Positions 1-64,000 of a stretch of 64,000 nt of DNA are shown in pieces (within the stretch, counting starts at the first letter, position 1; each line of letters starts with the position of its first letter). The position numbers and the translations under genes were made by a program. The notes below the pieces were generated by a model, which was not told the origin of the DNA, made no database searches, and saw only the letters and a program-made list of their open reading frames with translations. The stretch is from positions 1,922,001 to 1,986,000 of the forward strand of contig NZ_CP065037.1 of NCBI RefSeq assembly GCF_019924635.1, read 5' to 3'. The DNA is from Leifsonia sp. ZF2019 (GTDB lineage Bacteria > Actinomycetota > Actinomycetes > Actinomycetales > Microbacteriaceae).

Positions 1-10
1 CCCGGACGGA

Positions 11-1309
11 GTGCTGGTCGGCTTTGCAGCTGTCTCTATCGTTACCTCGGCAGTCTCGGGACTGACCGGGGCCTTCGTCGTGCCCGCAGACAGCGCGCCC
101 GTCTCCGCCGTCTCGACCGTTGCAGCCGTCTCCGCGGCCGGCGTCACCTCCGGTTCCTCCGCGTCGGGCCAGACCGCTGCCGCCGCGGCGGCGAGCACAT
201 TCGGCCGCCTCGCCGATGTCAGTGCATCCGCCCTCCCGGCCTACCTGTCCGGCCATCGGGCGGAGATCGACAAGCTCATCTCGGATCCTCCCGCCGCGAG
301 CGACGTCAGCCGCGTCTGGTCCCTGCTCGACAGCAAGCAGCAGGCCGTGCTGCTCTCCGAGACGCCGCACCTCGTCGGCAACCTGGAGGGCGTGCCGTAC
401 AGCGTCCGCGGTAAGGCGAACGCGCTCGACCTCTCGCGCACGATCGCGACCGCCACAGCCGACCTCAAGACGGAGCGCGGCAAGACGGAGCGGCTGGCCC
501 TGCAGCGTCAGCTGACCACGCTCGGCAATGTGAAGACGGCGCTGGCGAAGAAGGGCGGTGTGAAGCGCACGCTCGTCTCGCTGGACACCTCCGAGAACGC
601 GAAGGCGGCGATCGTCGTCGGCGACCTCAGCACCGCGAAGTACGTCAGTGTCCTGGTTCCCGGGATGTACATGTCGGTCGGGGAGCAGATCGAGGCGTGG
701 GCGGAGGTCGCGCAGGACCTCCACGATCAGGAGACCGGCTTCCTCAAGCGCCTCCAGGGCCCGCGGGCCGGGTCGACCGTCCCGGGTGTCGCGGTCGTCG
801 CGTGGATCGGCTACCAGACGCCCGTGCTCACGAACATCGGCGGGCTGGAGCTCGCACAGCAGGGCGCCGACAGCCTGGAGCGCACGCTCGAGGGCATCAC
901 GAGCCTCCGGGCGGCCGACCCGCCGTACCTCAGCGTGTTCGCCCACTCGTACGGGTCGACGGCCGCGCTGCTCGCGCTCGAGCGCGGCACGGTCGAGGTG
1001 GACGCGCTGGCGCTGATGGGTTCGCCCGGGAGCGACGCGCAGTCCGTGAAGGATCTGTCGGTGCGCGACGGCAATGTCTTCGTCGGCGAGGCGCCGATGG
1101 ACCCGATCGTCGACAGCGCGTTCTTCGGCAGCGACCCCGGATCGTCGTCGTACGGCGCGAAGCGGATGGGCGTCTCCGGTGCCGTCGACCCCCTGACGCA
1201 TCGCACCCTGGCCGGATCCAGCGGTCACAACGAGTACTTCACGGCGGGGACGGAGTGCATGCGCAACCTCGCGATGATCGGGATCGATCAGGGCCGCCTC
1301 GTGCTCTGA
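11..1309 (+). CDS. secreted or membrane-anchored alpha/beta hydrolase (DUF1023-like)
   Basis: Predicted serine hydrolase of the actinobacterial DUF1023 type, substrate unknown. The N-terminus (about residues 4-25) is a hydrophobic stretch typical of a signal peptide or anchor, followed by an Ala/Ser/Val-rich linker. The C-terminal half holds the hydrolase core: an AHSYGS nucleophile elbow near residue 314, an acidic APMDP segment near 363 and a GHNEYF histidine near 408, in the Ser-Asp-His order expected of the fold. The GTG at 11 is taken as start, but the frame is open to the window edge, so the true start may lie upstream. It stops just before the phosphoesterase gene on the same strand. 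The family is inferred from motifs and layout; export is inferred. Confidence 0.7.
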   Translation: MLVGFAAVSIVTSAVSGLTGAFVVPADSAPVSAVSTVAAVSAAGVTSGSSASGQTAAAAAASTFGRLADVSASALPAYLSGHRAEIDKLISDPPAASDVSRVWSLLDSKQQAVLLSETPHLVGNLEGVPYSVRGKANALDLSRTIATATADLKTERGKTERLALQRQLTTLGNVKTALAKKGGVKRTLVSLDTSENAKAAIVVGDLSTAKYVSVLVPGMYMSVGEQIEAWAEVAQDLHDQETGFLKRLQGPRAGSTVPGVAVVAWIGYQTPVLTNIGGLELAQQGADSLERTLEGITSLRAADPPYLSVFAHSYGSTAALLALERGTVEVDALALMGSPGSDAQSVKDLSVRDGNVFVGEAPMDPIVDSAFFGSDPGSSSYGAKRMGVSGAVDPLTHRTLAGSSGHNEYFTAGTECMRNLAMIGIDQGRLVL

Positions 1310-1323
1310 GCGATCCGTGCCCG

Positions 1324-1329
1324 CATAAT
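1324..1329 (+). promoter_or_regulatory. -10 box of a leaderless promoter
   Basis: CATAAT lies 7 nt before the ATG at 1337, so transcription would begin at or next to the start codon. This decides the start of the phosphoesterase gene in favour of 1337 over the in-frame ATG at 1328, which lies inside the box. Confidence 0.5.
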
Positions 1330-1336
1330 GGACGGG

Positions 1337-3088
1337 ATGGGATCGGACGACGAGCAGCAGGAGAGGCGCGGGTCGTCGCGCCGCGACTTCCTCAAAGGTG
1401 CGGGGCTGGTGGCGGCGGGGGCCGTTGCCGGCGGCGCCGGGGGAGCGGCGGCCGGAGCAGCGTACGCGTCCCGCGCCGTGCCGGGCGAGGCGCCGCGTGC
1501 GGAGCCGGGCGAGGAGTTTCCACCGCTGCCGCCCCGGGCGAAGCCGGGCTTCGACCATCTCGTGGTGCTGATGTACGAGAACCGCTCGTTCGACAACCTC
1601 CTGGGCTGGCTCTACGACGAGAAGACCCTGCCGGAGGGCAAGCGCTTCGACGGGCTGGCGTTCGGCGAGTACAGCAACCCGGATCCGAACGGCGGTCCGG
1701 ACATCCCGGTGCACGCCTACGACGGCACCACCGACTTCGTGATGCGGCAGCCGTCCCCGGACCCGGGCGAGGTCTATCCGCACGTCAACACCCAGCTGTT
1801 CGGCATCGTCGACCCGCCGTCGAACGCCGACGCGCTGGTGAAGGACATGCAGCCGCCCTACAACGCGCCGCAGCCGGGCCAGAGGCCGACGATGTCCGGC
1901 TTCGTGAAGGACTACATCGGAGTGCTGCGCAAAGACACCGGGCAGGAGCCGGGCGTCGACGACTACCGGCGCATCATGGGCGCTTTCACGCCCGACATGC
2001 TCCCCGTCTTCTCGACGCTCGCCCGGCAGTTCGCCGTGTACGACGACTGGCATTGCGCCGTGCCGTCGCAGACGTTCTGCAACCGCTCCTTCTTCCACGC
2101 CTCCACCTCCCACGGCTACGTCGACAACGGCGGCGACGGCGGGCTCCGCAAGTGGTTCGATCCCGCCAACGACGCGCCGACGATCTTCAACCGGCTGGAG
2201 GAGGCAGGGCGTACCTGGCGGGTCTACTACGACGACCGTCAGCTGATCTCGCTCACCGGCTTCATCCACGCCCCGGCGCTCGAGCCGTACTGGCGGACCA
2301 ATTTCCGCACGATGTCCCACTTCTACAAGGACGTGGCGGAGGGCACCCTGCCCGACTACGCGTTCGTCGAGCCGCGGCTGCTGTACGACCACAACGACAT
2401 GCATCCGCCGGGCGGCCCGATGACGGAGGAGGACGTCGCGGGCGGCATCGTCGTCGGCGGCGCCATCTCCGACGTGCGTGCGGGCGATCTGCTGCTGCAC
2501 AACGTGTACTCGGCCATCCGTTCCTCGCGCAGTGCGAAAGGCTCCAACGCGCTCAACACGATGCTGCTGGTCACGTTCGACGAGCACGGCGGCACGTACG
2601 ACCACGTTCCTCCCGGGCCGGCGACCCCGCCCGACCAGACCGGACCGGGCGAGAACGGCTTCATGTTCGACCGGCTCGGACTGCGCGTCCCCGCCATCGC
2701 GATCTCCGCGTACACCGAGCGCGGGTCCATCCTCCACGAGGAGATGCACCACGCGGCCGTGATCGCGACGCTGTGCGAGAAGTACGGGCTCGATAATCTG
2801 ACCGAGCGCGACCGCGGCGCCCGCACGCTCCGCGACGCCGTCAATCTGTCGACTCCGCGCCAGCCCGGCACCTGGCCGGACACGCACCCGCAGTACCTGC
2901 CGTCGAATCCGGAGTCGGACGCCCCGCAGCCGGGTGACCAGGACCGTCCGCTGAGCCCGCCGGGGGTGGGGCTGGTCGGGCTGCTGACGGCGCGCTACGG
3001 TCAGCCGGGGGACGGCATCCCGGTCACCTACCAGGAGGCCTACGACGCCGTGCACCGTCTCGGCCTCGGGCTCTTCGGCGAGCAATAG
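1337..3088 (+). CDS. Tat-exported phospholipase C / phosphoesterase family protein
   Basis: 583-residue member of the phosphoesterase family that includes bacterial phospholipases C and the AcpA acid phosphatase. It is likely to cleave phosphodiester or phosphomonoester bonds outside the cytoplasm. Residues 14-20 (SRRDFLK) followed by an Ala/Gly-rich hydrophobic stretch form a twin-arginine signal. The catalytic region opens with YENRSFDN at about residues 80-87, where Glu/Asn and the nucleophile sit in this family, and the metal-binding FDEHGGTYDH motif lies near 414-423. Length fits the family. The ATG at 1337 is preferred because a -10 box sits 7 nt upstream. The stop codon is 62 bp before gatC and may overlap part of the gatC promoter. 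Substrate choice cannot be read from sequence. Confidence 0.85.
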   Translation: MGSDDEQQERRGSSRRDFLKGAGLVAAGAVAGGAGGAAAGAAYASRAVPGEAPRAEPGEEFPPLPPRAKPGFDHLVVLMYENRSFDNLLGWLYDEKTLPEGKRFDGLAFGEYSNPDPNGGPDIPVHAYDGTTDFVMRQPSPDPGEVYPHVNTQLFGIVDPPSNADALVKDMQPPYNAPQPGQRPTMSGFVKDYIGVLRKDTGQEPGVDDYRRIMGAFTPDMLPVFSTLARQFAVYDDWHCAVPSQTFCNRSFFHASTSHGYVDNGGDGGLRKWFDPANDAPTIFNRLEEAGRTWRVYYDDRQLISLTGFIHAPALEPYWRTNFRTMSHFYKDVAEGTLPDYAFVEPRLLYDHNDMHPPGGPMTEEDVAGGIVVGGAISDVRAGDLLLHNVYSAIRSSRSAKGSNALNTMLLVTFDEHGGTYDHVPPGPATPPDQTGPGENGFMFDRLGLRVPAIAISAYTERGSILHEEMHHAAVIATLCEKYGLDNLTERDRGARTLRDAVNLSTPRQPGTWPDTHPQYLPSNPESDAPQPGDQDRPLSPPGVGLVGLLTARYGQPGDGIPVTYQEAYDAVHRLGLGLFGEQ

Positions 3089-3091
3089 AAT
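3086..3091 (+). promoter_or_regulatory. possible -10 box for gatCAB
   Basis: TAGAAT overlaps the stop codon of the upstream phosphoesterase gene and lies about 60 bp before gatC. It is the best -10 match in the gap; no clear -35 hexamer is seen 16-18 bp upstream. A Shine-Dalgarno GGAGA precedes gatC itself. Confidence 0.35.
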
Positions 3092-3150
3092 CGATACGGG
3101 CCGCCGGGCGCACCCGCGGCACCTCACCACACCGATACTCACGGAGACGC

Positions 3151-3447
3151 ATGTCTGAAATCAGCGCAGAACAAGTCGCGCACCTGGCGAACCTCGCCAG
3201 GATCGACCTCAGCCAGGAAGAGATCGAGAGCCTCACGAACGAGCTCGGCCAGATCGTGGAGTCGGTCGCCAAGGTGCAGGAGGTCGCCGGGCCGGACGTG
3301 CCCGCGACGAGTCACCCGCTGCCTCTGACCAACGTGTTCCGCCGCGACGAGGTCGCGCCCTCGCTGACGGTCGACCAGGCGCTCTCCGGCGCCCCCGCAC
3401 GCGACGGCGACCGCTTCAAGGTCGCCGCCATCCTGGACGAGGAGTGA
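3151..3447 (+). CDS. gatC: Asp-tRNA(Asn)/Glu-tRNA(Gln) amidotransferase subunit C
   Basis: 98-residue GatC, the small subunit that clamps GatA to GatB in the tRNA-dependent amidotransferase. It begins [18 protein letters not shown], the typical opening helix of the family, and ends with the VAAILDEE tail commonly seen. A GGAGA ribosome site lies just upstream of the ATG. Its stop overlaps the GTG of gatA by 4 nt (GTGA), so the two are translationally coupled. The complex makes Gln-tRNA(Gln) and/or Asn-tRNA(Asn) in bacteria lacking the direct synthetases. Confidence 0.97.
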
Positions 3448-4997
3448 CCGTGACGGATCTGACCCGGCTCAGCGCCGCCGCCCTGGCCGACCTGCTCACG
3501 GCGCGGGAGGTCTCGTCCGTCGAGGCGACGCGCGCGCACCTCGACCGCATCGAGGCCGTCGATGCGGACGTGCACGCCTACCTGCACGTCGCAGGGGAGA
3601 AAGCGCTCCGCACCGCCGCCGAGATCGATGGCCGTCGCGCGTCCGGCGACGCCCTCGGGCCGCTCGCCGGTGTGCCGGTCGCGATCAAGGATGTGCTCGC
3701 CACCAACGACATGCCGTCGACCTCCGGCTCGAAGATCCTCGAGGGCTGGCTGCCGCCGTACGACGCCACCGTGGTCCGCAAGCTGCGCGAGGCCGACCTG
3801 GTTCCGCTCGGCAAGACGAACATGGACGAGTTCGCGATGGGCTCCTCCACCGAGCACTCGGCGTACGGCCCGACCCGCAACCCCTGGGATCTCGAGCGGA
3901 TCCCGGGCGGATCGGGTGGAGGCTCGGCCGCGGCCGTGGCCGCCTTCGAGGCGCCGTTCGCCCTGGGCTCCGACACGGGAGGCTCGATCCGCCAGCCCGC
4001 CGCGGTGACCGGCTCGGTGGGCGTCAAGCCGACCTATGGCGGCGTCAGCCGCTACGGCGCGATCGCGCTGGCGAGCTCGCTCGACCAGGTCGGCCCGGTC
4101 TCGCGCACCGTGCTCGACGCCGGTCTGCTGCACGACGTCATCGCCGGGCACGACCCGCTCGACTCCACGTCGCTCACCGACACCTGGCCGTCCATGGCCG
4201 CCGCAGCGCGCGCGGGCCTGGCGGACGGCGCCCTGCGCGGCGTGCGCGTCGGCGTCATCACGGAGCTCGCCGGCGAGGGCTTCCAGCCCGGCGTCAAGCA
4301 GCGCTTCGACGAGGCGGTCGCGCTCCTGGAGGGTGCCGGCGCCGAGGTCGTCGAGGTGAGCGCCCCGAGCTTCGAGTACGCCGTCGCCGCGTACTATCTC
4401 ATCCTCCCGGCCGAGGCGTCCAGCAACCTGGCGCGCTTCGACTCCGTGCGCTTCGGCCTCCGTGTCGACCCGCAGGAGGGCCCGGTCACCGTCGAGCGCG
4501 TCATGTCCGCCACTCGCGAGGCCGGCTTCGGCCCCGAGGTCAAGCGCCGTATCATCCTCGGCACGTATGCCCTCAGCGCGGGATACTACGACGCCTACTA
4601 CGGCAGCGCGCAGAAGGTCCGCACGCTGATCCAGCGCGACTTCTCCGCCGCGTTCGAGAAGGTCGACGTGCTCGTCAGCCCGAGCGCCCCGACGACGGCC
4701 TTCAAGCTGGGCGAGAAGCTGGCCGACCCGATGGCGATGTACCTCAACGACATCACCACCATCCCGGCCAACCTCGCCGGCGTCCCCGGGATGGGGCTGC
4801 CGATCGGTCTCGCGCCGGAGGACGGCCTCCCGGTGGGTATGCAGCTGATGGCGCCGGCCCGTGCCGATGCGCGGCTCTACACGATCGGAGCCGCGCTCGA
4901 GCGGCTGCTGGAGCAGAAGTGGGGGCGCACCCTGCTGAGCCAGGCGCCGGACCTGGCCGCCACCGAGATGTTCGCGAGCGAAGAGGGAGCCGTCTGA
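3444..4997 (+). CDS. gatA: Asp-tRNA(Asn)/Glu-tRNA(Gln) amidotransferase subunit A
   Basis: 517-residue amidase-signature enzyme. It hydrolyses glutamine and passes the ammonia to GatB for amidation of misacylated tRNA. The Ser-cisSer-Lys triad is visible: Lys82 in VAIKDV, Ser157 in GGSGGGS, and nucleophile Ser181 in [10 protein letters not shown]. Start is GTG in a 4-nt GTGA overlap with gatC; an in-frame GTG two codons later is an alternative. The stop overlaps the gatB ATG by 1 nt. The three genes form one operon, the standard actinobacterial arrangement. Confidence 0.97.
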
Positions 4998-6496
4998 TGG
5001 CCGGAACGGAACTGATGGACTTCGACAAAGCCCTCGAGCTGTTCGAGCCGGTGCTCGGCTTCGAGGTGCACGTCGAACTGAACACCAAGACGAAGATGTT
5101 CTGCGGCTGCGCGAACGAGTTCGGCTCGGGCGCCAACACCAACACCTGCCCGACGTGCCTCGGGTTGCCCGGCGGACTGCCGCAGGTGAACGAGAAGGCG
5201 ATCGAGTCGAGCATCCGTCTCGGTCTCGCCCTCGGCTGCGACATCGCCGAGTCGAGCCGCTTCGCGCGCAAGAACTACTTCTACCCGGACACGGCGAAGA
5301 ACTTCCAGACGTCGCAGTACGACGAGCCGATCGCCCATGACGGGTCGGTCACCATCGAGCTCGAGTCGGGCCGCGAGGTCACGGTGCTCATCGAGCGCGC
5401 GCACATGGAGGAGGACGCCGGCAAGCTCACGCACGTCGGCGGAGCCACCGGACGCATCCAGGGCGCCGACTATTCGCTGGTCGACTACAACCGCGGCGGA
5501 GTGCCGCTGGTCGAGATCGTCACGCGGATGATCGAGGGCGCCGAGCACGACGCCCCCGAGATCGGCCGCACCTACGTGCGGGCCATCCGCGACATCGTGA
5601 AGGCGCTCGGCGTCTCGAACGCGCGCATGGAGGAGGGCAACGTGCGCTGCGACGCCAATGTGTCGCTCCGCCGCCGCGGCTCCGACCAGCTGGGCACGCG
5701 CACCGAGACCAAGAACGTCAACTCCCTGCGTTCCGTCGAGCGCGCGGTGCGCTACGAGATCCAGCGCCAGGCGGCGATCCTGGAGGCCGGTGGCACGATC
5801 ACGCAAGAGACGCGCCACTGGCACGAGGACACGGGCACCACCAGCGCCGGCCGCCCCAAGAGCGACGCCGACGACTACCGGTACTTCCCCGAGCCGGATC
5901 TGGTCCCCGTGGCTCCGAGCCGCGAGTGGGTCGAGGAGCTGCGCGGCACCCTGCCCGAGCAGCCTGCGGCCCGCCGCAAGCGTCTCGCGGCCGACTGGGG
6001 CTTCACCGCTCTGGAGTTCCAGGACGTGGAGAACGCCGACCTGCTCGACGAGGTCGAGGCGACCGTCGCCGCGGGTGCGACCGCGGCGGCTGCGCGCAAG
6101 TGGTGGACCGGCGAGATCGCCCGTCTGGCGAACGCGTCGAACGTCCCGGCGGGAACGCTGGTGAGCCCGGAGCACGTCGCCGAGCTGGCCGGCCTCGTCG
6201 AGGCGGGAACGCTCACCGACCGCCTCGCGCGCCAGGTGCTGGAGGGTGTGGTCGCCGGCGAGGGCCGGCCGCAGGAGGTCGTGGACGCCCGCGGACTCGC
6301 GGTCGTCTCCGACGACGGCGCGCTCATCGCGGCGATCGACGAGGCGCTGGCCGCTCAGCCGGACGTGCTCGCGAAGATCCGCGACGGCAAGGTGCAGGCC
6401 GCCGGCGCCGTCATCGGCGCGGTCATGAAGGCCATGAAAGGCCAGGCCGACGCCGCCCGCGTGCGTGAGCTCGTCCTGGAGCGCTCCGCGCAGTAG
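4997..6496 (+). CDS. gatB: Asp-tRNA(Asn)/Glu-tRNA(Gln) amidotransferase subunit B
   Basis: 499-residue GatB, which binds and phosphorylates the carboxyl of Glu/Asp on misacylated tRNA before amidation. The cradle domain opens with GFEVHVEL and carries the Cys-rich metal site (CGC, then CPTCLGLPG). RKNYFYPD and the C-terminal helical tRNA-recognition region (about 350-499) are present. The frame is open further upstream, but the ATG at 4997 is chosen because it abuts the gatA stop and starts at the conserved N-terminus. A strong hairpin 17 bp after the stop ends the operon. Confidence 0.97.
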
Positions 6497-6512
6497 GAGG
6501 CACGGACCATAC

Positions 6513-6554
6513 CGGCGGAGCCCCGCACGCGCCCAGGTGTGCGGGGCTCCGCCG
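6513..6554 (+). terminator. terminator hairpin after gatCAB
   Basis: A perfect 16-bp stem (6513-6528 pairing with 6539-6554, core GGAGCCCCGCAC) encloses a 10-nt loop 17 bp past the gatB stop. There is no strong U-run, as is common for actinobacterial terminators. Confidence 0.85.
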
Positions 6555-6601
6555 TGCCCGGCTCAGGGACAGTGCGCAGGTTCGGGCGGCAGAGTGGGCG
6601 C

Positions 6602-7159
6602 ATGGGCGTCTTCACTCTGGGTGGGTTGACCTCGGTCCCCGCCGCCTCACGCACCGACCTGCTCGCACCCGCCGTTCTCGACGCGCTGACGGTGCGCGGC
6701 CTGCTCGACGACGTGGGAGTGGTCGAGATCGACCCCGGCGTCTCCGACACCGCCGCCACCCGGGAGCGATTCGGCCTGGATGCGGCGACGCTCGCCAATT
6801 GCGTGGTCGTCGGCGGCAGACGCGAAGGGGCCGAGCGCATCGCGGCGTGCGTCGTCCTGTCGACGACCCGCGCCGACGTCAACGGCACGGTGAAGCGTCT
6901 GCTCGACGTGCGCAAGGCGTCCTTCCTGCCGATGGACCGCGCTGTCGAGCTGACCGGGATGGAGTACGGCGGGATCACCCCCATCGGGCTGCCGGCCGAC
7001 TGGCCGGTGCTCGTCGACGCGCGCGTCGGGCGGGCGGATGTCGTGATCGTGGGGTCGGGCGTCCGCCGGTCGAAGATCCTCGTGCCCGGACGGCTGCTCG
7101 CCGCGCTGCCGCAGGCACGGATCGTCGACGGGCTCGGGACGGAGATCCCGGCAGCATGA
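6602..7159 (+). CDS. YbaK/EbsC-family aminoacyl-tRNA deacylase-like protein
   Basis: 185-residue member of the YbaK/ProX superfamily, whose characterised members hydrolyse mischarged tRNA such as Cys-tRNA(Pro). The core pattern is present: a Lys-containing strand (DVRKASFLP), then VELTGMEYGGITPIGLP, which matches the G-x-x-G-x-x-x-P-x-G loop of the family, then VLVD. The first 40 residues are an extension before the domain. The ATG at 6602 is chosen because upstream sequence in the frame overlaps the terminator region. Its stop overlaps the next ATG (ATGA at 7156-7159), so it is coupled to the oxygenase-like gene. The exact tRNA substrate is not readable. Confidence 0.8.
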   Translation: MGVFTLGGLTSVPAASRTDLLAPAVLDALTVRGLLDDVGVVEIDPGVSDTAATRERFGLDAATLANCVVVGGRREGAERIAACVVLSTTRADVNGTVKRLLDVRKASFLPMDRAVELTGMEYGGITPIGLPADWPVLVDARVGRADVVIVGSGVRRSKILVPGRLLAALPQARIVDGLGTEIPAA

Positions 7160-8073
7160 GCGGCTTCCTCGCTCCGGTGCGATCGCGCCTGGTCGAGACG
7201 CTCGCGGGCCGTTCCGATGTCGTCCCTGAATGGATCCTCCGGCTGGAGGACGGCGACGACGCCGGCTACTTCGGTCCCGGCAGCGCCGCTTGGGTGGTGC
7301 ACGGCGGGATGCCGACGCTGGTCGCCGGCATCCGCGCGTTGCTGCTGCAAGCCCTCCACCTCGGGGCGCTCGCGGGGGTGCGGGAGTTCTCCCGCTATCG
7401 CGAGGATCCGCTCGGCCGGCTGGCCGGGACGATCCGATGGATCCACACCGTGACCTACGGCAGCACCGGGCAGGCGATCGCCGGGTCCGAGATGGTGCGG
7501 TCGCTGCACCGCCGCGTGGCGGGCACCTTCGTCGACGGTCACGGCATCACGCGGCCCTATTCGGCCGAGGACCCCGAACTGGCCCGGTGGGTCCACCTGG
7601 CCTTCACCGACGCCTTCCTGACCGCGCACGAGAGGTGGGGCGGACCCATCCCGGGCGGCGCCGACGGCTATGTCGCAGAGTGGACGCGCGCCGCCCGGTT
7701 GATGGGCGTGGACGACGCGCCGGGCACGGCGGCCGGCCTGCGCTCGGCCATCGGCGCCGTGACGGAGGCGGGCGACCTGCGCGGAGGACCCGAGGTGGAC
7801 GAGATCGTCCGCTTCATCCGCCGTCCTCCGGTGCGGCGCCTGCTCCGCCCGTCGTACCGGGTGCTGTTCCGTGCCGCCGTCTCGACGCTGGAGCCGCGTC
7901 ACCGGCAGCTCCTCGGCTTCCCGGAGCGACCCTCCGAGCGCCTGCTCCCGCTCGATCGGGCGACGGCTGCGGTGCTGCGCGGGGCGGGCGGCCTCCTCGG
8001 TCCGCAGACCCAGGCGGAGCTCGCCGCCCGCCGCCGTCTGAGCAGACTGTCAGAAGATCGCGGCGACGCGTAG
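7156..8073 (+). CDS. oxygenase MpaB / DUF2236 family protein
   Basis: 305-residue protein of the MpaB/rubber-oxygenase (DUF2236) family, a haem-binding fold linked to oxygenases. Family hallmarks include the early glycine/tryptophan segment (YFGPGSAAWVVHGG), RWIHTVTYG, and HLAFTDAFLTAHERWGG, which supply the His/Arg residues that contact haem in characterised members. It is translationally coupled to the YbaK-like gene by a 4-nt overlap. The gap of 81 bp after it carries a possible -10 (TACGCT, 8098-8103) for the permease. Physiological substrate is unknown; haem binding is inferred from the family only. Confidence 0.8.
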   Translation: MSGFLAPVRSRLVETLAGRSDVVPEWILRLEDGDDAGYFGPGSAAWVVHGGMPTLVAGIRALLLQALHLGALAGVREFSRYREDPLGRLAGTIRWIHTVTYGSTGQAIAGSEMVRSLHRRVAGTFVDGHGITRPYSAEDPELARWVHLAFTDAFLTAHERWGGPIPGGADGYVAEWTRAARLMGVDDAPGTAAGLRSAIGAVTEAGDLRGGPEVDEIVRFIRRPPVRRLLRPSYRVLFRAAVSTLEPRHRQLLGFPERPSERLLPLDRATAAVLRGAGGLLGPQTQAELAARRRLSRLSEDRGDA

Positions 8074-8154
8074 CGACCCGTCGGCTCCGAACGGAGTTAC
8101 GCTGTCTCCTGCGCCCGCTCGGAGGTGAGCGGACCTCATGTACCGGAGGTGCAC

Positions 8155-9888
8155 ATGACCGCGACCGTTCCGCAGAGACCGGACGACATCGAGTCGAAGG
8201 GGTTGAAGGACGGCGCGCTCGGACTCGTGTCCAGCGTCGTCGTCGGTGTCGCATCCACGGCCCCGGCCTACAGCTTGGCCGCGAGCCTCGGATTCATCGT
8301 CGTCGGCGGCACGCTCGCCGCCGGGGTGAAGGCGCCCGGGATCGTCCTCCTGGCGTTCGTGCCGATGTACCTGATCGCCGTCGCCTACCAGGAGCTCAAC
8401 AAGGCCGAGCCGGACTGCGGCACCACCTTCACCTGGGCCACCCGGGCGTTCGGACCGGTGACCGGCTGGATGGGCGGATGGGGGATCATCGTCGCGGACG
8501 TGATCGTCATGGCCAACCTGGCCCAGATCGCCGGCTCCTACTCGTTCACGTTCGTCGGCAGCTTCGGGCTGCCGGCGGTCTCGGCCCTGGCGTCCAACGT
8601 CGTCGCGACGACCATCGCCGGCCTGATCTGGATCGCGCTCATGACGTGGATCTGCTATCGCGGCATCGAGATCTCCGCCCGGCTGCAGTACGTGCTGCTG
8701 GGCTTCGAGGTCGTCATCCTGATCTTCTTCGCGGTGTTCGCGCTGGTTCGGGTGTACACGGGCACCGCCGAGCCGTACTCGCTCATCCCGCAATGGGACT
8801 GGTTCAATCCGTTCACGCTCGACTTCGCCAAGACCATCGCCCCGGCGATGCTGACGGCGATCTTCATCTACTGGGGCTGGGACACGGCGGTGTCGATCAA
8901 CGAGGAGACGAAGGACCCGGGCAAGACCCCCGGCCGCGCAGCGGTGATCAGCACCCTGCTGCTGCTCGGCACCTACGCCGTCGTCACCGTCGCGACCGTG
9001 GCCTTCGCGGGCGTCGGGGACAAGGGCATCGGCCTCGCGAACCCCGCCAACTCCGGCGACGTCTTCTCGGCCATCGGCCCGACCCTGTTCGGCGGGGGAG
9101 TCGTCGGCTCGATCCTGATGGCTCTCCTGGGCTTCTCGATCCTGACCTCCGCCTCGGCGTCCACGCAGACCACGATCCTGCCGACCGCGCGCACCGCGCT
9201 CTCGATGGCGGCGTACAAGGCCATCCCGACGCAGTTCGCCCGCATCCACCCGAAGTTCCTCACCCCCACCTGGGCGACGATCGGGATGGGACTCGTCTCG
9301 GCGCTCTTCTACCTGATCTTCACCTTCATCAGCTCGTCGCTGCTGAACGCGCTGATCGGCTCCATCGGCTTGATGATCGCCTTCTACTACGGGCTCACCG
9401 GGTTCGCCTGCGTGTGGTTCTACCGCAAGACGCTCTTCACCTCCTTCCGCCATGTCGTCATGCGCGGCGTCTTCCCGTTCGTCGGAGGCGTCATGCTGCT
9501 GGCGGTGTTCGTCTACGGCCTCATCAGCTTCTCGGCGCCGGACTGGCTGACGGACGACAACGGCAAGAACGTCACGATCTTCGGCATCGGCGCCGAGGCC
9601 GTGGTCGGCGTCGGCGGCCTGCTGATCGGCCTCGTGCTGATGGCCATCTGGTGGTGGCGCAAGCCGGACTACTTCCGCGGCAAGACCCTTCCGAAGCGAT
9701 CGCACGCCCTCGTGCTCGCGCCGGCGGGGGTGCCGACCTTCGGCCTCCCCGACTCGACGCCGGCCCGCACCGTCATCGCGCCCGACCGGTCGAATCTTCC
9801 CCCTGGGCAGATCCCGCTCAATGCTGAAACACTGGAGCCGATCGAGCCGACCGACGGCCCGGCGACCCCGCGAGAGGACGGCACGTGA
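8155..9888 (+). CDS. APC-superfamily amino acid/polyamine permease
   Basis: 577-residue integral membrane transporter of the APC superfamily, with about 12 hydrophobic segments between residues 20 and 510 and a hydrophilic C-terminal tail of about 60 residues. The first helix carries the family's unwound Gly-rich substrate segment (GVASTAPAYSLAASLG). A conserved WGWDTAVSINEETKDPGK stretch follows TM6. The ATG at 8155 is chosen because a strong GGAGGT site lies 5 nt upstream; an in-frame start 10 codons earlier has none. The stop overlaps the GTG of the thioesterase gene by 4 nt. Substrate (amino acid, amine or similar) is not decidable by eye. Confidence 0.88.
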   Translation: MTATVPQRPDDIESKGLKDGALGLVSSVVVGVASTAPAYSLAASLGFIVVGGTLAAGVKAPGIVLLAFVPMYLIAVAYQELNKAEPDCGTTFTWATRAFGPVTGWMGGWGIIVADVIVMANLAQIAGSYSFTFVGSFGLPAVSALASNVVATTIAGLIWIALMTWICYRGIEISARLQYVLLGFEVVILIFFAVFALVRVYTGTAEPYSLIPQWDWFNPFTLDFAKTIAPAMLTAIFIYWGWDTAVSINEETKDPGKTPGRAAVISTLLLLGTYAVVTVATVAFAGVGDKGIGLANPANSGDVFSAIGPTLFGGGVVGSILMALLGFSILTSASASTQTTILPTARTALSMAAYKAIPTQFARIHPKFLTPTWATIGMGLVSALFYLIFTFISSSLLNALIGSIGLMIAFYYGLTGFACVWFYRKTLFTSFRHVVMRGVFPFVGGVMLLAVFVYGLISFSAPDWLTDDNGKNVTIFGIGAEAVVGVGGLLIGLVLMAIWWWRKPDYFRGKTLPKRSHALVLAPAGVPTFGLPDSTPARTVIAPDRSNLPPGQIPLNAETLEPIEPTDGPATPREDGT

Positions 9889-10376
9889 CGGAACGCCGGC
9901 GCATCGTCGAATGGGAGGACCCGGCGCCGGGAGTGGCGGTGATGCCCACGATGTCGGGGCTCGACTACCTCCGGGCGATGATCGCCGGCGAACTGCCCCC
10001 GCCGCCCATCGCGGCGCTGATGCGCATGACCCTCACGCAGGCGGACATCGGAACGGCCACGTTCGTCTGCGAGCCCGACGAGTCGCACTACAACCCCATC
10101 GGCACCGTGCACGGCGGCCTCGTGTGCACCCTCCTCGACTCGGTGCTCGGCTGCGCGGTCCAGTCGACGCTGGCCCCGGGGCAGGGCTACACGTCCATCG
10201 AGATCAACGTCAACTACCTGCGGCCCGTGCTGGCCGATTCCGGTCCCCTCACCTGCGTCGGCACCGTGACCAAACCCGGCAACCGTGTCGCCTTCGCCGA
10301 CGGGGTCGTCACCGATCGGGCCGGCAAGGTGGTGGCCACGGCGACCGGCTCGCTGCTGGTGTTCCCGATCGGGTGA
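9885..10376 (+). CDS. PaaI-type hotdog thioesterase
   Basis: 163-residue single hotdog domain. The segment HYNPIGTVHGGLVCTLLDS, spread over about residues 66-85 with the HGG loop preceding the long helix, is the PaaI/acyl-CoA thioesterase signature, and VHGG-LDS positions the catalytic Asp/Asn. It probably hydrolyses an acyl- or aryl-acyl-CoA. The GTG start overlaps the permease stop (GTGA), so the two are cotranslated. An acyl-CoA ligase converges on it 24 bp downstream on the other strand, so a shared fatty or aromatic acid role is possible but not shown. Confidence 0.85.
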   Translation: MTERRRIVEWEDPAPGVAVMPTMSGLDYLRAMIAGELPPPPIAALMRMTLTQADIGTATFVCEPDESHYNPIGTVHGGLVCTLLDSVLGCAVQSTLAPGQGYTSIEINVNYLRPVLADSGPLTCVGTVTKPGNRVAFADGVVTDRAGKVVATATGSLLVFPIG

Positions 10377-10400
10377 CCGTGGACGACCCCGGCGCGGCCC

Positions 10401-12083
10401 CTACCCCAGCAGCTGCTCCCGCACCGCGCGGCGGATGACCTTGCCCACGATGGAGCGTGGGAGGTCGTCGACCTGGACGACGGACTTCGGCACCTTGTAC
10501 GCGGTCAGAGTGTCGCGCGCGTAGGCGCGGATGGCCGCTTCGTCGAAGGAAGCACCGGGCTCCATGACGACGGCTGCGACGACCTTCTCGCCGCTGTGCG
10601 CGTCCGGGAGACCCACCACGGCCACGTCGGCGACGCCCTCGAACGAGCGGAGGGCGTCCTCCACCTCGGTGGGCGCGATATTGAAGCCGCCCGAGATGAT
10701 GAGCTCCTTGATGCGGTCGACGATGCGGACGAAGCCGTCCTCGTCCATGGTGGCGATGTCCCCGGTGCGGAACCAGCCGTCCGCCGTGAGCACCTTGGCG
10801 GTCTCATCCGGCTTGCGCCAGTAGCCCGAGAACACCTGAGGTCCGCGGGCGAGCAGCTCGCCCTCCTCGCCGAACGCGCGATCGGTCTGCGGGTCCTCCG
10901 GATCCGCGATGCGCAGCTCGGTGCTGGAGAGAGGGAGCCCGACGGTGCCCGCCTTGCGCCCGTCGCTCACGGGGTTGGCCATGAGCACCGGCGAGCACTC
11001 CGAGAGGCCGTAGCCCTCCACGAGGTAGCCTCCGGTGCGCTTCTCCCACTCGCCGACCACATCCTGGGGCAGGGCCATGGCGCCGGAGATGGCGATGTCG
11101 ATGCCCGCGAGCGAGACCTTCCGCTTGTCGGCGGCCTGGACGAGGCGGTCGTAGATCGGCGGGACGGCCGGGAGGAACGTGGCCGGGCGCTTCTTGACGA
11201 CATCGAGCACCAGGTCCGGGTCGAACTTCGGGAAGAGCACCAGCCGGGCGCCCATGCTCATCGCGAAGGTGAGGCACAGGGTGAGCCCGTAGGCGTGGAA
11301 CAGGGGGAGGACCGCGTACACCACGGATCGACCGCGCTCGACGGCGGGGACCCAGGCGCGGGCCTGCGCCGCGTTGACCGTGAGGTTGGCGTGCGAGAGC
11401 ATCGCGCCCTTCGGCAGCCCGGTCGTCCCGCTGGTGTACTGGATGAGCGCGAGATCGTCCGCCTGCGGCCGCGGCGACGAGGCCTTCAGCTTGCGGCCGG
11501 AGAGCAGCTGCTCCCAGGTGACCGTGCCCGAGACCTTGGTCGTCAGAGCCTCCCGGGCCTCGCGGGCCTTACGGACGGGGAGACGCAGGGCGAACCGCTT
11601 GCCCGCCGGCATCGCCGTCGTCATGTCGACCGAGATCACGGTGCTGACGCCGAGGTCGGCGGGGAGGTCCTGCACCGTCGCGGCGACCTTGTCCCAGACG
11701 ATGGCGACGGTCGCGCCGTGGTCCTCGAACTGGTGGCGGAGTTCGCGCGGAGTGTAGAGCGGGTTGTGCTCGATCACAACGGCGCCCAGCCGCAGCGCGG
11801 CGTAGAAGGCGACGACGTGCTGCGGGCAGTTCGGCAGCACGAGCGCTACGCGGTCGCCCTTGCGGACGCCGCGCTTGCGGAGACCCTCGGCGGCGCGCGC
11901 GATCTGCTCGCCGAGCTCGGCGTACGTCGTGGTCGCGCCGAAGAACTCGAGAGCCACGTGGCTGCCGTAGGTCTTCACGGACTCGTCGATCAGGTGGGCG
12001 AGGGAACCGGCGGGGACGTCGACGTCGGCCGGGACGCCGGGCGCGTAGCTCGCGACCCAGGGGCGTTCGCTGTAGATGCTCAC
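10401..12083 (-). CDS. long-chain fatty acid--CoA ligase (AMP-binding enzyme)
   Basis: 560-residue ANL-superfamily adenylating enzyme that activates a carboxylate with ATP and transfers it to CoA. Motifs in order: the P-loop YTSGTTGLPKG near residue 214, EGYGLSECSP, the GYWRKPDETAKV and WFRTGDIA motifs, and the C-terminal IKELIISGGFNI hinge, ending with the VGKVIRR lysine segment. Long-chain FadD-like proteins have this order and length. Start is the GTG at 12083 (VSIYSERPW); a TAGGCT box lies 7 nt upstream, pointing to a leaderless mRNA. An in-frame start 14 codons earlier would lie inside the preceding gene. Chain-length preference is inferred. Confidence 0.9.
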   Translation of the reverse strand: MSIYSERPWVASYAPGVPADVDVPAGSLAHLIDESVKTYGSHVALEFFGATTTYAELGEQIARAAEGLRKRGVRKGDRVALVLPNCPQHVVAFYAALRLGAVVIEHNPLYTPRELRHQFEDHGATVAIVWDKVAATVQDLPADLGVSTVISVDMTTAMPAGKRFALRLPVRKAREAREALTTKVSGTVTWEQLLSGRKLKASSPRPQADDLALIQYTSGTTGLPKGAMLSHANLTVNAAQARAWVPAVERGRSVVYAVLPLFHAYGLTLCLTFAMSMGARLVLFPKFDPDLVLDVVKKRPATFLPAVPPIYDRLVQAADKRKVSLAGIDIAISGAMALPQDVVGEWEKRTGGYLVEGYGLSECSPVLMANPVSDGRKAGTVGLPLSSTELRIADPEDPQTDRAFGEEGELLARGPQVFSGYWRKPDETAKVLTADGWFRTGDIATMDEDGFVRIVDRIKELIISGGFNIAPTEVEDALRSFEGVADVAVVGLPDAHSGEKVVAAVVMEPGASFDEAAIRAYARDTLTAYKVPKSVVQVDDLPRSIVGKVIRRAVREQLLG

Positions 12084-12090
12084 GCGCGCA

Positions 12091-12096
12091 AGCCTA
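12091..12096 (-). promoter_or_regulatory. -10 box of leaderless promoter (acyl-CoA ligase)
   Basis: TAGGCT on the minus strand, 7 nt before the GTG at 12083. Its first three bases are the stop codon of the preceding NmrA-like gene. Confidence 0.5.
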
Positions 12097-12759
12097 CGCG
12101 GGCGCGGCGAGGGCCCGTACGGCATCGTCCAGCGGGGTGTCGCCCGAGACGACCTCCCACACCTTCCCGATCGTGCCGGGCTCGGCGAGGCAGGCGGCGA
12201 TGAGCCGGGCGACGTCCTCGCGTGGGATGCTGCCGCGCTCGACGGACTCGCCGAGCGTCACCCGGCCCGTGCCCTCGTCGAACGTGAGCGCGCCGGGTCG
12301 CAGGATGGTCCACTCGAGCCCCGAGCGCCGCAGTGCGTCGTCCGCGTCGCGCTTCGCGTCCACGTAGGCGCGCCAGTCGGGCGCGGCGTCGTCGGCCACC
12401 GGGTTGTCGACGCCCCAGGCGGACACCTGGACGAAGCGGCGGATGCCCGCCCTCGCCGCGGCCTCCGCCGACTTCACGGAGCCGAGGTAGTCCACCGTGC
12501 GCTTGCGCTCGACGCCCGAGCCGCCTCCCGCGCCGGCCGAGAACACGACCGCGTCGCAGCCCTCGAAGGCCGCAGCGAGCGCGTCGACGTCGGCGGTCTC
12601 GATGTCGACCAGCACGCCGTTGCCCCCGAGTCGGTACACGTCCTCCGCGTGTTCGTCGTTGCGCACGACCCCGACGAAGTCGTCCCCCTGGTCGTAGAGC
12701 ACCCGCATGAGCTGCTGGGCGACTTTTCCGTGGGCACCGACGATCGCTACTCGAGACAT
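12094..12759 (-). CDS. NAD(P)-binding NmrA/SDR-like protein
   Basis: 221-residue atypical short-chain dehydrogenase/NmrA-like protein. The N-terminal Rossmann turn VGAHGKVAQQL (residues 6-16) binds the dinucleotide. It keeps VSAWGVDN and ILRPGALT segments typical of the NAD(P)H-binding YwnB/YtfG-like group, but no clear YxxxK pair, so it may be a redox sensor or a reductase. Start is the ATG at 12759; a longer frame to 12816 would add a charged tail of no family likeness. It is followed at once by the ligase gene, whose promoter overlaps its stop. It diverges from the DUF6412 gene. Confidence 0.8.
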   Translation of the reverse strand: MSRVAIVGAHGKVAQQLMRVLYDQGDDFVGVVRNDEHAEDVYRLGGNGVLVDIETADVDALAAAFEGCDAVVFSAGAGGGSGVERKRTVDYLGSVKSAEAAARAGIRRFVQVSAWGVDNPVADDAAPDWRAYVDAKRDADDALRRSGLEWTILRPGALTFDEGTGRVTLGESVERGSIPREDVARLIAACLAEPGTIGKVWEVVSGDTPLDDAVRALAAPA

Positions 12760-12832
12760 GACTCCATCTTGCTCCCTCTCCGGCGGGGTGCGCTCACGGC
12801 GAACGTGCACAGACATCCGCGCGGGATTTTGT

Positions 12833-12838
12833 TAGCGT
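12833..12838 (+). promoter_or_regulatory. -10 box of leaderless promoter
   Basis: TAGCGT, 6 nt before the ATG at 12845. Confidence 0.55.
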
Positions 12839-12844
12839 CGTCAC

Positions 12845-13150
12845 ATGTCGGCCGTCCTGGAGCTCCTCGCGCATCTCGTCGCGTCGGCCCTGGGCGTCTC
12901 GTGGAGCGTGAGCGGCCCGGCGGGCATCATCGCCGCCGCCGGAGTGGCGGGCGCCATCGGCCTGGTCGCGGCCGTCGCCGCCACGTCGCTGCGTTCCGTC
13001 GCCGCCCTCGCCGCCTCGCTGCGCGGGCGCACGGTCTGGTCCCGGCCCGCCGAGCCCGAGGTGGCCGCGCGCGTCGAGAGCGCCTCCCACCCCGACACCG
13101 ACGGGCGCCCGCGCCCGCGAGCGCCGGGATCCCTCCTGCCGGCCGTGTAG
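12845..13150 (+). CDS. DUF6412-like small membrane protein
   Basis: 101 residues. Two hydrophobic segments (about 3-20 and 26-52, Ala/Gly/Val-rich) are followed by an Arg/Pro-rich cytoplasmic-looking tail. Small proteins of this look, annotated as DUF6412, sit directly upstream of a YidC-like gene in Microbacteriaceae and relatives, as here (68 bp before it). The -10 box 6 nt before the ATG indicates a leaderless mRNA. Function is unknown; the linkage suggests a role with the insertase. The family name is recalled from layout rather than searched. Confidence 0.65.
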   Translation: MSAVLELLAHLVASALGVSWSVSGPAGIIAAAGVAGAIGLVAAVAATSLRSVAALAASLRGRTVWSRPAEPEVAARVESASHPDTDGRPRPRAPGSLLPAV

Positions 13151-13218
13151 TCGGGGCGTGCTGCCCCTGCACTCGGCCAGACGACTCCACGTCCGTCCGA
13201 CAGCAGGGAAACACACCC

Positions 13219-13992
13219 ATGGACCTCTTCTCCTGGCCGCCCGTCGCGGCCCTCCTCGACGGGGCGTACCGCCTCGTCACCGGCGTCTCCGACGCCGTCG
13301 AACCCTTCGCCGGCACTGCGGCCGGCATCGTCGCGATCATCGTGCTCACGATGCTCGTCCGCGCGATCCTCCTCCCCGTCGGTGTCAGCCAGGTGCGCGC
13401 GGAGTATGTGCGCCGCCGGTTGGCGCCGCAGCTCGCCGCCCTCCAGAAGAAGCACGGGGCCGACCGCGAGAAGCTCGCACAGGCGACCGTGGAGCTCTAT
13501 CGGAGGGAGCGCACGTCGCCCTTCGCCGGGATGCTCCCGCTGCTGGCGCAGATCCCGGTCATCTCCCTCGTGTACGCGGTCTTCACGCACGCGACCATCG
13601 CCGGACACCCGAACGAACTGCTGGGGGAACGCGCGTTCGGGGCCCCGCTCGGCACGAGCTTCCTGGGACTGACGGGAGCGGGACCGGTCTGGCCGGCGAT
13701 GGGTGTCTACCTCGCCGTGCTGGCACTCATCGCGGTCGTGACGACAGTCTCCCGCCGCGTGCTCGCCCTCCCGCAGCCCGAAGGGAGCGCCGCGCCGTCG
13801 GGGATGGTGCGCGCGCTGTCCTTCCTGCCCTACGTCACGGTGGTCTTCGCGGCGTTCGTCCCGCTGGCGGCGGCCGTGTACATTCTGACCTCGACGGCGT
13901 GGACCGTCGCGGAACGCTGGCTGCTGCGTCGCCTTCTCGACCCCGCGCGCCGTCGACCGGAGGGGACGGCCACGCCATCGACGTCGCACTGA
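13219..13992 (+). CDS. yidC: YidC/Oxa1-family membrane protein insertase (paralogue)
   Basis: 257-residue Oxa1/YidC-type protein that would insert membrane proteins from the cytoplasmic side. TM1 (about residues 30-52) ends in RAILLPVGVSQVRAEYV, with the conserved Arg in the hydrophilic groove. A charged coiled region (LQKKHGADREKLAQA) follows, then FAGMLPLLAQIPVISLVYAVF and further helices. At 257 residues it is shorter than the housekeeping YidC, which normally lies in the rpmH-rnpA cluster; that cluster is not here, so this is probably an accessory copy. AGGGAAA before the ATG at 13219 serves as ribosome site. The acetyltransferase frame follows without a gap. Confidence 0.88.
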   Translation: MDLFSWPPVAALLDGAYRLVTGVSDAVEPFAGTAAGIVAIIVLTMLVRAILLPVGVSQVRAEYVRRRLAPQLAALQKKHGADREKLAQATVELYRRERTSPFAGMLPLLAQIPVISLVYAVFTHATIAGHPNELLGERAFGAPLGTSFLGLTGAGPVWPAMGVYLAVLALIAVVTTVSRRVLALPQPEGSAAPSGMVRALSFLPYVTVVFAAFVPLAAAVYILTSTAWTVAERWLLRRLLDPARRRPEGTATPSTSH

Positions 13993-14006
13993 CCCCTGTC
14001 CCCGAG

Positions 14007-14537
14007 TTGACGACGGAGCGTCTGCGCCTCGTCCCGCTCGGCCCCGAACACCTCGAGGGGACCTGGGTCGCGCTCCAGGATCCGGAGGTGCTCCGCCTCA
14101 CGGGCACCCACGCCTCCTTCACCCGCGACGGCGTCGCCGCGTGGCTCGCCGGACTCTCCGCGCGCGACGACCGGGCGGACTGGGCGATCCTCCGCGCGGG
14201 CGACGACGAGCACATCGGCGAGGTCGTTCTCAACGATCCGGACGCCGACAACCGCTCCGCCGGATTCCGCATCGCTCTCGGCGCGCCGCGCTGGTTCGGA
14301 GCGGGCTACGGGACCGAGGCAACCCGCGCGGTGCTCGCGCACGCCTTCACCACGCTCGGCCTGCACCGGGTCGAGCTGGAGGTCTACGCCTTCAACCCCC
14401 GCGCGCAGCGGGCCTACGAGAAGGCCGGATTCGAGCTCGAGGGCCGGCGGCGCGACGCCCTCCGGTGGGACGGCGAATGGGTCGACACGCTCGTGATGGG
14501 ATGCTTATCGAATGTGGAGACGCAGCAGGAGGACTGA
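14007..14537 (+). CDS. GNAT-family N-acetyltransferase (RimJ-like)
   Basis: About 176 residues, acetyl-CoA dependent, of the RimJ/RimL type that acetylates protein N-termini or small amines. It opens LTTERLRLVPLGPEHLEG, the standard start of this subgroup, and carries the acetyl-CoA loop WFGAGYGTEATRAVLAHAF plus the late HRVELEVYAFNPRAQRAYEKAGF motif. The start is uncertain. TTG at 14007 fits the domain edge. A CTG at 13989 overlaps the insertase stop as CTGA. A GTG near 13904 would overlap that gene by about 90 nt. No ribosome site favours one clearly. Confidence 0.8.
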   Translation: MTTERLRLVPLGPEHLEGTWVALQDPEVLRLTGTHASFTRDGVAAWLAGLSARDDRADWAILRAGDDEHIGEVVLNDPDADNRSAGFRIALGAPRWFGAGYGTEATRAVLAHAFTTLGLHRVELEVYAFNPRAQRAYEKAGFELEGRRRDALRWDGEWVDTLVMGCLSNVETQQED

Positions 14538-14838
14538 CGGTCGCGACGAGTCGGAGGGCGGCGCCGGGGGCGGTGCCGGCGCCCTCGGCGTCGGGGTGCA
14601 GGTCTACGTGCGCGAGAGCGATCCGCCCGCCGGCGACGACTGGGTCGGCGAGCCGACGGGCGTGATCGTCGCACCGGGGGAGCGGAGCCTGCGCAGCGTG
14701 TCCCTCCCCGCCGACCGCCTGACGACGTGGGTGGTCGCGTTCGGCGAGCCGCAGTATCGGCGCGACGGACGCGGCCCCGTGGAGACGGCGACGATGCCCG
14801 CCTCCCGCCTCGTCGCGGCCGAACCCGTCGGTGACTGA
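14512..14838 (+). CDS. hypothetical protein
   Basis: 108 residues, not recognised. The first 25 residues are Arg/Gly-rich and could belong to a later start; the remainder (VQVYVRESDPPAGDDWVGEP, then TGVIVAPGERS and a second half rich in short strands) looks like a small all-beta domain. No signal peptide or membrane segment. It overlaps the acetyltransferase stop by 26 nt, so it may be cotranslated with it. The length of the beta region and absence of internal stops in a coding-like codon pattern support a real gene. Confidence 0.5.
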   Translation: MWRRSRRTDGRDESEGGAGGGAGALGVGVQVYVRESDPPAGDDWVGEPTGVIVAPGERSLRSVSLPADRLTTWVVAFGEPQYRRDGRGPVETATMPASRLVAAEPVGD

Positions 14839-14867
14839 TCTTCCGTCGACGCCATCTCTCATTGATA

Positions 14868-14897
14868 TTGGATGTCGCCTATAGGATCCGTTATGAT
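14868..14897 (+). promoter_or_regulatory. promoter of the MHS symporter gene
   Basis: TTGGAT (14868-14873) and TATGAT (14892-14897) are separated by 18 bp, in a locally AT-rich stretch between two high-GC genes. The -10 hexamer lies inside the palindrome at 14883-14900. Confidence 0.6.
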
Positions 14898-14900
14898 CCT
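14883..14900 (+). promoter_or_regulatory. operator candidate overlapping the symporter -10 box
   Basis: AGGATC-N6-GATCCT is a perfect inverted repeat that covers the -10 hexamer. A dimeric repressor bound here would block the promoter. No regulator gene is adjacent; the binding protein is unknown. Confidence 0.5.
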
Positions 14901-14926
14901 GCATACGCAACATCGAAGGAGATGAC

Positions 14927-16252
14927 GTGACGAACGACCACGCCACCGACACGCGCGAGGAGAGCCGCAACCTCCGCCGTACCGCCGTCGCCGGGATCAT
15001 CGGCAGCACCGTGGAGTATTACGACTTCACCCTCTACGGGCTCGCGGCGGCCCTGGTCTTCGGGCCGCTGTTCTTCCCCGGGCAGGACCCGGCCACCCAG
15101 GTCATCAGCTCGCTCCTGACGTTCGCCGTCGGGTACCTCGGCCGCCCCGTCGGAGGCCTGCTCTTCAGCCACTTCGGCGATCGGTTCGGACGCAAGCCCA
15201 TGCTCGTCGGCACCCTGATCCTCATGGGTGCCGCGACCGTCGCGATCGGTCTGCTGCCGACGTACGGTGCGATCGGGGTGTGGGCGCCGATCCTCCTCGG
15301 CGGCTGCCGGGTGCTGCAGGGGATGGGGGCCGGCGCCGAATACGTCGGCGCTCTGGTGATGATGGCGGAGAGCGGTGACCGCCGTCGCTACGGACTGCGC
15401 GTCTCGCTGCCCGGAATGGGCGTCTTCGCGGGCATCGTGCTGGCGACCGGAGTGTTCGCGGTCATCGCGACGCTGCCCGAGGAGTCGCTGCTGACGTGGG
15501 GCTGGCGGGTGCCGTTCCTGGCGAGCGTCGTCACCCTGGCGATCGGGATGTGGATCCGCGTCGGCATCCGCGAGACCGAGGAGTTCCAGCGGCTGGCGAC
15601 GGAGAAGCGCACCACACGGCTCCCCGTCTGGGAGGCGATCCGCACCCAGTGGCGCGAGATCCTGATCGGGTTCGGCCTGAACGGACCGTATCTGGCGTTC
15701 TCGTCGTTGACGCAGGTGTACCTGCTCTCGTACCTCACCGGCCCGCTCGGGCTCCCCGCCGGGATCGGGCTCACGGCGAACCTCGTGTCGTCGGCGCTCG
15801 CGATCGGAACCGTTCCGCTGTTCGGCTGGCTCGGCGACCGCCTCGGCCGCGGCCGGGTCTGGCTCTTCGGGTCCGGTGTGTTCGTCCTGTTCGGGGTGGC
15901 GGTGTTCGGCCTCCTCGCCACCGGCGACCCGATCGTCATCATGGGGGTGATGGTCGTCGGGATCAGCCTCGGGCTGGCCTCGATGTATGCGGTGCAGGGC
16001 GCGATCCTGACCGCGTTGTTCGAGCCGCAGCACCGTCTGACCGGTGTGGTCCTGGTGCGCGAGCCCACTGCGGCCCTCGTCGCGGGGCCGGCGCCCGCCT
16101 TCGCAGCGTGGCTCGTGCTCGCAGCGGGCGGCGCGACGTGGCCGGTCGGTGCGCTCTACATCCTCAGCGCGCTCGTCGCGGCCGGTTCCCTGTTCGCGCT
16201 GCGCGGGCGCTCGGCCCACGCAGCGTCTGCGGCGGTGGGCGCGGCCTCCTGA
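14927..16252 (+). CDS. MHS-family (metabolite:H+ symporter) MFS transporter
   Basis: 441-residue MFS transporter of the metabolite:H+ symporter group (relatives of ShiA, ProP, KgtP). Twelve hydrophobic segments. The subgroup motif GSTVEYYDFTLYG lies in TM1 and the loop 2-3 motif GDRFGRKPML follows GRPVGGLLFSHF. ETEEFQRL comes after TM6. GTG start at 14927 preceded by AAGGAGATGAC (ribosome site AAGGAG, 8 nt). Substrate is probably a small carboxylic acid or compatible solute; this is not decidable by eye. It has its own promoter and a palindromic operator over the -10, so expression is likely repressed until a signal appears. Confidence 0.88.
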   Translation: MTNDHATDTREESRNLRRTAVAGIIGSTVEYYDFTLYGLAAALVFGPLFFPGQDPATQVISSLLTFAVGYLGRPVGGLLFSHFGDRFGRKPMLVGTLILMGAATVAIGLLPTYGAIGVWAPILLGGCRVLQGMGAGAEYVGALVMMAESGDRRRYGLRVSLPGMGVFAGIVLATGVFAVIATLPEESLLTWGWRVPFLASVVTLAIGMWIRVGIRETEEFQRLATEKRTTRLPVWEAIRTQWREILIGFGLNGPYLAFSSLTQVYLLSYLTGPLGLPAGIGLTANLVSSALAIGTVPLFGWLGDRLGRGRVWLFGSGVFVLFGVAVFGLLATGDPIVIMGVMVVGISLGLASMYAVQGAILTALFEPQHRLTGVVLVREPTAALVAGPAPAFAAWLVLAAGGATWPVGALYILSALVAAGSLFALRGRSAHAASAAVGAAS

Positions 16253-16296
16253 GGCGACGTGCGATGCTGGAGGGACCGACGACGGTGAGGAGCACG

Positions 16297-16833
16297 ATGC
16301 TGGGTGTGGGTCTGGTCCGGGGGATCAACGTCGGCGGCGCGGCGCGTGTGTCGAAGAGTGAGCTCTCGGGGGCTTTCGAGGACGCGGGGCTCGCCGACGT
16401 GACGACGCTCCTCCAGAGCGGCAACGTCGTGTTCTCGACGACGTCCGCGCCCTCCGCGGACACCGCCGCCGCCGTCGAGACGGCGCTGCATGCCCGTTCC
16501 GGAGTTCGGGCGCGCGTGCTCCTCCTGACCGAGCGGCGCTTCCGCGACGTTGCCGCCGCCAACCCGCTCACGCGCATCGCCGCCGACGACTCGCGGTTGG
16601 TGGTGACCTTCCTCGACCACGACCTCCCGGACGATCTCGAACTCCCGTCGGAGGAGGCGACGGCGCCGGAACGGATCGTCGCGGGTGACCGTGCGCTGTA
16701 CCAGTGGTGTCCGCTCGGCGTGTCGAAGTCGGTCGTCCCCGCAGCCTTCTGGCGAGCGGTGGGCCCGCTGGCGACGACCCGCAACCAGCGCACGGTGGCT
16801 CGGCTCCTCGCCGAGCTCGATCGGCGGGCCTGA
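16297..16833 (+). CDS. DUF1697 family protein
   Basis: 178 residues, DUF1697. The family opening (GLVRGINVGGAARVSKSEL), the middle LLQSGNVVFST and the late LYQWCPLGVSKS plus TTRNQRTV segments are all present in order. The function of the family is unknown. The ATG at 16297 is chosen because a GAGGAG ribosome site lies 4 nt upstream and the domain starts at once; an in-frame ATG at 16264 is the alternative. It may be cotranscribed with the symporter 44 bp upstream. Confidence 0.82.
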   Translation: MLGVGLVRGINVGGAARVSKSELSGAFEDAGLADVTTLLQSGNVVFSTTSAPSADTAAAVETALHARSGVRARVLLLTERRFRDVAAANPLTRIAADDSRLVVTFLDHDLPDDLELPSEEATAPERIVAGDRALYQWCPLGVSKSVVPAAFWRAVGPLATTRNQRTVARLLAELDRRA

Positions 16834-16871
16834 GACCGAGGCGGCCTCTGTTCCGGCGAGGCGGGCGATCC

Positions 16872-16877
16872 TACAAT
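16872..16877 (+). promoter_or_regulatory. -10 box of leaderless promoter
   Basis: TACAAT, 6 nt before the ATG at 16884. Confidence 0.6.
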
Positions 16878-16883
16878 GACGGC

Positions 16884-17552
16884 ATGTTCGTCGAGGGCAC
16901 GCTTCGATGGCAGGTCACCGAGGACTGTCCCTGGGACCTGCTGATGGCCCTCGCCGTGCGCGATCTCGCCGGCCTCGGCGCGGCGGGGGATCCGGTGCTG
17001 CCGCGGCTGACCCCGGCCCTCGCGCCGGTTCTCCGGGCGAACACCGGCTCGCATCCCGTGCATCCGTCGCTCGGCGGCGGGCACGGCCGGAGCGCGCGCC
17101 GTGTACCGGGAGTGCCCGGAGAAGACCCGCTCGCCGAGCAGTGGCGCGCCTGGTTCGAGGTCGCCGTCGACCGCGAGCGGCGCCCGGCGGGCGGGATGCT
17201 CCGCCCGCCGCACTTCGAGGCCTTCGACCGCGCCCTCGAACTGCAGGACGTCGTCATCGAGCACTACGACGTCGCGTCGACGTGGGCTCACGAACGCCAC
17301 GCCGAGTACGTGCAGGCGAGCCTGCTGAACCATGCTCGGCGGGCAGCCGACATCGTCGACGTGGTGCGCGAGCGCGAGCACGAGCTGCGGCGCCAGGCCG
17401 GGTACTTCCGGCTCGACATCGACGTGCTGCCCCTGTCGAGCTCCGGCGCCTGGATCGTCGGGCCGCACACGGTGGTCGTCAGCGCCAGCCTGCGCGATGA
17501 CTCGGGCGCGTTCCGCGACTGGTTCCGGCCGCTGGTGTCCGCGCTCGTCTGA
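16884..17552 (+). CDS. hypothetical protein
   Basis: 222 residues, not recognised. It is a soluble-looking protein: no signal peptide, no membrane segment, many Arg and acidic residues, with a likely long helical region around residues 120-180 (LNHARRAADIVDVVREREHE). The final part (LSSSGAWIVGPHTVVVSASL) looks like paired beta strands. TACAAT 6 nt before the ATG indicates a leaderless mRNA and supports this start over longer in-frame ones. It converges on the aldo/keto reductase gene with a terminator hairpin between. Confidence 0.65.
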   Translation: MFVEGTLRWQVTEDCPWDLLMALAVRDLAGLGAAGDPVLPRLTPALAPVLRANTGSHPVHPSLGGGHGRSARRVPGVPGEDPLAEQWRAWFEVAVDRERRPAGGMLRPPHFEAFDRALELQDVVIEHYDVASTWAHERHAEYVQASLLNHARRAADIVDVVREREHELRRQAGYFRLDIDVLPLSSSGAWIVGPHTVVVSASLRDDSGAFRDWFRPLVSALV

Positions 17553-17559
17553 GGCGGGC

Positions 17560-17590
17560 ACCGGCGGCCGGACCGGATCCGGTCGCCGGT
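17560..17590. terminator. bidirectional terminator hairpin
   Basis: ACCGGC at 17560-17565 pairs with GCCGGT at 17585-17590 around the perfect palindrome GACCGGATCCGGTC (17571-17584). It lies between two convergent genes. Confidence 0.6.
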
Positions 17591-17594
17591 CCGC

Positions 17595-18599
17595 TCAGGC
17601 GGGGCGCGTGGCCGGCGAGATCGTCTGCGCGGGGTCGGTCTCGGCCACGTCTCCGATCGCCTCGTCGATGCGGGCGAGCACGTCGCCCGACAGGCGGACG
17701 CCCGCGGCGGCCGCGTTCGAGGCGACCTGTTCCGGGCGGGATGCTCCCACGATCGCTCCCGCGACGTTGGGGTTCTGCAGCACCCAGGCCACGGCGAGCT
17801 GCGCCATCGTGATGCCGAGTTCGTCGGCGATCGGGCGGAGCCTCTGCACCGCCGTCAGCACGTCGTCGCGCAGGAAGCTCTTGATCGCGTTCGCCCCGCC
17901 CTTCTCGTCGGCGGCACGGCTGCCCGCGGGCGGCTGCTCGCCCGGCGTGTACTTGCCGGTGAGCACGCCCTGCGCGACCGGGGACCAGACGATCTGGGAG
18001 ATGCCGAGCTCCGCCGAGGCCGGCACGACCTCCTTCTCGATGACGCGCCAGAGCATGGAGTACTGCGGCTGGTTCGAGATCAACGAGAAGCCCAGCTGCT
18101 TCGCCAGGGCGTGGCCGGCACGCAGCTGCTCCGCGGACCACTCGCTCACGCCGATGTAGAGCGCCTTGCCCGCGCGCACGATGTCGGCGAAGGCCTGCAT
18201 CGTCTCCTCGAGCGGTGTCTCGTAGTCGTAGCGGTGAGCCTGGTAGAGGTCGACATAGTCGGTTCCGAGACGCTCGAGCGATCCGTCGATCGACTCCAGG
18301 ATGTGCTTGCGCGAGAGGCCGACGTCGTTGGGCCCCTGGGGCCCGGTCGGCCAGTAGACCTTGGTGAAGATCTCGAGCGACGCGCGGCGCTCGCCCTTCA
18401 GCGCGTCGCCGAGCACCTTCTCCGCCGCGGTGTTCGCGTAGGCGTCGGCCGTGTCGAAGGTGGTGATGCCGGCGTCGAGAGCGGCGCGGACGCTGCGGGC
18501 GGCGGTGTCGTTCTCGACCTGGGAGGCGTGGGTCAGCCAGTTGCCGTAGATGATCTCCGAGATCTTGAGCCCGGAGTTGCCGAGGTATCTGAATTCCAT
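17595..18599 (-). CDS. aldo/keto reductase
   Basis: 334-residue NADPH-dependent aldo/keto reductase, resembling the voltage-gated K+ channel beta-subunit/YghZ group. The TIM-barrel tetrad is visible: Asp in TFDTADAY, Tyr in ADAYANT, Lys in IFTKVYWP and His in YQAHRYD. The NADPH motif IVGASRPEQVASN lies near the C-terminus. Start is the ATG at 18599 (MEFRYLG); TAGCGT lies 7 nt upstream. An in-frame ATG three codons earlier falls within the -10 spacer. Substrate unknown. Confidence 0.92.
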   Translation of the reverse strand: MEFRYLGNSGLKISEIIYGNWLTHASQVENDTAARSVRAALDAGITTFDTADAYANTAAEKVLGDALKGERRASLEIFTKVYWPTGPQGPNDVGLSRKHILESIDGSLERLGTDYVDLYQAHRYDYETPLEETMQAFADIVRAGKALYIGVSEWSAEQLRAGHALAKQLGFSLISNQPQYSMLWRVIEKEVVPASAELGISQIVWSPVAQGVLTGKYTPGEQPPAGSRAADEKGGANAIKSFLRDDVLTAVQRLRPIADELGITMAQLAVAWVLQNPNVAGAIVGASRPEQVASNAAAAGVRLSGDVLARIDEAIGDVAETDPAQTISPATRPA

Positions 18600-18606
18600 G
18601 CGGATC

Positions 18607-18612
18607 ACGCTA
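18607..18612 (-). promoter_or_regulatory. -10 box of leaderless promoter (aldo/keto reductase)
   Basis: TAGCGT on the minus strand, 7 nt before the ATG at 18599. Confidence 0.55.
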
Positions 18613-18655
18613 CTCGTCGGCGGCGCTGTCGGCGGAAGGTGGCATCCTGGAGGGT

Positions 18656-19930
18656 GTGGGACGAGCGGATGGCAGCGACCGGCGGGTGACGACCGCGGCG
18701 GTCGACGACTCCACGGCCACCGTACTGCACGTCGACATGGACGCCTTCTTCGCCTCCGTCGAACTGCTCGACCGCCCGGACGCCCGCGGCAAGCCCGCGA
18801 TCGTCGGCCACGCCGGGGGCCGAGGCGTGGTCACGAGCGCGACCTACGAGGCCCGGCGCTTCGGCGTGCGCAGTGCGATGCCGATGTCCCAGGCGCTACG
18901 GCTGTGCCCGACGGCGATCATCCTGCCGCCGCACTACGAGAAGTACACCGAGTACTCGGCCCGGGTGATGGAGATCTTCCACGAGGTGACCCCGCTGGTG
19001 GAGCCCCTCAGCATCGACGAGGCGTTCCTCGACGTGGCCGGCGCACGGCGTCTGCTCGGCTCCCCGCGCCGCATCGCCGAGCTGATCCGGGCGCGGGTCC
19101 ACGAGGAGACCGGCCTGACGTGCTCCGTCGGCGTCGCCGGTACCAAGTTCATGGCCAAGCTCGCCTCGGGTCGCGCCAAGCCCGACGGGCTCCTGGTCAT
19201 CCCGCCCGCCGATACCCTTGCCTACCTGCGCCCGCTGCCGGTCGGCGCGCTCTGGGGCGTCGGCGCCAGCACTCAGGCCTCGCTCGAGCGGATGGGGATG
19301 CGCACGGTCGCCGACCTCGCCGACGCGCCGCTGAGCGTGCTCGAACGCGCCGTCGGGCAGGCCGGCGCTCGCCGCCTCCACGATCTCGCGAACGGCCGCG
19401 ACGCCCGCCGCGTCATCACCGAGACCCGCGAGAAGAGCGTCGGCCACGAGAACACGTTCGGCGTCGACGTCGACGAGCCGGACGTCCTGCGCCGGGAGTT
19501 CCTCCGGCTCTCCGGGCGGGTGGGAGAGCGTCTGCGTCGCCACGGGCTGGTCGGCCGGACCGTCGCGATCAAGGTCCGCTTCTCCGACTTCCGCACCATC
19601 ACCCGGTCCCGCACGCTCGCCGAACCCACCAACGTCGGCCGCCGACTCTTCGAGGAGGCCTGGCAGATCTTCGAGGCCCTCGACCTCGACGTGCACGCCA
19701 CCCCGATCCGTCTCATCGGTGTCCGCGCCGAGCAGCTCCTCGACGCCGGCGGCGACGCGCTCGCCCTCTGGGACCCGGACGAGGAGTGGCGCGAGACCGA
19801 ACGCGCCCTCGATGCCGTCAGCGCCCGCTTCGGACGCGGCACCATCGGCCCCGCCTCCCTCGTCCGCCGCTCCCGCGAGGCCGAGGACGAGTCGAAGGAC
19901 GGCCGCAACCCGCGCTGGGTGAGCGACTGA
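18656..19930 (+). CDS. dinB: DNA polymerase IV
   Basis: 424-residue Y-family translesion polymerase. The catalytic palm motifs are intact: DMDAFFASVE near residue 27 and SIDEAFLDV near 120, which hold the metal-binding Asp/Glu residues. VGVAGTKFMAKLAS and the two HhH-like helices follow. The C-terminal little-finger domain extends to about 380. No canonical QLxLF beta-clamp peptide is obvious at the end. GTG at 18656 is used; GTG at 18686 (VTTAAV) is equally possible as the domain begins after it. It diverges from the reductase and its stop is 3 bp from the stop of the next convergent gene. Confidence 0.93.
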   Translation: MGRADGSDRRVTTAAVDDSTATVLHVDMDAFFASVELLDRPDARGKPAIVGHAGGRGVVTSATYEARRFGVRSAMPMSQALRLCPTAIILPPHYEKYTEYSARVMEIFHEVTPLVEPLSIDEAFLDVAGARRLLGSPRRIAELIRARVHEETGLTCSVGVAGTKFMAKLASGRAKPDGLLVIPPADTLAYLRPLPVGALWGVGASTQASLERMGMRTVADLADAPLSVLERAVGQAGARRLHDLANGRDARRVITETREKSVGHENTFGVDVDEPDVLRREFLRLSGRVGERLRRHGLVGRTVAIKVRFSDFRTITRSRTLAEPTNVGRRLFEEAWQIFEALDLDVHATPIRLIGVRAEQLLDAGGDALALWDPDEEWRETERALDAVSARFGRGTIGPASLVRRSREAEDESKDGRNPRWVSD

Positions 19931-19933
19931 GTC

Positions 19934-20209
19934 TCAGAGCGGCAGCACGAACAGTGTCACCACCGCGCTCACGGTGAAGAGCACACCGTTGACCGCAGCG
20001 AGTGCCAGCAGGAGCCCCGCTCTCCCTGTCGTCCGCAGCATCACCGCGTAGCGCACCACGTTGATGAGAGCGACGCTCGCGAGGATGGGGAACAGCATCG
20101 CGGGGACGACGAGCGCGGCCACGACGAGGAGCGTCACCGCCACGACCGCACCGATGCCTTCCGTGCGCGGATTCATCGTCGTGCGCGTCGGCCGGCGGTC
20201 ATCGCTCAC
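19934..20209 (-). CDS. small membrane protein, hypothetical
   Basis: 91 residues with two or three hydrophobic helices (about 20-44, 45-60 and 64-90) after a short Arg-rich cytoplasmic N-terminus. Not recognised. The GTG start overlaps the stop of the secreted-protein gene (GTGA at 20206-20209), so the two are translationally coupled and probably act together. Composition is slightly less GC-rich than neighbours. Confidence 0.6.
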   Translation of the reverse strand: MSDDRRPTRTTMNPRTEGIGAVVAVTLLVVAALVVPAMLFPILASVALINVVRYAVMLRTTGRAGLLLALAAVNGVLFTVSAVVTLFVLPL

Positions 20210-20826
20210 CCGATTCCACAGCGGGTGTCACCGTGCGCTGCGACGGATGTGCCGACGACGCGAGCGCAGTAGATCGGTTCTTGAAAACCGGCTACGAGAG
20301 CGAATCGGAACTTGTATGCGCCGTACGCGTATCCGCCACCACCGCTGACTCCCGCGGCGGAACTCGTACGTCCGACGTAGGACCATCCGATGAACGATGT
20401 CGACCCTCCTCCATCGACATAGCGCGCGCTCGTGACGGTTGCTCCGTTGTAACAGATCTGGCCCGTCGTCCACATGCTACCCAGGGTCTGACCGATCGAA
20501 TTGTAGAAGGCGGATCGGGCAGTGTACGAGTAGCACCCTGAGGCCGCACGGGAACGAGCATCGCGCTCGCGCTCGAACTGATCGCTTGTCGTTGAGACAG
20601 TTGCGACCTCGCTCGCGGCGCGCACGAGCGCTTGCTCTCCGGAGGACATCGCGTCGAAGGTGGACTGCGGTTCGGGGCTGACTGCGAGCTGAGCGAGCAG
20701 TCGGCGGGCTTCTCCATCAGTGGCGATCATGGGGGAGGCGGCTGCTGGCAGTGTGGGACCCAGTGACAGGACGAAGGCGACCACGGCCGCTGCGGTCACA
20801 GTGACAGAGCATCTGAGTTTTGGCAT
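20206..20826 (-). CDS. secreted hypothetical protein
   Basis: 206 residues. Residues 1-30 form a clear Sec signal (basic start, hydrophobic core, then LPAAASP cleavage region). The mature part has a helical, charged segment (about 35-95) and a C-terminal Gly/Ser/Tyr/Trp-rich beta-like domain with four Cys (CYSY, CYNG, CARV, RCGIG). The pattern W-x-C-YNG then G-W-x-G resembles uncharacterised secreted actinobacterial proteins as I recall them. AAAGGAA before the ATG is a good ribosome site. Local GC falls to about 60% in the 60-base lines counted, below the surroundings, which suggests acquisition. Function unknown. Confidence 0.7.
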   Translation of the reverse strand: MPKLRCSVTVTAAAVVAFVLSLGPTLPAAASPMIATDGEARRLLAQLAVSPEPQSTFDAMSSGEQALVRAASEVATVSTTSDQFERERDARSRAASGCYSYTARSAFYNSIGQTLGSMWTTGQICYNGATVTSARYVDGGGSTSFIGWSYVGRTSSAAGVSGGGGYAYGAYKFRFALVAGFQEPIYCARVVGTSVAAHGDTRCGIG

Positions 20827-20840
20827 GACGATTCCTTTCG

Positions 20841-20858
20841 GTCATCACCTTTGATGAC
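20841..20858. promoter_or_regulatory. palindrome upstream of the secreted-protein gene
   Basis: GTCATCA-CCTT-TGATGAC is a perfect 7-bp inverted repeat 14 bp upstream of the ATG at 20826. A TTGACA hexamer (minus strand, 20862-20867) lies just upstream, but no -10 box at the normal distance is seen. It may be an operator or an mRNA-leader hairpin. Confidence 0.4.
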
Positions 20859-20908
20859 GTGTGTCAAGAATGTCAGATCTGGAGGATTTAATCGACAGCG
20901 TCGACGTT

Positions 20909-21826
20909 CTACCGCAACCCCACCTCGATCCCGCGGTGGTCGCTCCCGTTCTCCGGGAGCACGACGCTGCTCACCGTGGCGAGGCCGCGGGTCAGGGCGT
21001 GGTCGAGGCGGGCGGCGGGGAAGGAGGCGGGCCAGGTGAAGCCGAGTCCGAGCTCGCTGTCCGGCTTCTCGCCGAGTTGGGTGAGGAGCGGCGCCAGCGT
21101 GCGGTCGGTGGTGGCGGTGTTGAAGTCGCCGATCACGAGCAGGCGGGTCGCGTCGTCGCCGGCGATCGTGCCGCTCAGCTCCTTCAGCATCTCGTCGCGG
21201 GTGGCGCTTTCGCCGGGGCGCACCGAGGCGAGGTGCACAGCGTAGACGCGGGTGATCCCTCCCGGGGTGTCGACGTCGACGCGGAGGGCGCGGTCCCAGC
21301 CGAGGCCGAGGTCGAGGCGCTGCTCGCCGGAGAGCGGGTGGGTGCTCCAGAGACCGACGGTGCCGACGATGGCCCGATACGGGTAAGCGGGGTCGAGCAC
21401 GTCGGAGACGGCGGAGCGTGTGGTCGCGTCGAGTTCCTGGAGCGCGATCAGGTCGGGGGAGCGGGCGGCCAGATCGCGGGCGATGCTCGCTGCTTCGGGG
21501 TTGCCGGCGCGGATGTTCTCGCTCACGACGGTGAAGGCGGGGGCGCCGACCGAGGCGGCCGGCAGCATCGCGGTGCCGAACAACGACCACCAGACGGCCG
21601 CCGCGGTGGCGACGCCGAGACCGGCGAACAGGGACAGCCGGAACAGTGCGGAGAGGCCGAGCACGGCGATCAGCGCGGCCGCCCAGGGCAGGAACGACTC
21701 GACGAGGGAGGCGGCGCCGCCGATGTCGGGGAGCATCCCGTGCCAGAGCAGCAGTGCGGCGACCGCCAGTGCTGCGATCCCGGTGAGGACGCCTCGGGGG
21801 CGGCGGCGGGTACGGGACGATGGCAC
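20909..21826 (-). CDS. endonuclease/exonuclease/phosphatase-family membrane protein
   Basis: 305 residues. Three hydrophobic segments (about 12-30, 40-60, 64-85) precede an EEP-fold hydrolase domain that would face outside. The EEP catalytic residues appear in order: Asn in SENIRAGN, Glu in LQELDA, Asp/Asn in IGDFNTA and His in GSDHRGI. Family members act on DNA, phosphoinositides or sphingolipids; this membrane-anchored form is common in actinobacteria and its substrate is unknown. GTG start; AATAAT lies 7 nt upstream and may be a leaderless -10. Confidence 0.82.
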   Translation of the reverse strand: MPSSRTRRRPRGVLTGIAALAVAALLLWHGMLPDIGGAASLVESFLPWAAALIAVLGLSALFRLSLFAGLGVATAAAVWWSLFGTAMLPAASVGAPAFTVVSENIRAGNPEAASIARDLAARSPDLIALQELDATTRSAVSDVLDPAYPYRAIVGTVGLWSTHPLSGEQRLDLGLGWDRALRVDVDTPGGITRVYAVHLASVRPGESATRDEMLKELSGTIAGDDATRLLVIGDFNTATTDRTLAPLLTQLGEKPDSELGLGFTWPASFPAARLDHALTRGLATVSSVVLPENGSDHRGIEVGLR

Positions 21827-21919
21827 CCGATCGATTATTCCGGCCCCGTTGCTGAGAAGCCGCCGCGAACGCCGGGAAGAGGCTGCGAAGCGCCCTGGTC
21901 ATCCTGGGAGGGCGGCGGG

Positions 21920-21925
21920 TACGGT
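21920..21925 (+). promoter_or_regulatory. -10 box of leaderless promoter
   Basis: TACGGT, 6 nt before the ATG at 21932. Confidence 0.5.
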
Positions 21926-21931
21926 GAGGGC

Positions 21932-22258
21932 ATGACCAACATCTCGCTCAAACTCGCCGAGACCGTCAGCTCGTCGGGCGTCAAGTCCGTGTACGGCGAG
22001 CCCGTCGTCATCGACGGCACGACGATCGTGCCCGTCGCCGCCGTGCAGTTCGGATTCGGGGCCGGGGGCACCGACGACGAGGAAGGCCCGGGCGGGGGCG
22101 GTGGTGGGGGAGTCGCGATCCCGTTCGGCGCCTATGTGAGCGACGCGGCGGGCGTGCGTTTCCGGCCGAACCTCATCACGCTGCTGGCGGTGGCGATCCC
22201 GTTCGTGTGGGTCGCCGGTCACGCCTGGTCGCGCGTCATCCGCGCGCTGAAGAAGTAG
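21932..22258 (+). CDS. GerW/YtfJ-family protein
   Basis: 108 residues. It matches the GerW (YtfJ) layout: an N-terminal strand-helix region with VYGEPVVIDGTTIVPVAAVQFGFGAGG, a Gly-rich loop, and a C-terminal hydrophobic segment (ITLLAVAIPFVWVAG). In Bacillus YtfJ affects spores, but homologues occur widely in non-sporulating actinobacteria, and no other sporulation gene lies nearby. The single late hydrophobic helix suggests membrane association. TACGGT 6 nt before the ATG indicates a leaderless mRNA. Confidence 0.8.
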   Translation: MTNISLKLAETVSSSGVKSVYGEPVVIDGTTIVPVAAVQFGFGAGGTDDEEGPGGGGGGGVAIPFGAYVSDAAGVRFRPNLITLLAVAIPFVWVAGHAWSRVIRALKK

Positions 22259-22268
22259 ACGCGGACGC

Positions 22269-22280
22269 GGTGACGTCACC
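22269..22280. promoter_or_regulatory. TGACGTCA-type palindrome upstream of the thiamine operon
   Basis: GGTGACGTCACC is a perfect 12-bp palindrome; a second TGACGT lies 16 bp on, at 22287-22292, just ahead of the TAGACT -10 box. Possible transcription-factor site, or the tail of the preceding gene's terminator. Confidence 0.35.
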
Positions 22281-22298
22281 GGCGGCGTGACGTCGCAC

Positions 22299-22304
22299 TA
22301 GACT
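22299..22304 (+). promoter_or_regulatory. -10 box of the ykoEDC operon
   Basis: TAGACT, placing transcription start near 22311, directly at the 5' edge of the TPP riboswitch. No clear -35 hexamer. Confidence 0.5.
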
Positions 22305-22311
22305 GATCGCG

Positions 22312-22402
22312 AACACGGGAGTCCGGTGAGCCGGGCTGAGAGGAAGCTTCTCCAAGCTTCGACCGTCGAACCTGATCTGGATCATGCCAGCGCAGGGAGG
22401 CC
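22312..22402 (+). ncRNA. TPP riboswitch (THI element)
   Basis: The conserved THI-box parts appear in order: ACGGGAG, P2 formed by GTCCGG with CCGGGC, CTGAGAGG, a P3 hairpin GAAGCTT-CTCC-AAGCTTC (22343-22360 area), then GACCGTCGAACCTGATCTGG and ATCATGCCAGCGCAGGGAGG. These match the thiamine pyrophosphate aptamer core, including the CUGAGA and CCUGAUCUGG blocks that bind the pyrimidine and pyrophosphate. It lies 49 nt before the GTG of ykoE, fitting control of a thiamine-precursor transporter. Confidence 0.95.
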
Positions 22403-22415
22403 ATCTCTGAATCCC

Positions 22416-22445
22416 GTGCCCTCTTTTCCACGAGCGAAAGGGCAC
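22416..22445 (+). promoter_or_regulatory. expression-platform hairpin over the ykoE ribosome site
   Basis: GTGCCCT (22416-22422) can pair with AGGGCAC (22439-22445). The 3' arm contains the AAAGGG ribosome site 8 nt before the GTG at 22451. The 5' arm overlaps TCCCGTG (22412-22418), which can pair with CACGGGA (22314-22320) at the aptamer base, so the two helices exclude each other. Confidence 0.5.
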
Positions 22446-22450
22446 GAACA

Positions 22451-23071
22451 GTGCACGCAACCATCACTCCGTCCGCGACGCGCTCCGCACGCGTCCTCCG
22501 CTGGCGTGTCGTCGACATCGTCGTCGCCAGCGTCGTGGCCGTCGCCGCCGGCGTCGTCTTCTGGGTTTGGGGGCAGGTGCAGAACCCGATCTCCGGACCG
22601 GTCAGCGCCGTGCTGCCGGGCTTCCAGGGTCTCCTCAACGGCCCCTGGCTGTTCGCCGGCGTTCTCACGGCGCTGATCGTCCGCAAGCCGGGCGCCGCAC
22701 TGTACGGCGAGCTCGTCGCGGCCATCGTGTCGGCGCTGATCGGGACGCAGTGGGGCTTCGCGACGCTGCTCTCGGGCCTCGTGCAGGGCCTCGGTGCCGA
22801 GATCGTCTTCGCGATCCTCCTCTACGCGAACTGGAAGCTCGTCCCGGCCATCCTCGCCGGCGCCGGCGCCGGGCTCGCCGAGTCCGTCCTCGACCTCCTG
22901 TACTGGTACCCGGGCGCCAAGCCGGAGTTCGCGATCGTCTACACCATCACGACGACGCTCTCCGGAGCGCTCGTCGCCGGGCTGCTGTCGTGGCTGCTCG
23001 TCCGCGCGCTCGCCAGGACCGGGGCCCTGAGCCGGTTCGCGGCCGGGCGCGAAGTGACGGGGCGGGTCTGA
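22451..23071 (+). CDS. ykoE: thiamine-precursor ECF transporter S component YkoE
   Basis: 206-residue integral membrane substrate-binding (S) subunit of the YkoEDC energy-coupling factor transporter, thought to import hydroxymethylpyrimidine or thiamine. About five or six hydrophobic segments; family features include WVWGQVQNPISGPVSAVLPG and the YWYPGAKPEFAIVYTITT stretch near residue 150. GTG start preceded by AAAGGG at 8 nt. It follows a TPP riboswitch directly. The stop overlaps the presumed CTG start of ykoD. Substrate is inferred from riboswitch control and family. Confidence 0.93.
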   Translation: MHATITPSATRSARVLRWRVVDIVVASVVAVAAGVVFWVWGQVQNPISGPVSAVLPGFQGLLNGPWLFAGVLTALIVRKPGAALYGELVAAIVSALIGTQWGFATLLSGLVQGLGAEIVFAILLYANWKLVPAILAGAGAGLAESVLDLLYWYPGAKPEFAIVYTITTTLSGALVAGLLSWLLVRALARTGALSRFAAGREVTGRV

Positions 23072-24600
23072 CCATCGCCTCCGTCACCCTGGGACAGCCG
23101 GTCCCGGCCGCCGTTCGGGTCGGCGGCTGGGGCTGGCGTTACTCCGGGCGGTCCGCGTGGGCCGTCCGCGACCTCGCGCTTACCATCGAGCCCGGTGAGC
23201 GGGTGCTCCTCCTCGGGGCCTCGGGCGCGGGCAAGAGCACGGTCCTCGCCGGACTCGCCGGTGTGCTCGGCGGGGACGACGATGGCGAGTCCGAAGGGCT
23301 GATGGAGGTCGACGGTCGCCAGCCTGCTCGGGCGCGCGGGACGACCGGCCTCCTGCTGCAGGATCCGGACGCGCAGGTGATCCTCGCGCGCGTCGGTGAC
23401 GACGTCGCCTTCGCGTGCGAGAACCTCGGCGTCCCTCGGGAGCAGATCTGGCCGCGCGTGCGTGCCGCCCTGGCCGCCGTCGGACTCACGGTGCCGCTCG
23501 ACCACCCCACGTCGCAGCTCTCGGGCGGTCAGAAGCAGCGTCTCGCCCTGGCCGGGCTGCTGGCGATGCGTCCCGGCCTCCTCCTGCTGGACGAGCCGAC
23601 CGCGAACCTGGACCCCGACGGGGTGCACGAGGTGCGGGACGCCGTCGCCGCTGCGCTGGACGCGACGGGCGCGACCCTGGTGGTCGTCGAGCACCGCGTC
23701 GCGGTGTGGCGCGATCTCGTCGACCGCGTCATCGTCCTGGCGGCGGACGGCGGCGTGCTTGCGGACGGTCATCCCGACGCTGTGCTCGCGGACGCGGGGA
23801 GCACTCTGCGGAGCGCGGGCGTGTGGCTGCCGGACGACATCGTCCCGAAGGCGCCGACCGTGACCCTGGGCGAAGCCCTGCTCACCGCGCGCGAGCTGGC
23901 CTTCGGCCGCGGCCCGGCCGTCGCCCGTCGGCGACGGAGACGTCGATCCGAGCGTCGCTCTCCGTCGGTCGTCGCGCTTCCCGAGCGAGTGTCCGTCGAT
24001 CTCGCCGAGGGCTCCGCGATCGCCCTCACCGGGCGCAACGGCGCGGGCAAGTCGACGCTGGCCTTGACCTTGGGCGGCCTCCTGCCGGTGCTCGGGGGCG
24101 CCCTGCGAGCCGAGCCGGCCCTCGCCGCCGGGGCGGGCGCGGCGCCGGAGGGCTGGCGCTCCCGCGACCTGCTGACCCGGATCGGCAGCGTGTTCCAGAA
24201 CCCGGAGCACCAGCTGGTCGCCTCCACCGTGCGCGACGAGCTGGCGGCGGGGCCGCGAGCGCTCGGGCTCACCGAGCGGGAGATCCGCGACCGCGTCGAC
24301 GACCTCCTGGACCGGCTGGCGTTGAGCGCTGTGGCGGACGCCAACCCGTTCACGCTCTCCGGCGGGCAGAAGCGACGGCTGTCGGTCGGCACAGCGCTGG
24401 CGACCCGGCCGCGGCTGCTCGTGCTCGACGAGCCGACGTTCGGGCAGGACGCGAACACGTGGCGCGGGCTGGTGCGCACCATCGCCGAGCTCCGCGGCTC
24501 CGGCCACTCGATCGTGACGGCGACGCACGACACCGAGTTCATCGCCGCGATCGGCGCCACGGACCTTCCGCTCGGGTCGGCACGGGAGGTGGCGGCGTGA
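23068..24600 (+). CDS. ykoD: ECF transporter double ATP-binding protein YkoD
   Basis: About 510 residues with two fused ABC ATPase domains that energise the transporter. First half: Walker A GASGAGKST near residue 48, signature LSGGQKQRLALAG, Walker B LLLLDEPT. Second half after an Arg-rich linker: Walker A GRNGAGKST near 327, signature LSGGQKRRLSVG, Walker B LLVLDEPT. All motifs are intact. The start is unusual: no ATG/GTG/TTG lies between the ykoE stop and the first domain. CTG at 23068 overlaps the ykoE stop as CTGA; the nearest conventional start is GTG at 22990, 80 nt inside ykoE. The stop overlaps the ykoC GTG. Confidence 0.9.
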   Translation: MTIASVTLGQPVPAAVRVGGWGWRYSGRSAWAVRDLALTIEPGERVLLLGASGAGKSTVLAGLAGVLGGDDDGESEGLMEVDGRQPARARGTTGLLLQDPDAQVILARVGDDVAFACENLGVPREQIWPRVRAALAAVGLTVPLDHPTSQLSGGQKQRLALAGLLAMRPGLLLLDEPTANLDPDGVHEVRDAVAAALDATGATLVVVEHRVAVWRDLVDRVIVLAADGGVLADGHPDAVLADAGSTLRSAGVWLPDDIVPKAPTVTLGEALLTARELAFGRGPAVARRRRRRRSERRSPSVVALPERVSVDLAEGSAIALTGRNGAGKSTLALTLGGLLPVLGGALRAEPALAAGAGAAPEGWRSRDLLTRIGSVFQNPEHQLVASTVRDELAAGPRALGLTEREIRDRVDDLLDRLALSAVADANPFTLSGGQKRRLSVGTALATRPRLLVLDEPTFGQDANTWRGLVRTIAELRGSGHSIVTATHDTEFIAAIGATDLPLGSAREVAA

Positions 24601-25376
24601 CCCTGCTCGAACCCGTCCGCAGCGGACCGCTCGCGACGCTCAACCCCGTCGCCAAGCTGGGTGCCGCCCTCATCGTCACCGCGGTGCTCCTGGTCTCCAT
24701 CGATCCGGTCTCGGCCGCCGTCGCGCTCGCGCTGGAGCTGGTGCTCGTCGCGTTCTCCGGCATCCCGGCGCGTGTGCTGCTGCTGCGCACGGCACCGATC
24801 TGGATCGCGGCGCCCCTCGCCGGGCTGACGACCGCGCTCTACGGCCGCACAGCCGGCACCGTCTATCTGCAGTGGTGGGCTGTGGAGGTGAGCGACGGCT
24901 CGCTCCTGCTGGGGCTGGCGACGATGCTCCGCATCCTGGCCATCGGCCTGCCCGCCGTCCTGCTCTTCATCACGATCGATCCGACCGATCTCGCCGACGG
25001 GTTGGCGCAGCTGCTGCGACTTCCCGCGCGTTTCGTGCTCGGGGGGCTCGCCGGGCTCCGACTCGTGGGTCTCTTCGCCGAGGACTGGCGGGCGCTGACC
25101 CTCGCCCGGCGCGCCCGCGGGATCGCCGAGAGCGGTGCACTGCGGCGCATGCTCGGTCAATCGTTCGCGCTCTTCGTGCTCTCCATCCGTCGCGGCAGCA
25201 AACTGGCGACGGCGATGGAGGCGCGGGGATTCGGGTCCGCCTCGGCGCGCACGTGGGCGCGGCCGTCGGTGTTCCGCGGGCGGGACTGGGGGGCCCTCGT
25301 GGTTGCCGTTGCCGTCGCAGGAGCGGCGGTGGCGGTCGCCGTCGTCGTCGGGAGCTGGAATGTCCTGGGACGCTGA
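24597..25376 (+). CDS. ykoC: ECF transporter transmembrane T component YkoC
   Basis: 259-residue EcfT-like membrane protein that couples the ATPase pair to YkoE. Hydrophobic helices flank the cytoplasmic coupling helices, where the two short Ala-Arg-Gly motifs occur: ARRARG near residue 167 and AMEARGFG near 212, as in EcfT proteins. GTG start in a GTGA overlap with ykoD. The last 17 nt overlap the start of the following kinase-like gene. All four genes would be made from the riboswitch-controlled mRNA. Confidence 0.92.
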   Translation: MTLLEPVRSGPLATLNPVAKLGAALIVTAVLLVSIDPVSAAVALALELVLVAFSGIPARVLLLRTAPIWIAAPLAGLTTALYGRTAGTVYLQWWAVEVSDGSLLLGLATMLRILAIGLPAVLLFITIDPTDLADGLAQLLRLPARFVLGGLAGLRLVGLFAEDWRALTLARRARGIAESGALRRMLGQSFALFVLSIRRGSKLATAMEARGFGSASARTWARPSVFRGRDWGALVVAVAVAGAAVAVAVVVGSWNVLGR

Positions 25377-25965
25377 GCGGGAGCGGCTGGACGCCGCCGT
25401 GCGCGCAGCGGTCGCCGCGGCGGACGGTCGTGCGCCCGTCGTGCTGATCGACGGGCCGAGCGGAGCGGGCAAGAGCTCGCTCGCCGATGACCTCCTGCGC
25501 GCGTGGCCGGCTACCGGACGGCCCCGACTGGTGCGCATGGACGACCTCTATCCGGGATGGGACGGCCTGGACGCGGGAAGCGCCGCTCTCGGTCGCGACC
25601 TGCTCCTCCCGCTCCGCGCCACCGGTGCCGGCCACTGGCGGCGCTGGGACTGGGCGGGCGATCGGCCGGCGGAGCGGGTCGCGGTGCACGGCGCGGACCC
25701 GCTGATCGTGGAGGGGTGCGGGACGCTGGCCCGGGCGAACGTCTCCGCGGCGGACCTCGCCCTGTGGCTCGATGCCGACGACACGCTCCGCAAACGGAGG
25801 GCACTCGACCGCGACGGTGAGACCTTCGCCCAGAACTGGGACCGCTGGCAGGCCGAGTTCGAGGCGTACCTGCGGCGCGAGCGTCCCCGCGACTCCGCGA
25901 CGCTGCGTCTGGATGTGACGGACTGGCCGCTCGGCGCGGCCCGCGTGCCGAGCGCGGAGGACTAA
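25360..25965 (+). CDS. P-loop (uridine/nucleoside kinase-like) protein
   Basis: 201-residue small-molecule kinase-like P-loop protein. Walker A DGPSGAGKSS is at residues 31-40; RMDDLYPGWDGL follows, typical of uridine kinase/AAA_18-like enzymes, where the Asp binds substrate or Mg. IVEGCGTLAR forms the Walker B strand, and LDADDTLRKRRALDRDGE holds lid arginines. It starts inside the last codons of ykoC (17-nt overlap), so it is cotranslated with the thiamine-precursor transporter. It may phosphorylate the imported compound, but that is inference; a general nucleoside kinase is the alternative. Confidence 0.8.
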   Translation: MSWDAERERLDAAVRAAVAAADGRAPVVLIDGPSGAGKSSLADDLLRAWPATGRPRLVRMDDLYPGWDGLDAGSAALGRDLLLPLRATGAGHWRRWDWAGDRPAERVAVHGADPLIVEGCGTLARANVSAADLALWLDADDTLRKRRALDRDGETFAQNWDRWQAEFEAYLRRERPRDSATLRLDVTDWPLGAARVPSAED

Positions 25966-25968
25966 CCT
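25963..25968 (+). promoter_or_regulatory. -10 box of leaderless promoter
   Basis: TAACCT, 7 nt before the ATG at 25976. It overlaps the stop codon of the kinase-like gene. Confidence 0.4.
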
Positions 25969-25975
25969 GGAGACC

Positions 25976-26242
25976 ATGAGCGAATCACAGGCACACGATC
26001 CCGAGTACATCGTCGAGTACGCCGATGGTCCGCTGGTCGGCACCGCCGAGCGCCGGTACCTGGTCGACGGCAAGGTGGACGAGCGGATCGGCGCCGTCGC
26101 CGCGGTCGAGGGACTGGAGTCCCTGTTCTGGTACGTGGCCGGCGCGGAGCGGGAGGTCAACGGCGAGAAGCACGTGACGTACCACTTCGATGCACCCGAC
26201 AGCGACCCGGTCGAGGCCGACAAGGACGAGGAGTCCCTCTAG
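25976..26242 (+). CDS. hypothetical protein
   Basis: 88 residues, strongly acidic at the C-terminus (DSDPVEADKDEESL). No signal peptide, no membrane segment, no recognised motif. The central part (YADGPLVGTAERRYLVDG, then LFWYVAGAEREVNG) suggests a small beta-rich domain. GGAG lies 3 nt before the ATG and TAACCT 7 nt before it. It converges on the metallopeptidase gene 40 bp away. Confidence 0.6.
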   Translation: MSESQAHDPEYIVEYADGPLVGTAERRYLVDGKVDERIGAVAAVEGLESLFWYVAGAEREVNGEKHVTYHFDAPDSDPVEADKDEESL

Positions 26243-26282
26243 AGTCCGTCGAGCGTCGTAGCGCGGCTCCGGTCGGGACGCG

Positions 26283-26642
26283 CTACGCCCAGCCCAGCTC
26301 GTGCAGGCGTTCGTCGTCGATGCCGTAGAAGTGCGCGATCTCGTGCACCAGCGTGACGTGGATCTCGTCCCGCAGCTCGTCGACCGTCTCGCAGATCGCG
26401 AGCAGCGGCTCCCGGTACAGGATGATGCGGTCGGGCATCTCGCCGAAGCCGTAGGAGTCGCGCTCGGTCAGGGCGACACCGTCGTAGAGGCCGAGGAGGT
26501 CGAGTGAGCCGTCCTCCGGGCGGTCCTCGACCACGAACACCACGTTGTCGAGGCCGTCGATCATTTCGTCCGGCAGCTGGTCGAGCTCCTCGGTGACGAG
26601 GGCCTCGAACGCGTCGGCGTCGAGCGGGAGGCCCACGGTCAC
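26283..26642 (-). CDS. zincin-like metallopeptidase family protein
   Basis: 119 residues of the short zincin family (DUF1025/Zincin_1). The metal site VHEIAHFYGIDDERLHELG near the C-terminus contains the HExxH pair and the downstream Asp/Glu that complete the site. The rest, with LPDEMIDGLDNVVFVVEDRP and PDRIILYREPLL, is typical. Whether it is an active protease is unproven in this family. The GTG start overlaps the stop of the upstream barrel protein gene by 4 nt (GTGA). Confidence 0.88.
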   Translation of the reverse strand: MTVGLPLDADAFEALVTEELDQLPDEMIDGLDNVVFVVEDRPEDGSLDLLGLYDGVALTERDSYGFGEMPDRIILYREPLLAICETVDELRDEIHVTLVHEIAHFYGIDDERLHELGWA

Positions 26643-27703
26643 CACGCGTCCGCGACGGCGGCGTGCAGGTCGAGCAGGCCGGTGGTGCGCTCGCTCGGTC
26701 CGCGCCCGAAGCCGCACTCGGTCGCGACGCCGAATCGTGCCTGCGCGGTGGACGCCGCCGCGATCCTCCGGCGGGCGCCCTCCTCGCCGTCCTCGTGGTG
26801 CAGCAGTCCGAGGTAGAGCTCGGTGGTCTCCGGAACGGCGACGTCGCGCAGGGGAGAGAAGAACTCCGTGTCGTCGCGATCGATCGGCACGGGCAGGTGG
26901 ACCCAGCTGATGCGTCGGCCCGCGCCCTCGACGATGCCGCGGGTGACGGCGGCGAGCCAGCCCGCGTCGGCGGGCTGCACGAAGTGGTGCTCCTCGACGT
27001 CGCCGTAGCAGAGGTGGAAGCCCACCTCGACGTCGTCGGGGACGGCACGCGCTTGGCGGATCGACCGTTCGACGACGCCGTCGAGGACGTCGGTGAACCA
27101 CGGCTCGATGCGACCCTCCAGCAGGGCGAACTCGACCGCCGTGTCCCACTGGATCGCGAGACGCTCGTGCGGGATGCCGTCGACGATGCGGGCGAGCTCA
27201 CCGAGGAGTGCGCGCTCGTAGGCGGCCTCGAAGGCGGCCCGGTCCTCGGGGACGATGAAGGCGCCGGCGATCGCGGCCGGGGTCGGGAGGGAGACCTGGA
27301 ATCGCGTCGCGGGCGCGAGCACCCCGTCGTCGACGAGGCGGGCGAAGGTCGCGAACGACTCGAGTGCGGCGGAGGCGTAGCCGAGGTCGGGGAAGACCAG
27401 ATCGGCCGCCTGCACACCGGCGTCCACGCGGAACGGCCGTCCGTCGAAGGTGTCCCGCAAGAAGAACGGCTCGATCGGCAGGCGCGACAGGCCGGCCATG
27501 GTGTCGAAGCGGCGGGTCTGGAACTGGATCCAGTAGAACCGCTCGCCGACCTCGCCGTCCGGGATGCGGCGCATCCGGTCGCCGAGGTGCGCTCCGACGG
27601 TGCGGAGGACGGTCTCGGCATCGGGGAGGTTGACGCTGCCGACGAGGTGGGCGCCACGGACCTCCGCGGCGCCGACGGACGAGTGCGGGGGAACGGTGCT
27701 CAC
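26639..27703 (-). CDS. MetE-like (methionine synthase C-terminal fold) protein
   Basis: 354 residues. Layout fits the UROD/MetE-like TIM barrel: HLVGSVNLPDAETVLR at the start, PDGEVGERFYWIQFQ, FQVSLPTPAAIAG, HLCYGDVEEHH, and WVHLPVPIDRDD late in the chain. Zinc ligands of true cobalamin-independent methionine synthase are not obvious, so catalysis is uncertain. GTG start with TAGACT 7 nt upstream (leaderless). It is translationally coupled to the metallopeptidase gene. Not confidently placed in any pathway. Confidence 0.65.
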   Translation of the reverse strand: MSTVPPHSSVGAAEVRGAHLVGSVNLPDAETVLRTVGAHLGDRMRRIPDGEVGERFYWIQFQTRRFDTMAGLSRLPIEPFFLRDTFDGRPFRVDAGVQAADLVFPDLGYASAALESFATFARLVDDGVLAPATRFQVSLPTPAAIAGAFIVPEDRAAFEAAYERALLGELARIVDGIPHERLAIQWDTAVEFALLEGRIEPWFTDVLDGVVERSIRQARAVPDDVEVGFHLCYGDVEEHHFVQPADAGWLAAVTRGIVEGAGRRISWVHLPVPIDRDDTEFFSPLRDVAVPETTELYLGLLHHEDGEEGARRRIAAASTAQARFGVATECGFGRGPSERTTGLLDLHAAVADAW

Positions 27704-27710
27704 CCGCGCG

Positions 27711-27716
27711 AGTCTA
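27711..27716 (-). promoter_or_regulatory. -10 box of leaderless promoter (MetE-like gene)
   Basis: TAGACT on the minus strand, 7 nt before the GTG at 27703. Confidence 0.55.
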
Positions 27717-27726
27717 CCGACACCGC

Positions 27727-27742
27727 GCGGGCGCGCGCCCGC
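27727..27742 (-). terminator. possible terminator of the lytic transglycosylase gene
   Basis: GCGGGCGC directly followed by its complement GCGCCCGC, touching the stop codon of the upstream gene. The arms leave little loop, so it may also be a protein-binding palindrome. Confidence 0.3.
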
Positions 27743-28513
27743 TCAGTACCAGTTGACGGACTGCGAGTGCGACCAGGCCGAGCACGGGGTGCCGTACGAG
27801 CGCGAGATGTAGTCGAGGCCCCACTTCACCTGGGTGGTGGCGTTGGTCGCCCAGTCGGTGCCGAAGCTGGCCATCTTGCTGCCGGGGAGTGCCTGCGGGA
27901 TGCCGGTGGCGCCGCTGCTGCCGTTGGAGGCCTGGTAGTTCCAGCCGGACTCCTTCTGCCAGAGGCTGCTGAGGCACTGGAACTGGTCGTCGCCCCAGCC
28001 GTACTGCGAGGAGGCGATGCTGCGCGCGGCGGACTTGGCACCGTCCGGGGTGTTCGCGGCGGCGGCCGCGGCTGCGGCGGCCTCGGCGGCGACCCGGTCG
28101 GCCTCGGCGCCTGCGGCGGCCAGCGCGGTGGTGGCGGCTTTCGTGGCGTCGATGGTCGTGCGCAGCCTGCTGTCGTCGAGCTTCGCGTACGAGTCGAGGC
28201 CCGCGATCGCGGTCTTGGCCGCGGAAGCGTCGGTCTTTGTCTCGTTGGCCGCGACGGTGGTCTGTGCGCTGGCGAGCGTCTGCTTCGCCTCCGCCTCGAG
28301 GCGGTCGCGCACGATCTTGTCGTAGATGGAGAGCTGCTCGCGGTGCAGCCCGGTCGAGTCGGAGAGCTCCCGGGTCGAGCGTTCGCTCTGCTGCTGGGCG
28401 CTGAGCGCGGGGCCGATGAGACTGGCCGACATGAGGACGGCGGCGGCGCCGGTGACGATGCGGCCGAAGGGGATGTCGGTCTTCTGGATGGCGTTGCGAA
28501 GGGTGCTGAGCAT
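27743..28513 (-). CDS. secreted lytic transglycosylase-like protein
   Basis: 256 residues. A hydrophobic N-terminal segment (about 15-42) with Arg before it acts as signal or anchor; a long Ala-rich helical/coiled region follows (about 45-155). The last 90 residues form a lysozyme-like transglycosylase domain: WQKESGWNYQASN carries the catalytic Glu, then SGATGIPQALPGSKM and the closing WGLDYISRSYGTPCSAW, ending in NWY. This is the architecture of small actinobacterial peptidoglycan hydrolases. CAGGAA is the ribosome site. About 250 nt of gene-free sequence precede it, a probable structured leader. Confidence 0.88.
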   Translation of the reverse strand: MLSTLRNAIQKTDIPFGRIVTGAAAVLMSASLIGPALSAQQQSERSTRELSDSTGLHREQLSIYDKIVRDRLEAEAKQTLASAQTTVAANETKTDASAAKTAIAGLDSYAKLDDSRLRTTIDATKAATTALAAAGAEADRVAAEAAAAAAAAANTPDGAKSAARSIASSQYGWGDDQFQCLSSLWQKESGWNYQASNGSSGATGIPQALPGSKMASFGTDWATNATTQVKWGLDYISRSYGTPCSAWSHSQSVNWY

Positions 28514-28831
28514 TCGGTTCCTGGGTCGGGCTTCCCCGCCCTGGTGGCCTCCCCGGGCTCCGGGCAGGCGCGACCGTGCCGCGAGGGGGTGCGGCGGGCG
28601 GGCTGGAACCCGCGTCGGCACGCACGGAAGCGCCCGGTGGACCCGTGGTCCCGAGGGCGCGCGACGTGCGGCGCGGGGTGCGTCACGACGACGGAAAGGC
28701 GTCCGGGTTCGAGGGGGGTCGGGGAGGGCGCACGCGGCGTGACACGGACGGCGTTCGATGCCGTCGACCAGCTACGTTAGGCCGTCACTCTGGACGATCG
28801 GGGCATGATCCCTGGCAAAGTCGTGTACGTG
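28514..28831 (-). other. 318-bp gene-free region: leader of the transglycosylase gene
   Basis: No convincing gene. On the minus strand TAACGT (28774-28779) could be a -10 box, giving a 5' leader of roughly 250 nt. Within it GGCACG/CGTGCC (28617-28622 with 28575-28580) can close a stem around a second hairpin, GCGGG-N6-CCCGC (28598-28613). Peptidoglycan-hydrolase genes of actinobacteria often carry c-di-AMP riboswitches, but the canonical sequence blocks were not found here. Confidence 0.35.
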
Positions 28832-30082
28832 TCACCGTTCTGCCGGTGGGTCGGCCGCCTCGACCGCGGCCCGTTCCGCCTCGTCCATGCGTCGATCCGT
28901 GACCCAGATCATCCCTGTGAGGAGGCACAGGACGATGACCCCGGCGCCGAGGAACACGGCCCTGAGGCCGAGCACTTCCGCGACGATCCCGCCCGCGGCG
29001 GTACCGAGCGGGATGGTTCCCCACGCGAGGAGCCGGTACGCGCTGTTGAGGCGGCCGAGCAGGCGGTGCGGGGTCACCCGCTGGCGCAGCGACACCGTGA
29101 TCACGTTCCAGATGGAGACGGTCACGCCGCCGACGAAGAAGGCCGCGCCGATGATCCACGGGCTGGTCGTGAACGCCGGGGTCGCGACGGTGAGGACGGA
29201 GCCGGCGATCGTGAGGGCGAGCGCGCGCGAGCGACCGAGCAGGCGTTCAGCGCCCTCGGCGAGGAACGTGCCGAGCACGCTGCCGAGGGCCGAGGCGGTG
29301 AGCAGGGCGCCGTAGGCCGGATCGTCCAGCCGCATGGCGGACCTCGATCCGACGGCGTACACCACGAACACGCTGAACACCGCGCTGCTCGCGAAATTGA
29401 AGCCGCCCACCAGGAAGGCCAGCACGCGCAGGACGGTGTTGCTCCAGAGAAAGCGCAGACCCTCGCCGATGTCTGCTCGGATGGTCGTCGTTCCGGGGCG
29501 GTCGACGCGGAACGCCCCGCGCACCAGGAGCAGCAGCGCGATGGCTGCGACCCAGAGGGCGACCGGCGCTCCGAATGCCAGCCCCACCCCCGCGGCGACG
29601 AGAAAGCCGCCGAGGGGCGGCCCGATGAACTGGTTGGCGGCGAGTTCCGCCGCATACAGCCTCCCGTTCGCTCGGGAGAGGGCGTCACGGCCGACCAGCT
29701 GGGGGAGGATCGACTGCGAGGAGGTGTCGTACAGCGTCTCCGCCGTCCCGACACAGACCGCGGCGATGTACAGCAGCCAGATGGATCCGACACCGGCGAC
29801 AGCCGCAGCCGTGAGCGCCGCCAGCAGGGTCGCTCGGGCGATGTTCGCGCCGATCATGATCGCGCGGCGGTCCAGCCGGTCGGCGAGGGCCCCGGCCGTG
29901 AGCGCGAACAGCAGCCAGGGGAGTGAGAAGGCGAAACCCAGTCCGGCGATCAGCAGGGGGGAATCGGTGAAGCGGACGGCCACGAGCGGCAGCGCCACCT
30001 TCATCACGCCATCGGCCAGGTTGGAGAACGCCGCCGACGTCCACAGCGTCCAGAAGGGAGCGCCCAGTCGTCTCGAGGTCAC
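28832..30082 (-). CDS. MFS exporter (multidrug or siderophore type)
   Basis: About 416 residues, 12 hydrophobic segments, of the MFS group that includes EntS and macrolide exporters. Motif A-like GALADRLDRRAIMIG lies between TM2 and TM3; ETLYDTSSQSILPQLV and NGRLYAAELAANQFIGPPLGG are characteristic of the subgroup. Start is unclear: GTG at 30082 (VTSRRLGAPF) or GTG at 30100, neither with a ribosome site. It diverges from an ArsR-type regulator across two palindromes, so it is probably repressed by that protein and induced by its substrate. Confidence 0.82.
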   Translation of the reverse strand: MTSRRLGAPFWTLWTSAAFSNLADGVMKVALPLVAVRFTDSPLLIAGLGFAFSLPWLLFALTAGALADRLDRRAIMIGANIARATLLAALTAAAVAGVGSIWLLYIAAVCVGTAETLYDTSSQSILPQLVGRDALSRANGRLYAAELAANQFIGPPLGGFLVAAGVGLAFGAPVALWVAAIALLLLVRGAFRVDRPGTTTIRADIGEGLRFLWSNTVLRVLAFLVGGFNFASSAVFSVFVVYAVGSRSAMRLDDPAYGALLTASALGSVLGTFLAEGAERLLGRSRALALTIAGSVLTVATPAFTTSPWIIGAAFFVGGVTVSIWNVITVSLRQRVTPHRLLGRLNSAYRLLAWGTIPLGTAAGGIVAEVLGLRAVFLGAGVIVLCLLTGMIWVTDRRMDEAERAAVEAADPPAER

Positions 30083-30101
30083 GAGTGCAGCATCGCACAC
30101 T

Positions 30102-30119
30102 GATTGAGGAAACTCAATC
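30102..30119. promoter_or_regulatory. palindromic operator 1 between exporter and regulator
   Basis: GATTGAG-GAAA-CTCAATC, a perfect 7-bp inverted repeat in a locally AT-rich gap; adjoins operator 2. Confidence 0.6.
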
Positions 30120-30138
30120 GATAGGAGAAACCTCTATC
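30120..30138. promoter_or_regulatory. palindromic operator 2 between exporter and regulator
   Basis: GATAG-N9-CTATC inverted repeat immediately next to operator 1. It covers the -35 region expected for the leaderless TAGACT promoter of the regulator gene. Confidence 0.5.
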
Positions 30139-30145
30139 ACTTGCG

Positions 30146-30151
30146 TAGACT
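30146..30151 (+). promoter_or_regulatory. -10 box of leaderless promoter (regulator gene)
   Basis: TAGACT, 6 nt before the ATG at 30158. Confidence 0.6.
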
Positions 30152-30157
30152 GGGCGC

Positions 30158-30700
30158 ATGGACCGCGACCCGACCATCGACCCGGAGGCCAAGCGCCGTC
30201 CGGCGACGGTCAAGGAGATCAAAGCGATGTCGCATCCGCTGCGGGTGCGCATCCTGCGGCTGTGCGGGGATCGTGAGCTGACCAACAAGCAACTCGCCGA
30301 CCGCCTCGGCGTCGACGCTGGCACAGTCCTCTACCACGTGCGGCAACTCGTCGACGTGGGCTTCCTGGAGCCGGTCGGGGTGCGCTCGGGGGAGAGCGGC
30401 GCGCTCGAGAAGCCGTATCGGTCCACCGGGCGCACCTGGTGGTTGTCCGTCGGCCTGGACGACCTCGACCTGGGTGAGGGCTTAGCACCGGTGGATGCGT
30501 TTCAGCAGGAACTCGCCGACGCCGGCCCGCGCTCGATCGCCACGTACGCCCGCTTCGCCCTGCACCTCTCCCCGGAGGATGTCGCCGAGCTGGACCGCCG
30601 CATCGTCGCCGTCATCGACGAGTTCGTGGAGACCGACGCCGAGCGCACGGGCCGGCCGCTGCACGGCGGCCTGTTCCTGCTGCACCGCTCCGCGGAGTAG
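30158..30700 (+). CDS. ArsR-type winged-helix transcriptional regulator
   Basis: 180 residues. A winged helix-turn-helix occupies about 22-95: MSHPLRVRILRLCGDRELTN, then KQLADRLGVDAGTVLYHVRQLVDVGFL is the recognition helix and wing, as in ArsR/HTH_20 proteins. The C-terminal part (about 100-180) is a helical dimer or ligand domain, with no metal-binding Cys motif, so the ligand is likely organic. Leaderless ATG. Two adjoining palindromes separate it from the divergent MFS exporter; it probably represses both. Confidence 0.85.
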   Translation: MDRDPTIDPEAKRRPATVKEIKAMSHPLRVRILRLCGDRELTNKQLADRLGVDAGTVLYHVRQLVDVGFLEPVGVRSGESGALEKPYRSTGRTWWLSVGLDDLDLGEGLAPVDAFQQELADAGPRSIATYARFALHLSPEDVAELDRRIVAVIDEFVETDAERTGRPLHGGLFLLHRSAE

Positions 30701-30742
30701 CGGCCCACCTCGTCGCGCTTCGCGCGACGACTGCTGCGCTTC

Positions 30743-30793
30743 GGGACGACTGCGCCCTGGCGCCGCACCGCACACGTCCCGAGGCGCCGCGCT
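30743..30793. repeat. palindromic intergenic repeat, copy A
   Basis: 51-nt segment that starts GGGACGACTGC and holds CGCACACGTCCCGA, so its ends can form a stem. It aligns without gaps to 60764-60814, with 40 of 51 positions identical. It lies just past the regulator gene and before the tRNA-His terminator. Confidence 0.6.
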
Positions 30794-30806
30794 CGCCCGT
30801 CCCGGT

Positions 30807-30839
30807 CGCATGCGAAACGCGCCGGCGCATGCGAAACGC
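30807..30839. repeat. 14-bp tandem direct repeat
   Basis: CGCATGCGAAACGC occurs at 30807-30820 and again at 30826-30839, a 19-nt period, each copy with the internal palindrome GCATGC. The second runs into the tRNA-His terminator stem. Confidence 0.5.
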
Positions 30840-30864
30840 CCCGGCCATCTCTGACCGGGGCGTT
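30835..30864 (-). terminator. terminator of tRNA-His
   Basis: Perfect 10-bp stem AACGCCCCGG (30835-30844) with CCGGGGCGTT (30855-30864), starting 5 nt beyond the encoded CCA of the minus-strand tRNA; a short T run follows on that strand. Confidence 0.85.
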
Positions 30865-30868
30865 CCTC

Positions 30869-30945
30869 TGGGGTGAGTAACGGGGCTTGAACCCGCGACC
30901 TCCTGGACCACAACCAGGCGCTCTACCAACTGAGCTATACCCACC
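30869..30945 (-). tRNA. tRNA-His (GTG anticodon)
   Basis: On the minus strand the acceptor GTGGGTA pairs with TACTCAC. The D arm is AGCTCAGTTGGTAGAGC, the anticodon arm carries TTGTGGT with anticodon GTG, and the T arm contains GGTTCAAGCCC. The discriminator is C, the 3' CCA is encoded, and a G lies at position -1 (30945), as expected for tRNA-His. Confidence 0.96.
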
Positions 30946-30992
30946 ATGTCCGCGACCGTTTCAGGTGACCCGGTCGAGGCAACTCATCGATT

Positions 30993-31616
30993 CTAGTACA
31001 TTCGCGGCGCCCATTTTTCCACGACGGCCGCGGCGACCTCCTGGGTCTGCTCCGTGGTGGGTCCTGGCTCGCCGACGAAGGCCGCGCCGCGGTAGTAGTC
31101 GAGTTCGCGGATGGATTCGAGGATGTCGGCGAGGGCGCGGTGTCCGCCGTTCTTGCCGGGCGCGTTGAAGTAGACGCGGGGGAACCAGCGGCGCGAGAGC
31201 TCCTTGATCGAGGAGACGTCGACGTTGCGGTAGTGGAGGTGGTTGTCGAGGCGCGGCATGTACTTCGCGAGGAACATGCGGTCGGTGCCGATCGTGTTGC
31301 CGGCGAGCGGGGCGGTGCGGGCGTTGGGGACGAACTTCAGGACGTACTCGAGCACCTCGTATTCGGCTTCGCCGAGGCTCTTGCCGTTCGGGATCTCCTC
31401 GATGAGGCCGGAGGTCGTGTGCATGTCGCGGACGAAGTCGTTCATGTTCTCGAACGCCGAGGTGTCGGGCTTGATGACGATGCTGAGTCCGGGGTCGAGA
31501 ACGTTCAGCTCGAAGTCGGTGATGACGACCGCGATCTCGACCAGTTCGTCGACCTCGAGGTCGAGTCCGGTCATCTCGCAGTCGATCCAGACCAGTCGAT
31601 CCGAGGAGTTAGACAT
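30993..31616 (-). CDS. orn: oligoribonuclease
   Basis: 207-residue DEDDh 3'-5' exonuclease that degrades di- to short oligoribonucleotides, including pGpG. Catalytic residues are visible: Asp and Glu in [10 protein letters not shown], Asp in [10 protein letters not shown], and the His/Asp pair in HRALADI. The longer-than-E. coli length comes from a C-terminal extension typical of actinobacteria. ATG at 31616 has TAGACT 7 nt upstream (leaderless). tRNA-His follows downstream on the same strand. Confidence 0.96.
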
Positions 31617-31623
31617 GCTCCCG

Positions 31624-31629
31624 AGTCTA
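31624..31629 (-). promoter_or_regulatory. -10 box of leaderless promoter (orn)
   Basis: TAGACT on the minus strand, 7 nt before the ATG at 31616. Confidence 0.6.
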
Positions 31630-32439
31630 GTGCGGCCCTCCGACGGCTCGCGGCACGGGGCGGGGGACGGGGTGTTTGGGGTCCATCCCGTCGCCGGCGG
31701 AGATGTGGCGGAGCCGGCGACCGGCCCAGGGGAGCGCGTACACGCGCAACCAGGTGCGGAACGGGATCTCGCCGGACGGGTGCTCCGCCGGGATGCCGCC
31801 CGTGTCGGATCCGGCGAGCGGCGCGGTCTCCGCATAGGGGACTCCGAGCGTGTGGGCGGCGAGGCTGGCGAGCGTGCGGTGGCCGCGCGAGCTCAGGTGC
31901 ACGCGGTCGGAGGCCCACATCGCGGGCTCGCGGAACTCGCGCACGCCCCACACGTCGAGCACGGTGGCCTGCTGGTCCCGAGCGATGGTCCAGATGTTGG
32001 CGTTGAACACGGCGGCGCGTCCCCGGAACGGCTTGAGGAAGAACGCGAAGTGCGGGTCGAACAGGTTCGCGAGCAGCACGGTCGCGCCGGCGTCGCGCAG
32101 TGCTCGCACTCCGGTCTCGAGGCGGCTGGCGAGCGCATCCGGGTCGGCGGTGGGGCTCATGAGGTCGTTCCCGCCGATGAGGACGGAGACGAGGTCGGGG
32201 CGCATGGCGACCGCGTGCGGAACCTGATCGGTCACGACGTCGGAGATGCGGCGCCCCCGCACGGCGAGGTTGGCGAATTCGAGGGATCGTCCGGCGAGGT
32301 GCGCGTGCCCGTCCAGGATCCCGGCGAGCCGGTCCGCCCAGCCCAGCCACGATCCCGTCCGGTTCGGCACCGCGTCGCAGAGCCCTTCGGTGATCGAGTC
32401 TCCGAGGGCGACGTACCGAGAGAAGCTGGACCGGCTCAC
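31627..32439 (-). CDS. SGNH/GDSL-type lipase or esterase
   Basis: 270-residue SGNH hydrolase. Block I GDSIT carries the Ser nucleophile about 13 residues from the start, block III is GGNDLM, and block [11 protein letters not shown] supplies the Asp/His. It lacks a signal peptide if started at GTG 32439 ([15 protein letters not shown]), so it is probably cytoplasmic. A GACAAT box lies 6 nt before that GTG. A longer in-frame start at 32547 would overlap the divergent thioredoxin-like gene and its promoter, so it is not used. Esters hydrolysed are unknown. Confidence 0.87.
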
Positions 32440-32522
32440 GCTGCGATTGTCGGCCGCGCGGGTGACGTGCGGGTGACATCGCGCCGAGACGGGCGGGATC
32501 GTCGTCGCCTGTTCGCCGGACG

Positions 32523-32528
32523 TACACT
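32523..32528 (+). promoter_or_regulatory. -10 box of leaderless promoter (thioredoxin-like gene)
   Basis: TACACT, 6 nt before the GTG at 32535. Confidence 0.6.
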
Positions 32529-32534
32529 GACAGC

Positions 32535-32837
32535 GTGGATTCGTCACCGTCCGTTGCCCCGGACGTCACCGGGGGGATCGCCCTCACGCTGTACTCGTCA
32601 GCGTTCTGCGAACCATGCATGCAGACCCGGGCCGTGCTCGCGGAGGCTGTGCGTCTCGTGCCGGCGCTCTCCGTCACCGAGCTCGACGTCACTCGCGCCC
32701 TCGATCGCGCCGAGCGCGACGGCATCCGCTCCACGCCGACCGTCATCGTGAACGACGCCGCGGGCGCGGAGGTGTTCCGCGCCGAAGGGGTGCCGACGCT
32801 TCAGCAGGTGCTGGTGGCGGCGGCGAAGGCGGTCTGA
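32535..32837 (+). CDS. thioredoxin/glutaredoxin-like protein
   Basis: 100 residues with a single thioredoxin fold. The redox pair Cys25-Glu-Pro-Cys28 follows the first strand (LTLYSSAFCEPC), and the cis-Pro loop is ISTPT-like (RSTPTVIVND). It would act as a cytoplasmic thiol-disulfide oxidoreductase; no signal peptide. Leaderless GTG start. It diverges from the SGNH hydrolase, with no obvious partner reductase beside it. Confidence 0.85.
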   Translation: MDSSPSVAPDVTGGIALTLYSSAFCEPCMQTRAVLAEAVRLVPALSVTELDVTRALDRAERDGIRSTPTVIVNDAAGAEVFRAEGVPTLQQVLVAAAKAV

Positions 32838-32947
32838 GCGGACCGTCCGCCCACTCCGGGGCCGCATTCTGCCGCTTCGGCGCGGTCATTCCGGCGTTTC
32901 GCGACCCCTCGGTGGGATGGTTGCCTGGGTCCGACCGGGCATGGTCC

Positions 32948-33415
32948 TCACGCGCACGAACCGTCCTCGACCGCGATGCCGTCCTCGGTGGAATCCACGA
33001 CGCGAGCGAGCAGATCATGCAGCGTGCGCCGTTCCTCGCTGGACAGCGGCGCGAGTAGCTCGTCCTCGATCTGGCCGAGCCGGATGTGCGCGGCCTCCAC
33101 GGCGGCCTCGCCGTCGGTGGTGAGTTCGACGAGATGGCGGCGCCGGTCTGCGGGGTCCCGACGCCGCAGAATCAGCCCGCAGTCCTCGAGATGGGAAAGC
33201 AGCGCGACCAGGTTGCTGGCGTCCATGCCCAACGCGGCCCCGATGTCCTGCTGGCTGGCGTGCTCGCGTTCGTTCAGCACCGTCAGCACCAGAAGCTGCC
33301 GCTGGCGCAATCCGCCCGGCTCGGCCTCGCGTTCCAGCCTCCGCCGGCCCATCCGTGCCAGCCGGGTCACCAACGGCATCGTCGTGCCGTCGAAGGTCGC
33401 CCTCTCCTTGCGCAT
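32948..33415 (-). CDS. MarR-family transcriptional regulator
   Basis: 155 residues. Winged HTH of the MarR type: LRQRQLLVLTVLNEREHASQ, then DIGAALGMDASNLVALLSHLEDCGL as recognition helix and DPADRRRHLVELT as the wing. Flanking helices form the dimer. ATG at 33415 with TATTAT 6 nt upstream (leaderless); longer in-frame starts would run through the operator region. It is divergent from the reductase gene across an AT-rich, palindrome-rich gap, so it most likely represses both directions in response to a quinone, electrophile or phenolic ligand. Confidence 0.88.
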   Translation of the reverse strand: MRKERATFDGTTMPLVTRLARMGRRRLEREAEPGGLRQRQLLVLTVLNEREHASQQDIGAALGMDASNLVALLSHLEDCGLILRRRDPADRRRHLVELTTDGEAAVEAAHIRLGQIEDELLAPLSSEERRTLHDLLARVVDSTEDGIAVEDGSCA

Positions 33416-33421
33416 ATCCCG

Positions 33422-33427
33422 ATAATA
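33422..33427 (-). promoter_or_regulatory. -10 box of leaderless promoter (MarR gene)
   Basis: TATTAT on the minus strand, 6 nt before the ATG at 33415. Confidence 0.6.
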
Positions 33428-33429
33428 GC

Positions 33430-33471
33430 TGCATACTGCAATCATTGGTAGTTTGAATGCATATGTTGCAT
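33430..33471. promoter_or_regulatory. MarR operator cluster
   Basis: Several palindromes are packed here: TGCA-TAC-TGCA (33430-33440), CAAT-C-ATTG (33439-33447) and ATGCA-TATGT-TGCAT (33457-33471). They sit between the MarR gene and the divergent reductase gene. Confidence 0.55.
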
Positions 33472-33493
33472 CCATCGGGATCGAGGAGCTGGG

Positions 33494-34144
33494 ATGTCGA
33501 AGTTGAAGATCATCGTGGGGAGCACGCGGCCCACGCGTATGGCGGACCGGGTGGCTCCGTGGGTCACCGCGGCCGCACGAGCCCACTCCGGGTTCGAGGT
33601 GGAGGTGCTCGACCTCATGGAATGGGATCTGCCGCTCTTCGCCGAGCATTTCGGCACGCTGGGCGATCCGGCGGACCCGACGTACTCGCAACCGTTGGTG
33701 AAGCGATGGAATCGGACGATCGCGGACGGCGATGCTTTCCTCATCATCACGCCGGAGTACAACCACAGCGTCCCGGCCGCGTTGAAGAACGCCATCGACA
33801 CCGTGTGGGCATCCAACGCGTTCCGCAACAAGCCCGTCGCATTCGTCGGCTACAGTGCAGGCATCGGTGGAGGCATCCGCTCCATCGAGCACCTTGTGCA
33901 GATCGCCGTGGAAGCCGAAGCCGTCCCTCTGCGCTCCGCCGTCATCGTGCCGTTCGTCAACGACGCGTTCGGAGACGATGGCCTTCCCACGAACCCGATC
34001 ACGACCGCGGGCCTCAGCCTGCTGCTCGAGGATCTGGCATGGTGGTCGACCGCCCTTGAACGGGCTCGCGCTGCGGGAGAGCTGCCCCCCGCCCGAGCCC
34101 GCCTGCGCCCCCTCCTCGCCGCTGCGGCCGGGAAAGCCTCCTGA
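33494..34144 (+). CDS. NADPH-dependent FMN reductase
   Basis: 216-residue flavodoxin-like reductase of quinones, azo dyes or flavins. It begins IIVGSTRPTRMADRVAPWV, the FMN phosphate loop, and has ITPEYNHSVPAALKNAIDTV, the active-site segment of the family, and FVGYSAGIGGG. A C-terminal extension of about 30 residues is Arg/Ala-rich. Three bases separate its stop from the ABM gene ATG, so the two are cotranscribed. MarR control and a monooxygenase partner suggest a detoxification pair for quinones or electrophiles. Confidence 0.9.
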   Translation: MSKLKIIVGSTRPTRMADRVAPWVTAAARAHSGFEVEVLDLMEWDLPLFAEHFGTLGDPADPTYSQPLVKRWNRTIADGDAFLIITPEYNHSVPAALKNAIDTVWASNAFRNKPVAFVGYSAGIGGGIRSIEHLVQIAVEAEAVPLRSAVIVPFVNDAFGDDGLPTNPITTAGLSLLLEDLAWWSTALERARAAGELPPARARLRPLLAAAAGKAS

Positions 34145-34146
34145 AC

Positions 34147-34452
34147 ATGGCCCCCGACGAGCCCATCCGCGTCATCATCCGGCTCACCGCCGACCGGGAG
34201 CACATCGAGGATGCCGCACGACTCCTGGACAGCATCGTGGAACCTTCCCGGGCGAACCCGGACTGTCTCGAGTTCCGCGTTTTCCGTGACGCAGGCGACC
34301 CGGCCGTGTTCACCCTCTATGAACACTGGACCAGCTTCGCCGCCAACCGCGTGCACGCGGGCATGGACTACATGGCCGAATTCGTCGCCACCAGCGACGA
34401 GATCTTCACTTCTGAAGCCACCTTCGTCCACGAGATCAACGCCATCGCCTGA
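34147..34452 (+). CDS. antibiotic biosynthesis monooxygenase (ABM)-fold protein
   Basis: 101 residues, a ferredoxin-like dimeric alpha-beta barrel. It has the ABM pattern: IRVIIRLTADREHIEDA, SRANPDCLEFRVFRD, VFTLYEHWTS and YMAEFVATSDEIF. Relatives act as quinol monooxygenases (YgiN) or haem-degrading enzymes. Starts 2 nt after the reductase stop. With the reductase it could cycle quinone/quinol; this is inferred from context. Confidence 0.85.
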   Translation: MAPDEPIRVIIRLTADREHIEDAARLLDSIVEPSRANPDCLEFRVFRDAGDPAVFTLYEHWTSFAANRVHAGMDYMAEFVATSDEIFTSEATFVHEINAIA

Positions 34453-34496
34453 TCATTCGACGTCCAGCCGATCGATGCGAGGGCGGCGTTGGCGTT

Positions 34497-34536
34497 CGGC
34501 GTGGGGGTGCCCCCGGCAGGAATCGAACCTGCGACC
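34497..34536. repeat. 40-bp direct repeat, left copy (tRNA-Arg 3' end)
   Basis: Identical over 40 bp to 34567-34606. It carries the acceptor 3' strand, T arm and variable-loop edge of the neighbouring tRNA-Arg but none of the rest, so it is a fragment. Confidence 0.9.
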
Positions 34537-34566
34537 GAGGGATGAGGAGCACCGGGAGGTCTGTTC

Positions 34567-34606
34567 CGGCGTGGGGGTGCCCCCGGCAGGAATCGAACCT
34601 GCGACC
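34567..34606. repeat. 40-bp direct repeat, right copy (within tRNA-Arg)
   Basis: The intact partner of the left copy; 29 of its bases are the 3' part of the tRNA-Arg gene and 11 lie beyond its 3' end. Confidence 0.9.
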
Positions 34607-34650
34607 AAGAGATTAGAAGGCTCCTGCTCTATCCGCTGAGCTACGGGGGC
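34578..34650 (-). tRNA. tRNA-Arg (TCT anticodon)
   Basis: Minus strand: acceptor GCCCCCG pairs with CGGGGGC; D arm AGCTCAGCGGATAGAGC; anticodon loop CTTCTAA with anticodon TCT; T arm GCAGGTTCGATTCCTGC. The 3' CCA is not encoded. The base pair next to the anticodon loop is a C-T mismatch. Confidence 0.95.
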
Positions 34651-34713
34651 GCGGCATCCACGATACCGCAGCGGATGCGCCTGCCCGCTCCACGCCGCTT
34701 GGCGAGGTGGGGT

Positions 34714-36057
34714 TCACAGGGTCGCGCCGGTCTTGCCCGCGCGGTTCACGATGGCGATGGTGGGGCGGCGGCCGCGGAGGCCGAAGCGGAGGCGGAGGCT
34801 GGCCTGGCGGGCGATGAGGACACCGATGACCACGGCCGCCGCTGCGGGGACTGCGCCGGAGATCATCATGGCGAGGTGCGGGCCGATGGCCTCGACGAGC
34901 CAGCCCATCACGGGGCCTCCGATAGCCTGGCCGCCGAGCAGGACGAGGATGTAGAGGGAGATGACACGGCCGCGGATCTGCACGTTGGACGACATCTGCA
35001 CCAGCGAGTTCGCGGCGGTGATGAAGAGCAGGTTGCCGACGCCGATGCCGACCAGGAGCACGCTGAACGCGATCTCGCCGGGGGCGAAGCCGGCGAGTGC
35101 CTGGACGATGCCCAGCCCTGCCGCCGCTCCGACGACCATGGAGAGGCGCACGCTGGTGCGGCGGGTGGAGGCGAGAGCACCTGCCAGTGCGCCCGCGGCG
35201 ACGAGGGCGTTGAACATCCCGTAGCCTTGCGCGCCGACGCCGTAGACGTCGTTGGCGTACGCGGCGAGGAACACGGGCATGTTGAACGCGAAGACGGCGA
35301 TGATCGCGACCATGACGACGGTCCAGAAGATGACAGGCTTGCGCCGGACGTACCGTATCCCCTCGGCGAGCTGACCCTTCGTGCGCGGAGCTGCGGGGGA
35401 GTGGTGCAGCTGATCGCGGCGCAGCGTGCACAGGGCGCCGACGACGGCGAGGCAGGCGGCGGCGTTGATCACGAACGACCATCCCCCTCCGACGGCCGTG
35501 ATGAGGAGGCCCGCCGCGGCAGGGCCGATCAGCCCGCCGAGCTGGAAGATCGACGAGTTGAGGCTGATGGCGTTGCGCAGGTAGGTCGGACCGACGAGCT
35601 CGTTGACGAAGACCTGTCTGGCCGGATTGTCGACCACCGTGACGAGGCCCAGCAGGAACGAGATCAGGTAGACGTGCCACACCTGCACGCTCCCGGTGAG
35701 TGTCAGCACGGCGAGTGTCGCGGCCAGGGCGGACGCCGTCGACTGGGTGATGATGAGCAGCTTCTGCTTGGAGTACCGGTCGGTGAGCACGCCGCCGTAG
35801 AGGCCGAGGACCAGCATCGGGGTGAACTGCATGAAGACCGTGATGCCGACGGCCGCGACGCTTCCGGAGAGCTGGAGCACCAGCCAGTCCATCGCGATGC
35901 GCTGCATCCAGACGGCGGTGTTGGCGACGAGGTTGCTCGTGGCGAAGATGCGGTAGTTGCGCACTCGCAGTGAGACGAAGGTCTCCCGCCACGGGGGGCG
36001 CGTGCTGAGCACGGGCATGGGGCCGGTCGGCGGGGCTGCTGCGGTGGAGGTCGCCAC
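34714..36057 (-). CDS. MFS exporter (EntS/drug efflux type)
   Basis: 447 residues, 12 hydrophobic segments between about 40 and 420. LYGGVLTDRYSKQKLLI is the loop 2-3 motif A; TVVDNPARQVFVNELVG and NAISLNSSIFQLGGLIGPA are characteristic of the DHA3-type exporters. The C-terminal tail is basic. GTG start with AAGGAAA a few bases upstream. It diverges from a LysR-type regulator over 131 bp, which probably controls it. Substrate unknown. Confidence 0.87.
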   Translation of the reverse strand: MATSTAAAPPTGPMPVLSTRPPWRETFVSLRVRNYRIFATSNLVANTAVWMQRIAMDWLVLQLSGSVAAVGITVFMQFTPMLVLGLYGGVLTDRYSKQKLLIITQSTASALAATLAVLTLTGSVQVWHVYLISFLLGLVTVVDNPARQVFVNELVGPTYLRNAISLNSSIFQLGGLIGPAAAGLLITAVGGGWSFVINAAACLAVVGALCTLRRDQLHHSPAAPRTKGQLAEGIRYVRRKPVIFWTVVMVAIIAVFAFNMPVFLAAYANDVYGVGAQGYGMFNALVAAGALAGALASTRRTSVRLSMVVGAAAGLGIVQALAGFAPGEIAFSVLLVGIGVGNLLFITAANSLVQMSSNVQIRGRVISLYILVLLGGQAIGGPVMGWLVEAIGPHLAMMISGAVPAAAAVVIGVLIARQASLRLRFGLRGRRPTIAIVNRAGKTGATL

Positions 36058-36188
36058 GTGTTTCCTTGGTGTCGTATCGAGAGTGTCTGGTTCCGTATGA
36101 GCGGGCTCCTTCGACTGTACGTCGCGGCGGGGTATTGTTCTGCCAAATCGAAGCTATAACTCCTATTGGCATTCCGAATGGATAGACG
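36058..36188. promoter_or_regulatory. divergent control region of exporter and LysR regulator
   Basis: AT-rich relative to the flanks. TATAAC (36155-36160) is a likely -10 for the regulator gene. The near-palindrome ATTGG-N4-CCGAAT (36165-36179) is a possible LysR-type binding site between it and the ATG. Confidence 0.45.
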
Positions 36189-37043
36189 ATGTTCGACCCC
36201 GTACTGCTCCGCACCTTCCTCGCCGTCGCCGACACCCGCAGCTTCACCCGTGCGGCGGGGGCGCTCGGCATCAGTCAGCCGACGGTGAGCCAGCACGTGC
36301 GGCGCCTCGAGGAGGCGGCGAAGCGCCAGCTCGTCGCGCGGGACACCCGCGAGGTGCGGCTGACCGACAACGGGGACGCGATGGCAGGGTTCGCGCGCAC
36401 GATCCTCGCGGCGCACGCCGAGGCCGACCGCTACTTCAGCGGGTCGGCGATGCGCGGGCGCCTGCGGTTCGGTGCAGCGGACGATCTTGCCATCACGACT
36501 CTGCCTCGCATCCTGCGCCACTTCCGGCAGCAGCACCCGCAGATCAATCTCGAGCTCACGGTCGATCAGTCGGGGCCGCTGCACCGGCGGCTGAAGGCGG
36601 GTCATCTCGATCTCATCTTCATCAAGCAGAACCCGGGGACGACCGAGGGCACCGTCGTCGCGACGGACGAGCTGGTGTGGATGGGCCAGGAGAAGACCGC
36701 GGTCGATCCTGCGCAGCCGTTGCCGCTGATCGCCTATCAGGGCACGAGTCTCAGCCGTCAGGCGGCGATCGACGCGCTGGAGCAGGCGGGGCGGACCTGG
36801 CGCATCACCTGCAACACGCGCGAGGTGAACGGCGTGCTCGCCGCGGTTCGGGCCGGCATCGGGGTCGCCGTGTTCCCGCGGTCGCTCATCCCGACCGACC
36901 TGGTGAAGGTCACCAACCGCTTCTCGCTCCCGGAGCTCGGGCACGTCGACTTCACGCTGTTGTCGAATCCGGCGGCCGCGCGCGAGCCCGTCGAGGCGCT
37001 GACCACGGCGATCCTGGCCCGGGCGGTCACGCGGGTCCCCTGA
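36189..37043 (+). CDS. LysR-family transcriptional regulator
   Basis: 284 residues. N-terminal winged HTH: LLRTFLAVADTRSFTRAAG then LGISQPTVSQHVRRLE, the LysR signature. The C-terminal effector domain (about 90-284) begins LRFGAADDLAITTLPRIL and has two alpha/beta lobes. It sits head-to-head with the MFS exporter, the normal arrangement for a regulator and its target. Ligand unknown. Confidence 0.93.
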   Translation: MFDPVLLRTFLAVADTRSFTRAAGALGISQPTVSQHVRRLEEAAKRQLVARDTREVRLTDNGDAMAGFARTILAAHAEADRYFSGSAMRGRLRFGAADDLAITTLPRILRHFRQQHPQINLELTVDQSGPLHRRLKAGHLDLIFIKQNPGTTEGTVVATDELVWMGQEKTAVDPAQPLPLIAYQGTSLSRQAAIDALEQAGRTWRITCNTREVNGVLAAVRAGIGVAVFPRSLIPTDLVKVTNRFSLPELGHVDFTLLSNPAAAREPVEALTTAILARAVTRVP

Positions 37044-37055
37044 TCCGGTCAGCGC

Positions 37056-38273
37056 TCACCCGACAATGGGCACTTCGTCGTGGTCGGCGGGCCGGGCCCC
37101 TCCGTCCGACGAGCCCCGCCGCAGCAGGAGCGCGAGCAGCGGGAACAGCAGGACGGACAGCATCCCTGCGCCCACGAGCGCGGTGGCCGTGCCGGACGGG
37201 ACGTCGCCGTCCTCCACGCCGATCGACATGACGGCCACGATGATCGGCAGACCGGTCGCGCTGAACAGGGTGAGGGAGGCGCGGTCGGCGAGGGTGGAGC
37301 CGCGGGGAGCGGCGAGGGAGCCAGGCAGGCCCCGGACGATCAGCAGCAGCACCAGGAAGATCGGCAGCAGGAGGAGGGACCGCGGGTCGGCGAGGAGGGC
37401 GCCGAGGTCGAAACCGACGCCCGTGTTGATGAAGAAGATCGGCACGAAGACGCCGAACGCGACGGCCTCCAGCTTGCCGTCGACGAGCTTCCTGTCCGGT
37501 TCGTCGGCGCCGGACAGGAGGATGCGGCAGACGACCCCGGCGGCGAACGCCCCGAGCAGCATGTCGAGGCCCAGCGCCAGGCTGAGGCCGATCAGCGCGG
37601 CGATCACCAGCACGACGAACCGCACGGCGAACTGCCCGCTGGTGTGCAGCGTGGCCCGCACGAGGCGGTGGAAGCCGCGGTGGCCTCCCCGCGAGGCGAA
37701 CCAGATGGCCGCGGCCGAGACGACCGCGAACCCCACCAGGACGAGCGCGGCGGTCACCGGGCGCCGCCCGCTGAGGAAGAGGGAGATCGCCAGCAGCGGG
37801 CCGAACTCGCCGACGGCGCCGACGGCGGTCACGGCGAGGCCGAACGGGGTGCGCAGCTCACCGGCGTCGCGGAGGACGGGCATGAGCGTTCCGAGGGCGG
37901 TGGAGGTCAGCGCGATGCCGATGTAGACCGCCGCGATGAACGAGGGCGCCAGCACGGCGGCGAGGAGCACGCCGGCGACCAGGGAGACCAGCCATCCCAG
38001 CGACGCGCGGCGCAACGGGCGCCCGCGGATCGCCGAGAAGTCGATCTCATTGCCCGCCATGAAGAACAGGAACGCCAGACCGATGTTCGCGAAGGCGGCC
38101 AGCCCTCCGCTCTCGGGCACCCAGCCGAGCAGGCTCGGGCCGACCAGGAGGCCGAGCACGATCTCGAAGACGACGAGCGGGATGGCGGCGACGCGGCCGA
38201 CGATGCGGGCGAGCACGGGCGCCACGACCGCGAGCACGGGCACGATCACGATCGTCGCGATGGAGGCGTTCAT
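37056..38273 (-). CDS. cation:proton antiporter (CPA2/KefB-like)
   Basis: 405 residues, about 12 hydrophobic segments of the Na+/H+ exchanger (CPA2) fold. The ion-site region appears as [15 protein letters not shown] in the fourth or fifth helix and [14 protein letters not shown] follows, as in KefB/GerN proteins. No TrkA-N nucleotide-binding domain is fused at the C-terminus, so it is a short form. ATG at 38273 with TATCAT 6 nt upstream (leaderless). Diverges from nadE. Confidence 0.88.
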
Positions 38274-38279
38274 GGGCCG

Positions 38280-38285
38280 ATGATA
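38280..38285 (-). promoter_or_regulatory. -10 box of leaderless promoter (antiporter)
   Basis: TATCAT on the minus strand, 6 nt before the ATG at 38273. Confidence 0.6.
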
Positions 38286-38341
38286 ACGGCGGCCCTCCGC
38301 GGTCCGGAAGGACCGTTCACACAGCGGAAACGCGGCGGGGA

Positions 38342-38347
38342 TATCGT
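38342..38347 (+). promoter_or_regulatory. -10 box of leaderless promoter (nadE)
   Basis: TATCGT, 6 nt before the ATG at 38354. Confidence 0.55.
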
Positions 38348-38353
38348 TGGCGC

Positions 38354-39196
38354 ATGCGCGAATTGCAGGCACGGATCATCGAAGAGCTCAATGTCAGCCC
38401 CGTCATCGACGCCGCGGCGGAGGTCGAGAGACGGGTCGACTTCCTCGTCCGCTACCTCACGGAGACCGGCGCCGCCGGGTTCGTGCTCGGCATCAGCGGC
38501 GGCCAGGACTCCTCCCTCGCCGGACGGCTCAGCCAGCTGGCTGTCGAGCGGCTCGCCGAGCGCGGCGTCGACGCCGAGTTCATCGCCGTACGCCTGCCCT
38601 ACGCGGTGCAGCACGACGAGGACGACGCGCAGCTCGCCCTCTCCTTCATCCGCCCGCAGCGAACGGTGACGTTCAACATCCAGCGCGGTACCGACGGCAT
38701 CGAGGACGAGTACGCGGACGCGGTCGGCGACGAGCTGACCGACTTCAACAAGGGCAACGTGAAGGCCCGCATGCGCATGGTCGCGCAGTACGCCATCGCG
38801 GGTCAGCGACGCCTGCTGGTCGTCGGGACGGACCACGCGGCGGAGGCGGTGACGGGCTTCTTCACGAAGTACGGAGACGGCGGGACCGACGTGCTGCCGC
38901 TGACCGGCCTGTCGAAGCGGCAGGGCAAGGCGCTCCTCCAGCACCTGGAGGCCCCGGCCCGCCTGTACGAGAAGGCGCCTACGGCCGACCTGCTCGATCA
39001 GAACCCGGGCCAGACGGACGAGGACAACCTCGGTCTCAGCTACGCGACCATCGACGACTTCCTCGAGGGGAAGGACGTGCCGGAGGAGGCGGCAGCCGCC
39101 ATCGAGGCGCGGTACCTCGCGACCGAGCACAAGCGGCGGGTGCCCGCGAGCATGTTCGATGACTGGTGGCACCGCCGCGGCGACTACAGCGTCTGA
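38354..39196 (+). CDS. nadE: ammonia-dependent NAD+ synthetase
   Basis: 280-residue enzyme for the last step of NAD+ synthesis: ATP-dependent amidation of nicotinate adenine dinucleotide. The PP-loop [10 protein letters not shown] near residue 50 is intact; [22 protein letters not shown] and [11 protein letters not shown] follow as in E. coli NadE. The short length shows there is no glutaminase domain, so free ammonia is used. Leaderless ATG. A strong terminator follows. Confidence 0.96.
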
Positions 39197-39221
39197 GACG
39201 CGCGTCTCAGACGCGCGAAAA

Positions 39222-39251
39222 AGGGGCGCCGACTGGGAAGTCGGCGCCCCT
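39222..39251. terminator. bidirectional terminator after nadE
   Basis: 13-bp perfect stem, AGGGGCGCCGACT (39222-39234) with AGTCGGCGCCCCT (39239-39251), GGGA loop, an A-run before it and a T-rich run after it. It lies between convergent genes. Confidence 0.9.
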
Positions 39252-39293
39252 CTTTCGCGCGAGGTGGTCGTGTGCTCCGGAACTCCGGAAGGA

Positions 39294-39983
39294 TCAGACG
39301 GGCTGGCCCAGGCGCGTGGTCGGGGCGGTGTCGTTCCCGGCCTCCGAGTCGCTCGGCGTCGTGAGCACGCCGAGCGGGCCGCTGTCGGCGGTGGTCTCGG
39401 CGTTCGCCGGTGCGGGGACGAACTGCTCGTGGTGCTGCTGGGCGACCCACGCATCCTGCTGCTGCAGGAGGCTGCGGTCGGTGTCGGTGTTCTCGAAGCG
39501 CCAGCGCTCGAGGTCGCTCTGGAAGATCTTGCGGGCGCGCCGCGGGTTGTTCTGCCACTCGATGAGGCGATCCCGGAACTCGGCGACGGCCGGATCGAGC
39601 TGGTATCCGAAGGTGGCCGAGGCGCGCTTCATCTCCGCGAGCTGGTGGCCCGCCCAGTTGGCGGCGATGCCGGCACCCTTGATGGGGAGCAGGCGCACGA
39701 GGATGTCGGCCTGGCCGACGGCCCGGTCAGAGAGCACCTGCTCGCCCGGGGTGAGGGAGTTCCAGACGGAGGCCTCGGTCGCGGCGTCGACGAGTGCGGC
39801 GATCGCGGAGGCCTTCTGCTGCCGGTCGGTGCGCCGCAGCAGCCCGCGCAGGGCGCCGCGCGCGATCCATGCGGCGAGCAGGCCGGACACGATGACGGCG
39901 ACGGCGAGGACCGCGCCGGAGAAGATCACCGGGCGTGTGGCCGGTGCGAGGAGCCAATCGACGAAATCATTCCACCACTGCAT
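39294..39983 (-). CDS. hypothetical membrane protein
   Basis: 229 residues, not recognised. One hydrophobic segment (about 18-42) after a Trp-rich N-terminus, then a basic stop-transfer stretch (RGLLRRTDRQQK) and a soluble cytoplasmic domain of about 130 helical residues with WQNNPRRARKIF and an Asp/Gln-rich coil. The final 40 residues are low-complexity. ATG at 39983 has TAGCAT 6 nt upstream (leaderless). Confidence 0.7.
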   Translation of the reverse strand: MQWWNDFVDWLLAPATRPVIFSGAVLAVAVIVSGLLAAWIARGALRGLLRRTDRQQKASAIAALVDAATEASVWNSLTPGEQVLSDRAVGQADILVRLLPIKGAGIAANWAGHQLAEMKRASATFGYQLDPAVAEFRDRLIEWQNNPRRARKIFQSDLERWRFENTDTDRSLLQQQDAWVAQQHHEQFVPAPANAETTADSGPLGVLTTPSDSEAGNDTAPTTRLGQPV

Positions 39984-39989
39984 GCGCCG

Positions 39990-39995
39990 ATGCTA
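39990..39995 (-). promoter_or_regulatory. -10 box of leaderless promoter
   Basis: TAGCAT on the minus strand, 6 nt before the ATG at 39983. Confidence 0.55.
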
Positions 39996-40164
39996 ACCGC
40001 GCGGGGGGCCGGGGGAGCGCAGCCGCCGCGCTGTGTCGCGCATCCGTCCACAGACCGGCCCGGGCGGGAGTTCTCCACGGATTCGCGGGTCGGCGCCGCT
40101 CGGTCCGGCGCACCCGCGAGGCTGGAGGAACGGTCGACACGATGTCGGTGCGAAGGGAGGCGGG

Positions 40165-40521
40165 ATGGACGGATCGATCACCGTGCGCGGGGTGGTGACC
40201 ACGAGGCCTCGGCACCTGAGGACGGCGGACGGGTTGGCGGTGGCGTCCTTCCGCATCCTGTCGGTGCGCTCGGCGGGGTCGAGCCACCGCAGCTGGTTCA
40301 CGGTCACCGCCCTGCGGCGCCTGGCGGATGCCGTGGAACGCTCCCTCGCTCCCGGCGACGCGGTCCTCGTGACGGGGAGGCTGCGCGTGCGCGAGTGGAC
40401 CGGTACCGCTCGCGGATCGACGGCCGAGGTCGAGGCGGAGGCGATCGGGCTCGAAGTCGGTGCCGGGCGCTTCTCGCCTGCGTCGGCGGCTCCCGACGCT
40501 TCCCCAGCGAATGATCGATAA
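40165..40521 (+). CDS. short single-stranded-DNA-binding-like (OB-fold) protein
   Basis: 118 residues. It follows the SSB OB-fold order: ITVRGVVTTRPRHLRTADG, ASFRILSVRS, SWFTVTALRRLADAVERSL, then GDAVLVTGRLRVREW. It ends about 25 residues after the fold and lacks the acidic DDIPF-type tail that recruits repair proteins, so it is a paralogue rather than the main SSB. ATG at 40165 follows GGGAGG at 4 nt; longer in-frame starts lack a ribosome site. Confidence 0.78.
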   Translation: MDGSITVRGVVTTRPRHLRTADGLAVASFRILSVRSAGSSHRSWFTVTALRRLADAVERSLAPGDAVLVTGRLRVREWTGTARGSTAEVEAEAIGLEVGAGRFSPASAAPDASPANDR

Positions 40522-40524
40522 CGT
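40519..40524 (+). promoter_or_regulatory. -10 box of leaderless promoter (lipoprotein gene)
   Basis: TAACGT, 7 nt before the ATG at 40532; it touches the stop of the SSB-like gene. Confidence 0.5.
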
Positions 40525-40531
40525 GGACCCT

Positions 40532-41017
40532 ATGACGCGACGCCCCGTTGCCCCTGCTCTCGCCGCCCTCGCTCTGGCGTTCTCGGCCGCTCTCGCGCTG
40601 ACGGGCTGCGTCCCGGGCGCCACGCCCTCCTCCACCCCGACGGCGAGCGCGACACCGACCGCGACCTCGACGGCGGCGGCCGAGGCGAAGCTGATCCCGG
40701 GTGGCACGGCAGCGCAGAACCTGCCGTTCTTCGACCAGGTCAATAAGGCGACGCTCGCGGCCAACCCGGAGGCGAAGGGGCGCGACTTCATCGACGCCCT
40801 GGTCGCGGCCGGGTTCACGAAGGCGGACATGCAGGTGACCGTCGACACGACCACCATCGGGCTGAAAGCGAACAGCATCCAGTTCTCGGTCAAGATGGGC
40901 GACACCTGCCTCATCGGCCAGAACGGCGCCGATGCGGGCGGCTACAACAGCATGGTGACACCGGTGCTCTCCACCGGAGCCTGCCTCATCGGGCAGACGC
41001 GCGCCATCGACTGGTGA
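40532..41017 (+). CDS. DUF6993-like lipoprotein
   Basis: 161 residues. Lipoprotein signal with lipobox LTGC and predicted modified Cys27, then a Thr/Ser/Ala-rich linker (about 30-52). The folded part has FFDQVNKATLAANP, then GRDFIDALVAAGFTKADMQVT, and two Cys (DTCLIG, GACLIG) that may form a disulfide outside the membrane. It would be anchored to the outer face. The ATG at 40532 is chosen because TAACGT lies 7 nt upstream, over the in-frame ATG at 40511 which overlaps the preceding stop. Function unknown. Confidence 0.78.
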   Translation: MTRRPVAPALAALALAFSAALALTGCVPGATPSSTPTASATPTATSTAAAEAKLIPGGTAAQNLPFFDQVNKATLAANPEAKGRDFIDALVAAGFTKADMQVTVDTTTIGLKANSIQFSVKMGDTCLIGQNGADAGGYNSMVTPVLSTGACLIGQTRAIDW

Positions 41018-41118
41018 CCTCGGGGCTCCGGCGCGCCTCAGCCGGTATCCTCGTACAGGGCGACGGTCGGACGGACTCCGACGTGCGCCAGCGGACGACA
41101 GGGAGTTAGAGAAGAAAC

Positions 41119-42801
<1,683 letters not shown>

Positions 42802-42820
42802 TCGCGACCGGAGGAGACCC

Positions 42821-43297
42821 ATGCGACTGCACGTGCCGATCAAGCTCCGCTGGAGCGACCTGGATGCGTACGGGCACGTCAACAACGCCGAGATGCTGCG
42901 CCTCCTCGAAGAGGCGCGCATCGAGGCGTTCTGGGTCACGGACGACGCCGAGGCGGCGGTCGGAGGGTCGACCGCCGTCCTCGACGGGCGACCCGGCGCC
43001 GACACGCTCACCCTGATCGCCCGTCAGGAGATCGAGTACCTCGCGCCCATCCCGTACCTGCGGCCGCCGGTCGACGTGCAGCTCTGGATCGGCCGCCTGG
43101 GCGGCGCGAGTCTCGAGGTCTGCTACGAGGTGTGGTCGCCGGAAGGCATGGAGCCGCGCACGCTGTTCTCGCGGGCGGCGACGACGATCGTGCTGGTGGA
43201 CGCCGTGAGCCAGCGCCCGCGGCGCATCAGCGACACCGAGCGCGCGGCCTGGGAGCCCTACCTGGACGAGCCGGTGCAGTTCGCCAAGCGCGGCTGA
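42821..43297 (+). CDS. acyl-CoA thioesterase (4HBT hotdog)
   Basis: 158-residue single hotdog domain of the 4-hydroxybenzoyl-CoA thioesterase type. IKLRWSDLDAYGHVNNAEM carries the catalytic Asp and the helix start; the chain then runs LEEARIEAFW. GGAGGAG lies 5 nt before the ATG. It follows ettA by 19 bp and is probably cotranscribed. Acyl group unknown. Confidence 0.88.
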   Translation: MRLHVPIKLRWSDLDAYGHVNNAEMLRLLEEARIEAFWVTDDAEAAVGGSTAVLDGRPGADTLTLIARQEIEYLAPIPYLRPPVDVQLWIGRLGGASLEVCYEVWSPEGMEPRTLFSRAATTIVLVDAVSQRPRRISDTERAAWEPYLDEPVQFAKRG

Positions 43298-43333
43298 GCA
43301 TCCCACTCGTCTCGACGCCCGGTCGCCGCGGGC

Positions 43334-43855
43334 TCAGGGCGACGGTGTCGGTGTCGGCGCTGTCGGCAGCGGCGTCGGGGAGAACGAGTTCTCCCAGATC
43401 GCCCGCGAGCCGGCTTCGCCGATGAGAACGACGTCGACGACGGTGCCCGCGGCCAGCACCGCCGCGACGACCGCCAGCGCGACCACGACGACGATGCGCA
43501 CCGTGCGCGACGGCCGCCGCTCACGGCCGGGCCGATCGACGAAGAAGAACCACGCCCACTGCAGCGCGCTGAACACGAACAGGGCGATCACCCACGGGTA
43601 CAGCGTCTGACCGAGCGCGGCGTGCTCCCGGATCAGCGGGGTGGACGGCACCCGCGCCTCCAGCCACTCGCCCGCGTCCGTCACGATCGGCACGAGCACG
43701 ACGTTGGCCAGTGCGAGCAGGGGCGTCACGATCCCGAGCCGGCGGCGTGCGGCGGGCCAGAGCGGCACCACCAGCGCGCACAGGGCCGTCAGCGGCACGA
43801 GCACGACCACGACGTGCACCAGCAGCACGTGGAGCGGGAGACCGTTGACCTCCAT
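43334..43855 (-). CDS. DUF2231-like membrane protein, partner of the Rieske protein
   Basis: 173 residues with four hydrophobic helices (about 8-30, 36-58, 85-105, 120-140). It opens LPLHVLLVHVVVVLVPLTAL, where His residues in helix 1 could bind haem or a metal as in DUF2231 proteins, and ends in a Pro/Thr-rich tail. It is 22 bp downstream of the Rieske gene on the same strand, so the two probably form a small membrane electron-transfer unit, expressed from the ECF-type promoter upstream. Confidence 0.75.
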   Translation of the reverse strand: MEVNGLPLHVLLVHVVVVLVPLTALCALVVPLWPAARRRLGIVTPLLALANVVLVPIVTDAGEWLEARVPSTPLIREHAALGQTLYPWVIALFVFSALQWAWFFFVDRPGRERRPSRTVRIVVVVALAVVAAVLAAGTVVDVVLIGEAGSRAIWENSFSPTPLPTAPTPTPSP

Positions 43856-43877
43856 GAACGGCTCGCCTCCCGGCCCG

Positions 43878-44327
43878 CTAGTTCGTCACCGTGACCGTGT
43901 CGCCGCTCACGGTCGCCGTGAGCTTGGGGAGGGGGTCGCGCGCCGGCCCGTTGATCACGTCGCCCGTCGCGGCGTCGAACGTCGAACCGTGGCACGGGCA
44001 GTCGAACTCCTTGCCCTGCGGCGCGACGGTGCAGCCCTGGTGCGTGCAGACCGCGCTGAAGGCGACGACGGTGCCGGCGGTGGGTTGCGCGACCACGACG
44101 GGTGCCGAGCCGATCGACGCGGAGACCGCTCCGCCGACCGGGATGGACGAGAGCGCGACCGTGGTGGAGCCTCCCGACCCGCCCGAGCCGCCCGTTCCGC
44201 CCGTGCCTCCCGACCCGCCCGCCCCGGCGGAGGTGCAGGCGGCGAGCAGCAGGGTCCCGGCCCCGGCGGCGGTTGCCCCGCCGAGCTGGACGAGGGTGCG
44301 ACGGGTGAGCGGGGTGGAGTCGGTCAT
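43878..44327 (-). CDS. Rieske [2Fe-2S] lipoprotein
   Basis: 149 residues. Arg9-Arg10 and the following hydrophobic stretch make a Tat signal and LLAAC gives a lipobox Cys at 31, so it is exported folded and anchored. A Gly/Ser/Thr repeat linker (about 33-53) leads to a Rieske domain: Cys94/His96 and Cys110/His113 are the cluster ligands, Cys99 and Cys112 the structural disulfide (CTHQGC, CPCHGS). It is too small for the bc1 subunit. GAGAGGA precedes the ATG. A TGAACC-N16-CGTGCA promoter lies 42 bp upstream. Confidence 0.92.
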   Translation of the reverse strand: MTDSTPLTRRTLVQLGGATAAGAGTLLLAACTSAGAGGSGGTGGTGGSGGSGGSTTVALSSIPVGGAVSASIGSAPVVVAQPTAGTVVAFSAVCTHQGCTVAPQGKEFDCPCHGSTFDAATGDVINGPARDPLPKLTATVSGDTVTVTN

Positions 44328-44368
44328 GACAGGATCCTCTCGGTCGGCGTAGCGTCTTCCTCACCGTA

Positions 44369-44396
44369 TGCACGGAGGAGCGCCTCGTTCGGTTCA
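44369..44396 (-). promoter_or_regulatory. ECF-sigma promoter of the Rieske operon
   Basis: On the minus strand TGAACC (44391-44396) and CGTGCA (44369-44374) are separated by exactly 16 bp. The same arrangement occurs in front of the adjacent sigma-factor gene on the other strand. Confidence 0.7.
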
Positions 44397-44414
44397 TCCT
44401 GCGCCGGATTCCGA

Positions 44415-44442
44415 TGAACTTTCCGAGTGTCCGCATCGTGTA
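44415..44442 (+). promoter_or_regulatory. ECF-sigma autoregulatory promoter
   Basis: TGAACT (44415-44420) and CGTGTA (44437-44442) with a 16-bp spacer, 27 bp before the sigma-factor ATG. Confidence 0.7.
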
Positions 44443-44468
44443 TCACGTGACCAGGAGCGGAGGTGGGC

Positions 44469-44981
44469 ATGCCCAACGACGACGCGCGTCTGCTGCGGGA
44501 ACTGCACGAACAGCACTCGCAGGCCGTGTGGCGCTACGTCGTGCACCTCACCGGCGATCGCGCCCTCGCCGACGACGTCGTGCAGGAGACCCTGCTGCGC
44601 GCGTGGAGACGGCCGGCAGTGCTCGACCAATCGCAGCACTCGGCCCGCGCCTGGCTGTTCACGGTGGCGCGCAATCTGGTGATCGACACGAAGCGCAGCG
44701 CGCACGACCAGCACGAGATCGGCACGGACGTCCTGCCCGAGAGGGCGACGGCCTCCGATGAGGCCGATGCGGTGCTGGACGCGTGGCTCGTGTCCGACGC
44801 CCTGGCGGAGCTCTCCGCCGAGCACCGGTCGGTGATCGTCCACGCCTACTACGGCGGCAGATCGATCGCCGAGATCGCGCGCGAGCTGGAGGTGCCGGAG
44901 GGAACCGTCAAATCGCGCCTCCACTACGGTCTGCGAGCGCTCCGGCTCGCGTTGCAGGAGAGAGGGGTGACGGAGCGATGA
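44469..44981 (+). CDS. ECF RNA polymerase sigma factor
   Basis: 170 residues with sigma-2 (about 12-80; DRALADDVVQETLLRAW) and sigma-4 (about 112-165; RSIAEIARELEVPEGTVKSRL) regions and no sigma-3, the ECF layout. SigL/SigK-type relatives in actinobacteria pair with RskA-like anti-sigma factors, as here. ATG at 44469 is chosen because GGAGG lies 5 nt upstream; an in-frame GTG two codons earlier is weaker. The stop overlaps the anti-sigma ATG by 3 nt. Its own promoter carries the motif it probably recognises. Confidence 0.92.
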   Translation: MPNDDARLLRELHEQHSQAVWRYVVHLTGDRALADDVVQETLLRAWRRPAVLDQSQHSARAWLFTVARNLVIDTKRSAHDQHEIGTDVLPERATASDEADAVLDAWLVSDALAELSAEHRSVIVHAYYGGRSIAEIARELEVPEGTVKSRLHYGLRALRLALQERGVTER

Positions 44982-45676
44982 CGACGCACGACGAGTTCGC
45001 GACGTGGGACGCGTCCTACGTCCTGGGCGCGCTGTCGCCGGCGGACCGGAGGGCCTTCGAGGAGCACCTGCGGGCGTGCGACAGCTGTTCTGCCGCCGTG
45101 GCCGAGCTCGCCGGTGTTCCCGGACTCCTCGGACTGCTGCCGCGTGAGCAGGGGATGGCGGCGCTGTCCGCCGACGCGCCTGAGCCGGGCGGAGTCGGTG
45201 CAGAGGTGCTGCCGCTCCTGGTGAAGCGAGCCCGGCGCCAGCGGCTGCGCACGCGCTGGCTCACCGCCGGGGTGGCGGCCGCGGCCGCGGTCCTGCTGGT
45301 GGGGGTGCTCTCCGTCGTGCTGCCGTCCGTGATCGGCACCTCCGCTCCCGAGGCGAAGCCGATCGCGATGGAGCAGGTCGAGCCGAGCGCGCTGAGCGCC
45401 GACCTGCGCCTGACCTCCGAGCCGTGGGGGACCCGTATCGACTCGCGCTGCAGCTATGCGGACGTGGGTGGCGGCCACGGCACGCGCTCCTGGACGTACG
45501 CGATGGTCGTGACCGATCGGGAGGGACGGCAGACGCAGGTGTCCACCTGGACGGCCCAGGAGGGGACGACCGTCGTCCCGACCGCGACGACGAGTGTCGC
45601 CCTGGCCGACATCGCGGCCATCGACATCCGCGCCGCCGGCGACGGAACGGTGCTCCTGCGCAGCACCTTCGGCTGA
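44978..45676 (+). CDS. RskA-type zinc anti-sigma factor
   Basis: 232 residues. The N-terminal ZAS domain has His4, His30, Cys34 and Cys37, the H-x25-H-x3-C-x2-C zinc motif. One transmembrane helix spans about 95-118, after an Arg-rich juxtamembrane stretch. The extracytoplasmic C-terminal domain of about 110 residues is RskA-like. It holds the sigma factor inactive at the membrane until an envelope or redox signal. Coupled to the sigma gene by an ATGA overlap. Confidence 0.92.
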   Translation: MTTHDEFATWDASYVLGALSPADRRAFEEHLRACDSCSAAVAELAGVPGLLGLLPREQGMAALSADAPEPGGVGAEVLPLLVKRARRQRLRTRWLTAGVAAAAAVLLVGVLSVVLPSVIGTSAPEAKPIAMEQVEPSALSADLRLTSEPWGTRIDSRCSYADVGGGHGTRSWTYAMVVTDREGRQTQVSTWTAQEGTTVVPTATTSVALADIAAIDIRAAGDGTVLLRSTFG

Positions 45677-45688
45677 TCGGCCGCGCGT

Positions 45689-46564
45689 TCAGCCCCGGCC
45701 GTCGGGGACGCGCAGCATCGCCTCCTGCGCGACGCTCGCCACCAGGCGCCCGTCGCGGCTGAAGATGCGGCCGAGGGCGAGACCGCGGCCGCCGCTCGCG
45801 CTGGGGGACTCCTGCACGTAGAGCAGCCACTCGTCGACCCGTGCAGGGCGGTGCCACCACATCGCGTGGTCGAGGCTGGCGGCCTTGAGCCCGGGGGTCG
45901 CCCAGGCGACGCCGTGGCGGCGCATGATCGACTCCATGATCGTGTAGTCGCTCGCGTAGGCGAGCGCCGCCCGGTGCAACGACGGGTCGTCGGGGAGGTC
46001 GCCGATCGTGCGGAACCAGACCGCTTGGTGTGCGACGTGCTCGCCCTCGACGCTCAGATAGACCGGCGACGTCACGTGGCGCATGTCGAACGGGCGCTGG
46101 CTCGCCCAGTACTGCGCGACGGGATGCTGGACGTCCTCCAGGCTGTCCGCCGACGACGGGAGCGACTCGGGCTCCGGCAGCCCCTGGGGCATCGGCACCT
46201 GGTGCTCGAGCCCCTCGTCCTCGTCCTGGAACGACGCGATCATCGAGAGGATCGGGAGGCCGTTCTGATACGCCTGCGTGCGGCGCGTGGAGAACGAGCG
46301 GCCGTCGTGGATGCGGTCGACGGAGAAGGTGATGGGCAGGTTCACGTCTCCCGGCCGGAGGAAGTAGCCGTGCATCGAGTGGATGCTGCGGTCGTCGGCG
46401 ACGGTGCGGGTGGCCGCGACGATCGACTGGGCGAGCACCTGGCCGCCGAAGACGCGGCCCAGCGGCATCCACTGCGACGGGCCCGTGAAGATGTCCTCGC
46501 TGGTGCGGGCGCCGGTGTCGGTGAGATCGAGTGCCGTCAGAAGGGATGCCAGGGGCTCGCTCAC
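45689..46564 (-). CDS. tesB: acyl-CoA thioesterase II
   Basis: 291-residue double-hotdog thioesterase. First hotdog: FGGQVLAQSIVAATRTV and SMHGYFLRPGDVNLPI; SFSTRRTQAYQNG follows. Second hotdog: LDHAMWWHRPARVDEWLLY, then GRGLALGRIFSRDGRLVASVAQE with the Asp/Thr/Gln catalytic set of TesB. GTG start at 46564 with GGAG 8 nt upstream. It diverges from the hypothetical gene at 46604. Hydrolyses medium to long acyl-CoAs, as inferred from family. Confidence 0.93.
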   Translation of the reverse strand: MSEPLASLLTALDLTDTGARTSEDIFTGPSQWMPLGRVFGGQVLAQSIVAATRTVADDRSIHSMHGYFLRPGDVNLPITFSVDRIHDGRSFSTRRTQAYQNGLPILSMIASFQDEDEGLEHQVPMPQGLPEPESLPSSADSLEDVQHPVAQYWASQRPFDMRHVTSPVYLSVEGEHVAHQAVWFRTIGDLPDDPSLHRAALAYASDYTIMESIMRRHGVAWATPGLKAASLDHAMWWHRPARVDEWLLYVQESPSASGGRGLALGRIFSRDGRLVASVAQEAMLRVPDGRG

Positions 46565-46603
46565 AGTGTCTCCGTCCGATGTCTCTAGTAGTTTAGAGGT
46601 CCG

Positions 46604-47290
46604 ATGAACCAGTCGTTTTCCCTCGTTGACAGCCTCGCCGTCGCCGACCTCCAGACCTATCTGTCGAGGGCGGCCCGTGTGGAGGAGGGCTCCGTGCGCC
46701 TGATCGCAGGATCGGGCGTGCTGGCGGTCTACACCGCCATCCTGTATCCGCGGGGGCTGCTCGATCAGACGCCGACCGTGCTGGGACTCCGGACGTTCGC
46801 GACCGGGGACGACGTGGAGTTCGACGCCGTCGTCCCGATCCGCTCGCTGCTCGACCGGCTCGCGCGGGCGCGGGAGGCCGCCGGATCCGACGGCGAAGCG
46901 GTGGGGCCGATCGAGTTGCGGCTCCCGCTCGAGGTCTCGACCGTCACCTGGGCGGGAATCTCGCCGCCGCGCGGCGGCTGGCGGCCCGTCGGGGAGGCGA
47001 GCTACGAGCTCCTGGAGGCGACCGCGAAGGCGGGGATCGCCGAGGTGGCGGACGCTGTGCCGACCGGAACCGGGGAGCAGTTGGTGCAGCGGGTGCGCGC
47101 CGAGGTGTGGGGGCGCCCCATCGACGGCCTCGAGTACGTGCCGGCCGGGGCGGCGTTCGCGGCGGAGAGCCTGGGCTTCCTCGACGCTGCGGAGCCGGTG
47201 TCGGTGCTCGAGACCGGCACCTGGACGCGCCTGACGACCGAGCGCGGCCACACGCTGATCCGCCGGCAGGCCTGGTCGCTGCGGATGTGA
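46604..47290 (+). CDS. hypothetical protein
   Basis: 228 residues, not recognised. Mixed alpha/beta soluble protein without signal peptide. Features: LADLQTYLSRA-like helix at the start, a strand run (VRLIAGSGVLAVYTAILYPRG) near residue 35, a basic/acidic helix near 90, and a C-terminal ELVQRVRAEVWGRP-like helix followed by strands ending in WSLRM. It probably uses a promoter in the 40-bp AT-rich gap shared with tesB. It converges on the FAD dehydrogenase gene. Confidence 0.7.
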   Translation: MNQSFSLVDSLAVADLQTYLSRAARVEEGSVRLIAGSGVLAVYTAILYPRGLLDQTPTVLGLRTFATGDDVEFDAVVPIRSLLDRLARAREAAGSDGEAVGPIELRLPLEVSTVTWAGISPPRGGWRPVGEASYELLEATAKAGIAEVADAVPTGTGEQLVQRVRAEVWGRPIDGLEYVPAGAAFAAESLGFLDAAEPVSVLETGTWTRLTTERGHTLIRRQAWSLRM

Positions 47291-47315
47291 CCGGCGCGGC
47301 CCGCGGTCCGGTCGC

Positions 47316-48965
47316 TCAGACCGCCCGTGCCGCCGCCCGCCCGGCCGTCCGCCCCGAGAAGAGGCAGCCGCCGAGGAAGGTCCCCTCCAGCGCGCGGTAG
47401 CCGTGCACCCCGCCACCGCCGAAACCGCTGGCCTCGCCCGCCGCGTACAGGCCGGGCACCGGCTCTCCGTCGGCCCCCAGCACTCGTGCGTCGAGGTCCG
47501 TCTCGATCCCGCCCAGGCTCTTCCGGGTCAGAATGTGCAGCTTCACCGCGATCAGGGGGCCGGCCTTCGGATCCTGCAGCCGGTGCGGGCTCGCCACGCG
47601 GATGAGCTTGTCGCCGCGGTAGGCACGGGCGGATCGGATCGCCGCGAGCTGCAGATCCTTGCCGAAGTCGTTGTCCAGTTCACGGTCGCGCTCCTGCACG
47701 TGCCGCGTCACCAGCCCGGTGTCGAGCGGCACGTCGCTCAGCCGTCGCATCCCCACGAGCAGCTCGTCGAGGGTGTCGGCGACGACGAAGTCGGCACCCT
47801 TCTCTTTGAAGGCCTCGATCGGACCGGGTGCCCCTGGCCCGACACGCGAAGCGAGCAGGCGGAGGTCCTTGCCGGTCAGATCGGGGTTCTGCTCGCTGCC
47901 CGAGAGCGCGAACTCCTTCTCGATGATCTTCTGGGTGAGGACGAACCAGCTGTAGTCCGAGCCGATCCTGCGCAGGTGCTCCAGCGTCCCGAGCGTGTCG
48001 AAGCCGGGGAACAGGGGAGCGGGCAGCCGGTCGCCGCGCGCGTCGAGCCAGAGGGACGACGGACCGGGGAGGATGCGGATGCCGTGTCGCTGCCACACCG
48101 GGTCCCAGTTCTGGATGCCCTCGGTGTAGTGCCACATCCGGTCGCCGTTGATGAGGTGTGCACCGGCCGCCTCCGCGATGCCGAGCATGCGGCCGTCGAC
48201 GTGCGCCGGCACGCCCGACAGCATCACCTCCGGGGGAGGGCCCAGGCGCTCCGGCCAGGCGGCCCGCACCAGGTCGTGATTGCCGCCGATGCCGCCACTG
48301 GCGACGATGACGGCGGGCGCGCGGAGTTCGAACTCCCCCGCCACGTCGCGGTTGCTCGCGGCACCCCGCGCGGCCGTGTCGGGCTCAAGGACCGCGCCGC
48401 GCACGCCGGTCACCCGCCCATCCTCGACGATGAGCTCATCGACGCGGTGCCGGTGCAGGAGCCGCGCTCGACCCGAGGCGACGCCCGCCTGCACGCGCTT
48501 CACGAACGGGTCGACGACGCCCGGCCCGGTTCCCCAGGTGATGTGGAACCGGGGGACGGAGTTGCCGTGTCCGCCGGCTGCGCCGCTGCCGCGCTCCGCC
48601 CACCCGACGATCGGGAAGAAGCGGACGCCCTTCTCGTGCAGCCAGGCGCGTTTCTCACCCGCGGCGAACTGCAGGTACGCCTCGGCCCAGCGCTTCGGCC
48701 AGTGGTCCTCGTCGCGGTCGAATCCGGCCGAGCCGAACCAGTCCTGCCGCGCGAGGGCCAGCGAGTCGTGCACGCCCATCCGCCGCTGCTCGGGCGAGTC
48801 GATCAGGAAGAGGCCGCCGAACGACCACCACGCCTGTCCGCCGAGGGAGGCCGGTGGCTCCTGGTCGACGATCGTCACCCGCTTCCCGGCGTCGAGCAGC
48901 TCACCGGCGGCGACGAGACCGGCCAGACCGGCTCCCACGACGAGGGCATCGGGTTCGTTCGTCAA
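47316..48965 (-). CDS. FAD-binding dehydrogenase (KstD-like)
   Basis: 549-residue flavoprotein of the fumarate reductase/3-ketosteroid dehydrogenase group. N-terminal dinucleotide fold VVGAGLAGLVAAGELLDAGKRV binds FAD; SLGGQAWWSFGG lies next. ASGGIGGNHDL and the C-terminal GEASGFGGGGVHGYRALEGTFLGG close the FAD site. The substrate (steroid or other) is unknown. Start is TTG at 48965 with AAGGAG 7 nt upstream. It is downstream of the haemoglobin gene on the same strand. Confidence 0.9.
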   Translation of the reverse strand: MTNEPDALVVGAGLAGLVAAGELLDAGKRVTIVDQEPPASLGGQAWWSFGGLFLIDSPEQRRMGVHDSLALARQDWFGSAGFDRDEDHWPKRWAEAYLQFAAGEKRAWLHEKGVRFFPIVGWAERGSGAAGGHGNSVPRFHITWGTGPGVVDPFVKRVQAGVASGRARLLHRHRVDELIVEDGRVTGVRGAVLEPDTAARGAASNRDVAGEFELRAPAVIVASGGIGGNHDLVRAAWPERLGPPPEVMLSGVPAHVDGRMLGIAEAAGAHLINGDRMWHYTEGIQNWDPVWQRHGIRILPGPSSLWLDARGDRLPAPLFPGFDTLGTLEHLRRIGSDYSWFVLTQKIIEKEFALSGSEQNPDLTGKDLRLLASRVGPGAPGPIEAFKEKGADFVVADTLDELLVGMRRLSDVPLDTGLVTRHVQERDRELDNDFGKDLQLAAIRSARAYRGDKLIRVASPHRLQDPKAGPLIAVKLHILTRKSLGGIETDLDARVLGADGEPVPGLYAAGEASGFGGGGVHGYRALEGTFLGGCLFSGRTAGRAAARAV

Positions 48966-48998
48966 GGCGTGTCTCCTTCGGCACGTCGGGATCGAGGG

Positions 48999-49406
48999 CT
49001 ACTCCTCGAATGTGTTGACCATAGCGAACGCGGCCCGCTCCAGGTAGCTCCAGAGCGTCTCCTCCTGCAGCGGCGGGAGGTCCAGCTCGTCGACGGCCGT
49101 GCGCATGTGGGTGAGCCAGCGGTCGCGCGCGTCGGGGTTGACCCGGAACGGCAGGTGCCGCATACGCAGCCGCGGGTGGCCGCGCTCTTGGCTGTAGGTG
49201 CCGGGGCCGCCCCAGTACTGCTCGAGGAACAGGGTGAGCCGTTCCGCGGCCGGACCGAGGTCTTCCTCGGGGTACATCGGCTTCAGCACCGGGTCGTCGG
49301 CGACGCCGCGGTAGAAGGCGTCCACGAGGCGGCGGAAGGTCTCATGGCCGCCCACCTGCTCGTAGAAGGACGGACCGGAGGGCGGTCCGACGGGGATGCT
49401 CGTCAT
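48999..49406 (-). CDS. glbO: truncated haemoglobin, group II (trHbO-like)
   Basis: 135-residue 2-on-2 globin. Motifs: FYEQVGGHETFRRLVDAFYRGVADDP, LGPAAERLTLFLEQYWGGPGTY and RHLPFRV, where the proximal His is expected, then WLTHMRTAVDELDL. Group II/TrHbO proteins bind O2 tightly and may assist respiration or peroxide handling. ATG adjoins the mscS-like stop with 1 bp between; a GGAG site lies within that gene's last codons. Likely cotranscribed. Confidence 0.9.
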   Translation of the reverse strand: MTSIPVGPPSGPSFYEQVGGHETFRRLVDAFYRGVADDPVLKPMYPEEDLGPAAERLTLFLEQYWGGPGTYSQERGHPRLRMRHLPFRVNPDARDRWLTHMRTAVDELDLPPLQEETLWSYLERAAFAMVNTFEE

Positions 49407-49407
49407 G

Positions 49408-50634
49408 TCACTCCGCGGGAGGCTCGGTGGGAGGCTGGGGGGAGGTGCTCGGTGCGGGCTTCTCGGGGGGTGTCGCTTTCGGGGCAGGCCCGGTCTTCGG
49501 CTTCGAGACGGGCTTCTCGGCCGGCGCGGCCTTCTCGGCGTGCGGCTGCGTCGGCGTGCGCGGTATCGTCGCCGCAGACGCGCCCGGCGTGATGCGGATC
49601 GCGTTCGGGTTCGCCGCTGCGCGCTTCGCGGCGGCCCGCGCTTTGCGGCCGGTGAGCGGCTTCTCCGGGAGGGTCTGCACGGGCCGGGTGCGCGGGGGCT
49701 TCGCTCCGCTCACACTGCCGGCGCTGTCGAACCCGCTCAGCACGACGGCCGAGAGCGACGGCAGCGTCACGCCCATCTCGTCGAGCGCGTGCTTGAGCTG
49801 CGCACGCAACTCGCGCGAGACGTCGTCCTTGGCGGTCGTGCGCGTCTTCAGCACGATGCGGATGACGATGGCGTCGGCCGAGATCGACTCCAGACCCCAC
49901 AGCTCGGGTTTTTCGAGGATGCGCGAACGCCACTTGGGGTTCGTCGCGAGCGCCGTCGCGGTGGCGAGCATCTTCTCCTGCACGGCCTCGATGTCGGTGT
50001 CGTACGGCACGGCGAGGTCGATGATGACCCGCGACCAGCCCTGCGACATGTTGCCGACGCGCACGATCTCGCCGTTGCGGACGAACCAGAGCGTGCCGTT
50101 CACGTCCCGCACCTGCGTGATCCGGATGCCGACCGCCTCCACGACTCCCGTCGCCGAGCCCAGGTCGACGACGTCGCCGACGCCGAGCTGGTCCTCCATG
50201 ACCATGAAGAGGCCGTTCAGCACGTCTTTGACGATGTTCTGCGCGCCGAAACCGAGGCCGGCGCCGATCGCGGCGGTGAGGAGGGCGAACGAGCCCAGCA
50301 CCTCGGACGCGAACACGTTGAGTACCAGGATGATCGCGATCACGCCGACGGTGACGTTGACGATGTTGCTGAGCACGGAGCCGAGGGTGCGGGTGCGCTG
50401 CACGACACGGACCGCCGCCAAGGGGGACGCGACGAGCGCCTGCGTGTCGGTGACGTTCTGGCCCTTCTTCACCCCGCTGACGATCTGCTTGACGACGCGG
50501 CGGATGAGCACTCGCAGCAACCAGCTCAGGACGAAGGCGCCCGCGATGATCAGGGCGGCCGTGAGCACTTTCCACCCGGCCGCGACGGCCCAGCCGCCCA
50601 GGTCGACCCAGAAGTCGGTCTTCATGATTCCCAT
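49408..50634 (-). CDS. MscS-family mechanosensitive channel
   Basis: 408 residues. Two or three N-terminal helices (about 10-35, 75-130), the pore helix region GSFALLTAAIGAGLGFGAQNIVKDVLNG, which is the MscS Gly/Ala-packed helix 3, then the beta domain GDVVDLG-VEAVGIRITQVRD and the alpha/beta cytoplasmic cage. The final 120 residues are an Ala/Pro/Lys-rich low-complexity tail. It opens under osmotic down-shock. ATG at 50634 or 50625. Confidence 0.9.
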   Translation of the reverse strand: MGIMKTDFWVDLGGWAVAAGWKVLTAALIIAGAFVLSWLLRVLIRRVVKQIVSGVKKGQNVTDTQALVASPLAAVRVVQRTRTLGSVLSNIVNVTVGVIAIILVLNVFASEVLGSFALLTAAIGAGLGFGAQNIVKDVLNGLFMVMEDQLGVGDVVDLGSATGVVEAVGIRITQVRDVNGTLWFVRNGEIVRVGNMSQGWSRVIIDLAVPYDTDIEAVQEKMLATATALATNPKWRSRILEKPELWGLESISADAIVIRIVLKTRTTAKDDVSRELRAQLKHALDEMGVTLPSLSAVVLSGFDSAGSVSGAKPPRTRPVQTLPEKPLTGRKARAAAKRAAANPNAIRITPGASAATIPRTPTQPHAEKAAPAEKPVSKPKTGPAPKATPPEKPAPSTSPQPPTEPPAE

Positions 50635-50677
50635 ACGTGTCAGAGCCTACCGAGCCTCGCCTTGGCGCGGCCTGGGT

Positions 50678-51355
50678 TCAGCGCTCGACGAGGCCGTTGT
50701 CGTAGGCGAAGATCACCGCGTGCACCCGGTCGCGCAGGTGCAGTTTGGCGAGCACGCGCCCCACATGGGTCTTAACGGTCGACTCGGTGAGGAAGAACTT
50801 CGCGCCGATCTCGCCGTTGGTGAGGCCGTCCGCCATCGCGAGCAGGATCTCCCGCTCGCGCGGGGTCAGGGCCGCCGTCACGTCGACTCCCGCCGCCGTG
50901 TCCGTCGCCGACGCCGGGAGGCGGTCGGCGAACAGCTCGAGCATCGACCGCGTCACCCGGCCGGTGACGGCGGCATCTCCGGCCGCGACCGCGCGGATCG
51001 CCGCGATCAGCTCGGCGGGGCGGGCATCCTTCAGCAGGAACCCGCTCGCGCCCGCTCGGAGCCCGCCGAACGCGTACTCGTCGAGGTCGAACGTGGTGAG
51101 GATGATGATGCGCGCGTCGGGGTTGGCGGCGACGATGCGCCTGGTCGCCTCGATCCCGTCCATCGCCGGCATGCGCACGTCCATCAGGATCACGTCGGGG
51201 CGCGTCTCGACCGCGAGCCGCACGGCCTCGGCGCCGTCGGCGGCCTCTCCGACGACCCGGAAGTCGTCCTCCGCGTCGAGCACCATGCGGAAGCCCAGGC
51301 GCACGAGCGACTGGTCGTCGACGAGCAGGATGCGGAGGGGGAGCGGGTCGGTCAC
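50678..51355 (-). CDS. NarL/LuxR-type response regulator
   Basis: 225 residues. Receiver domain 1-125: acidic pair in LVDDQSLVRLGF, phospho-acceptor Asp in VILMDVRMPAMDG near residue 58, Lys in FLLKDARP. LuxR HTH near 160-220: LTPREREILLAMADGLTNGEI and ESTVKTHVGRVLAKLHL. GTG start overlaps the kinase stop (GTGA). Last gene of the ABC-permease-kinase-regulator operon; probably activates that operon. Confidence 0.94.
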   Translation of the reverse strand: MTDPLPLRILLVDDQSLVRLGFRMVLDAEDDFRVVGEAADGAEAVRLAVETRPDVILMDVRMPAMDGIEATRRIVAANPDARIIILTTFDLDEYAFGGLRAGASGFLLKDARPAELIAAIRAVAAGDAAVTGRVTRSMLELFADRLPASATDTAAGVDVTAALTPREREILLAMADGLTNGEIGAKFFLTESTVKTHVGRVLAKLHLRDRVHAVIFAYDNGLVER

Positions 51356-52650
51356 GGTTTCTCCTCGAGGTCGGTTGCGGTGGCGGGGGCGTCGGTGGTG
51401 GCGGCCGGCCGGATGGCGTCGAACTCGGCGTGCAGTCGCCAGCCCGCGGGGTTCTTGGGGCCGGCGTCGAGCGTGCCGCCGTACAGCGCGACGCGCTCGC
51501 GCAGCCCGATCAGGCCGCGACCGGAGCCCTCGACGGCGTCGGTGTGCACGGCGGCGTCGTCCTCGACGGTGATCGCGATGCGCTCCGGGCGGAAGCGGAT
51601 GGTCACCTCGACGGTGTCGGCCAGCGGACCGTACCGGAGGGCGTTGGTGAGGCCCTCCTGCACCACCCGGTAGACGGTGAGCTGTTGGCCGATGTCGGCG
51701 GGCGGCTCGCCGGTGATGGTGATGCGCACGGACATGCCGGCGGCGCGGAACCGCTCCACGAGCTCGCCGAGGTCGCCGACGCCCGGCTGGGGCTGGTGGG
51801 CGGCGCCCTCGAGTTCGTCGGAGCGCAGGACGCCCAGCAGGCGGCGCATGTCTCCGAGCGCGGTCCGCCCCGTCTCCGCGACCATCCGCATGGTCTCCGC
51901 GGAGCGGTCCGGTGCGGTCTGAGCGAGGCGGGCCGATCCCTCCGAGAGAGTGATCATGACCGTGAGGCTGTGCGACACGATGTCGTGCATCTCGCGCGCG
52001 ATGCGGCTGCGCTCGGCGGACGCCGCGATGACCGCTTGCTGGTCGCGTTCCCGAGCCAGCTGGCGGGCACGGTCGATGAGGGCCGTCAGGTAGCGGCGGC
52101 GGCCGCCGATGTTGTTGCCGATCAGCACGGCGACCAGCGAGAACGCGAGGACCGTGAACCCGGTGCTCGTCGGGTCCTCCGGCTGGGCCGCGTAGACACC
52201 CGTGCGGCGGAGCAGCTGGGTGATTCCGAGCGAGCCGAGCGACGCGCCCGCGGTGATCGCGAAGCCGATCCAGGCGGAGGACGTGGAGCGGTAGACCGCG
52301 AGGGCATAGAGGGCGAACAGCGCGGGGACGAAGTCCACGAGGTGGCCGAGCAGGGTGCTGACGACGAGCACCGCCATGGCGACCGCGAAGACCACCCGTG
52401 GGTGCTGCCGCCTGACGTAGAGCGAGCCGCCGGCGGCGATCACGAGGGCGACCTCGATCGCTCCGGCGACGGACGGCGTCATGATCAGGGTGACGACGGT
52501 CAGCAGGATGGACGGGACGAAGTAGACGGTGACGACCGCCGTGTCGACGAGGAGCGGATGATCCGCCAGGAAGCGGCGGATGACCCCGGGCGGTCTGGGG
52601 AGTTCCAGAGCGCCCGGGGCCGGATCCGCCGCGGGGAGGGACGGGGTCAT
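51352..52650 (-). CDS. sensor histidine kinase (HisKA_3 type)
   Basis: 432 residues. About five or six hydrophobic helices in residues 35-185, without a large extracellular loop, then a coiled linker and dimerisation helix with the His in AREMHDIVSHSLTVMI (near residue 245). The ATPase part keeps the N-box QEGLTNALRYG, VEDDA, and GRGLIGLRERV. Membrane-intrinsic sensing is typical of kinases paired with ABC exporters. ATG overlaps the permease stop (ATGA). Confidence 0.92.
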   Translation of the reverse strand: MTPSLPAADPAPGALELPRPPGVIRRFLADHPLLVDTAVVTVYFVPSILLTVVTLIMTPSVAGAIEVALVIAAGGSLYVRRQHPRVVFAVAMAVLVVSTLLGHLVDFVPALFALYALAVYRSTSSAWIGFAITAGASLGSLGITQLLRRTGVYAAQPEDPTSTGFTVLAFSLVAVLIGNNIGGRRRYLTALIDRARQLARERDQQAVIAASAERSRIAREMHDIVSHSLTVMITLSEGSARLAQTAPDRSAETMRMVAETGRTALGDMRRLLGVLRSDELEGAAHQPQPGVGDLGELVERFRAAGMSVRITITGEPPADIGQQLTVYRVVQEGLTNALRYGPLADTVEVTIRFRPERIAITVEDDAAVHTDAVEGSGRGLIGLRERVALYGGTLDAGPKNPAGWRLHAEFDAIRPAATTDAPATATDLEEKP

Positions 52651-53504
52651 GCGTCCCGTCGCTGGAGCAGGAGGGCGCCCACGACGAACGAGACCACGGC
52701 CCAGGCGATCGCCGTGAGGATGTTCGCCCACGGCTCGAGCGTCCCGTTGGTCACCCCGGCGAGTCCGGTTCCCGCGCTGCTCAGGAGGTAGTGCCCGGCA
52801 TCCTGCACCCACTGGGTCTTGGTCAGGCTCGAGACGAGGTTGGCGATGATCGGCAGCACCAGCAGCACGCCGAGGGCCGCAGCGATGCCGCCGGCGGTCG
52901 ACTTGAGGATGGCGCCCACGCCCAGGGCGAAGACCGCGACCAGCCCGAGGTAGGCGCCGGCGCCGACGATCGCCCAGAGCGTGTCGGAGGCGAGCAGGTC
53001 GCCGGGGTAGCCCTTGCCGTTCAGGATGGGCAGCGCGACCGCCCAGGAGGCCGCCGAGGAGACCAGCCCGACGACGAAGGAGACGCCGAACAGGACCAGG
53101 GCCTTCGCCAGGAAGACCGGGAAGCGGCGCGGCACGGCGGCGAACGACGAACGGATCATCCCGGTGGAGAACTCCCCGCTGATGACCAGCACGCCGAGGA
53201 CGGCGATCACGAGGGCGGCGAACGTCAGTCCGGCCGTCGAGGCGCTGGTGGCGAACTGCGCCGCCTGGGCCTCGATCCCGGCACGCTGGGACTGCGGCAC
53301 CTCGCCGAACAGGACCGACTTCTCCGGGATCGCCGTCGCGACGAGGGCGGCGATGCCGATGACGAGCACGATGACGCTCGCGAGCGTCCAGAACGTGGAA
53401 CGCAGGGTGCGCAGCTTGATCCACTCGGAGCGGACGACGCGCGGGAAGCTGAGCCGGCCGAGCGTCGAGTGCTCGTGCGGGCGGGCGGGGGCTGTCGTGG
53501 TCAC
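52647..53504 (-). CDS. ABC transporter permease (ABC-2 type)
   Basis: 285 residues with six hydrophobic segments and a basic cytoplasmic N-terminus (VVRSEWIKLRTLRSTFWT), the standard look of ABC-2 exporter permeases. The ATPase gene precedes it with a GTGA overlap, the kinase follows with ATGA. Likely exports a peptide, lipid or drug, with the kinase sensing the same compound. Confidence 0.9.
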   Translation of the reverse strand: MTTTAPARPHEHSTLGRLSFPRVVRSEWIKLRTLRSTFWTLASVIVLVIGIAALVATAIPEKSVLFGEVPQSQRAGIEAQAAQFATSASTAGLTFAALVIAVLGVLVISGEFSTGMIRSSFAAVPRRFPVFLAKALVLFGVSFVVGLVSSAASWAVALPILNGKGYPGDLLASDTLWAIVGAGAYLGLVAVFALGVGAILKSTAGGIAAALGVLLVLPIIANLVSSLTKTQWVQDAGHYLLSSAGTGLAGVTNGTLEPWANILTAIAWAVVSFVVGALLLQRRDA

Positions 53505-54412
53505 TTCTCGACCTCCGTGCGGTATTCGACCTCGTCGTGGGTGAGCTCGAGGTAGGCCTCCTCGAGCGAAGCGCTCAGCGGCGTGAGCTCGTGGAGCACC
53601 ACGCCGGAGCGGGCGGCGGCCTCGCCGACCTGGGCGGCCGTGAGTCCGGTGACTTCGATGAGCTGGTTCTCCACGCCGGTCACGGTGACGTCGGCGGAGG
53701 AGATCGCGCGGGCGAGCTCGTCGACCTGCGGCGTGCGCACCCGCACGGCGTTGCGGGTGGCGCCGGCGAGGATCTGGTCGACGGGGGCGTCGGCCAGGAT
53801 GCGCCCGCGGCCGAGCACGATGATGTGGTCGGCGGTCTGGGCCATCTCGCTCATCAGGTGCGAGGAGAGGAAGACGGTCCGGCCCTGTGCGGCCAGGTGA
53901 CGGGCGAACTGCCGCACCCAGAGCACGCCCTCCGGGTCGAGGCCGTTGACCGGCTCGTCCAGGATGAGGGTGGCGGGGTCGCCGAGCATGGCGGCGGCGA
54001 TGCCGAGCCGCTGGCCCATGCCGAGCGAGAACCCGCCGACGCGCTTGCCCGCGACGGAGTCGAGCCCGGTGAGCCCGATGACCTCGTGGACGCGGCGCTT
54101 CGGGATGCCGTGGGTGGCCGCCATCGCGAGCAGGTGTCCGTAGGCGGTGCGGCCGGTGTGCACGGCCTTGGCGTCGAGCAGGGCGCCGACCTCGGTGAGC
54201 GGCGAACTCAGCTCGGCGTAGCGTTTGCCGTTGACGGTCGCACCTCCCGAGGTCGGGCGGTCGAGGCCCATGATCATGCGCATGGTCGTCGACTTGCCCG
54301 CGCCGTTCGGCCCGAGGAAGCCGGTGACCTTGCCGGGCTGGACGGTGGCGGTGATGCCGTCGACGGCCGTCTTGGGGCCGAACCTCTTCGTGAGGCGGTC
54401 GAGTTGAATCAT
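53501..54412 (-). CDS. ABC transporter ATP-binding protein
   Basis: 303-residue ATPase. Walker A GPNGAGKST near residue 38, Q-loop in LTEVGALLD, signature FSLGMGQRLGIA (near 130), Walker B LILDEPVNGLDPEG, H-loop FLSSHLMSE. The C-terminal 80 residues form the extra domain seen in drug/peptide exporters. ATG at 54412 with TACGTT 6 nt upstream (leaderless). First gene of a four-gene operon with the permease, kinase and regulator. Confidence 0.93.
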   Translation of the reverse strand: MIQLDRLTKRFGPKTAVDGITATVQPGKVTGFLGPNGAGKSTTMRMIMGLDRPTSGGATVNGKRYAELSSPLTEVGALLDAKAVHTGRTAYGHLLAMAATHGIPKRRVHEVIGLTGLDSVAGKRVGGFSLGMGQRLGIAAAMLGDPATLILDEPVNGLDPEGVLWVRQFARHLAAQGRTVFLSSHLMSEMAQTADHIIVLGRGRILADAPVDQILAGATRNAVRVRTPQVDELARAISSADVTVTGVENQLIEVTGLTAAQVGEAAARSGVVLHELTPLSASLEEAYLELTHDEVEYRTEVEK

Positions 54413-54418
54413 GGTTCC

Positions 54419-54424
54419 AACGTA
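54419..54424 (-). promoter_or_regulatory. -10 box of leaderless promoter (ABC/two-component operon)
   Basis: TACGTT on the minus strand, 6 nt before the ATG at 54412. Confidence 0.6.
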
Positions 54425-54490
54425 GAGGGAGGGGCCCTCGTCCGCCATCGGCCCCTGGTACCAGGCCGGTCGGACGAGGGTCCCCTCCTC
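54425..54490. promoter_or_regulatory. long inverted repeat between pepN and the ABC operon
   Basis: Arms 54425-54444 and 54471-54490 can pair (CCTCGTCCG and AGGGG segments with one bulge), around the perfect palindrome CCTGGTACCAGG (54454-54465). The near arm touches the -10 box of the ABC operon. It may be the pepN terminator, an operator for the operon's response regulator, or both. Confidence 0.55.
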
Positions 54491-54518
54491 AGCTTGTTCG
54501 CGTGATGCGCGCGGTGCG

Positions 54519-57065
54519 TCAGCTCTGCGCGTCGCGCTCCTGGGCGGCGAGCGCGCGCTCCACGCCCGCGAGGTTCTCCACCACGAGGCGGCGGAGCGCC
54601 GCCGGCTCCGGATGGGCGTCGAGCCAGGCGCGCGTCGCGTCGCGCAGCTCGGCGTTCGCCAGCGCCGCCGGGTACATGCCCGCGACGAGGTACTCCGCGA
54701 TCTTGTACGAGCGCGACTCCCACACGTCCTGCAGGGCGGCGAAGTACGGCGAGACGAAGCCTGCGAGCACCGACGTGTCCGCCGCGCGCTGGAAGCCGAT
54801 CCCGGTGAAGCGCACGATGGTGTTCGGGAGGTCGTCGGAGCCGAACACCGAGTCCCATGCCGCCTGCTTGCCCGCGGCGGTCGGGATGCTCGCCCGCGCC
54901 TGCGCGGCGAACTGGCCGCCGTTGGCGGTGTTGTCCGCCGCGAGGGCCGCGTCGATCTCGGCGGTGCCGGCCGCACCACCGGCGACGAGGGCGATCAGCA
55001 GCTCCCAGGCCAGGTCGGTGTCGACCGTGAGACCGTCGAGCGTCTGCGAGCCGTCGCGCAGCGCGGCGATCTCGGCCAGGTGCTCGTCGGTCGACGCGTA
55101 GGCGGCGAAGAACTTGACGAACTGGAACTGCGCGTCGCTGCCGGCCTCGGCCTGCTTCGCCAGCTCCCAGAGCGCGGTCGCGACCGCCTGCATCGTCTCC
55201 TTCTGACGCTCGGGCGCGACGTAGCTTCCCGCGGCCAGGCCGAGCTGGGTGAGGGTCGTGCGGAGCGTGGTCGACTCCGTCTCGGCGGCGATGTTGCCGA
55301 GCACGAGGCGCACGTAGTCGCTCGCGCTGCTCTCGGCATCGCGCGTGGCATCCCAGGCGGCGCCCCAGACGAGCGAGCGCGCGAGCGGGCTCTCGATCTG
55401 GCCGAGGTGCTCGATCGCGACGGCCAGCGACGCGTCGTCCAGACGGATCTTGGCGTAGGCCAGGTCGTCGTCGTTGAGCAGCACGAGCGCCGGGCGGGTG
55501 CGGCCGACGAGTTCGGCGACCTCGGTGCGCTCCCCGTCGACGTCGAGCTCGACACGGTGGTCGCGTACGAGCGCGCCGTCACGCAGCTCGTAGAAGCCGA
55601 TCGCGAGGCGGTGCGGGCGGATGGTCGGGTAGTCGGCCGCGGCGGTCTGCAGCACGGCGAACGACGTGATGACGCCGTCCGCGTCGACCTCGATCTCGGG
55701 GCGAAGCGTGTTGACGCCCGCGGTCTCGAGCCACTTCGCCGACCAGTCGGTGAGGTCGCGGCCGCTGGTGGCCTCCAGCTCGACGAGGAGGTCCTTCAGC
55801 TCGGTGTTGCCGTGGGCGTGCTTCGTGAAGTACTCGGAGACGCCTGCGAGGAAGTCGTCCTGGCCGACCCACGCCACCAGCTGCTTGAGCACCGAGGCGC
55901 CCTTGGCGTAGGTGATGCCGTCGAAGTTGACCTGCACGTCCTCCAGGTCGTTGATCGTGGCGACGATGGGGTGGGTCGACGGCAGCTGGTCCTGCTTGTA
56001 CGCCCAGCTCTTCTCCATCGCGGCGAAGGTCGTCCACGCCTCGTGCCACTCGGTCGCCTCGGCCGTCGCGAGAGTCGAGGCGTACTCGGCGAACGACTCG
56101 TTCAGCCACAGGTCGTTCCACCACTTCATGGTGACCAGGTCGCCGAACCACATGTGCGCGAGCTCGTGCAGGATCGTGACGACGCGGCGCTCCTTGATGG
56201 CGTCGGTCACCTTGGAGCGGAACACGTAGGTCTCGGTGAATGTCACCGCGCCGGCGTTCTCCATCGCGCCGGCGTTGAACTCCGGCACGAACAGCTGGTC
56301 GTACTTCTCGAACGGGTACGGGACGTCGAACCGCTCCTCGTAGAAGGCGAAGCCCTCGCGGGTCTTCTCGAAGATGTAATCGGCGTCGAGGAACCCGGCC
56401 AGGCTCTTGCGCGCGTAGACGCCGAGCGGGATGGTCCGGCCGTCGCTGCTCGTCAGCTCGCTGTGCACCGACTCGTACGGTCCGGCGATGAGTGCGGTGA
56501 TGTACGACGAGATGACAGAGGTCGGGGCGAACGTCCACGTCGCGACGCCCTCGCCCGCGGGCACGGGCTCGGGGGTGGGGGAGTTGCTCACCACGGCCCA
56601 GTTCGCGGGAGCGGTGAGCGTGAACGCGAACGTCGCCTTCAGATCGGGCTGCTCGAAGACCGCGAACATGCGGCGGGAGTCGGGCACCTCGAACTGGCTG
56701 TAGAGGTACACCTCGCCGTCGACCGGGTCGACGAAGCGGTGCAGACCCTCACCGGTGTTCGTGTAGATCGCGTCGGCGTCGACGGTCAGCACGTTCTCGG
56801 CCTGCAGGCCGTCCAACCGGATGCGCACGCCGTCGGCGACCTCCGCCGGGTCGAGCTCGACGCCGTTGAGGACCACTGAGTGCACGGTGCGGGTGATCGC
56901 ATCGATGAACGTCGACGCGCCCGCGGTCGCGGAGAAGCGCACGGTCGTCGTGCTGCGGAAGGTCTCCGGACCGGTCGTCAGGTCGAGCGCGACCTCGTAG
57001 GCGTGGGTGCTGACGAGCGACGCGCGCTCCTGTGCTTCGATGCGGGTGAGGTTTTCTCCGGGCAA
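54519..57065 (-). CDS. pepN: aminopeptidase N (M1 family)
   Basis: 848-residue zinc aminopeptidase that removes N-terminal residues from peptides. GAMENAGAVTF binds the N-terminus; the zinc motif TILHELAHMWFGDLVTMKWWNDLWLNE holds HELAH plus the downstream Glu and spans about residues 290-315. The C-terminal ERAP-like helical domain is complete. The start is TTG at 57065: AAGGAG lies 7 nt upstream and the conserved LTRIEAQERA follows; the in-frame extension beyond it has no family likeness. Confidence 0.95.
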   Translation of the reverse strand: MPGENLTRIEAQERASLVSTHAYEVALDLTTGPETFRSTTTVRFSATAGASTFIDAITRTVHSVVLNGVELDPAEVADGVRIRLDGLQAENVLTVDADAIYTNTGEGLHRFVDPVDGEVYLYSQFEVPDSRRMFAVFEQPDLKATFAFTLTAPANWAVVSNSPTPEPVPAGEGVATWTFAPTSVISSYITALIAGPYESVHSELTSSDGRTIPLGVYARKSLAGFLDADYIFEKTREGFAFYEERFDVPYPFEKYDQLFVPEFNAGAMENAGAVTFTETYVFRSKVTDAIKERRVVTILHELAHMWFGDLVTMKWWNDLWLNESFAEYASTLATAEATEWHEAWTTFAAMEKSWAYKQDQLPSTHPIVATINDLEDVQVNFDGITYAKGASVLKQLVAWVGQDDFLAGVSEYFTKHAHGNTELKDLLVELEATSGRDLTDWSAKWLETAGVNTLRPEIEVDADGVITSFAVLQTAAADYPTIRPHRLAIGFYELRDGALVRDHRVELDVDGERTEVAELVGRTRPALVLLNDDDLAYAKIRLDDASLAVAIEHLGQIESPLARSLVWGAAWDATRDAESSASDYVRLVLGNIAAETESTTLRTTLTQLGLAAGSYVAPERQKETMQAVATALWELAKQAEAGSDAQFQFVKFFAAYASTDEHLAEIAALRDGSQTLDGLTVDTDLAWELLIALVAGGAAGTAEIDAALAADNTANGGQFAAQARASIPTAAGKQAAWDSVFGSDDLPNTIVRFTGIGFQRAADTSVLAGFVSPYFAALQDVWESRSYKIAEYLVAGMYPAALANAELRDATRAWLDAHPEPAALRRLVVENLAGVERALAAQERDAQS

Positions 57066-57152
57066 CGGTGACTCCTTGAAGACGAGATTCGCGTGGATCG
57101 TGTCCACCCGATCCACCTTAGTGACCCGCGCGCCGCCGTCGGCGGCCTTCCC

Positions 57153-57158
57153 TAGACT
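57153..57158 (+). promoter_or_regulatory. -10 box of leaderless promoter (rpiB operon)
   Basis: TAGACT, 6 nt before the ATG at 57165. Confidence 0.6.
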
Positions 57159-57164
57159 TGCCTC

Positions 57165-57653
57165 ATGCGCATCCACATCGCCACCGACCATGCCGGCCTC
57201 GACTTCAGCACGCACCTCCAGGAGCACCTGAGCGCCGCGGGCCACGAGGTCGTGGACCACGGTCCGGCCGCGTACGACCCGATCGACGACTACCCGGCGT
57301 TCTGCATCAACGCCGCGAAGGCCGTGGTGCGCGATCAGCAGGCCGGCGTGCAGGCGCTCGGGGTCGTCTTCGGCGGATCGGGCAACGGCGAGCAGATCGC
57401 CGCCAACAAGGTGCTCGGCGTGCGTGCGGCGCTGGTCTGGAACGAGAGCACCGCGCAGCTCGCCCGGCAGCACAACGATGCCAACGTGATCTCGATCGGC
57501 GCGCGGCAGCACACCGTGGAGGAGGCCACGCGCTTCATCGACCTCTTCATCGCGGAGCCGTTCTCGTTCGAGGAGCGGCACGTGCGCCGGATCGCACAGC
57601 TGGCCGAGTTCGAGGCCACCGGCGACATCGCGGGCAAGAACGTGGACCGCTGA
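57165..57653 (+). CDS. rpiB: ribose-5-phosphate isomerase B
   Basis: 162-residue RpiB/LacAB-type isomerase that interconverts ribose-5-P and ribulose-5-P. IATDHAGLDFSTHL, GHEVVDHGP and VFGGSGNGEQIAANKVLGVRAAL are the substrate-binding segments; the Cys base position is replaced by the SGNGEQ pattern seen in actinobacterial enzymes. Leaderless ATG. Its stop overlaps the glycosylase ATG by 1 nt, beginning a run of four genes on one mRNA. Confidence 0.94.
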   Translation: MRIHIATDHAGLDFSTHLQEHLSAAGHEVVDHGPAAYDPIDDYPAFCINAAKAVVRDQQAGVQALGVVFGGSGNGEQIAANKVLGVRAALVWNESTAQLARQHNDANVISIGARQHTVEEATRFIDLFIAEPFSFEERHVRRIAQLAEFEATGDIAGKNVDR

Positions 57654-58645
57654 TGCCCGAGGGCCACTCCGTCCATCGCATCGCCCGGCAGTTCGCGACC
57701 AACTTCGTCGGTCACCGGGTGGCCGTCTCGTCGCCCCAGGGGCGGTTCGCCGAGGGCGCCGCGCGCATCGACGGCCAGGTCATGACCGCGGCGAAGGCCG
57801 TGGGTAAGCAGATGTTCCTCGAGTTCGAGAACGGGCTGTGGCTGCGCATCCACCTCGGCATCTACGGTGCGTGGGACTTCGCGGGCGAGATCAGCGTCGA
57901 TCCGACGATCGCCTCGGCCAACGGGCGTATGGGGCAGACCAACCAGCGCGGCACCGTGGCCGACGACGCCCGGGTCTTCGACGACGCGGGTGAGAACTCC
58001 CTCCATTCGATCGGCGCACCGCGCCGCACCCGCTTGCGCATGGCCGAGTCGGAGAAGCTGGAGGCCGAGATCACGACGTTCCCGCCCGAGCCGGTCGGCC
58101 AGGTGCGTGTGCGCCTGCTGACGGACACCGCAGTGGCGGACCTCCGAGGCCCCACGGCCTGCGAGGTGCTGGACCCGGCGCAGGTGGATGCGGTCATCGC
58201 CAAGCTCGGGCCCGACCCGATGCTCGACGACGGGCCGGATGCCGAGGAGCGTTTTGTCGCGACGGTGCGGCGCAAGCCCACCGCGATCGCGCTCCTGCTC
58301 ATGGACCAGAGCGTCGTGAGCGGCATCGGCAACGTCTATCGCGCCGAGCTGCTGTTCCGCGCGCGCCAGAACCCGCACACGCCCGGCAAGCTGGTCCCGG
58401 AGGACACCGTGCGCGCACTCTGGCGCGACTGGGTGAAGCTGCTGCGCATCGGCGTCGCGACCGGCCAGATGATGACGATGGACGACCTCGACGACGCGGC
58501 GTACCGCAAAGCGATGGCGAGCCGCGACGACCGCCACTGGGTCTACAAGCGGGAAGGTCTGCCCTGCCGTGTCTGCGGGACGCACATCGTGATGGAGGAG
58601 CTGGGCGGCCGCAAGCTGTACTGGTGCCCGAAGGATCAGGCCTAG
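57653..58645 (+). CDS. nei: Fpg/Nei-family DNA glycosylase (endonuclease VIII-like)
   Basis: 330-residue base-excision glycosylase/AP lyase. It starts MPEGHSVHRIA, with the Pro2 nucleophile and Glu3 catalytic residue. The H2TH region VVSGIGNVYRAELLFRA and a C-terminal zinc finger (CRVCG then WCPKDQA) are present. The long insert between 90 and 130 (GRMGQTNQRGT) matches actinobacterial Nei2-like proteins. ATG at 57653 overlaps the rpiB stop. Confidence 0.93.
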   Translation: MPEGHSVHRIARQFATNFVGHRVAVSSPQGRFAEGAARIDGQVMTAAKAVGKQMFLEFENGLWLRIHLGIYGAWDFAGEISVDPTIASANGRMGQTNQRGTVADDARVFDDAGENSLHSIGAPRRTRLRMAESEKLEAEITTFPPEPVGQVRVRLLTDTAVADLRGPTACEVLDPAQVDAVIAKLGPDPMLDDGPDAEERFVATVRRKPTAIALLLMDQSVVSGIGNVYRAELLFRARQNPHTPGKLVPEDTVRALWRDWVKLLRIGVATGQMMTMDDLDDAAYRKAMASRDDRHWVYKREGLPCRVCGTHIVMEELGGRKLYWCPKDQA

Positions 58646-58653
58646 GAGGCGGC

Positions 58654-59292
58654 ATGCGCCAGAACCCGAGTTTCACCCTCACCGACGCCGAAGAACTGGC
58701 GCGGCTCGTCCGCGAGAACCCGTGGGCGACGTTCGTCAGCAACACCGAGGCCGGACTGGTGGCGTCGCACTACCCGGTGATCCTCGACGACACCCGGGAC
58801 GGGATCAGCCTCCTGAGTCATGTCGGCCGCCCCGACGAGCAGTTGCACGAGCTGGGCGAGCACGAGCTCATGATCATCGTGCAGGGCCCGCACGGCTACA
58901 TCTCGTCGGGCTGGTACGACGACAAGCCCGCCGTCCCGACCTGGAACTTCATCTCCGCGCACTTCTCCGGAGTGCCGGAGATCCTGAGCGACGAGGAGAA
59001 CCTCGACGTGCTCGCGCGCCTGGTCGACCACTTCGAGCGCGAGCTTCCGGAGCCGCGGCGGATGGCGGGCACCGAGGCCGACGCCGCGTACGCCCAGCGG
59101 ATCGCGTCGGGCACCGTCGGTCTGCGCCTCACACCGACCCGGATCACCGCCAAGCAGAAGATGAGCCAGAACCGGCCGGACCACATCGTCGACCGCATCC
59201 TCCGGGAGCTCGCCGGCGACGGGCCGTACGCGAGCGACGGGCTGCTCCGCGAGATGACGATCGTGCACGACCGCCGTCGCGCCGCCCGATGA
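58654..59292 (+). CDS. PaiB-type FMN-binding negative regulator
   Basis: 212-residue PaiB/FMN-binding split-barrel protein. Motifs: PWATFVSN, ASHYPVILD, LLSHVGRPDEQLHEL, VQGPHGYISSGWYDDKPAVPTWNF, the signature of the family. PaiB in Bacillus is linked to control of sporulation and proteases, but the role here is unknown. GGAGGC lies 6 nt before the ATG, 9 bp after the glycosylase. Confidence 0.9.
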   Translation: MRQNPSFTLTDAEELARLVRENPWATFVSNTEAGLVASHYPVILDDTRDGISLLSHVGRPDEQLHELGEHELMIIVQGPHGYISSGWYDDKPAVPTWNFISAHFSGVPEILSDEENLDVLARLVDHFERELPEPRRMAGTEADAAYAQRIASGTVGLRLTPTRITAKQKMSQNRPDHIVDRILRELAGDGPYASDGLLREMTIVHDRRRAAR

Positions 59293-60737
59293 GCCTGCTG
59301 CTGGCCGGGGCGCGGCTCCCCGGATCGGACGGCGTGCTGGACCTGCGGATCGTCGATGGCCGGATCGACGCCGTCGACCTCGCCGGACGTCTCGACCCGC
59401 GCGGGGCGGAACGGCTGGACCTGGGCGGTCGCTGGCTGGTGCCCGGGCTCTGGGACAACCACGTGCACTTCACCCAGTGGGCGCAGACCGCGCGCCGCCT
59501 GGACGTCTCGCGCGCGGCCTCCGCAGCGGAGGCGGCGGACCTGGTGCGCCGTCGCGTCGCGGCCGAGCCGGGGAAGGAGCTGCTGGTGGGGTTCGGCTTC
59601 CACGACGCACTCTGGCCCGACCTCCCGACCCGTGCCCTCTTGGACGCCGCGGCGGGGCAGCGGCCGGTGGTACTGATGGCGGGCGACCTGCACTGCTCCT
59701 GGCTGAACTCTGCTGCGGCGCGGCGGTTCGCCCCGGCATCCGACGACGCGGTGCTGCGAGAGGACGCGAGTTTCGCGGTCACGAGCGAACTCAGCGCAGC
59801 CGACGAGGCGACGTCGGACCGCTGGGCGGCCGAGGCCGCTGCGGCCGCGGCGCGCCGCGGCGTCGTCGGGATCGTCGACCTGGAGTACGGCTGGAACCTC
59901 GACACGTGGGTCCGCCGGATGGCGCCGTCCGATCCCCTCCTGCGCGTGGAGTTCGGCGTCTACGGCGACGATCTCGAACGCGCCGCCGGCCTGGGCCTGC
60001 GCACGGGCGCACCGGTGGAGGGCACCGACGGGCTGCTGACCGTCGGCCCGTTCAAGGTCATCTCCGACGGATCGCTCAACACGCGCACCGCGCTCTGCAC
60101 TCACGCCTATCCCGACGGCAGCCACGGTGTCGCCAACCTGAGCGGGGACGAGCTGGTCGCCGCGATGCGGTTCGCCGTCCGCAACGGCATCGAGCCCGCC
60201 GTCCACGCCATCGGCGACGAGGCGAACCGGCGGGCGCTGGACGCCTTCGAGCGCATCGGCGTTCGGGGCCGCATCGAGCATGCGCAGCTGGTCGCCCCGG
60301 ACGACGTGGCGCGTTTCGCGCGGCTCGGGGTGACCGCGAGCGTGCAGCCCGAGCACGCGATGCACGATCGGGATGTCGCCGAGCGACTGTGGGAGGGGCG
60401 CACCGACCGCGCCTTCCCGCTCGCGGACTTCCTCCGCCACGGCGTGCGGCTGGCCTTCGGGTCGGATGCGCCGGTCGCGCCGCTCGATCCGTGGGTCGCG
60501 ATCGGCGCCGCGGTGGATCGGTCGCGTGCCGGGCGCGAGCCGTGGCATCCCGAGCAGCGCATCCCGTTCTCCGCGGCGCTCGACGCCTCGGTGCGCAGCC
60601 GTGTGGCCACAGGGGAGCCTGCCGACCTCGTGGTCCTCGATGCCGACCCGTCGACGCTCGCGGGGGAGGCGCTGCGCGCCGCGCCCGTCGCCGCGACTCT
60701 GCTGGGCGGCCGGTTCACCCACGACACGCTCCGCTGA
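59289..60737 (+). CDS. YtcJ-like metal-dependent amidohydrolase
   Basis: 482-residue amidohydrolase-superfamily enzyme of the YtcJ/exoenzyme-regulator AepA type. N-terminal and C-terminal beta-sandwich parts flank a TIM barrel: DNHVHFTQWA carries the first His pair, then KVISDGSLNTRTA, HAIGDEANRRALDAFE, RIEHAQLV, and the metal Asp in AFGSDAPVAPLDPW. ATG overlaps the regulator stop (ATGA). Substrate not known. Confidence 0.9.
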   Translation: MSLLLAGARLPGSDGVLDLRIVDGRIDAVDLAGRLDPRGAERLDLGGRWLVPGLWDNHVHFTQWAQTARRLDVSRAASAAEAADLVRRRVAAEPGKELLVGFGFHDALWPDLPTRALLDAAAGQRPVVLMAGDLHCSWLNSAAARRFAPASDDAVLREDASFAVTSELSAADEATSDRWAAEAAAAAARRGVVGIVDLEYGWNLDTWVRRMAPSDPLLRVEFGVYGDDLERAAGLGLRTGAPVEGTDGLLTVGPFKVISDGSLNTRTALCTHAYPDGSHGVANLSGDELVAAMRFAVRNGIEPAVHAIGDEANRRALDAFERIGVRGRIEHAQLVAPDDVARFARLGVTASVQPEHAMHDRDVAERLWEGRTDRAFPLADFLRHGVRLAFGSDAPVAPLDPWVAIGAAVDRSRAGREPWHPEQRIPFSAALDASVRSRVATGEPADLVVLDADPSTLAGEALRAAPVAATLLGGRFTHDTLR

Positions 60738-60750
60738 GCCGCAGACGACA

Positions 60751-60814
60751 AGTGCGGCTCCCCGGGACGAGTGCTGCTCGGCGCAGCACCGCATTCGTCC
60801 CGAAGAGCCGCACT
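60751..60814. terminator. three-part hairpin between convergent genes
   Basis: AGTGCGGCTC (60751-60760) pairs with GAGCCGCACT (60805-60814), GGGACGA (60764-60770) with TCGTCCC (60795-60801), and GTGCTGC (60771-60777) with GCAGCAC (60783-60789): 24 paired bases. It lies after the amidohydrolase and after dps and can end both. Confidence 0.7.
60764..60814. repeat. palindromic intergenic repeat, copy B
   Basis: The inner 51 nt of the hairpin above; 40 of 51 positions match copy A at 30743-30793 without gaps. Confidence 0.6.
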
Positions 60815-60827
60815 CGTGCGGCGGACG

Positions 60828-61310
60828 CTACTCGCTGATGTGGGCGAACAGGAACCAGCGGTCCTTGTCGAGACCGCGCGCGATCTCGATCGCGACGTCC
60901 TGGCTGGTCTGATCGAGCTCGTCGAGCTCCTTCACCGCGGTGTTGACGGCCGCCAGGGCGGCGTCGATCTGAGCGATGACCTCGGCGATCGTGTCGTTGG
61001 CGGGGCGGAAGCCCGCGGTCAGCTCCGGGGTCGTGGTCTTGGCGGCCACGGTCCCGAGGCGGCCGTCGACGGGCAGGCCCAGGGCGACGATGCGCTCGGC
61101 GGCCAGGTCGGCCCACTCCTGCGCGTGGTCGACGATCGTGTCGAGCAGCTCGTGGACGCCGATGAAGTTGGCGCCGCGCACATGCCAGTGCGCCTGCTTT
61201 CCGTTGACGACGAGCGCGGTGAGGTCGACGACCACCGGGCTCAGGAACTGGGCGACCCCGGCGGCGACGTCCGGGTTGGAAACACTCTGGCTTGCGGCGA
61301 TGTCCGTCAT
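60828..61310 (-). CDS. dps: Dps ferritin-like DNA-protection protein
   Basis: 160 residues. The inter-subunit ferroxidase site is visible as the conserved His/Asp/Glu set in ALVVNGKQAHWHVRGANFIGVHELLDTIVDHAQEW, spread over about 33-68. It oxidises and stores iron and shields DNA in a dodecamer. AAAGGA lies 11 nt before the ATG. Downstream it is closed by the hairpin at 60751-60814. Confidence 0.95.
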   Translation of the reverse strand: MTDIAASQSVSNPDVAAGVAQFLSPVVVDLTALVVNGKQAHWHVRGANFIGVHELLDTIVDHAQEWADLAAERIVALGLPVDGRLGTVAAKTTTPELTAGFRPANDTIAEVIAQIDAALAAVNTAVKELDELDQTSQDVAIEIARGLDKDRWFLFAHISE

Positions 61311-61341
61311 GGTTGTGGCGTCCTTTCTCGTGCCTGCTTCA

Positions 61342-61369
61342 ACGCTACCCGGGCGCGGGAATTCCGCAA
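61342..61369 (-). promoter_or_regulatory. dps promoter
   Basis: On the minus strand TTGCGG (61364-61369) and TAGCGT (61342-61347) with a 16-bp spacer give a 25-nt leader containing the ribosome site. Confidence 0.45.
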
Positions 61370-61389
61370 CGAAGCTGAGCCTCGGCTTA

Positions 61390-61399
61390 CTCAGCTGAG
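61390..61399. promoter_or_regulatory. palindrome upstream of dps
   Basis: CTCAGCTGAG, with flanks TTA and CCTT, lies 20 bp upstream of the dps -35. It resembles only weakly an iron-regulator (IdeR/DtxR) box, which would fit dps. The rest of 61311-61537 holds no gene. Confidence 0.3.
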
Positions 61400-61537
61400 C
61401 CTTGCCTGGGCGACGGCCGAACGTGGGCAGGAGGCCGCCCGGGGGATAACCCCCGCTGGGATCGGGAGGCTCGCGGGATGGGTTCGGCCGCAGGCGCCCG
61501 CGAGGCTGGAGGCATCCTCACCGACTGGAGAAGAACC

Positions 61538-62911
61538 ATGACCGCCGTCCCGTCCGCCATGCTGGATCCTGTGAACGCACGTCCCGCTCCGCCCACCGAC
61601 CGCACGACCTACGGCGCGCTGTGGCGGGGCGTCCCGCGCGAGCTCGGGTTCCTGCTCCTCACCATGCCGATCGCGATCGTCGGCCTCTCGGTGCTGCAGT
61701 CGCTCTTCTGGACGGGTGTCGGCACGATCGTCATCTACGTCGGCCTGTTCATCCTCATCGGCGCGTTCTACACCGCCCGCGGGTTCGGCACCCTCGAGCT
61801 CGTGCGCCTGCGCTGGGCGCGCCGACCCGAGATCGCGCGGCCGACGTGGGAGCCACGGGGCACGCCGCGCACGTTCTGGCGGGTCGCGTTCGGGCCGTTC
61901 GTCAACGGCCACTACTGGCTCTACCTGCTGCACGGCATCCTGATCAACCCGATCGTCAGCATCGTCACCTGGACCGTCACGATGGTGTGGACGCTCGTGG
62001 CGCTCGGCGGACTCACCGATTGGATCTGGGACGGATTCATTCCGCGCGAAGGGCAGAACGTCCATCTCTCCCACGTGATTGTGGACTGGGCCTTCCGCAC
62101 GAGCTCCACCTTCGATCCGGTGCTCGGCGACCGCATCCTGTACTTCATCCTCGGGGTGGTGTTCGCCGCGACGCTGCCGTTCGTCACCCGCGGGTTGACG
62201 CTTGCCCATGACGCCATCGCGCGCGGGCTGCTCGGTGCGTGGCGTTCCGAGGCGCTGCAGCGGGAGGTCGCCGACCTGTCGGCCTCGCGCGGTGCTGCCG
62301 TCGCCGCCGAGGACCAGGCGCTGCGCCGCCTGGAGCGCGATCTGCACGACGGCCCGCAGCAGCGGCTCATCCGGCTGCAGATGGACATCGCCGCCGCCGA
62401 GCGCAAGCTCGCCGACGATCCGGACGCCGCGGCCGCCCTCCTGGCCGAGGCCCGGCAGCAGGCGGGGGACACCCTGGAGGAACTCCGGGCGCTCTCCCGT
62501 GGCTTCGCACCGCCGCTCCTTCAGGACCGAGGACTCGCCGCCGCCGCCGAGTCGCTCGCCGCGCGCAGCACCGTGGCGATGCGGGTGGAGTCGTCGCTCG
62601 CGACCGGCGAACGCTTCAGCCCGGAGACCGAGCGCAACGCCTACTACGTGCTCGCCGAGCTGGCGGCGAACGTCGCGAAGCACTCGGGTGCGACGGAGTC
62701 ACGGCTGTTCCTGGACCGCACTGTCGACCCGTCGGGTGCTGTGTGGCTGAGCGTGTGGGTGACCGACAACGGCACCGGGGGTGCGGCCGCGGTCGACGGT
62801 CACGGCCTCAGCGGGCTGGCCGAGCGCGTGCGCGGCCTGCGCGGCGAGTTCGTCGTGGACAGCCCGGCCGGGGGCCCGTCGCGGATCGGGGCGCGTCTCC
62901 CGCTCTCCTGA
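61538..62911 (+). CDS. sensor histidine kinase (HisKA_3 type)
   Basis: 457 residues. Hydrophobic helices at about 40-80, 125-155 and 190-225 form the sensor part. The dimerisation helix carries RDLHDGPQQRLIRLQMD with the phospho-His near residue 270; the ATPase has YYVLAELAANVAKHSGA, VTDNGTGG and GHGLSGLAERVRGL. Likely partner of the response regulator at 63239-63904, which lies on the opposite strand beyond a small gene. ATG at 61538, GGAG upstream. Confidence 0.93.
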   Translation: MTAVPSAMLDPVNARPAPPTDRTTYGALWRGVPRELGFLLLTMPIAIVGLSVLQSLFWTGVGTIVIYVGLFILIGAFYTARGFGTLELVRLRWARRPEIARPTWEPRGTPRTFWRVAFGPFVNGHYWLYLLHGILINPIVSIVTWTVTMVWTLVALGGLTDWIWDGFIPREGQNVHLSHVIVDWAFRTSSTFDPVLGDRILYFILGVVFAATLPFVTRGLTLAHDAIARGLLGAWRSEALQREVADLSASRGAAVAAEDQALRRLERDLHDGPQQRLIRLQMDIAAAERKLADDPDAAAALLAEARQQAGDTLEELRALSRGFAPPLLQDRGLAAAAESLAARSTVAMRVESSLATGERFSPETERNAYYVLAELAANVAKHSGATESRLFLDRTVDPSGAVWLSVWVTDNGTGGAAAVDGHGLSGLAERVRGLRGEFVVDSPAGGPSRIGARLPLS

Positions 62912-62925
62912 GCGCGGAGACGACC

Positions 62926-62960
62926 AAGGGCGGGGGAGGGCTGTACCCTCGCCCGCCCTT
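62926..62960. terminator. bidirectional terminator between kinase and small gene
   Basis: AAGGGCGGG (62926-62934) pairs with CCCGCCCTT (62952-62960) and GAGGG with CCCTC inside, one G-G mismatch, CTGTA loop. Confidence 0.85.
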
Positions 62961-62976
62961 CGTCGAGCGATCGCCG

Positions 62977-63189
62977 CTACTCGGTGCCGATGGCCTTGTC
63001 CGCGGCATCGCGAGCGCCGTCGATCTGGCTCTCGAACTTGCCACCGGTGACCTTGTTGGCCGCGTCGGCGACCCCGTCGAGCAGCTTGTCGCTGATGTCC
63101 TCGGCCTGCTCGGATTTCAGCGCGTTCTTCACGGTGTCGCTGTCGAGGAATTCCTTGGCTTTGTTGGTGATGTCGTCCAGTCCTGCCAC
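62977..63189 (-). CDS. MT0933-like small antitoxin-family protein
   Basis: 70 residues, highly charged, with the repeated Asp/Lys/Ala helical pattern (ITNKAKEFLDSD, SDKLLDGVADAANKVTGGK) of the MT0933/CsbD-like group listed as antitoxins. No toxin gene adjoins it. GTG at 63189 is the start; an AGGTG lies upstream. Possibly a stress protein instead. Confidence 0.65.
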   Translation of the reverse strand: MAGLDDITNKAKEFLDSDTVKNALKSEQAEDISDKLLDGVADAANKVTGGKFESQIDGARDAADKAIGTE

Positions 63190-63238
63190 GGTGCACCTGC
63201 TTTCGTCGTCGATGAGCGGTTCACGCGCCATTCTGTCC

Positions 63239-63904
63239 TCACCGCTGCAGGAACGCCAGTACCGCGAGCACCCTGCGGTGGTCGTCGCCGGAGTCCTCCA
63301 GTGTCAGCTTCTGGAAGATCGACGTCACGTTCTTCTCGACGGCGCCCACCCCGATCACCAGTTGCGCGGCGATCGCCGAGTTCGTGCGCCCCTCCGCCAT
63401 CAGCCCCAGGACCTCCCGCTCACGCGGCGTCAGCGTCGCCAGCGGATCCGTGCGCCGCGTCAACAGCTCGCGCACGACCTCCGGGTCGAGCACCGTACCG
63501 CCCTGTGCGACCCGCGTCACGGCGTCCCGCAGCTCGTCGAGCGACGCGATGCGATCCTTCAGCAGGTAACCCGTGCCGCCCTCCCCGCTGGCGAGCAGCT
63601 CCTGCGCGTAGGTCCCCTCGACGTACTGGCTGAGCAGCAGCACGGCGACGCCCGGATGCTCGGCCCGGATCCGCAGCGCCGCCCGCACCCCCTCGTCGCG
63701 GAACGTCGGCGGCATCCGCACGTCGAGCACCGCCACATCCGGCCCCACCGCGCCGATCTCCGCCAGCAGAGACTCCGCGTCCCCGTACGCCCCGACCGTC
63801 TCGAACCCGGCCTCGTCGAACAGCCGGATCAGCCCCTCCCGCAACAGGACGGAGTCGTCGGCGACGACCAGGCGGAGCGGAGCAGAGGTGGGGTTCAGTG
63901 GCAC
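63239..63904 (-). CDS. NarL/LuxR-type response regulator
   Basis: 221 residues. Receiver domain: LVVADDSVLLREGL, phospho-acceptor Asp in VAVLDVRMPPTFRDEG, Lys in YLLKDRIAS. LuxR HTH: LTPREREVLGLMAEGRTNSAI and VEKNVTSIFQKL. This variant DVRMPP receiver is common in actinobacteria with HDGPQQR kinases. GTG at 63904 with TAGGCT 7 nt upstream; a longer in-frame start (63949) would include the promoter. Confidence 0.93.
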   Translation of the reverse strand: MPLNPTSAPLRLVVADDSVLLREGLIRLFDEAGFETVGAYGDAESLLAEIGAVGPDVAVLDVRMPPTFRDEGVRAALRIRAEHPGVAVLLLSQYVEGTYAQELLASGEGGTGYLLKDRIASLDELRDAVTRVAQGGTVLDPEVVRELLTRRTDPLATLTPREREVLGLMAEGRTNSAIAAQLVIGVGAVEKNVTSIFQKLTLEDSGDDHRRVLAVLAFLQR

Positions 63905-63911
63905 GGGAGCC

Positions 63912-63917
63912 AGCCTA
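63912..63917 (-). promoter_or_regulatory. -10 box of leaderless promoter (response regulator)
   Basis: TAGGCT on the minus strand, 7 nt before the GTG at 63904. The remaining 80 bases to the window end hold no gene I can support. Confidence 0.55.
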
Positions 63918-64000
63918 TTCGGGCACAGCGGCGACGTCCCGCCGCACACATTTGGACCGAATGTCGAGAATCACGCTGGTGGTTTCTGGTGGTGAGTGCA

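What the first reader, a model, noticed from the sequence alone, without database searches (positions are those of the whole stretch)
44369..44442. Matching divergent ECF promoters define a sigma/anti-sigma/Rieske regulon
Both directions in this gap carry TGAAC[C/T]-N16-CGTG[C/T]A: forward at 44415-44442 before the ECF sigma and its ZAS anti-sigma, reverse at 44391-44369 before a Tat-exported Rieske lipoprotein and a four-helix membrane protein. Spacing is identical (16 bp). ECF autoregulation is well known; the new point is an exported Rieske/membrane-protein pair as the likely direct target, suggesting the sigma factor answers envelope redox stress and the Rieske unit is the response.
Basis: partly seen in the sequence, partly recalled or inferred. 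Interest (0 to 1): 0.72.

Follow-up and report, generated by a model that had tools for sequence, protein, structure and literature searches.

The report
SigL switch for exported redox proteins
The gap between two gene pairs holds two copies of one promoter pattern, which likely lets the stress switch SigL turn on itself and also an exported iron-sulfur protein that would move electrons at the outer face of the cell membrane; related bacteria keep this layout or carry other exported proteins in that place.

Summary
The pair is SigL/RslA (best PDB matches), and CGTG fits the published SigL -10 region. Sigma and motif are thus known; the exported target is new.

Comparison supports it. Adjacent divergent Rieske genes carry the motif in 24 of 25 readable Leifsonia loci and 15 of 15 in ten other genera; 0 of 12 tested family Rieske genes away from SigL do. 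An unlinked Lipoprotein_15 gene carries it in 9 of 9 genus genomes that have the gene. In other genera SigL motifs precede Lipoprotein_15, YceI, FMN-binding or DUF2231 genes. At class level the contrast is weaker, and Rieske is optional: 37 of 55 family SigL loci lack it.

New here: RslA's exported domain has exactly one cysteine in 79 of 79 family loci, kept also in three class members that lack the zinc cysteines: a candidate outer sensor. Promoter use, signal and electron transfer remain inferred.

The parts
44415..44442 (+). SigL-type promoter of sigL-rslA: -35 TGAACT 44415-44420, N16, CGTG 44437-44440; predicted start of transcription near 44451
   Evidence: start predicted from the position numbering in PMC6372665 (passages)
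44369..44396 (-). SigL-type promoter of the Rieske/DUF2231-like unit: -35 TGAACC 44396-44391, N16, CGTG 44374-44371; predicted start of transcription near 44360
   Evidence: same numbering
44463..44981 (+). ECF sigma factor SigL, 172 aa (GTG start; ATG at 44469 equally possible)
   Evidence: NF007227 233.3 bits (cut-off 202); best PDB match 6dv9_F SigL, E 6.6e-54
44978..45676 (+). anti-sigma factor RslA, 232 aa: cytoplasmic zinc domain, one predicted membrane helix, exported domain
   Evidence: only PDB match 3hug_B RslA, E 1.7e-18; zf-HC2; membrane helix in 79 of 79 family loci
45065..45088 (+). zinc motif H30-x3-C34-x2-C37 of RslA
   Evidence: sequence; present in 78 of 79 family loci
45449..45451 (+). 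codon of Cys158, the only cysteine of the exported domain of RslA
   Evidence: one Cys in the exported part, same column, in 79 of 79 family loci
43878..44327 (-). exported Rieske [2Fe-2S] lipoprotein, 149 aa
   Evidence: PF00355 54.2 bits; b6f/bc1-type Rieske chains lead the PDB matches
44298..44303 (-). twin arginines R9-R10 of the Tat-type signal
   Evidence: translation; Tat reading recalled
44235..44237 (-). codon of the lipobox Cys31
   Evidence: translation; lipobox reading recalled
43989..44048 (-). cluster-binding stretch C94-T-H96-x2-C99 ... C110-P-C112-H113
   Evidence: translation; ligand roles recalled from bc1/b6f Rieske proteins
43334..43855 (-). four-helix membrane protein, DUF2231-like, 173 aa
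   Evidence: PF09990 23.0 bits, below the 26.4 cut-off; H9, H14, H78, W64, R68, W154 invariant in 41 sequences; model pLDDT 88.5

Best explanation
The gap holds two divergent promoters of the SigL type, which are predicted to let SigL turn on its own operon sigL-rslA in one direction and an exported Rieske iron-sulfur lipoprotein with a DUF2231-like membrane protein in the other. Inferred course: RslA holds SigL at the membrane; a thiol or metal signal, read at its lone exported Cys158 and likely also at its cytoplasmic zinc site (Cys34/Cys37), frees SigL. SigL then reads TGAAC-N16-CGTG at both promoters here and TGAAC-N17-CGTG at an unlinked Lipoprotein_15 gene. The products sit in or outside the membrane; the Rieske lipoprotein would carry electrons at the outer face, with the DUF2231-like protein, whose invariant His/Arg/Trp residues are predicted to face outwards, as its membrane partner. 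Across the class SigL keeps the promoter type while the exported target changes (Rieske, DUF2231, Lipoprotein_15, YceI, FMN-binding lipoprotein). Shown: sequences, motif conservation, families, synteny. Inferred: promoter use, signal, electron transfer.
For: Identity. Motif against chance. SigL's published -10 preference, CG then T-12 G-11 (PMC6372665, passages), fits CGTG. Motif before sigL: 25 of 26 genus, 46 of 52 family, 33 of 40 class loci. Motif before the adjacent Rieske gene: 24 of 25 readable genus loci (one more locus has an N gap), 15 of 15 family loci; unlinked family Rieske 0 of 12 tested (Fisher 6e-11, relatedness not corrected). Unlinked Lipoprotein_15: 9 of 9, found by the genome scan. 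Control: YceI genes of the genus 0 of 34. DUF2231 or Lipoprotein_15 with their own motif in other genera. Rieske with motif near SigL in four other families: L210, L216, L224, L245; DUF2231-like, Rieske and sigL in one direction in L231. SigL-less genus genomes: 2 of 2 Rieske promoters fall outside the pattern. RslA thiols. RslA frees SigL on oxidation in vitro: PMC2877774 (abstract and passages).
Against: No expression data. Rieske is optional: 37 of 55 family SigL loci have none in the stretch read and 24 of 42 family Rieske matches are not next to SigL. Both SigL-less Leifsonia keep the gene, one intact, and their promoters still resemble the pattern. At class level the contrast is weaker: unlinked Rieske genes have an N16 motif in 3 of 11 genomes with SigL and in 2 of 6 without it at my threshold. 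The Lipoprotein_15 promoter has 17 bases between the boxes in 8 of 9, not 16. The residues that read T-12 and G-11 in M. tuberculosis SigL (His54, Asp60) align with Arg and Gln here. No motif within 220 bases of sigL in 6 of 52 family and 7 of 40 class loci; in L102, L106, L130 and L211 a YceI gene with the motif lies directly upstream of sigL in the same direction, the others are unexplained or partly so. DUF2231 has no telling structural match, so a haem or quinone site is conjecture. Three class RslA proteins lack the zinc cysteines, which speaks against the zinc site as a general sensor.
Confidence: 0.7

Rival explanations
1. The Rieske/DUF2231-like unit is an ordinary electron-transfer unit with its own constitutive promoter that only happens to lie beside SigL; the SigL box adds a minor input.
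For: The gene is present in 28 of 28 genus genomes, also in the 2 without SigL; 24 of 42 family matches are away from SigL and 12 of 12 tested of those lack the box.
Against: Where the two are adjacent the box is present in 39 of 40 readable loci over 11 genera, and the pair recurs in other families in different orders.
Confidence: 0.2
2. The circuit is right but the signal is metal supply, iron above all, not oxidation: SigL would then adjust exported iron proteins.
For: In M. tuberculosis Rip1 and SigL are needed for growth at low iron (PMC10449499, abstract and passages); one target here binds an Fe-S cluster by family; RslA of M. tuberculosis holds zinc (PMC2877774).
Against: YceI, FMN-binding, DUF2231 and Lipoprotein_15 proteins are not known to me as iron proteins (recalled); RslA responds to oxidation in vitro.
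Confidence: 0.3
3. Only the sigL side is a SigL promoter; the mirror site is a chance or inherited copy without function.
For: ECF self-activation is common (recalled); the pattern is short; one genus locus lacks the Rieske-side box (L012).
Against: The box is found in 39 of 40 readable adjacent loci although the letters between the boxes differ among them; where DUF2231 is the divergent gene it lies before that in 6 of 8 loci.
Confidence: 0.06

Closest known systems
SigL-RslA of Mycobacterium tuberculosis
   Same: Best PDB matches of sigma and anti-sigma; sigma then anti-sigma in tandem; CG-TG -10 region; targets there include secreted or membrane proteins (title of Hahn et al. 2005 seen in a reference list).
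   Different: No Rieske, DUF2231 or Lipoprotein_15 target is named for it in the passages I saw; His54/Asp60 are Arg/Gln here.
Rieske subunits of cytochrome bc1/b6f and arsenite oxidase small subunit
   Same: CTHxGC and CPCHGS cluster motif.
   Different: A small free-standing lipoprotein; the neighbouring genes read here are not cytochrome b or molybdenum subunits.
DUF2231 membrane proteins (PF09990)
   Same: Four helices and invariant His near the N terminus.
   Different: Score below the Pfam cut-off; function unknown.
RsrA/ChrR zinc anti-sigma factors (named in PMC2877774)
   Same: HxxxCxxC zinc motif.
   Different: RslA here has a predicted membrane helix and an exported domain holding one invariant Cys.

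Membership tests
SigL-type ECF sigma factor | scores above the curated cut-off of NF007227 and is closest to SigL among solved sigma factors | tested here: met
   233.3 bits against 202; 6dv9_F SigL E 6.6e-54, next other sigma 4nqw SigK 9.3e-16
SigL-type ECF sigma factor | RslA-like zinc anti-sigma encoded directly downstream | tested here: met
   44978-45676; 3hug_B RslA E 1.7e-18
SigL-type ECF sigma factor | own promoter with the SigL -10 preference CG-TG | tested here: met
   44437-44440 CGTG; preference from PMC6372665 passages; motif in 25 of 26 genus loci
SigL-type ECF sigma factor | transcribes these promoters | not testable with these tools
   needs run-off transcription or RNA-seq
[quoted passage not shown]
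   H30, C34, C37; 78 of 79 family loci
[quoted passage not shown]
   shown for M. tuberculosis RslA in PMC2877774, not for this protein
Rieske [2Fe-2S] protein | PF00355 above cut-off with both C-x-H and C-x2-H ligand pairs | tested here: met
   54.2 bits against 20.3; C94/H96 and C110/H113 in the sequence
DUF2231 (PF09990) | score above the Pfam cut-off | tested here: not met
   23.0 against 26.4 bits; several close homologues carry PF09990, so it is called DUF2231-like only
Lipoprotein_15 (PF03640), unlinked gene with matches at G000:C1:1498938-1499246 | two repeats above cut-off | tested here: met
   61.2 and 55.9 bits against 24.4

The most novel reading that the evidence does not exclude
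SigL-RslA is a class-wide switch for the outer face of the actinobacterial membrane whose constant sensor is not the zinc site but a single exported cysteine of RslA, kept even where the zinc cysteines are lost; SigL answers with a swappable cassette of exported electron carriers (Rieske lipoprotein plus DUF2231 as a minimal outward-facing quinol or haem unit, Lipoprotein_15, FMN-binding lipoprotein, YceI).
Probability: 0.33. Interest if true: 0.75.

Novelty: new variant of a known kind. Interest (0 to 1): 0.52.

Why it matters
By a 2026 paper SigL is a less-studied sigma factor of its species (PMC13002591, passage), and its signal is open. The comparison gives a testable answer outside pathogens: exported redox-type proteins as its standing partners, natural presence/absence cases, and one exported cysteine to mutate. 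It also puts DUF2231 and Lipoprotein_15, two families without a known role in Pfam's description, into one regulon with a Rieske protein: in the genus Lipoprotein_15 occurs in 9 of 11 SigL genomes with DUF2231 at the locus and in 0 of 15 without (relatedness not corrected).

Tried and rejected

Papers: PMC2877774 abstract and passages; PMC6372665 passages; PMC10449499 abstract and passages; PMC13002591, PMC4821874, PMC7406223, PMC7509140 passages; the rest search listings only.

Rows dropped before counts: L026 (N gap) from the genus Rieske count; L089 from the family Rieske count; L209, L213, L215 and L231 from the class count of zinc-type RslA (36 of 40 left), the first three then read apart, L231 being cut short in the exported part; L259, a 101-base stretch. 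Of 24 unlinked family Rieske matches 12 were tested: 5 in genomes with SigL elsewhere, 7 without at E 1e-40. Of 88 class genomes with SigL 40 loci were read, 2 of them (L206, L208) from the same family as the window.

Full report
Observation. The two sites exist and match the pattern: + 44415-44442 and - 44396-44369, both with 16 bases between TGAACY and CGTGYA. The window has only these 2 (0.04 expected); the genome of 4,343,633 bases has 4, the backward control 0.

What the genes are. The sigma factor passes NF007227 (233.3 bits, cut-off 202), and its best solved relative is M. tuberculosis SigL (E 6.6e-54). The anti-sigma's only PDB match at E 1 or better is RslA (E 1.7e-18). The two genes overlap by ATGA. 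The divergent gene encodes a 149-aa lipoprotein with twin arginines, lipobox and a Rieske domain (54.2 bits); the next gene a four-helix protein, DUF2231-like but below the Pfam cut-off. Source names of the closest homologues put the genome in Leifsonia, Microbacteriaceae.

The motif is that of SigL. Work on M. tuberculosis SigL gives a -10 element T-G-N-C/A-A-G with a preferred C-G just upstream (PMC6372665, passages), so CGTG here corresponds to C-14 G-13 T-12 G-11. The two residues that read T-12 and G-11 there (His54, Asp60) align with Arg and Gln here, so the protein side of the reading has changed. Among the 65 of 78 genus and family SigL proteins that a simple pattern could read, 3 have His at the first place and 2 have Asp at the second.

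Conservation in the genus. 26 of 28 genus genomes have SigL. The sigL-side motif is present in 25 of 26 loci (the other, L026, has an N gap) and the Rieske-side motif in 24 of 25 readable loci (L012 keeps TGAACC but not CGTG; L009 has 17 bases between the boxes). The Rieske gene itself is in 28 of 28 genomes. In the two SigL-less genomes (G005, G027) no rslA match is found in the 5-kb stretch, the flanking genes remain, and the Rieske promoter falls outside the pattern, though it still resembles it; in G027 the Rieske gene has an in-frame stop.

Conservation in the family. 55 of 150 family genomes have SigL (E 1e-40) and 41 have the Rieske gene (42 matches, E 1e-15). By position, 18 matches lie beside SigL (3 in the genus, 15 in ten other genera). 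All 15 of the latter have TGAACN-N16-CGTN within 125 bases upstream of the match. Of the 24 unlinked matches 12 were read, and 0 of 12 have the motif with 16 or 17 bases between the boxes within 300 bases (Fisher p 6e-11 against 39 of 40, uncorrected for relatedness). A case on its own is L141: rslA still lies beside the Rieske gene, sigL is not found, and the motif is not there.

Other partners. Where Rieske is not beside SigL, the divergent gene can be DUF2231 (8 family loci), with its own motif in 6 of them (L092, L103, L114, L124, L126, L127, not L093 and L100). Motif-preceded neighbours in other genera are Lipoprotein_15 (L089, L092, L102, L106, L109, L114, L124, L127, L128, L134), YceI (L102, L106, L130, L137) and FMN-binding lipoproteins (L118, just under the Pfam cut-off, and L129). 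In L102, L106 and L130 the YceI gene lies directly upstream of sigL in the same direction, which would explain why sigL has no motif of its own there; L132, L135 and L138 remain without one. 19 of 52 family loci outside the genus have a DUF2231 match near SigL.

An unlinked target. One of the 38 genome hits of TGAACY-N16/17-CGTG starts 51 or 57 bases, by start codon, before a Lipoprotein_15 lipoprotein near G000:C1:1,498,776. 9 of 28 genus genomes have such a gene, and 9 of 9 carry TGAACC and CGTG at -48 to -57 from the start taken by the script, with 17 bases between the boxes in 8 and 16 in 1. At the background rate of 6.7e-5 per position (14 hits in 209,772) a single such gene would have the motif by chance at about 0.8 %. 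Lipoprotein_15 occurs in 9 of 11 SigL genomes with DUF2231 at the locus and in 0 of 15 without (Fisher 1.8e-5, uncorrected). Control genes: 0 of 34 YceI genes of the genus have the motif.

Across the class. 88 of 296 genomes have SigL at E 1e-38. Of 40 loci read, 33 have the motif before sigL. Rieske lipoproteins with a motif lie downstream of rslA in L210 and L216 and divergent in L224 and L245, in four different families (L210 and L224 confirmed by Pfam). In L231 a DUF2231-like gene, a Rieske gene and sigL follow each other in one direction, without a recognisable motif. The class-level control is mixed: unlinked Rieske genes have an N16 motif in 3 of 11 genomes with SigL and in 2 of 6 without SigL at my threshold. 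The 3 may be targets in trans; the 2 show that the motif alone is not proof.

The sensor side. 78 of 79 family RslA proteins have HxxxCxxC, 79 of 79 have a predicted membrane helix, and 79 of 79 have exactly one cysteine in the exported part, in one alignment column, with WGT (76, 79 and 78 of 79) before it and an invariant Trp after it. In the window this is Cys158 (45449-45451). Class-wide 33 of 36 partners with a zinc motif have exactly one exported cysteine, two have none (one of them cut short) and one has two. Three further class partners (L209, L213, L215, one genus) lack the zinc cysteines and still have exactly one exported cysteine in the same WGT context. RslA of M. tuberculosis binds zinc and frees SigL on oxidation in vitro (PMC2877774, abstract and passages); [quoted passage not shown] A lone exported cysteine that outlasts the zinc site is a good candidate for an outer redox or ligand site; this is inference.

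The membrane protein. The alignment of 41 sequences has invariant His9, His14, His78, Trp64, Arg68 and Trp154. The two arginine-rich loops (33-42 and about 107-118) should be inside by the positive-inside rule (recalled), so these residues would lie on the outer face, where the lipoprotein is. No solved structure supports a function.

Verdict. Only 11 of 26 genus loci have the DUF2231-like gene. Signal and function are open. In M. tuberculosis SigL is needed at low iron (PMC10449499), so a metal signal is a serious rival.

Noticed in passing
L141, 3037-3510 (-) and 3594-4400 (+): A congener of a SigL-bearing genome keeps rslA beside the Rieske gene but no sigL between them; the zinc motif and the exported Cys of RslA remain.
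   Followed up: partly
L209, L213, L215 downstream of sigL: In three loci of one genus the RslA-like partner has no zinc cysteines in its cytoplasmic domain but keeps the lone exported Cys in a WGT context.
   Followed up: partly
L033 (G000:C1:906278), L036 (G000:C1:993970), L205 (G000:C2:33433): Further own-genome motif hits shortly before ORFs: a methyltransferase-like protein, an MFS-like transporter, and a small exported protein (about 110 aa) on the 102-kb second contig. Conservation was not tested; the names are by eye.
   Followed up: no
L102, L106, L211: YceI and Lipoprotein_15 genes lie back to back with two SigL-type motifs between them, and YceI runs into sigL in the same direction.
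   Followed up: partly
L231 1011-1547 (-): The Rieske protein in the DUF2231-like/Rieske/sigL run lacks the second cysteine of each cluster motif (CPHQGA, CPRHGS), so it may have a lower potential than the others.
   Followed up: no
L216 4328-4738 (-): A small predicted membrane protein without a Pfam match is divergent from the Rieske gene, each with a SigL-type motif.
   Followed up: partly
window 42821-43297 and the TesB-like gene near 45690-46590: Thioesterase-like genes flank the locus on both sides; the first is found beside many Rieske genes also where SigL is not.
   Followed up: no
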